Source of the DNA: Thermoplasmata archaeon
GTDB lineage: Archaea > Thermoplasmatota > Thermoplasmata > UBA10834
Assembly (NCBI GenBank): GCA_025457815.1
Contig: JALOTQ010000006.1
Location: forward strand, 1 to 34,265
Direction: 5' to 3'
Length of the DNA stretch: 34,265 nt
Both the position numbers and the translations under genes were made by a program. How positions within the stretch are numbered: position 1 is the first letter of the stretch; each line of letters opens with the position of its first letter. The notes under the pieces were generated by a model that had not been told where the DNA came from, ran no database searches, and saw only the letters and a program-made list of their open reading frames with translations. Below are positions 1-34,265 of the stretch, in pieces.

Positions 1-92
1 GCTACATGGAGGGGAACCTCCACTTCCACGGCAAGGCCCCGAACAAGCAGGAGTACGAGCAGGCCATGAAGGAGCTCGGGGGTGACAAGTGA
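1..92 (+). CDS. Transketolase N-terminal subunit (3' end only)
   Basis: Only the last 29 codons are in the window, read in frame from base 3 to the TGA at 90-92. The tail contains HFHGKAPN, which matches the WHGKAPN-type segment near the end of stand-alone transketolase N-terminal (thiamine-diphosphate-binding) subunits. The next gene encodes the C-terminal subunit, so the split archaeal/bacterial two-subunit enzyme is the natural reading. The stop TGA and the next ATG share base 92 (TGATG), which implies translational coupling. Promoter and N-terminus lie outside the window. Confidence 0.88.
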   Translation, partial: YMEGNLHFHGKAPNKQEYEQAMKELGGDK

Positions 93-1036
93 TGAAGTGG
101 AAGGAGGAGAGCCAGAGGAAGCAGTACGGGAAGGCCCTCGTCGAGCTCGGCAAGGAGAGGGGGGACATAGTGGTGCTCGACGCGGACCTGTCGAGCTCCA
201 CACGGACGGCGGACTTCGCCGCGGCGTTCCCCGAGAGGTTCTTCAACGCGGGCATCGCCGAGCAGAACATGATGGACACGGCCGCCGGCCTGGCAGCCTC
301 CGGCAAGACCGTTTTCGTGTCGACATTCGCGGTCTTCGGGACAGGCCGCTGCTACGACCAGATACGACAGTCCATCGCCTATCCGAGCCTCAACATCAAG
401 ATAGTCGCGTCCCACGCGGGCATCACGGTCGGCGGGGACGGCGCGTCTCACCAGATCGTGGAGGACCTCGCCATCATGCGGGTGCTGCCGAACATGACGG
501 TCATAGTGCCCTGCGACTCCACGGAGACCTACAAGGTGGTCAAGTCCATCGCGAAGACCAAGGGGCCGGTCTACGTCCGGATCGGCCGGTCGGACGTACC
601 GACCATAACGGATGAGGCCACGCCCTTCGACGTCACGCGCGCGCCCGTCATGCGCGAGGGAAAGGACGTCACGCTCATAGGCTGCGGCATCATGGTCTCG
701 AAGTGCCTCGAGGCCGCCGAGGAGCTGCTCAAGCACGGGGTCGATGCGAGGGTCATCAACCTGCACACGATCAAGCCCTTGGACGAGAAGACCATCGTGA
801 GGGCCGCCCGGGAGACAGGCGGGGTCGTGACCGCCGAGGAGCACTCCGTCATGATGGGCATGGGGAGCGCGGTCGCGATGGTGCTCGTCGAGAACTTCCA
901 TGTGCCGATGAAGAGGGTGGGCATCCCCGACGTGTTCGGCGAGTCAGGCGCGTGCGACGAGCTTATGGGCAAGTACGGCCTCACCGTGGACAACATCGTC
1001 GAGGCGGCACACGACGTGCTCAAACGCAAGAAGTGA
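92..1036 (+). CDS. Transketolase C-terminal subunit
   Basis: This 314-residue protein is the pyrimidine-binding plus C-terminal half of a split transketolase, which moves two-carbon ketol units between sugar phosphates in the non-oxidative pentose phosphate pathway. The segment [15 protein letters not shown] carries the conserved Glu that activates thiamine diphosphate. [15 protein letters not shown] and the C-terminal [12 protein letters not shown] also fit the family. The ATG at 92 overlaps the preceding stop; a GTG at 89 in the same frame is the alternative start. Transaldolase follows after 10 nt, so the three genes form a carbohydrate operon. Length is normal for the split form. Confidence 0.94.
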
Positions 1037-1046
1037 AGGTGGTCGG

Positions 1047-1694
1047 ATGAAGATCTTCATAGACACCGCGAACCTGGACCATATACGGGAAGTCAACAGC
1101 TGGGGAATTCTGGACGGCGTCACCACGAACCCGAGCCTCGTGGCCAAGGAGAACAGGGATTTCATGGCGCTCGTCAAGGAGATATGCTCGATCGTGGACG
1201 GGCCCATAAGCGCTGAGGCCGTGTCCATGGATTCCGAGGGCATGGTGAAGGAGGCCAGGGAGCTCTCGAAGATCCACAAGAACGTGATAGTCAAGATACC
1301 CATGACGTCCGAGGGCCTGAAGGCCGTCAAGGTCCTCTCGAGGGAGGGCATCAGGACCAACGTCACGCTGGTGTTCTCGCCCACCCAGGCACTGCTCGCC
1401 GCGAAGGCCGGTGCGACCTACGTCTCCCCATTCGTCGGCCGCCTGGACGACATCAGCCATGACGGCATGGCGCTCGTCAGGGACATCGTGACCATACTCA
1501 ACAACTACGGGTTCAAAACTCAGGTGATAGCCGCCAGCATAAGGCATCCTGTGCACGTGACCGAGGCGGCCCTCGCGGGGGCGCACATCGCGACAGTCCC
1601 GTACGACGTCCTGAAGAAGATGCTCAAGCACAACCTGACGGACGAGGGCATCCAGAAGTTCCTGAAGGATTGGGAGAAGGTCCCGAAGAAGTGA
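1047..1694 (+). CDS. Transaldolase (TalC / fructose-6-phosphate aldolase family)
   Basis: This 215-residue protein is a short transaldolase, which transfers a dihydroxyacetone unit between sugar phosphates. It opens with the family N-terminus [16 protein letters not shown], followed by [12 protein letters not shown]. The Schiff-base lysine is expected at K83 in [20 protein letters not shown] near residue 170 is also typical. The length fits the short subfamily (about 215 residues). Sequence alone does not separate transaldolase from fructose-6-phosphate aldolase, but the transketolase genes just upstream favour transaldolase. GGTGG at 1038-1042 is a plausible ribosome binding site. Confidence 0.93.
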
Positions 1695-1698
1695 GTCC

Positions 1699-2211
1699 TC
1701 AGTTGATGTAGCTGGCGGTGCTCGACCTGTCGAATCCTTTCACCAGCTCGAGCTGGTACTCCTCCTGAGGCACCCACCCGTAGACCGGGTACACCAGCTT
1801 GGGGACGAACCTCGATAGGTCAGCTGCGAACTGCGTGACAGGGTGGCTCTTGCCGAAGGTGCTCTCGCTTATCTCGTAGGCCTTCGACCTGGTCGCGGCC
1901 TCGTCGATTATGCCCAGCGCATGGAGGTACTCGTGGAGAAGGATGTGGAACACGTACGGCCTGTAGAGTGCGGGATCGGTCTCCCTGATCCTCCTCAGTG
2001 GCAAGCTGTTCATAACGATGATGTTGGTGGCCACGGGATAGAAAGCACCGACGAAACCCTGAGGCCCCCCGCCGAGGTTCGCGAGGCCGAGCATGAGGCC
2101 TGAGCGCTCCCTGCCAGTGCTCTTCCTGACGACCCTCTTCACTATCTCGAATATGTCTGCCAGGTCCTTCGCGGAGTCCAGCTGTGCGTCGAAATCCCTC
2201 TGCCCATTCAC
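1699..2211 (-). CDS. Metzincin-like zinc metalloprotein (HEXXHXXGXXD)
   Basis: This 170-residue protein has the run HEYLHALGIID at residues 93-103. It matches the metzincin-style zinc motif HEXXHXXGXXD, with H93, H97 and D103 as putative ligands and E94 as putative catalytic base. No signal peptide or membrane segment is visible, so it is probably cytoplasmic. I do not recognise the wider family; a clear Met-turn is not evident, so proteolytic activity is inference. The start is GTG at 2209-2211; a TATAAG box about 27 nt upstream suggests a leaderless message. Its stop lies 4 nt from the transaldolase stop on the other strand. Confidence 0.72.
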   Translation of the reverse strand: MNGQRDFDAQLDSAKDLADIFEIVKRVVRKSTGRERSGLMLGLANLGGGPQGFVGAFYPVATNIIVMNSLPLRRIRETDPALYRPYVFHILLHEYLHALGIIDEAATRSKAYEISESTFGKSHPVTQFAADLSRFVPKLVYPVYGWVPQEEYQLELVKGFDRSSTASYIN

Positions 2212-2234
2212 GTGAGGCAGTTAGGACCTCCGGT

Positions 2235-2241
2235 CTTATAG
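2235..2241 (-). promoter_or_regulatory. TATA-like box of the metzincin-like gene
   Basis: CTATAAG on the minus strand is centred about 27 nt before the GTG start at 2211, so transcription would begin at or next to the start codon. Confidence 0.5.
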
Positions 2242-2294
2242 CAGATTCGCCAGACAAGTGAGAATCACGCTTGGGTGGCGCCTGGACAAACCTG

Positions 2295-2300
2295 AAATAT
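2295..2300 (+). promoter_or_regulatory. TATA-like box of the GGR-family gene
   Basis: AAATAT is centred about 26 nt before the GTG start at 2323, consistent with a leaderless transcript. It sits back to back with the minus-strand box at 2235-2241. Confidence 0.45.
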
Positions 2301-2322
2301 CGGGGATACCGCTCCAGCAGCC

Positions 2323-3480
2323 GTGCGCGCGGACGTGCTGGTAGTCGGCGGAGGCCCTGCAGGTTCAACGGCTGCGAGGCTGCTCGCCAGGGACCACGAC
2401 GTGGCTATCGTCGAGGAGCACCGCACCCCAGGAGAGCCGCTCCAGTGCGCAGGGCTCGTGACGGAGCGCGGTGTTCCGATGTTCGCCCGCGAGAGCGTCG
2501 TGAGCGAGGTCAAGGGCGTGAGGCTCCACTCTCCCCTGGGGTTCGCGCTAACCCTGGAGTCGAGGAGTTCAAGGGCCTACGTGATCGACCGCTCGCACTT
2601 CGACCGAATCATGTTCCACGAAGCGGTGGATGCGGGTGCTGTGCCCAAACTGGGAACCTCGGTGCGTTCCCTGGCTGACTCCGCGCACGGAGTCAGAGCT
2701 TCCCTTCGGAGCGAAGGCAAGGAAGAATCGATCGAGGCGAGGATTGTGGTCGGGGCCGACGGCTACAAGTCAATCTGCAGGAGGTTTTCGGGCCTTCCCT
2801 CCCCGAAGCACATGCTCACGGGGATCCAGGTGGATGTGAAGTGCGTGGACATCGACCCCGACTTCGTGGAGGTTTTCTTCGGGCGGGATGTCGCCCCGGG
2901 CTTCTTCGCATGGGCGATTCCCGCGGGGGATCTCACAAGGCTCGGACTGTGCACGTGGGATGCGTCCGATGCGCCGGCGGTCTACCTCAAGAAGCTGCTC
3001 GCGCGTCCGCAGTTCAGAGGCTGCAAGAGAGTGTCCACGACATCTGGCAAGATCCCGATAGGCCCGGGAAGGAGCGCGGTCGGCGGAAGGATCATGCTCG
3101 TCGGGGACGCCGCCTGCCACGCGAAGCCCCTTTCGGGCGGCGGGGTATATACTGGCATCAAGGGGGCTGAGCTGTGCGCTCATACGGCGTCGGAGTTCCT
3201 GGAGAGCCGGGGCAGGACGACCCTCAAGGCCTACGATTCGCTCTGGAACGAGGAGTTCGGGAAGGAGCTGTCAAGGGCCTTCCGCGTTCGACGGATATTC
3301 CTCAACCTCACGGACAAGAAGATCGAGAAGGCACTCCGGATATTCTCCGACCCCGCTGTCAAAAGACTACTTGAGAAACAAGGGGATATCGATTATCCAG
3401 CCTCACTTTCTCCTGCGATCCTTAAGCTTGCCCCAAGACTCCTGCAGTTTTCCCCTCAGATAGTAGAATCTCTTCTCTAG
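2323..3480 (+). CDS. Geranylgeranyl reductase family FAD-dependent oxidoreductase
   Basis: This 385-residue flavoprotein starts with a Rossmann FAD motif, VLVVGGGPAGSTAARLLA (about residues 5-22). It also has the second FAD segment GDAACHAKPLSGGGVYTG and an AWAIP element like the substrate-pocket motif of the geranylgeranyl reductase family. In archaea such enzymes saturate the isoprenoid chains of membrane lipids (digeranylgeranylglycerophospholipid reductase) or of quinone side chains. The precise substrate cannot be told here. The GTG start has a TATA-like box 26 nt upstream and no leader. The last 78 nt overlap the end of the convergent gene on the minus strand. Confidence 0.88.
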   Translation: MRADVLVVGGGPAGSTAARLLARDHDVAIVEEHRTPGEPLQCAGLVTERGVPMFARESVVSEVKGVRLHSPLGFALTLESRSSRAYVIDRSHFDRIMFHEAVDAGAVPKLGTSVRSLADSAHGVRASLRSEGKEESIEARIVVGADGYKSICRRFSGLPSPKHMLTGIQVDVKCVDIDPDFVEVFFGRDVAPGFFAWAIPAGDLTRLGLCTWDASDAPAVYLKKLLARPQFRGCKRVSTTSGKIPIGPGRSAVGGRIMLVGDAACHAKPLSGGGVYTGIKGAELCAHTASEFLESRGRTTLKAYDSLWNEEFGKELSRAFRVRRIFLNLTDKKIEKALRIFSDPAVKRLLEKQGDIDYPASLSPAILKLAPRLLQFSPQIVESLL

Positions 3481-4212
3481 GCCAGGGTACTTGCCGGGAT
3501 TGTCCATCGTGAAATAGTACAGGGCCATCAGGCTCAGCCCGGCGCAGCCGGCCACAATGACTCCAAGAGGCCAGGTCGGGATTGGGACCTTGATCCCGAA
3601 GGACGAATCGGGCAGCAGTCCGTCGACCCCAAGTGATTTCATGTAGGTCCTGTTCACAATCTCCTCACCTGGCTCGAAGGACGTTATGTTGTCCCACTCC
3701 TGGTCCGTGAAGCAGCCTCTTGATTTCAGGACGACCAGGGAGTCGTCGTCCTCGAAGGTGAAAGTCATGTTGAACCTAACGAAGTAGGTGCTCTGGGAGA
3801 AGTAGGAGCCGTGCGGAGTGTCCTTCTTGGTCTCAATGGTGAGGTTCACCCTCACCGTCTCGCCAAAGGTGATTGCCCCCAGCTCATACGACATCTCAGG
3901 AGACACACCCTCGATCAGAGGAGGTTTCTTGAAGTCCTCGGTCACGTTGCGGATGCGCTCCTCGGTGGCGTATCTGTAGACCCCGATCGTGAGTCTCACG
4001 TCGGTCATGTTGTTGTTAAACCCGTACGAATTGGTCACATTGAACGAGAACTCGAAATCGTCTCCGGGTTCGATGACGGGCGTCCTGAAGCCACCCAGGA
4101 TGCTGTTCGTGTACTGCGGTGCCCCTGGGTCGTCCACCTCGGCGCGCACGTATCCTGGAAGCAGAACCATCACGCACAGCGCAGCCGCGACGGCCCTAGT
4201 GCCCAACCTCAT
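3403..4212 (-). CDS. Secreted, C-terminally anchored, probably N-glycosylated protein of unknown function
   Basis: The 269-residue product begins with a signal peptide (MRLGTRAVAAALCVMVLLPG, cleavage likely after YVRA). It continues as a beta-rich ectodomain and ends with one membrane helix (about residues 214-236) and a basic cytoplasmic tail ending KDRRRK. The ectodomain has seven N-X-T sequons (NVT, NMT, NVT, NLT, NMT, NIT, NRT), which suggests heavy N-glycosylation. I chose the ATG at 4212 over an upstream start at 4266. It places the signal peptide at the N-terminus and has a CTATATG box about 29 nt upstream. I do not recognise a named family. Its 3' end overlaps the GGR-family gene by 78 nt. 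Confidence 0.75.
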   Translation of the reverse strand: MRLGTRAVAAALCVMVLLPGYVRAEVDDPGAPQYTNSILGGFRTPVIEPGDDFEFSFNVTNSYGFNNNMTDVRLTIGVYRYATEERIRNVTEDFKKPPLIEGVSPEMSYELGAITFGETVRVNLTIETKKDTPHGSYFSQSTYFVRFNMTFTFEDDDSLVVLKSRGCFTDQEWDNITSFEPGEEIVNRTYMKSLGVDGLLPDSSFGIKVPIPTWPLGVIVAGCAGLSLMALYYFTMDNPGKYPGLEKRFYYLRGKLQESWGKLKDRRRK

Positions 4213-4237
4213 CTCTGGTCGAAAGCTCGGAGACTGA

Positions 4238-4244
4238 CTATATG
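4238..4244 (-). promoter_or_regulatory. TATA-like box of the secreted protein gene
   Basis: A TATA-like sequence on the minus strand is centred about 29 nt before the ATG at 4212. It lies inside the longer ORF that begins at 4266 and so argues against that longer start. Confidence 0.5.
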
Positions 4245-4280
4245 ACTTTCGGTCGGGGCGGCCCATGATGATTTGTAAGG

Positions 4281-4288
4281 CTTAATAA
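4281..4288 (+). promoter_or_regulatory. TATA-like box of the Taw2 gene
   Basis: CTTAATAA, preceded by an A/G-rich BRE-like stretch, is centred 27 nt before the GTG at 4312. This supports that start and a leaderless message. Confidence 0.5.
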
Positions 4289-4311
4289 CCCGTCCAGTCA
4301 TTGACAACGCC

Positions 4312-5340
4312 GTGCTCGGAGCAAGGGTGTCGAGGGCCAACGCGGAATCATTCAGGAAGGACATCACCAAGGCGCGTCTTCTGGACAAGAAACACTTCAT
4401 CACCGACGAGGGCAGGGACGTCCTGATACCGCTCGTCGGCAGCCCGGGCGGCGAGCTCCTGGCCAAGCATGGGGCGAGGCTGATAGACTTCCCGTTCAGG
4501 GACAGGAGCTGGAGGATCGACCCGATCGAGAAGATCAGGACCATCTGCCGCATACCAGAGGGTCTGAAATCGGCGCTCCCGGACAAGTGGGAGCAGTTCG
4601 GGGACGTGGCGGTGATAAGGCTTGATCACACCCTCGACGACTACGAGCCCGAGGTGGCCGACGCATATGCCAAGGTGCTGGGGCTCAAAGCGGTCATCCG
4701 GGACGTCGGCGGGGTGGCCGGTGACCTCAGGGAACCGGTCGCGCGCGTGCTATTGGGCAAGGACACGATCTCAACCCACCTTGAGAACGGTATCCGGTAC
4801 AGGTTCGACGCGTCCAAGATAATGTTCTCATCCGGCAACGTCGAGGAGCGGCTCAGGATGGCCGACATTCAGTGTGACGGGGAGACAGTCGTCGACATGT
4901 TCGCCGGGATCGGCTACTTCTCGCTCCCGCTAGCCGTGTACCAGAGACCAGAGAAGATAATCGCGTGCGAGCTCAATCCTGTGGCGTACTCTTTCCTCGT
5001 TGAGAACGTCGCCCTGAACGATTCGACAGGGCGCATCGAGCCAGTCCTGGGCGACAACAGGACGCTCGCAGGGTCAGGGTTCGCTGACAGGGTGATCATG
5101 GGATACGTGAAGAAGACCCACGAGTTCCTGCCCACTGCGATGAGACTGCTGCGGAGCGGGGGCATGCTCCACTATCACGAGACCTGTCCGAACGAACTGC
5201 TCCCGACGCGACCGGTGCAGAGACTCGTCTCCGCCGCGAAAGGTCACCGGGTCGAGATACTCCGTTTCAAGGAGATCAAATCATACGCCCCGGGCGTCAG
5301 CCATGTAGTGTTGGACACGAGGATAACTAGGCTCTCCTGA
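4312..5340 (+). CDS. taw2: tRNA(Phe) modifying enzyme of the Trm5/Tyw2 family, probably Taw2
   Basis: This 342-residue class I methyltransferase-fold protein has the SAM-binding segment VVDMFAGIGYFSLPLA and ACELNPVAYSFLVENV, as in the Trm5/Tyw2 family. Where Trm5 methyltransferases have an NLP motif after the sixth strand, this protein reads IMGYVKKTHEFL. A GY in that place is typical of Tyw2/Taw2 enzymes, which transfer the aminocarboxypropyl group of SAM to the wyosine base at position 37 of tRNA(Phe). I therefore favour Taw2 over Trm5. The start is GTG. The stop overlaps the end of the convergent minus-strand gene by 14 nt. Confidence 0.82.
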   Translation: MLGARVSRANAESFRKDITKARLLDKKHFITDEGRDVLIPLVGSPGGELLAKHGARLIDFPFRDRSWRIDPIEKIRTICRIPEGLKSALPDKWEQFGDVAVIRLDHTLDDYEPEVADAYAKVLGLKAVIRDVGGVAGDLREPVARVLLGKDTISTHLENGIRYRFDASKIMFSSGNVEERLRMADIQCDGETVVDMFAGIGYFSLPLAVYQRPEKIIACELNPVAYSFLVENVALNDSTGRIEPVLGDNRTLAGSGFADRVIMGYVKKTHEFLPTAMRLLRSGGMLHYHETCPNELLPTRPVQRLVSAAKGHRVEILRFKEIKSYAPGVSHVVLDTRITRLS

Positions 5341-6895
5341 GCTCCTCGGTGGAGCCTGCCTGAGTCAGAAGGTCCGAGAATGCGGAGTGGTATTGGTCCT
5401 GGTCCGCGCTGTCCAGAAGCTTCCTGGCGAAGGTCTGTAGGTGCTTCCCGTACTCCTTCTCCTCGTCCGTGAACTTCCACGACTTGGTCGTTATGCCCAA
5501 TGACAGGTAGAACGCGTGCACGATCGACCTGGTCCGGTGATCGCTGGACTTCTCCGCATCGAGGACCGAGACTGCGCCCGCGGATCCGGAGGTCTTGTAC
5601 GCCCGGGCAACGCGGTCCGCGAGGTCTCCGTACTGGGACAGCTTCTTGTAGCGCGGGATTCTGGACACCACGGTCTGATGCTCAACCTCCTTCGCCGCCT
5701 GACGGATGGCTTTGAGCGGGGACTTCGACTCCTCGTCGTAGTCCTTGAAGTGTTTCTCCGCGACCTCCTCAGGAACTATGGCCTTGAGAGCGTCCATGCC
5801 GTGCGCAGGCCAGTACTTCGAGAGCAGCTTGTTGACTGAATCGCTCTGGTCAATGACGACCGGATGGCCGATTCGCGAAAGCAGCCCCAGGAGCGCCTTC
5901 CTCTCAAGCTCGTCCTCGGTGAGGTCATTGACGAACGCCTCGGCGTCGTCTCCGTAGCATCTGTCCCCCTTCGCGAACGCCTTCTTGTCGAGTTCCTCGA
6001 TCGATTCGCGGACCACCTGCATGTGCTTGTCGATCAGCTCCCTGTTGCCTATCTCGCCCCGCGAGTATTTGGTCAGCAGCTCCTTGTCGACGGGCCTGTC
6101 CAGCAGGTCCTTGCACTTGTCGCCACCCGAGGAGGTTTTGAGCGGGCGCTTGACGGATATCTCGAACTCGCTGAGGACGTTCGGGACTGCCATGCCTTCG
6201 GACAGTTTGGAAAGCGTGTTCTTCAGCTTCGCGCTGCACTGGTCGCAGATAGCGATCTTCTTCCCAGCGCTCACCCAGTCGAACACCATGTGGTCTGTCT
6301 CGGACGGGTTGTGAGGGCACGAAAAGACGTTTCCCTCCGATCTGCCGGCGCCGACGCCCTCCGCTGCCATCTTGACATATTCCTCAGGCGGTCTCGAGTA
6401 CCTGCCCGTGCATACGAAACTGTCCTCATAGGAGTAGAAGTGGAGGCCTTTCTTCTGGACGAGGTCCGCGACGCTGAGGACCCTCCACTTTGGTGAGTCG
6501 AAGTTCTGGACGCCAATGAGCTTCTCCTTCGGGGTCTTCCCCCGCAGGACGTAGGTGATGGTCCCGCCAGGGTACGTTGCGGTCGCCAGGTAAGGGGTCT
6601 TCTGCTCGTGCGCGAGCGCTATTGTCGCCGCGTACGCGCGCGCGAGCTTGTCACCCCGCTTCGCGAACTTCGCGAGCTTGTCGGGGTTGTCCTTGTACTT
6701 GGAGATCTTCTCGAGTCTAGCCCGAGTCTTCTTGAAGGGGCATGAGCCGCAGTCCTCGGCGCAGTCTGGGAGGATGAGCTCGTAGTCGTCCATCAAGAGC
6801 TTGGCCTTCTCGATCAGGTCCTTCTCGCGGACCTTCGATGCGATCCTAGCCTTGACCCTCAGCCTCGGGAGGCCTTTGCGTTTTGAGAGAGGCAT
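5327..6895 (-). CDS. Conserved-looking cysteine-rich protein of unknown function (522 aa)
   Basis: I do not recognise this family. The N-terminus is strongly basic. A CX3CX2C motif sits at C45, C49 and C52 (CAEDCGSC), further cysteines lie at C162 and C193 (SCPHNP), and a CX2C pair is at C217/C220 (CDQC). These could bind zinc or an iron-sulfur cluster. CX3CX2C is also the radical-SAM cluster spacing, but nothing after it looks like a radical-SAM barrel. Residues 260-522 are charged and helical-looking with no signal or membrane segment, so it is cytoplasmic. ATG at 6895 has a TATATTT box about 30 nt upstream. The large, intact frame with archaeal codon use supports a real gene. Confidence 0.82.
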   Translation of the reverse strand: MPLSKRKGLPRLRVKARIASKVREKDLIEKAKLLMDDYELILPDCAEDCGSCPFKKTRARLEKISKYKDNPDKLAKFAKRGDKLARAYAATIALAHEQKTPYLATATYPGGTITYVLRGKTPKEKLIGVQNFDSPKWRVLSVADLVQKKGLHFYSYEDSFVCTGRYSRPPEEYVKMAAEGVGAGRSEGNVFSCPHNPSETDHMVFDWVSAGKKIAICDQCSAKLKNTLSKLSEGMAVPNVLSEFEISVKRPLKTSSGGDKCKDLLDRPVDKELLTKYSRGEIGNRELIDKHMQVVRESIEELDKKAFAKGDRCYGDDAEAFVNDLTEDELERKALLGLLSRIGHPVVIDQSDSVNKLLSKYWPAHGMDALKAIVPEEVAEKHFKDYDEESKSPLKAIRQAAKEVEHQTVVSRIPRYKKLSQYGDLADRVARAYKTSGSAGAVSVLDAEKSSDHRTRSIVHAFYLSLGITTKSWKFTDEEKEYGKHLQTFARKLLDSADQDQYHSAFSDLLTQAGSTEELRRA

Positions 6896-6921
6896 GTCGG
6901 CCTCCGATGTTACCCCCGGCC

Positions 6922-6928
6922 TATATTT
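6922..6928 (-). promoter_or_regulatory. TATA-like box of the 522-residue unknown gene
   Basis: TATATTT on the plus strand reads AAATATA on the minus strand and is centred about 30 nt before the ATG at 6895. Confidence 0.5.
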
Positions 6929-6974
6929 CTTTTCGCTATACTGTGTGAGTCAGTCCAGGCGAATCCGGCAAAGG

Positions 6975-6980
6975 TTATTA
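6975..6980 (+). promoter_or_regulatory. TATA-like box of the DUF835 gene
   Basis: TTATTA preceded by GCAAAGG (BRE-like) lies about 40 nt before the ATG at 7017. This leaves a leader of roughly 14 nt that holds the AAGGTG ribosome binding site at 7001-7006. Confidence 0.45.
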
Positions 6981-7016
6981 GTCTGGCCATCCCATAAGGA
7001 AAGGTGCGACCAGTGG

Positions 7017-7763
7017 ATGGGACAGATGAGCCAAGAAGAGGATTCCGCTAGAGGCTACATCAAGGGATTCCAGGAAGGCCTCCAGGACGCCTGGGACGAG
7101 ATCATCAAGTTGTCCACCAAAGGCTATACTTCTCGCGAACTGCAGATAATGGCAAAGACCAAGCGGTCTATGATCTTCCAGAGGGTACAGCAGAAGGTCG
7201 ACGAGGTCGAACGGGCGATCGGGAAGAAACTCACGGCGCAGGACTCCGGAGCACCTGTCGTTTCCAAGCCCGTCCCGCCACCTGTACAGCTCTCCCCTGG
7301 CTGGAGCTACGTTATCCGAGAGGAGAGGCCCGAGAGAAGCTTCGCACTGTTCTCCAGTCTGCTGTCGAAGGGCGGCAGAGGCCTCTGTATTTCCAGGACT
7401 CACCCTGACATCCTGCGGCAGAAGTACGATTTCAAAGGAGACGCGATATGGCTGACCAAGAGTGAGACCGCTCAGCCGCCGCCGCAGTCCAAGGACATCG
7501 AGTACGTCTCGCCCAACAACCTCGCCCGGCTCGCGTCATCAATCAAGGATTTCCTGTCGAAGGGTGAGAGTGGGGCCGTGATTGTGGAAGGCCTGGAGTA
7601 TCTCACGACTCAGAACGATTTCAAGAGCGTCCTGAAGTTCGTGCAGCTCATAAACGAACAGGTAGTGCTCGACAAAGGCTATCTTCTCGTCCCGGTGGAC
7701 GGATCCACGATGGACCCGAAGGAGTTCTCCCTCGTGGAGAGAGAGATGAGCCAGGTGCTGTGA
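7017..7763 (+). CDS. DUF835 domain protein
   Basis: This protein of about 248 residues has an N-terminal helical region (residues about 5-75, SARGYIKGFQEGLQDAWDEI onward) and a linker rich in Pro and Val. The C-terminal DUF835 domain runs from about SYVIREERPERSFALF to the end (GAVIVEGLEYLTTQNDFKSV is typical). DUF835 proteins are abundant in Thermoplasmatota and often occur with signalling domains; the biochemical role is not known. The longer frame reaching back to 6801 is rejected because it crosses the divergent promoter region. ATG 7017 has AAGGTG at 7001-7006, and a second Met three codons later is possible. The tRNA-Glu gene lies 13 nt beyond the stop, convergent. Confidence 0.82.
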   Translation: MGQMSQEEDSARGYIKGFQEGLQDAWDEIIKLSTKGYTSRELQIMAKTKRSMIFQRVQQKVDEVERAIGKKLTAQDSGAPVVSKPVPPPVQLSPGWSYVIREERPERSFALFSSLLSKGGRGLCISRTHPDILRQKYDFKGDAIWLTKSETAQPPPQSKDIEYVSPNNLARLASSIKDFLSKGESGAVIVEGLEYLTTQNDFKSVLKFVQLINEQVVLDKGYLLVPVDGSTMDPKEFSLVEREMSQVL

Positions 7764-7776
7764 TGAGAGCCCCAGG

Positions 7777-7851
7777 TGCTCCCGCCGGGATTCGAACCCG
7801 GGTATCCAGCTCGAAAGGCTGGAATGATTGACCGGACTACACTACGGGAGC
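7777..7851 (-). tRNA. tRNA-Glu (anticodon UUC)
   Basis: The minus strand folds into a complete cloverleaf of 75 nt. The acceptor stem GCTCCCG pairs with CGGGAGC, followed by discriminator A. The anticodon stem CCAGC/GCTGG closes the loop CTTTCGA, giving anticodon UUC (bases 7813-7815). The T-arm is CCGGG-TTCGAAT-CCCGG. There is no intron, and the 3' CCA is not encoded (CCT follows). It reads GAA and GAG glutamate codons; in archaea the same tRNA also serves Glu-to-Gln schemes only for tRNA-Gln, so none is implied here. It is a lone tRNA gene between DUF835 and the ACT-domain gene. Confidence 0.97.
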
Positions 7852-7881
7852 AGATGGTCGTCCTGTGCCGCTTCTTGGCAC

Positions 7882-7889
7882 TATGATAT
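7882..7889 (-). promoter_or_regulatory. Candidate promoter of tRNA-Glu
   Basis: An A/T-rich ATATCATA sequence on the minus strand is centred about 34 nt before the mature 5' end, leaving a short 5' leader for RNase P. A second A/T-rich stretch at 7893-7900 (TAAATATG on the minus strand) is an alternative. Confidence 0.35.
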
Positions 7890-7952
7890 GTCCATATTTA
7901 ATCCTTCTCGGCTCCGAATCGGCGGTCCAGATGGCCAGCATCCAATCCAAAG

Positions 7953-7958
7953 TTTAAT
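7953..7958 (+). promoter_or_regulatory. TATA-like box of the ACT-domain gene
   Basis: CCAAAG followed by TTTAAT has the BRE-TATA arrangement and is centred about 29 nt before the ATG at 7985, giving a leaderless or nearly leaderless message. Confidence 0.55.
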
Positions 7959-7984
7959 GCCAATCCTGGGAATTAGGCTCCCGA

Positions 7985-8668
7985 ATGGACCAGCCGAAGG
8001 AGAAGTTGAGCGCGGCAGAGCTCACGAGGCAGTACATCGACCGCCATCCGAGCATAAAGGACTGCATCAGCAAGGACCTTGTCAACTACTCATCGCTCTC
8101 AAGGCTCATCATGAAGGAGCTCGGCGTGAAGAACGAGGAGGCAGTCCTCGCAGCTAGCCGCAGATACGCCATGAAGCTCGCGAAGACCGACAACGAGGGC
8201 GCCATCATGAGGGTCTTCGAGTCGAGCCGACTGGAGCTCAAGACGAAGATATGCATCGTCGTCGCGAAGAACGAATGGATTGTCCTAAAGAACCTGGAGG
8301 ACGTCGTCAAGGAGATACTCGGCGAGAAGAGCACCATGCAGGTTCTCCAGAGCACGAACGCCATAACGGTCATATCGGAGGACAAGCACCTTCCAAGGAT
8401 CATCCAGGCCATAGGTCAGGCGCATGTGGTCAGCGTCAAGGAGAACCTTGGTGAGATAACCCTCAAGAGCCCTCCGACGATCGAGGAGACGTCGGGCGTC
8501 TTCGCCTACATCATGGGGATGCTCTCCGAGCAGGGCATCAACCTTCTGGAAGCCGTGAGCTGCTACACGGATACTATATTCATCGTGAGCCGCGAGGACA
8601 TGATGCGGGCATTCGACATTCTCTCCTCATGCATCGAGAACAGGATCGTGCCCGCGAACTCCAGGTGA
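7985..8668 (+). CDS. ACT-domain regulatory protein
   Basis: This 227-residue protein has an N-terminal helical part (residues 1-70, resembling a small helix-turn-helix-like segment). The C-terminal region contains a recognisable ACT fold at about residues 165-222 (GVFAYIMGMLSEQGINLLEA, then DTIFIVSREDMMRAFDIL), similar to aspartokinase-type ACT domains that bind amino acids. An earlier part (about residues 75-160) may be a second, more divergent ACT-like unit. It has no catalytic domain, so it is probably an amino-acid-responsive regulator. Its TGA and the TGA of the convergent argH abut in the palindrome TGATCA at 8666-8671. The specific ligand is unknown. Confidence 0.75.
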   Translation: MDQPKEKLSAAELTRQYIDRHPSIKDCISKDLVNYSSLSRLIMKELGVKNEEAVLAASRRYAMKLAKTDNEGAIMRVFESSRLELKTKICIVVAKNEWIVLKNLEDVVKEILGEKSTMQVLQSTNAITVISEDKHLPRIIQAIGQAHVVSVKENLGEITLKSPPTIEETSGVFAYIMGMLSEQGINLLEAVSCYTDTIFIVSREDMMRAFDILSSCIENRIVPANSR

Positions 8669-10120
8669 TCAAGCCCACAGCAGCCTGTCCACGGCAGAGA
8701 CATCCTGCATCAGTTTCTCGACGGAGCCTCTGTTCTTCCCCAACATCTCCTCGGCAACCGAAAGCTGGTGCGCGACGGCCCCCTTCGAGGTGCCTCCGGT
8801 CGAACCACGCCTGGCAATCGAGCGCTCTGCGGTGAGCGTCTCCGAGGCATTGGCGTCCAGGTCGGGAAGCTCCTTCACAAGCAGCTCGTCCGCGCGCTTC
8901 AGGAATTCCCCGTGGTCGCCTTTCGAACGGAGCGTTGCCTCGCGCACGAGCCCGTGCGCCTTCCTGAAGGGCACCCCGCGGATTGCGAGGAGGTCGGCGA
9001 GGTCGGTCGCGGTCATCAGACCGGCCTCGGCCGCCTTCCTCATCCTCACCTTGTCGAATTCAGCTCCTGCGAGGAAGCGTGTGAGGGCACGAAGCGAGGC
9101 CTCAGATGTGTCGAAAACATCGAAGAGGCTCTCCTTGTCTTCCTGCAGATCGCGGTTATACGCGAGGGGAAGAGATTTCAGCAAGGTGAGGACTGCGACG
9201 AGGTCACCGATAGCCCTGCCCGATTTGCCACGGGCGAGCTCGGCTATGTCCGGGTTCTGCTTCTGCGGCATCATGCTCGAGCCTCCGGTGAGGCCCGCCA
9301 GGAACCTCACGAAGCCGAACTCGCGGGATGACCACATGACGAGCTCCTCGCTGAGCGAGGAGAGATGTACCATCATGAGCGATAGTGCAAAGGCCGCTTC
9401 GGCCACGAAATCCCTGTCGGAGACCGAATCCATGGAGTTCTGTGTCACACCGTCCATGGAGAGCATGTCCGCGACGGCCTCGCGGTCTATTGCGAAAGCC
9501 GTGCCGGCTACGGCTCCAGCCCCCAATGGCGACAGATTCGTCCTCTTGTAGCAGTCGAGGAGCCTTCCGAGATCACGCTCCAGCCTCCAGTAGTGCGCCA
9601 GGAGATGGTGCGCGAGCAGGACCGGCTGTGCGGGCTGCATGTGTGTGTACCCCGGCATGATGCTGTCCGAGGTGTCCTTCGCCTTCGTGAGGAGCACCTC
9701 CTGGAGCTGGAGTATCTTGGAGGAGACGTCCAACAGCGACTCGCGCGTCATGAGCCTCATGTCAAGCGCGACCTGGTCGTTCCTGCTCCTTCCGGTATGG
9801 AGCTTGGCGCCTGCGTCCCCGATCCTGTCCGTCAACAGCTTCTCGATGTTCATGTGGACATCCTCAAGTGATGGGTCGAGCGCGGCTCGGCCCTCTTTGA
9901 GTTCAGCTGCTATCTCTCTCAGGCCGGACTGGATCGATTCTAGCTCCGCTTCATCAATGACGCCTGCGCGCGCGAGCGCATGGGCATGCGCGATGCTGCC
10001 CGCTATGTCATGTCTCCACAGCCTGTGGTCGAACTGAACCGATGCGGTGAAGCTGAGGAACTCGTCATTTGCCTGCGGAGGCCGACTCCTCAGTGACCGC
10101 GACTTCGCTTCCTGCACCAT
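8669..10120 (-). CDS. argH: Argininosuccinate lyase
   Basis: This 483-residue enzyme splits argininosuccinate into arginine and fumarate, the last step of arginine synthesis. It carries the family signature GGSSMMPQKQNPD with the catalytic serine loop, TGRSRNDQVA, and YTHMQPAQPVLLAHH. The N-terminus is odd. The frame must open upstream of the argG stop, at ATG 10120 or GTG 10117. The residues before FTASVQFDHRLWRHDIAGSI are basic and lack the LWGGRF-type opening common in ArgH. The gene overlaps argG by 56 nt, which implies coupled translation in an argG-argH operon. Everything after residue 25 looks normal. Confidence 0.96.
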   Translation of the reverse strand: MVQEAKSRSLRSRPPQANDEFLSFTASVQFDHRLWRHDIAGSIAHAHALARAGVIDEAELESIQSGLREIAAELKEGRAALDPSLEDVHMNIEKLLTDRIGDAGAKLHTGRSRNDQVALDMRLMTRESLLDVSSKILQLQEVLLTKAKDTSDSIMPGYTHMQPAQPVLLAHHLLAHYWRLERDLGRLLDCYKRTNLSPLGAGAVAGTAFAIDREAVADMLSMDGVTQNSMDSVSDRDFVAEAAFALSLMMVHLSSLSEELVMWSSREFGFVRFLAGLTGGSSMMPQKQNPDIAELARGKSGRAIGDLVAVLTLLKSLPLAYNRDLQEDKESLFDVFDTSEASLRALTRFLAGAEFDKVRMRKAAEAGLMTATDLADLLAIRGVPFRKAHGLVREATLRSKGDHGEFLKRADELLVKELPDLDANASETLTAERSIARRGSTGGTSKGAVAHQLSVAEEMLGKNRGSVEKLMQDVSAVDRLLWA

Positions 10121-11345
10121 TCCCGTTCGCCCCTGCCTTGACGATGCTCCCCACCTTCAGCGGCAGCCCCCACACGTAGATGAACCCCTTCGCCGCCGAA
10201 TGGTCGAACTCATCGCCCTTCGCGTAAGTCGAGAGCGCCGTGTTGTACAGCGAGTACGGTGACTCCCTGCCGACCACCACCGCGCTACCCTTGAACAGCT
10301 TGAGCCTCACAGTGCCAGTGACGCCTTCTTGCGTCTTCTCAACGAACGCCTCCAGGGCCTCCTTCAGTGGCGAGAACCAGAGCCCGTTGTAGATGAGGTC
10401 CGCGTAGTGCTGCTCCACGATCTTCTTGTAGTGTAGCAGATCCTTGGTCATCACCAGGCTCTCGAGGTCCTGATGTGCCTTGATGAGGACCATCGCGGCT
10501 GGTGCCTCGTAGACCTCTCTCGACTTGATGCCCACAAGGCGGTTCTCGATGTGATCGATCCTGCCCACCCCGTGGTTGCCGGCGATCTCGTTCAGTTTCT
10601 TGATCATGTCAAGGAGTTCCATCGGCGAGCCGTTCATCGTCGTGGGCTTGCCTTGTTCGAACCCGAGTTCCACGTACTCGGGGGCGTCAGGGGACCCGTC
10701 CATTCCCTTGGTCCACTCGAAGACGTCCTCGGGCGGTTCGGCCCACGGGTCCTCCAGCACGCCGCACTCGATTGCCCTGCTCCAGACGCTCTCGTCGATG
10801 CTGTAAGGGGCCTCGACCGTAACGGGCACTGGTATGCCGTGCTCCTTGGCGTATGCGATTTCCTCCTCTCTGGTCATGCCCCAGTCGCGCGTGGGGGCGA
10901 GTATCTCCATGTCCGGTGCAAGCGCCATGATGGAGACCTCGAACCTGACTTGGTCGTTCCCCTTGCCCGTGCAACCGTGCGCGATGGTCTTCGCCCCGAA
11001 GCGCTTCGCCATGTCCACGAGCTTCGCGACCATGAGCGGTCTTGCGATGGCGGTTCCCAACGGGTAGTTGCCCTCATAGAGCGAGTTGGCCTTGAGGGCA
11101 GGGAGCACGTAGTTGTCTGCGAACTCCTTCTTCGCGTCAACCACCCATGCTCTCGAGGCACCTATGCTCTTAGCCCTCCTCATCGCATCCTTGAGATCAT
11201 CCGATTGACCGACATCGACGGTCACGGCGATGACCTCGCAGCCGTACTTCTCGTTCAGCCAGTGGATCGCCACTGACGTGTCCAGGCCGCCGGAATACGC
11301 GAGCAGGATCTTGTCCTTCTCTTTGTTGTGAGCAGTGCCTTCCAT
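10065..11345 (-). CDS. argG: Argininosuccinate synthase
   Basis: This 426-residue PP-loop ATP pyrophosphatase joins citrulline and aspartate. ILLAYSGGLDTSVAIHWL near the N-terminus is the PP-loop, and ARPLMVAKLV, AHGCTGKGNDQVRFE and EYVELGFEQG are family segments. The frame extends upstream to 11471, but I place the start at ATG 11343-11345. GGAGG at 11355-11359 (minus strand) is well spaced, and the extra N-terminal 42 residues look like untranslated sequence. The C-terminal tail after KAGANGNGAGSEV is low-complexity and overlaps the argH start by 56 nt. Confidence 0.96.
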   Translation of the reverse strand: MEGTAHNKEKDKILLAYSGGLDTSVAIHWLNEKYGCEVIAVTVDVGQSDDLKDAMRRAKSIGASRAWVVDAKKEFADNYVLPALKANSLYEGNYPLGTAIARPLMVAKLVDMAKRFGAKTIAHGCTGKGNDQVRFEVSIMALAPDMEILAPTRDWGMTREEEIAYAKEHGIPVPVTVEAPYSIDESVWSRAIECGVLEDPWAEPPEDVFEWTKGMDGSPDAPEYVELGFEQGKPTTMNGSPMELLDMIKKLNEIAGNHGVGRIDHIENRLVGIKSREVYEAPAAMVLIKAHQDLESLVMTKDLLHYKKIVEQHYADLIYNGLWFSPLKEALEAFVEKTQEGVTGTVRLKLFKGSAVVVGRESPYSLYNTALSTYAKGDEFDHSAAKGFIYVWGLPLKVGSIVKAGANGNGAGSEVAVTEESASAGK

Positions 11346-11380
11346 GGTCTGCCGCCTCCGACCGCTTGAGCCTGGTGTTC

Positions 11381-11387
11381 GTATATG
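11381..11387 (-). promoter_or_regulatory. TATA-like box of argGH
   Basis: CATATAC on the minus strand lies about 39 nt before the argG ATG, predicting a leader of about 12 nt with GGAGG near its 5' end. Confidence 0.4.
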
Positions 11388-11528
11388 GTCGTGATGACAT
11401 CGCCTCAACAGCGCCGCATCAGCGGTGTCTGAAATCCGACAAAGCAGCGCGCGGGCGATTGCAGAAATCATCTGTCAGAAAACGTGCTGGCTCGGCAGGA
11501 ATATCCCACTAGCCTTAAGTACGCCGAA

Positions 11529-11535
11529 CATATTA
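11529..11535 (+). promoter_or_regulatory. TATA-like box of the aIF1A operon
   Basis: CATATTA is centred 27 nt before the TTG at 11559. It supports a leaderless TTG start for aIF1A and rules out the longer frame from 11484, which would begin upstream of the promoter. Confidence 0.5.
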
Positions 11536-11558
11536 CTCACCAGCACCGGGAGAATCAC

Positions 11559-11906
11559 TTGCCATTCAGACCACGCGAAGAGGAGCCGGAGATAGGCCCT
11601 GACGGGCAGCCTGAATTCGTCAGGGTGCGTCTGCCCAGGAAGAAGGACGGGGAGATGTTCGGCATAGCGGACCAGCTTCTCGGTGCGTCTCGTATCAAGA
11701 TCATGTGCGCGGACGGCAAGTACCGCATGGGCCGCATACCGGGCAAGATCAAGAAGCGCATGTGGATCCGGGAAGGCGACCTCGTCATCGTGCAACCCTG
11801 GGAGTTCCAGGATGAGAAGGCGAACATCCAGTACAGGTACACGAAGACCCAGTCGATGTACCTGAGCAGGAAGAAGATGATCCCGAAGTCCATAGACATC
11901 TTCTGA
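11559..11906 (+). CDS. Translation initiation factor aIF1A
   Basis: This 115-residue OB-fold protein is the archaeal homologue of IF1/eIF1A, which binds the ribosomal A site during initiation. The acidic opening (PREEEPEIGPDGQPE) is followed by VRVRLPRKKDGEMFGIADQL. The S1-like OB core includes KIMCADGKYRMGRIPGKIKK and IREGDLVIVQPWEF, all typical. A frame runs back to 11484, but its extra residues do not match the family. The TTG at 11559 gives the usual length and sits 27 nt after a TATA-like box. It heads an operon with RIO1 and a KH protein, a grouping known in many archaea. Confidence 0.93.
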   Translation: MPFRPREEEPEIGPDGQPEFVRVRLPRKKDGEMFGIADQLLGASRIKIMCADGKYRMGRIPGKIKKRMWIREGDLVIVQPWEFQDEKANIQYRYTKTQSMYLSRKKMIPKSIDIF

Positions 11907-11926
11907 AGGACGACCGGTGGCTTCCT

Positions 11927-12697
11927 GTGGCAAGAGCTGATGATTATCATTCTTTTGAGAGGGAGATTGACAGCTGGCGTATCAGGAAGAAGAACCAGAC
12001 AGACGACCGCAAGTCGTACGACGAGGTCTTCGACAAACAGAACCTGATGCGCATCTACAAGCTCTTCTCGGATGGCGTGATGGACAGGTTCGACTTCCCG
12101 ATATCGACCGGCAAGGAAGGGAACGTGTTCAGGGCTAGCACGAATTCCGGGACCATGCTCGCCGTGAAGATCTACCGCACCTCGACTGGGACCTTCAGCG
12201 ACATGTGGAAGTACATCGCGGGCGACCCCAGGTTCCGGGGGCTGCCAACCAACCGCAGAAGGCTCATCCCTGCGTGGGCGAAGAAGGAGTTCCTCAACCT
12301 CGGCCTGCTGTACAGGGCAGGCGTCAGGGTGCCCCAGCCCATCGTACAGCACGAGAACATCATCGTCATGGAGTACATCGGGGACGAGGTCGAGCCCGCC
12401 CGTCAGCTGCGGTACGTCGAGCTCGAGGACCCCGAAGGGACTGCGAGGACAATCTTCGAGTACATGAAGCTCAGTTATCAGAAGGCGAAGCTGGTGCACT
12501 GCGACATGAGCGAGTTCAACGTCCTGATGCTCGATCAGGAGCCGGTCATCATCGACGTCGGTCAGGGGGTCCTCGTCCAACATCCGAACGCCGAGGAGTG
12601 GCTCCAGCGCGACGTCTTTAACATGGTGAAGTTCTTCAAGAAGTACGGAATCTCGGTGGACGCCAAGGACTCGCTGAAGGAGATAAAGGGCAAATGA
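11927..12697 (+). CDS. RIO1-type serine protein kinase/ATPase
   Basis: This 256-residue RIO kinase acts in late small-subunit maturation. It shows the modified P-loop STGKEGNVFRA (about residues 60-70) and the ATP-anchoring lysine K81 (AVKIYRTST). The catalytic loop HCDMSEFNVL has D193, and the metal-binding IIDVGQGV has D210, the residue that is phosphorylated in RIO ATPase cycling. The start is GTG 11927, with GGTGG at 11916-11920 upstream. The stop overlaps the start of the next gene by 4 nt (ATGA). It sits between aIF1A and a Dim2-like KH protein, consistent with a ribosome biogenesis operon. Confidence 0.95.
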   Translation: MARADDYHSFEREIDSWRIRKKNQTDDRKSYDEVFDKQNLMRIYKLFSDGVMDRFDFPISTGKEGNVFRASTNSGTMLAVKIYRTSTGTFSDMWKYIAGDPRFRGLPTNRRRLIPAWAKKEFLNLGLLYRAGVRVPQPIVQHENIIVMEYIGDEVEPARQLRYVELEDPEGTARTIFEYMKLSYQKAKLVHCDMSEFNVLMLDQEPVIIDVGQGVLVQHPNAEEWLQRDVFNMVKFFKKYGISVDAKDSLKEIKGK

Positions 12698-13236
12698 TAC
12701 AGTCGGTCAAGATCCCCGGGGAGAGGATCGGGGCGCTTATAGGAAAGGACGGCGAGACGAAGGACAGGATCGAGAAGAGGACCGGCACGAAGCTTTCGAT
12801 CGACTCTCAGGAAGGCGACGTCCAGATCGACTCGACCCGCTCGGAAGACCCTGCCATCGGCCTGTCGGTGCTCAATGTCGTGACCGCCATTGGCCGGGGC
12901 TTCTCGCCGGAGAAGGCGATGCTCCTGCTCGACGAGAATTACATGCTTGAAATCCTGGACATCAGGGACTTCGTCGGGAAGAAGCAGGAACACGTGATGC
13001 GCGTGCGCGCACGCGTGATAGGCAGCCACGGCAAGACCAGGGCCATCATCGAGGAGCTCACGGGCGCGTTCATCTCGGTGTATGGGAACACGGTCTCGGT
13101 CATAGCCAACAGCATCCAGATGAACGTCGCTCTCAGAGCCCTCGACATGCTGCTCTCTGGTAGCGAGCACGCAGCCGTCTACCAGTTCCTTGAGAAGATG
13201 AGACCACAGCTCAAGGTCGATGGGATGGGATTCTAG
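12694..13236 (+). CDS. KH-domain ribosome biogenesis protein (Dim2/Pno1-like)
   Basis: This 180-residue protein has two KH domains. KH1 is at residues about 1-70 (VKIPGERIGALIGKDGETKD, with a GKDG loop). KH2 is at about 85-165 (RARVIGSHGKTRAIIEELTG, where the loop reads GSHG). This arrangement is that of archaeal Dim2/Pno1 (Krr1-like) proteins, which bind near the 3' end of 16S rRNA during 30S assembly. It is coupled to the RIO1 gene through an ATGA overlap, and RIO kinases and Dim2 act in the same maturation step. The stop TAG at 13234-13236 ends the operon. Confidence 0.9.
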   Translation: MIQSVKIPGERIGALIGKDGETKDRIEKRTGTKLSIDSQEGDVQIDSTRSEDPAIGLSVLNVVTAIGRGFSPEKAMLLLDENYMLEILDIRDFVGKKQEHVMRVRARVIGSHGKTRAIIEELTGAFISVYGNTVSVIANSIQMNVALRALDMLLSGSEHAAVYQFLEKMRPQLKVDGMGF

Positions 13237-13256
13237 ACGCCCATGTCCTAGTACGA

Positions 13257-13264
13257 TTGAAATA
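13257..13264 (+). promoter_or_regulatory. TATA-like box of the 181-residue unknown gene
   Basis: TTGAAATA is centred about 29 nt before the ATG at 13290, giving the gene its own promoter separate from the aIF1A operon. Confidence 0.4.
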
Positions 13265-13289
13265 GCCCAACAGACAATAACATGAGCTG

Positions 13290-13835
13290 ATGTCAGAGGC
13301 GCTCCTCAAGGCGGTGGACAGCGACATGTCGCAGATCCCCATGGCCTCGGTGAGTGGCGACACTCCCAGGGACAGGGTGATGAAGCTCCTGGCCCACATG
13401 CTACTCAGGGTCTGGACCAGGATGGCCCTGGAGTCCGGGCAGAAGCTCTCGATGTCACCTTCCCAATATGTCCTCGGTACCTACGACGGACAGATGCGCT
13501 GGACGCTCAGCGAGTCGGTGAACTACAAGGGCATCGCCCAGCTGAACATAAGTGGCATCGCCAAGAGGCGGTACTCGTTGGTCGCGGAAACCTATGTCCA
13601 CAAGGGCGACGAAAGGATCAGGCTGATGTTCACGCTGGAAGACGAGAAGGTCAGGAACAAGCCTGTCTACGTGAACTACCTTGTCTTCGATTCTGCGCTC
13701 GAGGATTTCGATCTGAACGCCGCCATAGCAAGCCTCAAGCCCGTCCTCCCGAAGTGGCTGGAGACGATACTGACGACGGATGACAGGCCGCTTTGGGACT
13801 ATTGCGACGCCCAGCTCGAGTGCGTCGGAATCTAG
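13290..13835 (+). CDS. Hypothetical protein (181 aa)
   Basis: I do not recognise this protein. It appears cytoplasmic: residues 25-45 form a helix (DRVMKLLAHMLLRVWTRM), and the middle looks like alternating beta strands (MRWTLSESVNYKGIAQLNIS, RYSLVAETYVHKGDERIRLM). The C-terminus ends in an acidic, Cys-containing segment (DYCDAQLECVGI). There is no signal peptide and no transmembrane helix. The gene stands alone between the ribosome-maturation operon and pus10, on the same strand as both. Codon use with G/C-rich third positions and an intact frame support a real gene. Confidence 0.68.
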   Translation: MSEALLKAVDSDMSQIPMASVSGDTPRDRVMKLLAHMLLRVWTRMALESGQKLSMSPSQYVLGTYDGQMRWTLSESVNYKGIAQLNISGIAKRRYSLVAETYVHKGDERIRLMFTLEDEKVRNKPVYVNYLVFDSALEDFDLNAAIASLKPVLPKWLETILTTDDRPLWDYCDAQLECVGI

Positions 13836-13885
13836 TCGGGCGGGCTGCGCCTATCAGGCACGCGGAGCATGACGACCGGCAAACC

Positions 13886-13893
13886 ATAAATAC
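13886..13893 (+). promoter_or_regulatory. TATA-like box of the pus10 operon
   Basis: GGCAAACC followed by ATAAATAC has BRE-TATA form. It is centred about 31 nt before the ATG at 13921, so the leader would be only a few nucleotides. Confidence 0.55.
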
Positions 13894-13920
13894 GGGCCAC
13901 GCCTGCTGTTGACACCGACA

Positions 13921-15141
13921 ATGTCCGAAAGGCTCGCGATCGCAGGGCGAGCGCTTCAGCGCCCCTTGTGCAACCACTGCCTGGGAAGGCTTTTTGCATC
14001 CGTCTCCAGAGGCCTCTCGAACGATCAGAGGGGCATGATGGTCAGAGGGTCAGTGGATGGCGCCCCGGAGGCGCCCTCGGACATGTCGGAATGCTATCTG
14101 TGCAGAGGCCTGTTCTCCGAGGTGGCGAAGTTCGCCGACCTTGCTGTCAAGACATCCACGGGTTTCGAGTTCTCGACATTCCTTGTCGGGACCAAGATCG
14201 ACGCCGAGACCGTCGAGCGAGAGGAATCCTTCTGGACCGAGGTGGGAGCCAAGGAGACTGAGTCGATCAAGACCGAGATGAACAGGGAGATCGGCAAGCT
14301 CCTTGAGACGAGGCTCGACAAGCCCGTGGACTTCGCCAACCCCGACATGGTGTTCCTTGTAGACACGAGGTTTGACCAGGTGGTCCTCGACGTCGCACCG
14401 CTCTTCGTCTATGGAAGATACATGAAGAACTCCAGGGAGATGCCCCAAACCCGGTGGATGTGCAGGGAGTGCAGGGGCAAGGGTTGTCCCCACTGCTCGG
14501 GCAAGGGCCGGATGTACGAGACGAGCGTGCAAGACCATATCGGCCCCATCGTCATGAAGCGCGCTTCCGGGGAGGCCGAGTTCTTCCACGGGATGGGCCG
14601 GGAGGACATAGACGCCCGCATGCTGGGCAACGGGAGGCCGTTCGTCGCCGAGGTCAGGAGGCCGAGGGTGCGCAGCCTGGACCTCGGGCTGATACAGAGG
14701 GAGATCAACGAGGGCGGCAGGGGGGTGGTTGAGGTGGAGGGCATTCGCCCGTCCACAAGGGCTGAGATGAGGGCGATCAAGGAGGCCGCCCACTCCAAAA
14801 CTTACAGGGTCAGTGTGCGTTTCCAGGGCGATTTCGACCACGGAAAGCTTAATGAAGTAGTTACATCATTGGCCGAAAAGCCCATACGTCAGCAGACGCC
14901 AAACAGGGTAGCCCATCGGCGTGCCGACCTCGAGCGTGTCAGGGCCGTCAGGAACATCGCAGTCGAGTCCGTCAAGGACCGGGACGTGGTGTTCGTGGTT
15001 GAGGCGGACAGCGGAACGTACATCAAGGAACTGATGCACGGGGACGAGGGTCGGACTCAGCCGAACGTCGCGGCGATCGTCGGTGTGCCCTGCGAGGTGC
15101 TCGAGCTAGACGTCATCAGGATCGGAGACCAAGGGGAGTGA
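13921..15141 (+). CDS. pus10: tRNA pseudouridine(54/55) synthase Pus10
   Basis: This 406-residue enzyme makes pseudouridine in the T-loop of archaeal tRNA. The N-terminal zinc site uses C17/C20 (CNHC) and C58/C61 (CYLC). A second cysteine cluster, CRECRGKGCPHCSGKG at about 181-196, is typical of Pus10. The catalytic aspartate is expected at D231 in GREDIDARMLGNGRPFV. I chose ATG 13921 rather than an in-frame TTG at 13909 because of the position of the TATA-like box. The gene leads a run of five tightly spaced genes (pus10, L21e, rpoF, DUF655, ksgA). Confidence 0.95.
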   Translation: MSERLAIAGRALQRPLCNHCLGRLFASVSRGLSNDQRGMMVRGSVDGAPEAPSDMSECYLCRGLFSEVAKFADLAVKTSTGFEFSTFLVGTKIDAETVEREESFWTEVGAKETESIKTEMNREIGKLLETRLDKPVDFANPDMVFLVDTRFDQVVLDVAPLFVYGRYMKNSREMPQTRWMCRECRGKGCPHCSGKGRMYETSVQDHIGPIVMKRASGEAEFFHGMGREDIDARMLGNGRPFVAEVRRPRVRSLDLGLIQREINEGGRGVVEVEGIRPSTRAEMRAIKEAAHSKTYRVSVRFQGDFDHGKLNEVVTSLAEKPIRQQTPNRVAHRRADLERVRAVRNIAVESVKDRDVVFVVEADSGTYIKELMHGDEGRTQPNVAAIVGVPCEVLELDVIRIGDQGE

Positions 15142-15145
15142 AGAC

Positions 15146-15439
15146 ATGGTGAAGGCTTCCAAAGGCTACAGGCGCCGGACACGATCGGTCATGCAGAAGC
15201 GCTCGCGAGACAGGGGTCTCTCTCCCATCACAAGGGCTTTCCAGTCATTCGAAGTCGGTGAGAAGGTGAACGTCAACATCGACCCGAGCATACACAAGGG
15301 CCAGCCGCACGTGAGGTTCCACGGGCATACGGCCACGGTCACGCGCATGCAGGGGAAGTCCTACATGCTGGATGTGCGCATGGGCGGGAAGATGAAGCAG
15401 ATTATCGTGAGGCCGGAGCACCTCAGGAAGTCGAAGTAA
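15146..15439 (+). CDS. rpl21e: 50S ribosomal protein L21e
   Basis: This 97-residue basic protein is ribosomal protein L21e of the large subunit, found in archaea and eukaryotes. It opens with MVKASKGYRRRTRSVMQK and contains DPSIHKGQPHVRFHGHTA and a C-terminal VRPEHLRK, all characteristic. GGAGTGA, which includes the upstream stop codon, serves as ribosome binding site 4 nt before the ATG. Its position directly ahead of rpoF is conserved in many euryarchaea. Confidence 0.96.
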   Translation: MVKASKGYRRRTRSVMQKRSRDRGLSPITRAFQSFEVGEKVNVNIDPSIHKGQPHVRFHGHTATVTRMQGKSYMLDVRMGGKMKQIIVRPEHLRKSK

Positions 15440-15458
15440 GGGCCGGCGGTGTTTCTCT

Positions 15459-15779
15459 ATGGAAGACAAGAAGATGGTCTCACTGGCAGAGGTAAAGGAG
15501 ATACTTACCGAGCGGCAGACAGAGGGCGAGCTGACGCCCGAGCAGAAGCTCGCGTTGGAGCATTCACAGAGATTCTCACGGATCGACTCCAAGAAGGCCA
15601 AGAAGTTGATCAAGGAACTGACCGAGCTCGGATTCGTTTCCGAGATAAACGCGGTGAAGATAGCAGATACGATGCCATCCGCCGCGGACGATGTCCGGCT
15701 GATTTTCTCGAAGGAGAGGGCCAGCGTAGAGAAGAAGGACATCGAAAAGATACTTAGCGTTGTAGAGAAGTACCACTGA
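15459..15779 (+). CDS. rpoF: DNA-directed RNA polymerase subunit Rpb4 (RpoF)
   Basis: This 106-residue protein is the archaeal Rpb4/RpoF subunit, which with RpoE (Rpb7) forms the polymerase stalk. It shows the expected layout: MVSLAEVKEILTERQ, a charged middle with EQKLALEHSQRFSRIDSKKA, and an HRDC-like C-terminal half ending in ADDVRLIFSKER and the helix EKILSVVEKYH. The length is normal. It is followed after 19 nt by DUF655, as in many archaeal genomes. Confidence 0.94.
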   Translation: MEDKKMVSLAEVKEILTERQTEGELTPEQKLALEHSQRFSRIDSKKAKKLIKELTELGFVSEINAVKIADTMPSAADDVRLIFSKERASVEKKDIEKILSVVEKYH

Positions 15780-15798
15780 CGAGCTCGGGGGGATTGCC

Positions 15799-16347
15799 GT
15801 GGAGGACTACGCTCGAATACTAGATTACTTGCCCCAAGGACTCCCGGATGAAAAGATGTACAAGCGGGAGCCCGTAGCGTACGCCATTGGCGAGGACCAG
15901 TTCAAGCTTTTCGAGCTCGTGCCCAAGGAGAACGTGCCTCTTGCCCCGGGCGACAAGGTCTACATCGGCAAGGACCTCGAGCTGAGGCAGGAGATACTCC
16001 ATGTCAAGAAGCGGATCAGCTACAACGAGCTCACCAACGCCGCCCAGAGCGAGCTGCCCTTCGTCATATTGCAGGTCATAAAGGCGCACGAGGAGCGCTT
16101 CGTCAGATTCTTCAACGAATCCCAGCCCATCACCAGCAGGTTCCACATGCTGGAGCTCCTGCCGGGCCTTGGAAAGAAGACCATGTGGGCAATCGTCGAG
16201 GAGAGGAAGAAGGGCCCGTTCAGGGATGTGGCGGACATAACCACGAGGGTACCTCTCGCGCACCAGATCGAGAAGCATGTCGCGCAGCGGATCGAGGAAG
16301 AGCTGAAGAACCCCGACGAGAAGTACCGCATATTCGTCGCGAGATGA
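15799..16347 (+). CDS. DUF655 protein (putative nucleic-acid-binding, HhH)
   Basis: This 182-residue archaeal protein matches DUF655. It begins EDYARILDYLPQG and has the segment EPVAYAIGEDQFKLFELVPK, an S1/OB-like beta region at about residues 20-65. A helix-hairpin-helix follows at about 118-145 (MLELLPGLGKKTMWAIVEER). Its function is not established; the HhH and its constant position between rpoF and ksgA suggest RNA or DNA binding linked to transcription or ribosome assembly. The start is GTG 15799, with GGGGGGAT upstream as ribosome binding site. Confidence 0.9.
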   Translation: MEDYARILDYLPQGLPDEKMYKREPVAYAIGEDQFKLFELVPKENVPLAPGDKVYIGKDLELRQEILHVKKRISYNELTNAAQSELPFVILQVIKAHEERFVRFFNESQPITSRFHMLELLPGLGKKTMWAIVEERKKGPFRDVADITTRVPLAHQIEKHVAQRIEEELKNPDEKYRIFVAR

Positions 16348-16362
16348 TGCCTCGCGGGTCGG

Positions 16363-17211
16363 ATGGATGGCATGAGGGCAGAAGAGTTGAAGGCCATCCT
16401 CGGTTCGATGGGCAAGCGACCGTCGAAGAGGCTGGGCCAGAACTTCCTTCTTGACGATTCGGTTCTCAGGCGCGCTGTCGAGGCTGCGGACCTTTCAGAT
16501 AAGGACACCGTCCTCGAGATCGGGCCCGGTCTCGGCAACCTCACGGAGGAGCTTCTGAGGACGGGCGCCAAGGTGGTGGCCGTGGAACAGGACCCGGAGT
16601 TCTGCAGGTTCCTTGAGCGCAGATTCGGCGACCGTGTCAGACTGGTCCGAGCGGACGCAGTGAAGGCGTTCCTGCCTGAGTTCAACAAGGTCGTCTCGAA
16701 CCTGCCTTACCAGATATCCTCCCCCATCACGTTCAAGCTGCTGGACGCGGGCTTCGACACGGCGGTGCTGATGCTGCAGAGGGAGTTCGCGGAGAGGATG
16801 GTCGCGACGAATGGCACGGCTGAGTATGGCAGGCTCTCGGTCGGGGTCTACTATAGGTCGGAGTGCGAGATACTGTTCAACGTCTCAAGGGCGTCCTTCT
16901 GGCCGCAGCCCAAGGTGGACTCGTGCGTTGTCAGGCTCGTGCCAAGGGGACCTCCCTTCCAAGTCGATGACGAGGATGCGTTCTTCAGGGTGACGAAGGC
17001 GATCTTCTCCCACAGGCGCAAGAAGATCCTGAACTCGCTCCTTACTGACCCGTCAGTGGCGTCTCTGGTGGAAGGCATGGAGAAGGAGACACTTGCCAGG
17101 TTGCCCTATTCGGATCAGAGGGCCGAGGAACTCTCTCCCGAGATGATCGGGCAGATATCAGACGCCCTGGTCGCCCTCAGGTCTTCTTCGGCTTCAAAGC
17201 GAACTTCTTGA
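16363..17211 (+). CDS. ksgA: 16S rRNA dimethyladenosine transferase KsgA/RsmA (Dim1)
   Basis: This protein of about 282 residues dimethylates two adjacent adenines near the 3' end of 16S rRNA during small-subunit assembly. It shows SKRLGQNFLLDDSV, the SAM motif VLEIGPGLGNLTEELL (about residues 50-65), VEQDPEF, and the catalytic NLPYQISSP at about 113-121. The C-terminal domain has SHRRKKILNSLL. Two in-frame ATGs at 16363 and 16372 could serve as start. It ends the pus10 operon, and the last 35 nt overlap the end of the convergent DUF1611 gene. Confidence 0.95.
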   Translation: MDGMRAEELKAILGSMGKRPSKRLGQNFLLDDSVLRRAVEAADLSDKDTVLEIGPGLGNLTEELLRTGAKVVAVEQDPEFCRFLERRFGDRVRLVRADAVKAFLPEFNKVVSNLPYQISSPITFKLLDAGFDTAVLMLQREFAERMVATNGTAEYGRLSVGVYYRSECEILFNVSRASFWPQPKVDSCVVRLVPRGPPFQVDDEDAFFRVTKAIFSHRRKKILNSLLTDPSVASLVEGMEKETLARLPYSDQRAEELSPEMIGQISDALVALRSSSASKRTS

Positions 17212-18256
17212 TGATGGCGTCCGCGATCTTGTCAACGCCATCGACTAGGGGGTCGCATGCTGGAACGCGGTACTTCTTCTCGTACTCCGATATCTTCTTC
17301 TCGACCTGCTTCCTGGTCATCTCCGTGTGGTTGATCGTTATGCCGACTATGTCGGTCTTGGCGTAGACCTTGATGAGCTCCATTTCACGGTCTATCGTCC
17401 CGTTGGGCAGATGCAATTCGTCCGTGTGATAGCTCCTGTGCTTCCTCGCGGGCGCATGCTGTAGTACGACCGTGCTCGGCGCAGATGCGCAGACGATGGC
17501 CCTCGAGCCCGTCACATAGGCCGGGTGGCTCAACGCCCCCTGCCCCTCCACGATTATGACCTGTGGCTTCTCGGCCCGGTAGGCCATGTCGATCGCGTTC
17601 TCGAGCTCGCCGACGACGTAGTCTCCCCTGATGGCGTCCAGAGGTATCCCGAACCTCGAACCCTGCAGGAGGCCGGTCTGGCCCGTCGCGACGAAGCTCG
17701 TCCGTATGCCGCGCTCGTTGAGCTTCTTGGCGAGTATGACGCCCGTCGTCCGCTTCCCGCTCGCGGCGTCCGTGCCCAGTATGGGTATCCTCACGCACTT
17801 CATCTTGGTGGCCAGGCCACGGTAGTGGTGCATCGTCTCAAGTGGTGGCTCCTTCCGTATGTCGGTGATGGTCGCGCCATGCTTCTTGGCGAGCTTGGAG
17901 AACTCGGGATCCTGGTTGAGCCACTCGTGCAGGCCGGAGATGACGTCGATCTTTTTCCCCAGGGCCTCGGCGATGATGGGTCTGAATTGCTTCGGCAGCA
18001 TGCCGCCCACGGTCGCAACGCCGATGATCAGGTAGTCTGGCCTTCGCTTCTGCCTGGCGAGAGCTTCGCCCAGCGAGGCGAATATGGGTATCCCAGCCTT
18101 CTTGCCGTCAAGGACCTCGCCAGCATCCTTGCCTGCGGACGTGCTGTCGATGATCCCGAGTATCTCAAACCTAAGGGAGTGTCTGACCAGTCCAGCGGCG
18201 GTCTTTCCTGGCGGTCTGTTGAACGCCCCTTCGCAGAGAACGAGAGCGGTCTCCAT
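17177..18256 (-). CDS. DUF1611 family protein with P-loop-like domain
   Basis: This 359-residue protein belongs to the DUF1611 family (related to bacterial DgcN-type proteins). The N-terminal Rossmann-like part includes GIIDSTSAGKDAGEVLDG and YLIIGVATVGGMLP. The C-terminal part starts with a P-loop-like IPILGTDAASGKRTTG (about residues 158-172) and contains VIIVEGQGALSHPAY. A biochemical role is not settled; some bacterial relatives act with D-amino-acid metabolism, which I cannot assert here. I chose ATG 18256 over an earlier start at 18334 because a TATA-like box sits 27 nt upstream. Its end overlaps ksgA by 35 nt. Confidence 0.85.
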   Translation of the reverse strand: METALVLCEGAFNRPPGKTAAGLVRHSLRFEILGIIDSTSAGKDAGEVLDGKKAGIPIFASLGEALARQKRRPDYLIIGVATVGGMLPKQFRPIIAEALGKKIDVISGLHEWLNQDPEFSKLAKKHGATITDIRKEPPLETMHHYRGLATKMKCVRIPILGTDAASGKRTTGVILAKKLNERGIRTSFVATGQTGLLQGSRFGIPLDAIRGDYVVGELENAIDMAYRAEKPQVIIVEGQGALSHPAYVTGSRAIVCASAPSTVVLQHAPARKHRSYHTDELHLPNGTIDREMELIKVYAKTDIVGITINHTEMTRKQVEKKISEYEKKYRVPACDPLVDGVDKIADAIIKKFALKPKKT

Positions 18257-18278
18257 GGTCAGCCGCAGGCGAGTGGCC

Positions 18279-18286
18279 GTATAAAT
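18279..18286 (-). promoter_or_regulatory. TATA-like box of the DUF1611 gene
   Basis: ATTTATAC on the minus strand is centred about 27 nt before the ATG at 18256, a strong match to an archaeal TATA box of a leaderless gene. Confidence 0.6.
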
Positions 18287-18382
18287 CATTTCACAACGTA
18301 TCGGAATTGTGGATATTGCGCTGGATATGGGCACCGAGCAGTTTTTCTATTCAGAACCTCATCGGCCCTCGGGGGGAATAGC

Positions 18383-19570
18383 GTGCTCGTTGGCATAGTA
18401 GGGAAACCCAATGTCGGCAAGTCCACCTTTTTCTCGGCGCTGACTCTCGCGACTGCCCAGATCGCATCATACCCGTTCACGACCATCGAAGCGAACCGAG
18501 GAGTGGGATACGTCAGGGGGCAGTGTCCCCATGTCGCGTTCGGGAAGCAGTGCACGCCTAACAACTCGCCTTGCGAGAACGGCACGAGATTCGTGCCAAT
18601 CGAGGTGTTGGACGTGGCCGGCCTTGTCCCTGACGCTCATGCTGGCCGCGGCCTCGGGAACAAGTTCTTGGACGACCTCCGCCAGGCGGACGCGTTCATC
18701 CACGTCGTCGATGCCAGCGGGGGCACGGACTTCGAGGGGAATCCAGTCGGGGTGGGCGACCACGACCCTGTCCTCGATGTAAGCTTCCTCGAGAAGGAGA
18801 TATCGTACTGGATCTACGGGATACTCGAGAAGAATTTCACCAAGATAGCCAAGCAGTCGAAGCTCGCTGGCACGAAGATCGAGAAGTCCCTCCACGAGAA
18901 GCTCACCGGCCTCTCGATAACCGAGAGCCAAATACTCGCAGCGCTACGGCACACGCCAGCAGAACAGGACGCCTCGCTCTGGAACGACCAGGACCTGCTT
19001 AGGTTCTGTCAGGAGCTCCAGAAGATCGCGAAGCCCATGATTATCGCCGCCAACAAGGCGGATATCGCGCCCAAGGAGAACATCGAGAAGCTGAAAGCGA
19101 CAGGATACCCGGTCGTTCCGACGAGCGCGGAGTACGAGCTCGCGCTCCGGAGGGCCACGAAGGCCGGGCTCATCAGCTATGTCCCAGGGAACAACCATTT
19201 CGAGTTCCCCAGCAAGGACAAGCTGAACGAGAAGCAGATCGCGGCCTGCACCAAGATGGGGGATTGGCTCAGGGACAACGGCACCACGGGCGTTCAGGCC
19301 GTGCTCGAGGACGTCGTGTTCAAGGTCCTCGACATGATGATCATCTATCCGGTGGAGGACGAGCATCACTGGACGGACAAGCAGAACCGGATACTGCCGG
19401 ACGCGTATCTGATGAGGCGCGGGACGAACGCCAAGGACCTTGCATACAAGGTACACAGTGACCTGGGTGATAACTTTATTAGGGCGATTGACGGAAAGAC
19501 CCACATGACGATAGGTCACGACCATGTCCTGAAGGACAATGATGTGATCAAGATAGTCGCAAGAGCTTGA
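18383..19570 (+). CDS. ychF: YchF/Ola1-related redox-type GTPase/ATPase with TGS domain
   Basis: This 395-residue Obg-like NTPase has G1 GKPNVGKS at residues 7-14, G2-like YPFTTIEANRG, G3 DVAGLVP at about 77-83 and NKAD as G4. A cysteine cluster, CPHVAFGKQCTPNNSPC, at about 48-64 is typical of the archaeal branch. The C-terminus is a TGS domain (TNAKDLAYKVHSDLGDNFI through VLKDNDVIKIVAR). It is likely ribosome-associated. The frame runs far upstream to 17525, but GTG 18383 gives the standard N-terminus and has GGGGGG at 18371-18376. The family-B polymerase gene follows directly. Confidence 0.93.
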   Translation: MLVGIVGKPNVGKSTFFSALTLATAQIASYPFTTIEANRGVGYVRGQCPHVAFGKQCTPNNSPCENGTRFVPIEVLDVAGLVPDAHAGRGLGNKFLDDLRQADAFIHVVDASGGTDFEGNPVGVGDHDPVLDVSFLEKEISYWIYGILEKNFTKIAKQSKLAGTKIEKSLHEKLTGLSITESQILAALRHTPAEQDASLWNDQDLLRFCQELQKIAKPMIIAANKADIAPKENIEKLKATGYPVVPTSAEYELALRRATKAGLISYVPGNNHFEFPSKDKLNEKQIAACTKMGDWLRDNGTTGVQAVLEDVVFKVLDMMIIYPVEDEHHWTDKQNRILPDAYLMRRGTNAKDLAYKVHSDLGDNFIRAIDGKTHMTIGHDHVLKDNDVIKIVARA

Positions 19571-19575
19571 TTTCG

Positions 19576-21993
19576 ATGGGATCTTGGGACATTAGGCTGA
19601 TCGGCGCCTCGTACAAGAAGATGGAGGGGGACCTCGCCGTCCATATCTACGGCAAGACGAGGGACGGGAAGTCCATCGCGGTCAAGTATACGGGCTTCGA
19701 GCCGTACTTCTTCTTCGTCGAGCCGGACTCCAAGGACGCTCTTCAGGAGATCGTCGACATGCTCGGCACGGACGAGCGCGTGAAGCGTCTCGAGGATGCC
19801 GAGCTGCTGTACAAGGGCGAGATGAAGAAGTGCAAGAGGGTGGTCGCGACATTCCCCTGGCTGGTTCCTGACATCAGGAAGACCATCATTCCGAAGACAA
19901 CAGTCCTCGCTGCCGATATCCCGTTCCACTTCAGGTTCGTCTACGACATGAAAATCGGCTCGTGCGCCCGGGTGATCGGGGAGGAGCTCGATGACAAGGC
20001 TTACAGAACCGACCTGGTCGTCAAGGCGGAGCGGTTCGAGCCAATCAAGGCCTTCAGGCCGAAGCTGACCATACTCAGCTTCGATGTCGAGACGAGCCTC
20101 AAGGAACCCAAGATATTCTGCATCTGTTCCATCCTGAAGAAGGGCGACAGGATCGAGGACAAGCACTTCCCGGGGGACGGTCCTGGCGGCGAGAGGCAGA
20201 TGATCCAGGATTTCGTCAAGTACATTCACGAGACGGATCCGGATGTCATCACGGGCTACAACATCGACGGGTTCGACATCCCGCAGATACTGCAGCGGGC
20301 AGAGGCGCTGAGGATGCCTGAGCTCTCCTGGGGAAGGTATCCGGGAGGGCTGTCGCAGTACAACAACAGGTTCTGGTGGACCGAGGGCAGGATCATCGTC
20401 GATGCGTGGTGGGCCGTGAAGAAGATCCTGAAGCCCAAGCAGGAGACGCTCAACGCGGTCTCGAAGCTGCTGCTCGGCGAGGAGAAGCACGATGTCGACC
20501 CCAAGAAGATGGACGAGGAATGGGCCTCCGACAAGGAGAAGGTGATGAAGTACTGCGCCCAGGACAGCATGCTCGCCCTCAAGGTCCTCGAGAAGATCGC
20601 CGTCCTGCAGCGGGGTATGGACCTTGCGACGGTTTCGATGCTGCCGCTGGACGATGTTGTCAACGGTACCACCTCGCAGCTGGTCGACTCGATACTGATA
20701 CGGGAGGCCGACAGGGAACATGTCGCCGTGCCCATGACCACCCGCAACTACGAGGAGGCGGAGACCATCGAGGGCGGGTATGTGCACGAGATGAAGCAGG
20801 GCCTGTTCCACTGGGTTCTCACGCTCGACTTCAGGAGCATGTACCCGAGCATGATCATATCGAAGAACATCTGCTTCACCACCCTGTCCCCCAAGGGGAC
20901 CATAGAGTCTCCAACGGGCGCGAGGTTCCTCGACAAGAGCGTCCGCGAGGGGCTTCTCCCCAGGATACTCATCAGGCTGATGGAGGAGCGTGCTTCGACC
21001 AAGAAGGCGATGAAGGAGGCGAAGACTCCCGACGAGAAGGACTACTACAACGGCCTCCAGGAAGCCATCAAGATACTGATGAACTCGTTCTACGGAGTTC
21101 TCGCATCCTCGTTCTACAGGTTCACCGACCCGAAGATCGGCGCGAGCATCACGGCCTTCGCGAGGGAGGCGACCAAGGACCTCATCAAGAAGCTCGAGGC
21201 CGAAGGCCTCGAGGTCATCTACTCCGACACCGACTCGGTGTTCTTCCTATCGCCTCATCCGAACCTCGAGGAGAGCGTCAGGCTCGGGCAGCAGATCGCT
21301 GAGCGGTTCTCGTCGGGGAACGTTGTGCTCGAGTTCGAGAAGATAATGAACCCGTTCTTCTCCCACGGCATGAAGAAGCGGTATGTGGGCAGGATGGTCT
21401 GGCCAAGGAACGAGATGATCATCAGGGGCTACGAGATGCGCAGGACTGACTCGTTCGATCTCCAGAGCGAGACCTTACAGGTGGTCTTCGAGAAGATCCT
21501 GGACGGCGACAACGACGGCGCGGTCACATACACCAAAGATGTCCTGCGGCAGCTCATGGACGGAGAGATCGACCCTGGCAAGCTCGTGATATCGCGCTCG
21601 GTCAAGGACGAGAGCCAGTACAAGAACAGCGAGAGCATGATCAACGTAAGGGTCGCGAAGAAGCTGAAGGAGCTGGGGTACGAGGTTGTGCCGGGGATGA
21701 AGGTCTCATGGATAATCACGGACTCGAAGTCGTCCCAGCAGAAGTTCGAGCCTTGGGTCGAGAGCAGGGGCTTGCCGGAGGGCGTCAAGCCAGACTACCG
21801 CTACTATGCCACTCGCGTCGCCGCCACCGTGTCGAGGGTCACGGACTCCTTCGGATGGGACGAGAGGAAGCTGGTCTCAGACGGGTCTCAGAAGACGCTC
21901 GTTTTCGATGGCACGGAGACGAAGAGCAGGCCGAGGGAGAGTCCAAAGGCCAAGAAGACCGACAAGAAGTTGAGCCTGGACCATTTCATGTGA
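19576..21993 (+). CDS. polB: Family B DNA polymerase with 3'-5' exonuclease
   Basis: This 805-residue replicative-type polymerase has all the expected motifs. Exo I is SFDVETS (D170, E172), Exo II GYNIDGFDIP (D231), Exo III YCAQDSM (Y326, D330). Polymerase motif A is DFRSMYPSMI (D418), motif B AIKILMNSFYGV (about 498-508), and motif C YSDTDSV (D551, D553). No intein interrupts it. The last residues, KKLSLDHFM, resemble a PCNA-interacting (PIP) peptide with K in place of Q and M in place of the final aromatic residue. The start could also be TTG 19567, which overlaps the preceding stop. Confidence 0.96.
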   Translation: MGSWDIRLIGASYKKMEGDLAVHIYGKTRDGKSIAVKYTGFEPYFFFVEPDSKDALQEIVDMLGTDERVKRLEDAELLYKGEMKKCKRVVATFPWLVPDIRKTIIPKTTVLAADIPFHFRFVYDMKIGSCARVIGEELDDKAYRTDLVVKAERFEPIKAFRPKLTILSFDVETSLKEPKIFCICSILKKGDRIEDKHFPGDGPGGERQMIQDFVKYIHETDPDVITGYNIDGFDIPQILQRAEALRMPELSWGRYPGGLSQYNNRFWWTEGRIIVDAWWAVKKILKPKQETLNAVSKLLLGEEKHDVDPKKMDEEWASDKEKVMKYCAQDSMLALKVLEKIAVLQRGMDLATVSMLPLDDVVNGTTSQLVDSILIREADREHVAVPMTTRNYEEAETIEGGYVHEMKQGLFHWVLTLDFRSMYPSMIISKNICFTTLSPKGTIESPTGARFLDKSVREGLLPRILIRLMEERASTKKAMKEAKTPDEKDYYNGLQEAIKILMNSFYGVLASSFYRFTDPKIGASITAFAREATKDLIKKLEAEGLEVIYSDTDSVFFLSPHPNLEESVRLGQQIAERFSSGNVVLEFEKIMNPFFSHGMKKRYVGRMVWPRNEMIIRGYEMRRTDSFDLQSETLQVVFEKILDGDNDGAVTYTKDVLRQLMDGEIDPGKLVISRSVKDESQYKNSESMINVRVAKKLKELGYEVVPGMKVSWIITDSKSSQQKFEPWVESRGLPEGVKPDYRYYATRVAATVSRVTDSFGWDERKLVSDGSQKTLVFDGTETKSRPRESPKAKKTDKKLSLDHFM

Positions 21994-22031
21994 CGGCCTG
22001 CACGGCTTTCGCATTGTACCTACCCAAACCA

Positions 22032-22038
22032 TCAATAC
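22032..22038 (+). promoter_or_regulatory. TATA-like box of the GNAT gene
   Basis: TCAATAC is centred about 26 nt before the GTG start at 22061, supporting a leaderless GTG message. Confidence 0.4.
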
Positions 22039-22060
22039 TCGTTCTCCCGCTCTAGCTTGC

Positions 22061-22900
22061 GTGAACATCTCAATCGTGCCGTTCGGCTCAGGCGACATCC
22101 CGTTCGGGAAGTCGCTCACAGACGCAGAGGAATGGCACCGCACCGGGGCGGACTGGGCAAGGTTGCTGCGGATCGAGCCCCAGGGTGTTTTCAAGGCGAC
22201 GGTCGATGGGAAGGGTGCAGGCGTGGCTGCGATCACGAGCTACGGGAAGCTGGCGTGGGTCCATTCTGTTATCGTAGACCGGAAGTACCGAGGCCAGGGT
22301 GTCGGGAAGGCCCTGGTGAACGCCTGCATCGACTACTCTGATGGTCTGGGGGTCCGGACCCTCAAGCTGGACGCCGTACCACCCGCGAAGAAGTTCTATG
22401 AGAAGCTCGAATTCAAGACGGAGTTCGAATCCCTCAGGTTCACCCGCTCCGGAGCGAAAGGCTCCGCTCTGGTCCAGCGGATGAGACCCGAGGACCTCCC
22501 GCGAGTCGAGGCGTTCGATCAGACCATGACGAAGATCGACAGGACGAGGGTCATTCGGGAGATATTCAGGGACAATCCAGAGTGGGCATTCATGGCAAGG
22601 GATTCACACGGGATCCGAGGCTACCTCCTGGGCAGGCCGGACGACGCTCGGGTCAATCTAGGGCCGTGCATCTGTGTTCCCGGAACGGAGCAGTGGTTCG
22701 TGAAGATGGTCAGGAGCGCGATGAGCACCGTTCCTGAGAAATCGTACAGGATATGCGTGGCCGCGACGAATCACAAGGCATTGATCGCTCTCAAGAGCAT
22801 GAGCTTCCAAGTCTCTCAGTCATCAACTCGAATGTACATGGGGGAGAAGTTCTCGGAGACTGAGGCGAACTTCGCGATGATATCTCCCGAGAAAGGATGA
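22061..22900 (+). CDS. GNAT-type N-acetyltransferase (two-domain)
   Basis: This 279-residue protein has an N-terminal GNAT domain with the acetyl-CoA-binding element VHSVIVDRKYRGQGVGKALV at about residues 67-86 (R/Q-x-x-G-x-G/A). The second half, about 135-275, looks like a further GNAT-like fold (ALVQRMRPEDLPRVEAFDQ, and SYRICVAATNHKALIALKSM near the end). Two-domain GNATs of this kind have varied substrates and I cannot name one. GTG 22061 is the start. It lies between polB and the L15e gene with its own promoter. Confidence 0.85.
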   Translation: MNISIVPFGSGDIPFGKSLTDAEEWHRTGADWARLLRIEPQGVFKATVDGKGAGVAAITSYGKLAWVHSVIVDRKYRGQGVGKALVNACIDYSDGLGVRTLKLDAVPPAKKFYEKLEFKTEFESLRFTRSGAKGSALVQRMRPEDLPRVEAFDQTMTKIDRTRVIREIFRDNPEWAFMARDSHGIRGYLLGRPDDARVNLGPCICVPGTEQWFVKMVRSAMSTVPEKSYRICVAATNHKALIALKSMSFQVSQSSTRMYMGEKFSETEANFAMISPEKG

Positions 22901-22943
22901 AGCCAGCTGCCCCGGGGAGCGATGAACGCCGCTATTCAACACG

Positions 22944-22952
22944 TTTATATAA
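22944..22952 (+). promoter_or_regulatory. Strong TATA box of the L15e gene
   Basis: TTTATATAA is the best TATA-box match in the window. Transcription should begin near 22970-22977, which leaves a leader of about 80 nt before the L15e ATG, unusually long for this genome. Confidence 0.7.
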
Positions 22953-22970
22953 GCCAAGCCTTTTGGTGTG

Positions 22971-23010
22971 TCTCGCAGCGGCGAGATCCGCCTGGTCTCG
23001 CAATACCGGG
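22971..23010 (+). promoter_or_regulatory. Candidate structured leader of L15e with alternative hairpins
   Basis: GCGAGA at 22981-22986 can pair with TCTCGC on either side, at 22971-22976 (4-nt loop) or at 22996-23001 (9-nt loop). CCTGGT at 22991-22996 can pair with ACCGGG at 23005-23010 (one G-U pair). The middle pairing and the two outer ones exclude each other. The predicted transcription start falls close to or inside the first arm, so the first hairpin may be partial in the RNA. This is a fold read by eye. Confidence 0.4.
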
Positions 23011-23056
23011 GATGTGCGCTCATGCGTGAACCCGAAAACGGCTGGATGTGAACACA

Positions 23057-23785
23057 ATGGCAGAAGAGGCGAAGAAGGCTCCCGCGAAGAAGGAGCGCAA
23101 GGTCAAGGAACCCGCTGAGGCGCCAGTTGAGGCGGCCCCGGCAGCGGCCCCCCAGACCGGGGCGGCAGCGCCCGAGGGCAAGAAGCCCGTCAGCGGCAAG
23201 AACATGTATCATTTTATGGGCGAGGCCTGGAAGGACCCTTCCAGCGACGCGATGAAGCAGCTGATGTGGCAGAGGCTCGTGGACTGGAGGAAGGAAGGCA
23301 CCTACGTCAGGGTCGACAAGCCGCTCAGGCTGGACAGGGCCAGGACGCTGGGATACAAGGCGAAACCAGGCGTGGTCGTTGTCCGCACGAAGGTCAGGAA
23401 GGGCGGCCTGAGAAAGCACAGGATCAAGAAGGGCCGCAGGCCGAAGAGGAAAGGTATTCTGAAGATCACCATGAGGAAGAACATCCAGAGGATCGCAGAG
23501 GAGAGGACGGCCAAGCGCTACCCGAACCTCGAGGTCCTCGCGTCCTACTGGGTCGGAGAGGACGGCAGGCACAAGTGGTTCGAGATCATCATGCTGGACC
23601 CCAACCACCCCGTCATCAAGTCGGACCCGAAGCTCAACTGGATCTGCTCGACGAAGCACGCCAACAGGGCCAACAGGGGCCTTACACCGGCGGGCAAGAA
23701 GGGCAGGGGCTTAGTGAGGACCCGTGGGATGGGAGTGGAGAAGAACCGACCGTCCCTCAGGGCGCACAACAGGCAGGGTACCTAG
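23057..23785 (+). CDS. rpl15e: 50S ribosomal protein L15e with N-terminal extension
   Basis: The body (about residues 49-242) is a standard L15e of the large ribosomal subunit: NMYHFMGEAWKDP, LMWQRLVDWRKEGTYVRVDK, RLDRARTLGYKAKPG, GLRKHRIKKGRRPKRKG and RGLTPAGKKGRGL. Before it lies an unusual tail of about 48 residues rich in Ala, Lys, Pro and Glu. ATG 23057 is chosen because GGATGTGA at 23044-23051 is a good ribosome binding site 5 nt upstream; a GTG at 23048 would lie inside that site. The stop TAG shares the sequence CTAG with the stop of the convergent gene. Confidence 0.94.
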   Translation: MAEEAKKAPAKKERKVKEPAEAPVEAAPAAAPQTGAAAPEGKKPVSGKNMYHFMGEAWKDPSSDAMKQLMWQRLVDWRKEGTYVRVDKPLRLDRARTLGYKAKPGVVVVRTKVRKGGLRKHRIKKGRRPKRKGILKITMRKNIQRIAEERTAKRYPNLEVLASYWVGEDGRHKWFEIIMLDPNHPVIKSDPKLNWICSTKHANRANRGLTPAGKKGRGLVRTRGMGVEKNRPSLRAHNRQGT

Positions 23786-24639
23786 GACAGTACCCTCGCC
23801 AGCAAACTCCTTATTTCATCTTCATTCATGCCGACCAAGGGATAGAAGACTGGCAGGTCGCCCTTGGGAGCTCCTTCTGTCTCGATCTCGTGTAGCGACC
23901 ACTCGAACGCGATCCCAGTGCACTCGTTCTCCTCGGCCTGTATGAACGGGCTCGCACTCCTTTCAGCAGTTCTGAGATGAGGGTTCCAGACGTTCAGAGG
24001 GGCGAGCATCGCCTGGTCTTGGGCCGCCACGAGGACGCTGCACCCCCGCTTCATCATGAGCCAGGTGGCTGCAAGCCCCCTCTCCGATTCGACCACGGAG
24101 AGTATCCTCCCCTGCGTCCCCAGGGGCATCCCTCCCGGGCCCGCGAGCGTCGAGCTGAACAGGTAGGCCTTGTTGTCCCTCACCTCGACCGAGAGCTCGA
24201 TCTCCGGCTCCTCGAGCCTCACCTTGACATTCAACGAGGAGTACCTGTCGAGCACCGCCCTCCCGAGATGCTCGGCAAGGGTCTGGCTCGTGTACTTGTG
24301 GCTTCCTGACCTGCGGGCCCGGATCGCGAACGTCGCGCCCTCGCACATGAGCGGTTCCGAGAACTCAAGGGCCGCCTTCGTGAGCTCGTCGAGGTCGCTC
24401 CCGACCACGGTCACGGGGCTGAAAGACACTATTCCGAAGGTCCTCGAGAGTATCTCGCTCGATTTCCTCCAGTCGTCGGAATCCACGAAGATCCTGCCTC
24501 TGGCCTGGGATATCACGCACGGAACCTTCGCCAGAGCGTGCCTGGTGCGGATATCGGCCACGAGCTGTTGCTCGAACCTCCTGCGGACGGACTCGCTCTT
24601 GAGCCCTATCTCCCCGTACCTCACCAGCAGGGTAGGCAT
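23782..24639 (-). CDS. ThiI-like THUMP protein with degenerate PP-loop
   Basis: This 285-residue protein resembles ThiI, which makes 4-thiouridine in tRNA and sulfur for thiamine. The N-terminus LLVRYGEIGLKSESVRRRFE and the THUMP domain (about residues 60-165) are clear, and GGMPLGTQGRIL leads into the ATP pyrophosphatase domain. There, the expected SGG(I/F)DSP signature is replaced by SVVESERG (about 181-188), followed by the familiar AATWLMMKRGC. A late ThiI-like segment, LPVFYPLVGMNEDEI, remains, but the domain is short. The enzyme is likely unable to adenylate tRNA. ATG 24639 is chosen for its TATA-like box 27 nt upstream. Confidence 0.8.
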   Translation of the reverse strand: MPTLLVRYGEIGLKSESVRRRFEQQLVADIRTRHALAKVPCVISQARGRIFVDSDDWRKSSEILSRTFGIVSFSPVTVVGSDLDELTKAALEFSEPLMCEGATFAIRARRSGSHKYTSQTLAEHLGRAVLDRYSSLNVKVRLEEPEIELSVEVRDNKAYLFSSTLAGPGGMPLGTQGRILSVVESERGLAATWLMMKRGCSVLVAAQDQAMLAPLNVWNPHLRTAERSASPFIQAEENECTGIAFEWSLHEIETEGAPKGDLPVFYPLVGMNEDEIRSLLARVLS

Positions 24640-24662
24640 CGGATGCTCCATGGCCTTCCCCG

Positions 24663-24669
24663 GATTAAG
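24663..24669 (-). promoter_or_regulatory. TATA-like box of the ThiI-like gene
   Basis: CTTAATC on the minus strand is centred 27 nt before the ATG at 24639, which favours that start over the ATG at 24651. Confidence 0.45.
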
Positions 24670-24703
24670 CCTTTCATGACCACTATTGGCAACAGAAGCA
24701 AAG

Positions 24704-24710
24704 TTTAAAC
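24704..24710 (+). promoter_or_regulatory. TATA box of aminotransferase 1
   Basis: GCAAAG followed by TTTAAAC is a BRE-TATA element. It predicts a start near 24733 and a leader of about 23 nt holding GAGGGG at 24746-24751 before the TTG at 24756. Confidence 0.6.
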
Positions 24711-24755
24711 AAGGGGTTCAACCTTCACGTTTTCAGACAGCCGAAGAGGGGTATA

Positions 24756-26114
24756 TTGAACACAAGTCGAAAAGCAAAGGTTTCTTTGAAAAGAGTGTGT
24801 GAAGTACCCGGACCAAAGGCAAAAGCTTGGGTGAAGCGAGACAACGCGGTTCTGTCGCCGTACAACAGGCCCTACTACTACCCGATGGTGGTCGAGAAGG
24901 GCAAGGGTTGCATCATAGAGGACGTCGACGGGAACGAGTACATCGACTTCAACAGCGGTCTCGGGGCGATGAACGTCGGCCACTGCCACCCAGAGGTGGT
25001 TGAGGCCATCAAGAAGCAGTCGGAGCGCCTGCTGCACTACTCGTACACGGACTTCTACTACCGGTATGCGGTGGAGCTCGGCGAGAAACTGCAGAAGATC
25101 ACGCCCGGAAGCTTCGCGAAGAAGGTCTTCCTGAGCGGGAGCGGTGCCGAGAGCATTGAGGCATTCGCCAAGGTCTCCAGATGGCACTCGAAGCGGCCGC
25201 AGTTCCTGGCATTCACAGGAGCTTTCCACGGAAGGTCGATGGGCGCGTTGAGCTTCACGGCAAGCTCGATAGGCCAGAAGGCGAGGTACTTCCCCACCAT
25301 GCCGGGTGTGGAGCACGTCCCGTTCGCCTACTGCTACAGGTGCCCGTACAAGCAGACCTACCCGGAATGCAACTTCTGGTGTGTCGACTTCATAGACGAC
25401 TGGCTCTTCAAGAAGTTCCTGCCGCCCCAGGAGGTCGCGGCAGCGCTGATAGAGCCGATCCAGGGCGAGGGCGGATACATCGTCCCGCCAAAGGATTACC
25501 ACAGGAGGCTGAAGAAGCTCCTGGACAAGCACGGCATCCTGTTCGCGGTGGACGAGGTCCAGTCCGGCATGGGCAGGACCGGCAAGTGGTGCGCCATCGA
25601 GAACTTCGGGGTCGTGCCAGACATCGTCTGCATGTCGAAGGCGCTCGGAGGCGGCATATCGCTCGGAGCGACCATCGGACGCGCGGAGATATACGACTGG
25701 TCCCCTGGTTCGCACTGCACGACCCTGGGCGGCACGCCTGTCGCATGCGAGGCGTCCTTGGCTACCATGAGAGTCATCGAGAAGGAGAAGCTGAGGGAGA
25801 ACGCGGTCAAGCAGGGCGACTATGCGGTCAAGAGGCTCAGGGAATGGATCGACCAGTATGAGATCGTCGGCGATGTCCGCGGCAAGGGCCTCATGATAGG
25901 TGTCGAGATAATCAAGGACAAGAAGTCCAAGGAGAAGGACGGCGACACCGCCCACGAGATCATCGAGCACGCGTGGCACAAGGGAGTGGTGGCCATCGGA
26001 GCGGGTGAGAACTGCTTCAGGATCGCCCCGCCACTGTGCATCACGCGCGACCTGATGGACGCTGGCCTGGACATGCTCGAGGACTCGATCAAGGAGGTCA
26101 TGCGCAAGAAGTGA
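24756..26114 (+). CDS. Class III (4-aminobutyrate-type) PLP aminotransferase, copy 1
   Basis: This 452-residue fold-type I enzyme moves an amino group from an omega-amino acid or similar donor. The PLP lysine is K295 (CMSKALGGGISLGA) and the cofactor-nitrogen aspartate is D266 (FAVDEVQSGMGRTGKW). LSGSGAESIEAFAKV and IEPIQGEGGYIVPP are class III segments. Residues 193-209 hold a cysteine motif CX2CX8CX3C (CYRCPYKQTYPECNFWC), shared with the next gene. The TTG start at 24756 follows GAGGGG and gives exactly the length of its neighbour; TTG 24786 is an alternative. Substrate is unknown, but the downstream dehydrogenase suggests beta-alanine, 4-aminobutyrate or 3-aminoisobutyrate. Confidence 0.9.
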   Translation: MNTSRKAKVSLKRVCEVPGPKAKAWVKRDNAVLSPYNRPYYYPMVVEKGKGCIIEDVDGNEYIDFNSGLGAMNVGHCHPEVVEAIKKQSERLLHYSYTDFYYRYAVELGEKLQKITPGSFAKKVFLSGSGAESIEAFAKVSRWHSKRPQFLAFTGAFHGRSMGALSFTASSIGQKARYFPTMPGVEHVPFAYCYRCPYKQTYPECNFWCVDFIDDWLFKKFLPPQEVAAALIEPIQGEGGYIVPPKDYHRRLKKLLDKHGILFAVDEVQSGMGRTGKWCAIENFGVVPDIVCMSKALGGGISLGATIGRAEIYDWSPGSHCTTLGGTPVACEASLATMRVIEKEKLRENAVKQGDYAVKRLREWIDQYEIVGDVRGKGLMIGVEIIKDKKSKEKDGDTAHEIIEHAWHKGVVAIGAGENCFRIAPPLCITRDLMDAGLDMLEDSIKEVMRKK

Positions 26115-26146
26115 GCCGCTCGCAGGACGAGCGGTTCCCCGAAACC

Positions 26147-26153
26147 CTTTATC
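26147..26153 (+). promoter_or_regulatory. TATA-like box of aminotransferase 2
   Basis: CGAAACC followed by CTTTATC lies between the two aminotransferase genes. It predicts a short leader carrying GGAG at 26179-26182, so copy 2 can be expressed independently of copy 1. Confidence 0.5.
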
Positions 26154-26191
26154 ATTCTCATCTATCGGGGAACAAGAAGGAGTATGGTACA

Positions 26192-27550
26192 TTGGTCAAG
26201 AAGTACAACCTGAAGGGTCCCAAGATAGTGGTGGAGCCGCCAGGACCCAAGGCTAAGAAGGCGTTGGCTCGGAAGGAGAAGTACGTCACGAACGGCATCA
26301 GGATCGGCCTCCCGACGGCACTCGACGTGGCCGAGGGACCGTTCATGAGGGATGTCGACGGGAACGTGTTCCTGGACTTCACGGTCGGTATCGGAGTCCA
26401 CAACTGCGGCCACAGGGCGCCGGAGTTCGTGAAGGCGTGCCAGGACCAGCTGGACAAGTTCGTGCACATCTGCGTGATGGTGACGCCGTACGAGCCCTAT
26501 CTTGAGCTCGCGGAGGAGATGGCCAAGATCTGCCCGGGCAAGATGACTAAGAGCATCTTCCTGAACAGCGGGTCGGAGGCGATCGAGAACGCGGTCAAGA
26601 TCGCGCGGTCGTACAACAAGAAGAAGTGGATACTGTCGTACAAGACTTCGTTCCACGGCAGGACATTCCTGGACATATCTCTGACAGGCAAGGAGAAGCC
26701 CTACAGGGACGGCTTCGGGCCGCTGGTGCCGTACATCCAGCACCTGGACTACGCGTACTGCTACAGATGCCCGCTCAAGCTGGAGTACCCGTCATGTAAC
26801 TTCGCGTGCGTCGACAGCATCCGCACGGTCATGGAGACCAAGCCCATGGAGGGCGACGTCTGCGCCTTGGTGGCAGAGCCGATCCAGGGTGAGGGAGGGT
26901 TCATCAACCCGCCCCCGGGCTACTGGGAGAAGGTCAGGAAGGTCTGCGACGACAACGGCGTGGTGCTCATCGACGACGAGGTCCAGACGGGCTTCGGCAG
27001 GACCGGCAAGATGTGGGGCATCGAGCACTGGAAGTGCGACCCCGACATGCTCGTGTCCGGAAAGGGCCTGTCCCTGGGGATGCCCCTCGGTGGCGTGACG
27101 GGCAAGGAGGACATCATGGCCTCTCCGCCGCCCGCAAGCCTTGGCGGCACATTCGGAGGCAACCCTGTCTGTTGCGCGGGCGCGCTCGCGTCAATAAAGC
27201 TGACCAAGAAGGCGATGCCCAACACGAAGATGATCAACAAGGTCGAGAAGAAGCGGCTCATGGAGTGGAAGGAGCAGTACGAGTGGGTCGGGGACGTCAG
27301 GGGACTCGGCGCGATGCTCGGCATGGAGTTCGTGAAGACGAAGGCGAGCAAGGAGGCTGTGCCCGAGTTCACAAGGAACGTGCAGCTGAACTGCTTCAAG
27401 CACGGGCTATACATTCTCACGGCCGGGCAGTTCAACAACGTCATACGGCTGCACCCGCCGCTGATCATCAAGCAGGACCTTCTCGAGAAGGGCCTCGACA
27501 TCATCGAGGCGGCCATGGTAGAAGAGGCCAAGAAGGCAGGCTTTAGCTGA
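26192..27550 (+). CDS. Class III (4-aminobutyrate-type) PLP aminotransferase, copy 2
   Basis: This is a 452-residue paralogue of the upstream gene. The PLP lysine is K291 (VSGKGLSLGMPLGG), and D262 lies in LIDDEVQTGFGRTGKM. The same CX2CX8CX3C cysteine motif occurs at residues 190-206 (CYRCPLKLEYPSCNFAC). The two copies differ widely around the PLP lysine (SKALGGG versus SGKGLSLG) and at the N-terminus, so they likely have different substrates. The start is TTG 26192 with GGAG upstream; the frame extends to 26036 but would overlap copy 1. The segment EPPGPKAKK near the start aligns with EVPGPKAKA in copy 1. Confidence 0.9.
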   Translation: MVKKYNLKGPKIVVEPPGPKAKKALARKEKYVTNGIRIGLPTALDVAEGPFMRDVDGNVFLDFTVGIGVHNCGHRAPEFVKACQDQLDKFVHICVMVTPYEPYLELAEEMAKICPGKMTKSIFLNSGSEAIENAVKIARSYNKKKWILSYKTSFHGRTFLDISLTGKEKPYRDGFGPLVPYIQHLDYAYCYRCPLKLEYPSCNFACVDSIRTVMETKPMEGDVCALVAEPIQGEGGFINPPPGYWEKVRKVCDDNGVVLIDDEVQTGFGRTGKMWGIEHWKCDPDMLVSGKGLSLGMPLGGVTGKEDIMASPPPASLGGTFGGNPVCCAGALASIKLTKKAMPNTKMINKVEKKRLMEWKEQYEWVGDVRGLGAMLGMEFVKTKASKEAVPEFTRNVQLNCFKHGLYILTAGQFNNVIRLHPPLIIKQDLLEKGLDIIEAAMVEEAKKAGFS

Positions 27551-27570
27551 AGGCGTGCCCGATCGGTCAA

Positions 27571-27600
27571 ACCCCTTACCTTCTCCTTTCACCTTTGATT
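27571..27600 (+). terminator. Candidate T-rich terminator after aminotransferase 2
   Basis: A pyrimidine tract with several short T runs begins about 20 nt after the stop codon. Archaeal termination often uses T-rich tracts without a hairpin. This is a weak, pattern-only call. Confidence 0.3.
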
Positions 27601-27800
27601 CTTCGTCCAGAGCCCTCTGTCGGCCGTTGTTCGATGGATGATTACGAATTTCGCATCTTGTTTCATGGGGGTTTGGGGCGGTCTGTCGGTCGTCATGTTC
27701 CTGTGCGGCCAGCATTCCCTGGAACGAACCCCTCAGGGTGACCCCCAGCTGCTCTGTTTACACAGCAATCTATATTACCGGGGAGCACATACCGGCGAAA

Positions 27801-27840
27801 TAGGCCGAAAATTCCTGATGCATCTGCAGATTTGGGCCTA
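27801..27840. repeat. Imperfect inverted repeat upstream of the aldehyde dehydrogenase
   Basis: TAGGCC at 27801-27806 is matched by GGCCTA at 27835-27840. Inside, AAAT at 27809-27812 matches ATTT at 27830-27833. The centre contains the perfect palindrome ATCTGCAGAT at 27822-27831. It lies just before a TATA-like GAATATC (27848-27854), a place suited to an operator. Confidence 0.45.
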
Positions 27841-27847
27841 AGAATCT

Positions 27848-27854
27848 GAATATC
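27848..27854 (+). promoter_or_regulatory. Weak TATA-like box of the aldehyde dehydrogenase
   Basis: GAATATC would start transcription near 27877 and leave a leader of about 77 nt, in which a GGGGGAGGAGG purine tract (27888-27898) and a hairpin (27906-27946) lie. This is the best of several weak candidates. Confidence 0.3.
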
Positions 27855-27905
27855 TTCCGAACATCGAGATGCAATCAAGAAAGTTGCGGGGGAGGAGGCG
27901 CAGGA

Positions 27906-27946
27906 GTTCTTGGCCTAGTGGTAGAGAGACGTCTACTTGGGAGAAC
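27906..27946 (+). promoter_or_regulatory. Leader hairpin overlapping the dehydrogenase ribosome binding site
   Basis: GTAGA at 27921-27925 pairs with TCTAC at 27932-27936 (6-nt loop), and GTTCT at 27906-27910 can pair with AGAAC at 27942-27946. The outer pairing covers part of the GGGAG ribosome binding site at 27939-27943. The structure was found by eye and is small. Confidence 0.35.
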
Positions 27947-27953
27947 AGATATA

Positions 27954-29435
27954 ATGGCGCTTTTGACTGAAGTCCAGAAGAACTACGGGAAGCTGAAGAA
28001 CTACGTGAACGGGGAGTGGGTTGATTCCACTACCGACAAGTGGTTGGATATCGAGAACCCCTCGACCGGAGCGACAATCGGGCAGGTGCCCATGTCCACC
28101 GCCGACGAAACGAAGGCCGCGATTGAGGCGGCGAACGAAGCCTGGTGGACGTGGAGAGAGACCCCTCCGATAGCCCGGGCGCGGTTGTTCTTCAAGCTCA
28201 AGGAACTGATGGAACAGCATTTTGAGAACGTGGCCAGGATAATGGTTCAAGAGCAGGGCAAGACGATCGACGAGGCAAGAGGGGAGACGAGAAGAGCCAT
28301 CGAGAACGTCGAGGTCGCAGCTGGAATACCGTCCTTGATGATGGGCTACAATCTCGAGGACGGCGCTGCGGAGGGCATAGACGAAGACGCCATCATCTCG
28401 CCTCTGGGCGTTTTCGGTGCCATCTGTCCATTCAACTTCCCCGCCATGATCCCGTTCTGGTTCTGGCCCTATGCGGTTGCCACGGGCAACACCTACCTCG
28501 TCAAGCCGTCCAGCCAGGTGCCGCTGACGATGAACTACCTGACGAAGATAGTCGAGCAGGCTGGCTTCCCGCCCGGGATTCTGAACGTCGTGAATGGAAG
28601 TCACGAAGTATCGGACACCATGATGGAGCACCCGAAAGTGAAGGGGATTTCCTTCGTCGGCTCGACGCCCGTTGCGAAGTACATCTACAAGCACTCGGCC
28701 GAGAACGGCAAGAGAGTGCAGGCCCAAGGCGGGGCGAAGAACTCTCTGGTGATCATGCCCGACGCCAACCTCGACAGGACGGTCGCGAACATGCTCGCCT
28801 CCTACTACGGATGCGCCGGCCAGAGATGCCTCGCAGGGTCGAACATGATCGCTGTTGGGAACGTAGCGGATCCACTGCTGAAGAAGTGGCTTGAGGGGAC
28901 GAGGAAGATCAAGATGGGCTATGGTCTCGATGAGAGCGTCAACATGGGTCCAGTGGTCTCCGCGAAGGCGAAGAAGAAGGTAATCGAGTACATAGACGGC
29001 GCGGAGAAGCAGGGCGCGAAGGTTCTAATCGACGGGAGAAAGGCGGTGGTCCCGGGATACGAGAAGGGGCACTTCGTGGGCCCGACCGTAATCGACGGGG
29101 TCACGCCAGACATGACAATCGCCAACGAAGAGGTCTTCGGACCAGTCGTGAGCTTCATGCGCATGGAATCGATGGATGATGCGATAGAGTTCATCCACAA
29201 GAGCCCGTTCGGAAACGCCGCCTCGATCTACACGCAGAGCGGCAAATCGGCGAGGGACTTCAGGTACCGCGTGCAGTGCGGGAACATCGGCATCAACGTC
29301 GGTATCGTCGCCGCGATGGCATACTTCCCGTTCGCGGGATACAAGGACTCCTTCTTCGGTGACCTACACGGCCAGGGTCAGGACGCCATAAAGTTCTTCA
29401 CCGACAGAAAGGTTGTCATCACCCGGTGGTACTGA
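27954..29435 (+). CDS. Methylmalonate-semialdehyde dehydrogenase-type (CoA-acylating) aldehyde dehydrogenase
   Basis: This 493-residue aldehyde dehydrogenase has CPFNFPAMIPFWFWPYA in the NAD-binding region and the nucleophile C292 in GCAGQRCLAGSN. Where most aldehyde dehydrogenases have the general-base glutamate in ELGGK, this one reads QAQGGAKNSLVIMPDAN. The lack of Glu there and the GAKN segment mark the MMSDH (MmsA/IolA) branch. Those enzymes oxidise malonate or methylmalonate semialdehyde to acetyl- or propionyl-CoA. ATG 27954 is taken as start, with GGGAG upstream; an in-frame GTG at 27918 would add 12 residues. Two omega-aminotransferases upstream could supply the semialdehyde. Confidence 0.9.
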   Translation: MALLTEVQKNYGKLKNYVNGEWVDSTTDKWLDIENPSTGATIGQVPMSTADETKAAIEAANEAWWTWRETPPIARARLFFKLKELMEQHFENVARIMVQEQGKTIDEARGETRRAIENVEVAAGIPSLMMGYNLEDGAAEGIDEDAIISPLGVFGAICPFNFPAMIPFWFWPYAVATGNTYLVKPSSQVPLTMNYLTKIVEQAGFPPGILNVVNGSHEVSDTMMEHPKVKGISFVGSTPVAKYIYKHSAENGKRVQAQGGAKNSLVIMPDANLDRTVANMLASYYGCAGQRCLAGSNMIAVGNVADPLLKKWLEGTRKIKMGYGLDESVNMGPVVSAKAKKKVIEYIDGAEKQGAKVLIDGRKAVVPGYEKGHFVGPTVIDGVTPDMTIANEEVFGPVVSFMRMESMDDAIEFIHKSPFGNAASIYTQSGKSARDFRYRVQCGNIGINVGIVAAMAYFPFAGYKDSFFGDLHGQGQDAIKFFTDRKVVITRWY

Positions 29436-29884
29436 TGGTGGAGTGCGACTTCCCGGAATGCACGACTTTCGGAGCGGTCGTCAGGTTCTCGATAGAGCTC
29501 GAGAAGGGAGCCGCGGGCATATACGAGGAGCTCGCGAAGAACCCGAAGGCAGCCTCTGGGGCAACGCTCTTCAAGGAGCTCGCGGAACTGCACAAGAAGC
29601 GCATGGCATCTGTGGAGAACATGAGGCAGCAGAAGCTCAACGAGATGATTCTCGAGCCGATACAGGACATGAAGCGTGAGCTGTACCTGATTGACACGAA
29701 GGTCCCGGCGGGCGCTGACGCCAAGGCTGGCGCGCAGTTCGTGATGAAGGTCGAGGAGACCTCGTCAAGGTTCTACGTTGACGCCGCCAAGATAGCCAAG
29801 ATGATCATGGCCGAGGGTTCCCGCTTCATGGACAAGTTGGGCAAGGAGAACTTGGCCATTAAGGCGAGGCTAGCGGCCCTGTGA
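29435..29884 (+). CDS. Ferritin-like/rubrerythrin-like four-helix protein
   Basis: This 149-residue, mostly helical protein shows two repeats of the ferritin-like pattern. The first is FSIELEKGAAGIYEELAKN (residues about 18-36) followed by LFKELAELHKKRMASVE (45-61). The second is FVMKVEETSSRFYVDAAKI (102-120) followed by a last helix. Several Glu residues and H53 could be metal ligands, but the canonical ExxH pairs are incomplete, so metal binding is uncertain. Its ATG overlaps the stop of the dehydrogenase (TGATG at 29433-29437), implying coupled translation. Cys4 and Cys9 near the N-terminus are notable. The role is unknown. Confidence 0.68.
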   Translation: MVECDFPECTTFGAVVRFSIELEKGAAGIYEELAKNPKAASGATLFKELAELHKKRMASVENMRQQKLNEMILEPIQDMKRELYLIDTKVPAGADAKAGAQFVMKVEETSSRFYVDAAKIAKMIMAEGSRFMDKLGKENLAIKARLAAL

Positions 29885-29908
29885 TTCACGCACGGGCCCC
29901 GAAACGGT

Positions 29909-30280
29909 TCAAACCCCTTTCTGATGTTTTCTTGAAAGCCTCGCGAGATCCCTCATCCCAAGCTCTTCGAGGGTTCCTGACTGAAGCGCCTCAAGCGAGG
30001 CTCGCACAGAGGATTCCTGGGTCACGAACACCTTCACGTTCGCGCTCGCGAACTTGAACAGCGAGGTAGTTGTCAGGTCTTTCACAACTGCTGCGTCAAT
30101 GCCTCGTCTTATGATGGGCTCTATCAGATCTGCGCACAAGCATCGCCTCCCCTGTGCAGTGTGCTCGAAGGTGCCATCCTCGCGCATCTCGAAGTAGTCG
30201 AAGAGCTCAGAATCCTCGAGCGAGAAGAGGATCCGTGCGTCCATTCCGCCAGGAAACTGCGTTCCTACGCAGACCTTCAT
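29909..30280 (-). CDS. NifX/NifB-C-terminal-like (dinitrogenase iron-molybdenum cofactor family) protein
   Basis: This 123-residue protein matches the small NifX/NafY/NifB-tail family. It has an N-terminal MKVCVGTQFPGGMDARI, a DYFEMREDGTFEH strand region, and then IEPIIRRGIDAAVVKDL and SVRASLEALQSGTLEEL. The family binds iron-sulfur/molybdenum precursors in diazotrophs, but stand-alone archaeal members are common without nitrogen fixation and no nif genes are visible here. Cys47 and Cys49 may be ligands. ATG 30280 is favoured by a GTAATC box 27 nt upstream; a TTG two codons earlier is possible. Confidence 0.82.
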   Translation of the reverse strand: MKVCVGTQFPGGMDARILFSLEDSELFDYFEMREDGTFEHTAQGRRCLCADLIEPIIRRGIDAAVVKDLTTTSLFKFASANVKVFVTQESSVRASLEALQSGTLEELGMRDLARLSRKHQKGV

Positions 30281-30304
30281 GCTCAACTGTAGACCGTGGG
30301 CGGG

Positions 30305-30310
30305 GATTAC
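30305..30310 (-). promoter_or_regulatory. TATA-like box of the NifX-like gene
   Basis: GTAATC on the minus strand is centred 27 nt before the ATG at 30280, consistent with a leaderless message. Confidence 0.35.
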
Positions 30311-30338
30311 GCTTTCGCCGCACCTGTGTTCGACTTGG

Positions 30339-30809
30339 TCACTTCTTCCTGACGGGGAACATGACCTTTGCGTACAGTATCGTTACTCCGTTCACAACCT
30401 CCGGCTTCTTCGAGTAGACCTCAATCGGCGGACCCGTGCAGATGTATCCGTGCTCCTCGTTCCACTTGGCGAGGTTGGCATACGTCTTCGGAAACTCACT
30501 TCCGGGCCCCTTGTGGGATACTGTCGAGACCATCGTCTCCGACATCTCCCTCACCTTGACTCTTCCTCTGCTCTGGGCAATCCCCTTGTATGGGATGCAG
30601 ATGTCGCTCCGAAGCTGCTCAGCAGGTTTCTGCTGAGGGGCGTCGTAGTAAATGGCGAACGGGTGGAACCCAGGCATGACTCTGTTCTCCTTCGCCCATC
30701 CGTATAGCTCTTCAATGTACACATCCCACGGGACCTTGTCGTACGGCCCCTTGTGCTCAATGAACGCCACTTTCGAGGCCTTTCTCTTCTCCACCTTTGG
30801 ACCTGTCAT
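30339..30809 (-). CDS. GyrI-like small-molecule-binding domain protein
   Basis: This 156-residue protein is a stand-alone GyrI-like (AraC effector-binding/SOUL-fold) domain with two repeats. The first has KVAFIEHKGPYDKVPWD, GFHPFAIYYDAP and LRSDICIPYKG. The second has VSTVSHKGPGSEFPKTYANL and GPPIEVYSKKP. Such domains bind hydrophobic or cationic small molecules, and some have hydrolase activity. No DNA-binding domain is attached. ATG 30809 is preceded by AGGGGAGGCGGA, one of the strongest Shine-Dalgarno sequences in the window. It is divergent from a DUF3788 gene across a promoter region with direct repeats. Confidence 0.85.
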   Translation of the reverse strand: MTGPKVEKRKASKVAFIEHKGPYDKVPWDVYIEELYGWAKENRVMPGFHPFAIYYDAPQQKPAEQLRSDICIPYKGIAQSRGRVKVREMSETMVSTVSHKGPGSEFPKTYANLAKWNEEHGYICTGPPIEVYSKKPEVVNGVTILYAKVMFPVRKK

Positions 30810-30842
30810 TCCGCCTCCCCTGTCTTGAATCACCTTACTTCA

Positions 30843-30847
30843 TTAAT
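30843..30847 (-). promoter_or_regulatory. TATA-like box of the GyrI-like gene
   Basis: GATTAATG on the minus strand is about 36 nt before the ATG at 30809, giving a leader of about 10 nt that holds the GGAGG at 30814-30818. Confidence 0.4.
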
Positions 30848-30849
30848 CA

Positions 30850-30876
30850 TCTTTCCGAAAGAGGATGTCTTTCCGA
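30850..30876. repeat. Direct repeats TCTTTCCGA in a divergent promoter
   Basis: TCTTTCCGA occurs at 30850-30858 and again at 30868-30876, 18 nt apart. The first copy is also the left half of CTTTCCGAAAG (30851-30861), a near-perfect inverted repeat. They sit between the GyrI-like and DUF3788 genes, next to the minus-strand TATA-like box, where a regulator could act on both genes. Confidence 0.45.
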
Positions 30877-30926
30877 CAGCGCAAGTGAAATCTACGTCAG
30901 TGCGCAATCCCTGAAGGAGGGTTCTA

Positions 30927-31346
30927 ATGAGCATCGGAGGCTTCATAGATGGAAACCGCAAGCCAACGGCGAAGGAGATTGGCGATGCCTTGGGGAGCAA
31001 GGCCCCGCTGTGGGACGATCTCGTTGGCTACCTGGACCAGAAGCACGGCGTCCAAGGGCAGTTGTCCTTCGGAGGCCAGAAGTACGGCTGGTTCCTAGGG
31101 TTCAGGAAGGGTGGCAGGCCGCTCGCAGACCTGTACCCGGGAGCTGACACTCTCACGGTCCAGGTCGTCCTTGGGAAGGCCGCGACGGCAGAAGCCCTGA
31201 GACTCAAATTCGGCAGACAAGTGCAGGAGGTCTTCGATAACGCCCGTCAGCTCTACGACGGTAGGTGGTTGTTCGTGCCTGTCCGCACCAAGCGGGACTT
31301 GGAGGACGTGAAGACCCTGATCGACACGAAGGCGAGCGCCAAGTGA
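30927..31346 (+). CDS. DUF3788 family protein
   Basis: This 139-residue protein matches DUF3788. Its N-terminal segment is KPTAKEIGDALGSKAPLWDD, then YLDQKHGVQGQLSFGGQKYG, WFLGFRKGGRPLADLYPGAD, TLTVQVVLGKA and a C-terminal GRWLFVPVRTKRDLEDVKTL. The function is unknown; the fold is expected to be similar to small ligand-binding proteins. GGAGGG at 30916-30921 is a strong ribosome binding site. It is divergent from the GyrI-like gene, and both are small predicted ligand-binding proteins, so shared control is plausible. Confidence 0.85.
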   Translation: MSIGGFIDGNRKPTAKEIGDALGSKAPLWDDLVGYLDQKHGVQGQLSFGGQKYGWFLGFRKGGRPLADLYPGADTLTVQVVLGKAATAEALRLKFGRQVQEVFDNARQLYDGRWLFVPVRTKRDLEDVKTLIDTKASAK

Positions 31347-31369
31347 CAAAGGGGCTACTTCGCAGGCCA

Positions 31370-33160
31370 TTACAGGCCAAGTCCTGACAGGGTCTCTTTC
31401 GTAGGCACGCCCTCGCTCGTCCAGCCCCAGAGCCTGTAGTACTCCTGCAGCTCTGCGTCGAAGTCCGCCTTGTTGACGACGGCGTTCTTCGACGGACCGT
31501 CGTGGATGGGGAGAGTGAAGAACCTCTCGGGCAACGTGTCGTCCTTCTTCGACAGTCCCTCCCGAAGGTTGAACAGCCTCTCAACGGTCCAGATCCTCGC
31601 GCCGACCTTCTTGAGGTCGTCGAGCGTGTACCCGAAGCCAGTGGCGGCGTTGACGAGCATCACCATGTTGTTCCAGTCGTTCGCGAAGGCGTTCCTGGCG
31701 CCGAACTTGCAGAGGATCATCGCGTCGTAGACCGTGAAGAGTTCCTGCAGCTCCTTGAGCGTCTTGGCCTTCCCCTTGACCGTGAACCTGTCGAGCACTC
31801 CCTGGAACAGCTCAGGGACGTACATCGTGGCCCTCAGGTGGCATGCGCCCCTGGTCGATGTGGCAAAGGCGAGCGACATCCCCTGGATCCCTCTGGGGTC
31901 GTAGCCGGGGAACTCCATGCCCTTGACGTTCATCGCGTACTTCTGAGCCTCGGGGCCGTGCTTGGCGGCCATCCTCCTCGATCCTTCCCCGATCAGCTGC
32001 CCTATGCCCTCCCTCTTGCCGGTCATCTGGACAAGCTTGACCATGGCGGCGTGGTTGCCCCAGTCAAGCTTCAGGCCTCCAGTGTCTTTCTCCTTCAGGA
32101 TGCCCTTCTCGAAGAGCTCGTACGCGCACGCGATGGTGTCCGCGCACGAAATGGTGTCCATCCCGAAGTCGTTGCACACGTTGTTCGCCATGATGATGGA
32201 TTCCAAGTTCGTGTTGCCCAGGTTCGACCCGAACATGGCCAGGGTCTCGTACTCCGGCCCTTCGGTCTCCGCCTGGTAGTCCTTGGTCGCCTTGGTCATG
32301 TTACCGCAATGGAGCGGGCATCTGGCGCACGCCGTGTCCTTCGTCTTGTAGTTGTTGACGAGCGTGTCGCCGCCGATCTTCTCGTACTCCGGGAAGTAGC
32401 CGGTCTGCATGTTCTTCGTGGGTATCGTCCCTGCCTTGCCCGTGATACCGACCACCATCGAAGTCCCGTACTTCGAGAACGCGGCAGACTTCTCTTTCAC
32501 CGTCGCCGTGGCCGTCTTGAACGTCTCCTTGAGCTTCTCGGGGTCTGCCTGGGAAACCTCTTTCGTGCCGTGGACGACGACCGCCTTGAGGTTCTTCGAT
32601 CCCATGACGGCTCCGACACCTCCACGGCCAGCGGCCCTGTGATGGTCGTTCATGATGGCCGCGAACCTGACGAGCTTCTCCCCTGCCGGCCCGATGACGG
32701 CTGCACGCGCCTTCTCGTGCCTGGCCTGGAGCGCGTCGATGGTGTCGAACGTGCCCTTGCCCCAGAGGTCGGCCGAGTCCTTGAGCTCCGGCCCAGCGTC
32801 AGTGATCAGGAGATACACGGGCTTCGGGGATTTGCCCTTGAAGACGATGCCATCGTAGCCCGTCTTCCTGAACATCGGTCCCCAGTGGCCTCCCGAGTGT
32901 GCTGAGAGGATTGCCCCCGTGAGTGGCGACTTCGTGGTGACGTTGTAGAATGCGGTGAACGACCCGAGGGTTCCCGTGTAGGGGCCTGCCATGAATATGA
33001 GCCTGTTCTCGGGATCGAAGGCGTCGATCTTCGGTTTGTTCTCATCGAATAGGATCTTCGCGGCCAATCCCCTCCCGCCGAGGAACTTGACGCTGTCTTC
33101 CTTCGAGATCTCCTGGTCGTGCATCTTGCCAGTGGTCAGGTCAACTCTCAATATCTTCAA
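31370..33160 (-). CDS. Aldehyde:ferredoxin oxidoreductase (tungsten-type, AOR family)
   Basis: This 596-residue AOR-family enzyme oxidises aldehydes to acids with ferredoxin, using a bis-pterin tungsten or molybdenum cofactor. The [4Fe-4S] ligands are C278, C281, C285 (CARCPLHC) and C484 (MILCKFGARN). Pterin-binding segments include AAGRGGVGAVMGSKNLKAV (about residues 176-194) and DPRGIQGMSLAFATSTRGAC. The length is close to that of Pyrococcus AOR (about 605). The start is TTG 33160, preceded by GGGAGG (33170-33175 on the minus strand). It may take up aldehydes made in amino-acid breakdown. The substrate range cannot be read from sequence. Confidence 0.93.
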   Translation of the reverse strand: MKILRVDLTTGKMHDQEISKEDSVKFLGGRGLAAKILFDENKPKIDAFDPENRLIFMAGPYTGTLGSFTAFYNVTTKSPLTGAILSAHSGGHWGPMFRKTGYDGIVFKGKSPKPVYLLITDAGPELKDSADLWGKGTFDTIDALQARHEKARAAVIGPAGEKLVRFAAIMNDHHRAAGRGGVGAVMGSKNLKAVVVHGTKEVSQADPEKLKETFKTATATVKEKSAAFSKYGTSMVVGITGKAGTIPTKNMQTGYFPEYEKIGGDTLVNNYKTKDTACARCPLHCGNMTKATKDYQAETEGPEYETLAMFGSNLGNTNLESIIMANNVCNDFGMDTISCADTIACAYELFEKGILKEKDTGGLKLDWGNHAAMVKLVQMTGKREGIGQLIGEGSRRMAAKHGPEAQKYAMNVKGMEFPGYDPRGIQGMSLAFATSTRGACHLRATMYVPELFQGVLDRFTVKGKAKTLKELQELFTVYDAMILCKFGARNAFANDWNNMVMLVNAATGFGYTLDDLKKVGARIWTVERLFNLREGLSKKDDTLPERFFTLPIHDGPSKNAVVNKADFDAELQEYYRLWGWTSEGVPTKETLSGLGL

Positions 33161-33203
33161 TCGCTCAGGCCTCCCAGTCGAGCGTCCGAAAGAATTGCGA
33201 CAG

Positions 33204-33212
33204 AATATAAAA
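33204..33212 (-). promoter_or_regulatory. TATA box of the AOR gene
   Basis: TTTTATATT on the minus strand is a strong TATA box about 48 nt before the TTG start. It predicts a leader of about 20 nt containing GGGAGG. Confidence 0.6.
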
Positions 33213-33243
33213 GGATTTGGGGTGTTTCGATTTTACCAGTACA

Positions 33244-33333
33244 TTGTTCGCAAGAATTCCGTCAAAAGGGCCTGTTGTTCGAACGTATGTACAATCGCAC
33301 CCATTTAATACGCAGGATTTGTTCACAATCGCA
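33244..33333. repeat. Short direct repeats upstream of the TauE/SafE gene
   Basis: TTGTTCG occurs at 33244-33250 and 33275-33281, with a related TTGTTCA at 33319-33325. The second copy forms part of the palindrome GTTCGAAC (33277-33284). ACAATCGCA is repeated at 33291-33299 and 33325-33333, flanking the TATA-like box. They may be regulator sites for the AOR/TauE divergent pair. Confidence 0.35.
33303..33311 (+). promoter_or_regulatory. TATA-like box of the TauE/SafE gene
   Basis: ATTTAATAC is centred about 26 nt before the ATG at 33333, consistent with a leaderless message. Confidence 0.55.
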
Positions 33334-34148
33334 TGGCGTTAGAGGGCGTCGGAACGGACATCATCGCTGTCGTCACGGTCCTCATAGGAATCGTGGCTTT
33401 CTTCTACTCCAATCTCGGACTCGGCGGCGGCCAGCTATACGTTCCGATCATGGATTTCTTCTTGCCGGACACGTATTCGATGAAAGACATAGTCCCGCTC
33501 TCTCTCATGTTCGCATTCGTCACGATGATCACAGCTACGTACACGCACACCAAGAAGAAGCTCGTGAACTTCAAACTGGGGATACCCCTCGCGCTTGCCG
33601 GGCTTATCGGAGTTGCTGCTGGAGTCACGTTCACGTCAACGGTGGAGGAGACCATCGTGAAGGCGGGTTTCGCGTTGCTGCTCATCATCGTTGCGACGAA
33701 GATGTTGTATGATATCTACAGGGCCAAGGCTGAGAACAAGATCAGCCCCGAGGCTTTCAGTCGCAAGCAATGGTTGGCAGGGATTGGGGTGAGTGTTCTC
33801 ACGGGCTTCTTCATCGGCAGCTTTGGCATCGGAGGAGGCGTCGTCAGCGTCCCGCTCATCATTTATGCATTCAGGGTCGAAGCGAGGAAGGCCATCGGGA
33901 CTTCAGCTCTGATGGGAGCGATACTCACGCCGGCAGCGTTTCTGGCGTATGTTCTGACTACGACTGGTGATGGTTCGGAGATACCTTACGGGCTTGGACT
34001 AATACTCACGCCGATAGTCTTCGTGATGGCGTTCGTCGGCTCCACGTGGGGCCTCAAGAAGCTTCGAACGCCGATAGTCAAGACGATCTTCACATGCGGT
34101 GTGTATATCGCGGCCAGCGAGATGATATACAGCCTTCTCTACACCTAG
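33333..34148 (+). CDS. TauE/SafE family membrane permease (putative anion exporter)
   Basis: This 271-residue protein has about seven or eight hydrophobic helices and two related halves. The first half has SNLGLGGGQLYVPIMDFFLP, and the second GFFIGSFGIGGGVVSVPLII followed by RKAIGTSALMGAILTPAAF. The repeated G-x-G-G-G motif is the mark of TauE/SafE (DUF81) permeases, which move sulfonates, sulfite or other small organic anions. The direction and substrate are unknown. It is divergent from AOR, across a promoter region with short repeats. Its stop is 2 nt from the stop of the convergent peptidase gene. Confidence 0.92.
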   Translation: MALEGVGTDIIAVVTVLIGIVAFFYSNLGLGGGQLYVPIMDFFLPDTYSMKDIVPLSLMFAFVTMITATYTHTKKKLVNFKLGIPLALAGLIGVAAGVTFTSTVEETIVKAGFALLLIIVATKMLYDIYRAKAENKISPEAFSRKQWLAGIGVSVLTGFFIGSFGIGGGVVSVPLIIYAFRVEARKAIGTSALMGAILTPAAFLAYVLTTTGDGSEIPYGLGLILTPIVFVMAFVGSTWGLKKLRTPIVKTIFTCGVYIAASEMIYSLLYT

Positions 34149-34150
34149 GC

Positions 34151-34265
34151 CTAATTCTTGATTCCGACAGAATCGAGCATGAAAGCATACAGGAACGCCG
34201 TGTACTTGAGATGGTCATACCGTCCCGAGGCGCCCGCGTGTCCCTCGTTCATACCCATGCGAAGA
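34151..34265 (-). CDS. S9 family peptidase (prolyl oligopeptidase/oligopeptidase B type), C-terminal end
   Basis: Only the last 37 codons are inside the window, running to the TAG at 34151-34153. They read MNEGHAGASGRYDHLKYTAF and then LYAFMLDSVGIKN. This matches the end of S9A oligopeptidases, where the catalytic histidine lies in a GHGG/GHAG turn followed by SGRY. The catalytic Ser and Asp lie outside the window, so activity cannot be judged. Confidence 0.85.
   Translation of the reverse strand, partial: LRMGMNEGHAGASGRYDHLKYTAFLYAFMLDSVGIKN

Follow-up and report, generated by a model that had tools for sequence, protein, structure and literature searches.

A folded leader before the eL15 gene of a Thermoplasmata archaeon, a probable relative of RF03144 that shares letters with 23S rRNA

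What is the role of the roughly 80 bases that precede the gene for ribosomal protein eL15 (L15e) in the window, that is, in the whole stretch of 34,265 nucleotides of archaeal DNA analysed here? Few cis-regulatory RNAs of archaea are, to our knowledge, known, and the first-pass annotation of this locus had proposed a structured leader that serves regulation, be it autoregulation or attenuation. Comparison with related genomes indicates that the stretch is a conserved folded RNA, and of the proposed uses autoregulation is the probable one, whereas attenuation finds no support.

Promoter and gene start

The gene and its control signals lie as follows.

22937 to 22952, plus strand: promoter, with CAACA at 22937-22941 and the TATA box at 22944-22952
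22972 to 22976, plus strand: predicted transcription start zone, start at about 22974 (TATA centre 22948 plus about 26; spacing conserved)
23044 to 23051, plus strand: Shine-Dalgarno (SD) sequence GGAUGUGA, a 7/8 match to GGAGGUGA; anti-SD duplex -8.6 kcal/mol
23057 to 23785, plus strand: gene for L15e (ribosomal protein eL15), an open reading frame of 242 aa; PF00827, E 1.2e-78

The L15e upstream regions of 20 genomes of the order were gathered, and those of the 18 members of the window's family were aligned. In these 18 members CAACA is unchanged and the TATA box is kept, both at a fixed spacing from the outermost helix of the leader, P1, and the distance from the TATA box to P1 is 31-32 bases in every one of them. 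Archaeal transcription starts about 26 bases downstream of the TATA centre, and the start thus predicted near 22974 would give a leader of about 83 nt, in good agreement with the length of about 80 nt that the first-pass annotation had derived from the TATA box. The start codon of L15e is ATG 23057, downstream of the SD sequence, which most relatives carry in the form GGANGUGA; an in-frame GTG at 23048 falls within the SD. The interval between the TATA box and the predicted start also holds a CTTTTGG tract (22960-22966, plus strand), which is kept in most family members though it is expected to lie outside the RNA.

Helices of the leader

The elements of the fold, all on the plus strand, are given in the order of the RNA.

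22976 to 22979, plus strand: 5' strand of P1, CAGC, invariant in 18/18, pairs with 23041-23044
22981 to 22988, plus strand: 5' strand of P2, GCGAGAUC, kept in the family and covered by the class-wide stem count
22994 to 23001, plus strand: 3' strand of P2, GGUCUCGC, likewise kept in the family and covered by that count
23008 to 23010, plus strand: 5' strand of P3a, GGG, the C helix of the proposed kink-turn; third pair A-U, G-C or C-G class-wide
23011 to 23015, plus strand: internal loop of P3, GAUGU, which includes ATG 23012; AUGU invariant in 32 distinct cores
23016 to 23019, plus strand: 5' strand of P3b, GCGC, with family pairing and class-wide covariation
23024 to 23027, plus strand: 3' strand of P3b, GCGU, with family pairing and class-wide covariation
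23028 to 23030, plus strand: internal loop of P3, GAA, non-bulged strand, invariant in 32 distinct cores; 23S has the same letters
23031 to 23033, plus strand: 3' strand of P3a, CCC, with class-wide covariation
23041 to 23044, plus strand: 3' strand of P1, GCUG, which shares the first base of the SD

The leader is conserved as far as the L15e start codon and reads CAGC-GGCGAGAYC..GGUCUCGC-GGGRAUGUGCGC..GCGUGAACCC..AAC-GCUG-GAUGUGA in the family alignment. The 18 family species have a common fold of P1 (22976-22979/23041-23044), P2 (22981-22988/22994-23001) and P3 (23008-23033), and P1, P2, P3a and P3b are intact in all 18 if a single alignment gap, in the P2 of G005, is set aside. P1 is present in the MFE structure of each of them when folded from the predicted start; being invariant in the family, it is without covariation support. 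Folded alone, the leader is barely above shuffled sequence in stability (z -0.78 and -1.50), and since single-sequence folding is not significant the support for the leader is comparative. In a sister family (f2; L059 and L060) the letters of P1 differ and the SD lies within a small hairpin, GGAUC-NGGU-GAUCC, which may be an alternative way to put structure on the SD.

But how does this fold relate to the switch that had been proposed for the locus? The first-pass annotation had GCGAGA (22981-22986) pair with either of two TCTCGC copies, one upstream (22971-22976) and one downstream (22996-23001), the latter in competition with a second hairpin formed by CCTGGT (22991-22996) and ACCGGG (23005-23010), and it had added two short reading frames, from ATG 23012 (five codons) and ATG 23022 (nine codons). 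All these motifs, and the TATA box at 22944-22952, were found at the positions it had given. The conservation of the arms in relatives, which it had itself named as a test, holds for GCGAGA and the downstream TCTCGC, which form part of the 8-bp P2 hairpin in 18/18 species, beyond chance, but not for the other pairings. The upstream arm is fully paired only in the window genome and its congener G003 (2/18) and straddles the predicted start. The CCTGGT/ACCGGG hairpin, too, is complete only in these two genomes (2/18), the 4-base insertion that creates ACCGGG being confined to them in the 18-member alignment, and its pairing probability in the window RNA is 0.00. As for the reading frames, ATG 23012 belongs to the invariant internal loop of P3 and ATG 23022 to its apical loop; the frame opened by the former ranges in relatives from 3 to 13 sense codons, the latter is not conserved, and the RNA motif accounts for both frames as by-products. 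A U-tract after the hairpins, as expected for transcription attenuation, was looked for and not found. Although the arms are present in the window genome, it is hardly credible that a three-arm switch with two short frames acts here by attenuation. Transcription attenuators as a class were rejected as well, as the mutually exclusive arms are not kept in relatives and a terminator is missing.

Relation to RF03144 and occurrence in the class

At the curated threshold Rfam misses the leader and reports only one tRNA in the window, a gene at 7777-7851 on the minus strand that is the sole match above its own cut-off. With a relaxed threshold the full model of RF03144, the predicted eL15-Euryarchaeota leader, matches 22982-23037 at 25.8 bits (E 0.005), below its curated gathering cut-off of 33.7 bits; this is the sole match with E <1 in the whole genome, and the relatives, at 23.7-30.2 bits, also score under the cut-off. 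The genomes of Haloferax volcanii and Methanosarcina acetivorans have RF03144 matches above it. The RF03144 alignment includes both helices, as two successive hairpins of which the second has an asymmetric internal loop, and its letters GG-N-RAUGUG and UGAA-N-CC are present in the window leader, which, like RF03144, immediately precedes rpl15e and has its orientation. Among the best 30 RF03144 matches of the class 28 precede L15e; the other two are L078, which is cut off at a contig end, and L097, a false positive in a coding region. The window leader thus resembles RF03144 (Eckert and Weinberg 2020, PMC7247131) in its place before rpl15e and in having a P2 hairpin followed by a P3 whose internal loop is RAUGU/GAA and whose outer pairs are GG..CC. 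It differs in its score below the cut-off, in a third outer pair that is G-C and not A-U, in its GCGC/GCGU upper stem, in a longer P2 and in an extra P1 clamp, which overlaps the SD and lies outside the Rfam model. We conclude from these likenesses that it is evidently a divergent relative of RF03144, classed as a divergent variant rather than as a formal hit because its score is below the Rfam cut-off. The eL15 leader is hereby extended to an order that scores under this cut-off.

Since the family alone is too conserved to judge covariation, the class was sampled. Because the family model put the internal loop out of register in distant members, the cores were anchored by pattern. The core GG-N-RAUGU-stem-GAA-N-CC, with pairing, occurs in 105/137 L15e upstream regions of the class, as compared to 0/137 reverse complements and 3/1370 shuffles, which means that roughly three in four L15e genes in the class sample are preceded by the leader; in the remaining 32/137 regions, which have no detectable core, it is absent or too changed. 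In 97 regions counted with no demand for pairing, the third outer pair is A-U in 70, G-C in 26 and C-G in 1, and the third upper pair is C-G in 72, G-C in 20 and U-A in 3. The covariation score of 32 distinct cores is 0.384, against 0.169 for shuffles, of which 0/500 reach the score of the cores, and no more than 0.113 for slid structures, these cores having been picked with pairing as a criterion, so that the pair count in the 97 regions is the unbiased one. At the first upper pair, where most have G-U, 18 have A-C; the two wobbles are alike in shape, and the swap counts as unpaired under the standard rules. P2 stands immediately 5' of the core; its sequences are very different between lineages, and a stem of P2 quality is found in 66% of the regions versus 15% of dinucleotide shuffles. 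Class-wide, the median distance from the core to the beginning of the SD is 8 nt; the quartiles of 3-13 are approximate, since the automatic finder of start codon and SD chose a wrong start for a few family members.

The element is also specific to its gene. A pattern scan of 257 Gb with the order-specific core yielded 19 places, 17 of them archaeal and two bacterial, the latter near the estimated chance number. L15e is directly downstream in 16 of the 17 archaeal matches, and the remaining locus, L113, ends at the motif and corresponds to the L15e leader of G011. Matches in a core-motif scan of named genomes lie on Thermoplasmata/Euryarchaeota MAG contigs.

Two variations of the leader were seen in passing. 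The apical loop of P3 carries large inserts, from 34 bases to some 150 or more, in L009, L010, L024, L027, L043, L183 and L185, with the core intact. In L003, L007 and L170, of one other family, the 3' strand of the leader core, GGTGAATCC, occurs a second time, in the promoter right after the TATA box.

Likeness to 23S rRNA and the proposed ligands

Where else do the letters of the core occur? In the 23S rRNA of relatives, at about 255-287 in domain I, we find ACYGAAUCC-hairpin-GGAGAUGUGG; Haloarcula 23S has ACCGAAGCCCUCACGGGCAAUGUGG in the same place. The pattern is present in 87/150 class genomes, as compared to 6 for the backward control, a minority of the matches being evidently outside rRNA, and it occurs once in the window's genome (C40:12703-12734). 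Leader core and 23S element have the letters GAA-NCC / GGN-RAUGUG in common, a match that apparently has not been reported before.

Kt-15, a natural ribosomal binding site of L7Ae, is described as a kink-turn whose non-bulged strand supplies an A, with a G-U-A triple and a normal G1b.A1n pair, and L7Ae bound (PMC4316175, PMC4005666). Place and letters of the 23S element fit Kt-15, but two other papers give the 3b.3n pair of Kt-15 as C-G, where we read G-C or G-U; the assignment to Kt-15, helix 15, is our own tentative reading from place and letters. In the leader, the GAU-G-U of P3 opposite GAA matches the Kt-15 pattern of a three-base bulge, G1b and U versus G2n-A-A1n, and the covarying helices on its two sides correspond to the C helix and the NC helix of that pattern. 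The internal loop of P3 thus appears to fit the complex kink-turn Kt-15, and P3 may well adopt a kinked fold. Besides the shared letters, leader and helix 15 of archaeal 23S have a three-base outer helix in common; they differ in that the hairpin closes the C-helix side in 23S and the NC-helix side in the leader. Eckert and Weinberg, in contrast, likened the RF03144 loop to the bulged-G module and called imitation of rRNA unclear; eL15 as the ligand is a prediction in their paper too, the main text of which contains neither "kink-turn" nor "L7Ae" (PMC7247131). In the other papers searched we found no discussion of this leader's ligand. Canonical bulged-G sites, sought in 23S as a candidate counterpart, gave few scattered matches and no place shared between genomes. 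Where the published work left rRNA imitation open, the domain I element is a concrete counterpart with the same letters, and it makes binding of the leader by L7Ae, eL15 or both a testable question.

What might then bind the leader, and to what effect? We take yeast L8 to be a protein of the L7Ae family. Yeast L15 is bound to L8, and each of the two contacts LSU helices 10 and 15 (PMC11353139). Masking of the SD by a protein-bound kink-turn leader has a published precedent in archaea, having been proposed for Archaeoglobus L7Ae leaders (PMC6298567). We consider it likely that the element is a cis-acting leader in the eL15 mRNA and a homologue of RF03144, through which eL15, perhaps with L7Ae, represses its own translation by blocking the SD. 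Transcription would begin at the foot of P1, and the leader RNA would form P2 and P3, the latter holding the kink-turn-like loop that matches the letters of 23S domain I. eL15 in excess over rRNA would bind this mimic, perhaps jointly with L7Ae, its neighbour in the ribosome, and stabilise P3 and the enclosing P1, whose overlap with the first base of the SD would block the SD, so that eL15 translation falls. The gene specificity favours eL15 as the needed ligand, and the kink-turn letters favour L7Ae as its partner.

Structure at the predicted 5' end could also act without a protein ligand, by stabilising the 5' end of the mRNA or by fixing a constant rate of translation. We give this very little credence, as the most conserved letters include loops (RAUGU, GAA) and match rRNA, which points to recognition by a protein, and as the element is confined to L15e.

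A different protein is a weightier alternative. The leader could be a Kt-15-type kink-turn with L7Ae as its ligand, in which case eL15 would be cross-regulated by L7Ae and not by itself: the core letters are those of an rRNA element that fits Kt-15, a natural L7Ae site (PMC4316175, PMC4005666), and L7Ae represses its own and other mRNAs via leader kink-turns adjacent to the SD (PMC5539422, PMC6298567). Yet the element was found before L15e alone; upstream of l7ae, the same genomes have a leader of another type, a standard box-C/D-like kink-turn with UGAUGA/CUGA loops; and L15 is not mentioned in the main text of the RIP-seq paper, whose species is not a euryarchaeon. Control by L7Ae alone therefore seems unlikely to us. 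Somewhat more plausible, though still tentative, is a broader reading, in which the eL15 leaders as a whole class imitate 23S Kt-15 in circularly rearranged form and are bound by L7Ae with or instead of eL15. If true, the level of eL15 would be set jointly with the neighbouring kink-turn protein, by a joint or cross-regulatory leader of a kind not considered in the published bulged-G interpretation.

With the archaeal L7Ae autoregulatory leaders (Daume 2017, PMC5539422; Huang and Lilley 2019, PMC6298567) the window leader shares a kink-turn-like element beside the SD, a ribosomal-protein gene downstream and a proposed translational OFF switch. Those leaders, however, precede l7ae and have the tandem G.A pairs of standard kink-turns, whereas the window has a Kt-15-like loop before L15e. 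A standard kink-turn of the l7ae type, with a three-base bulge and tandem G.A and A.G, was accordingly rejected for the window, whose loops are RAUGU and GAA. The l7ae leaders themselves, in the window's genome (L238; G000:C145:7480-7743) and in relatives (L222-L248), carry the standard box-C/D-like kink-turn GAAUGAUGACGGUGC..GCACCUGAAGGAGGU, and their SD lies inside or beside it.
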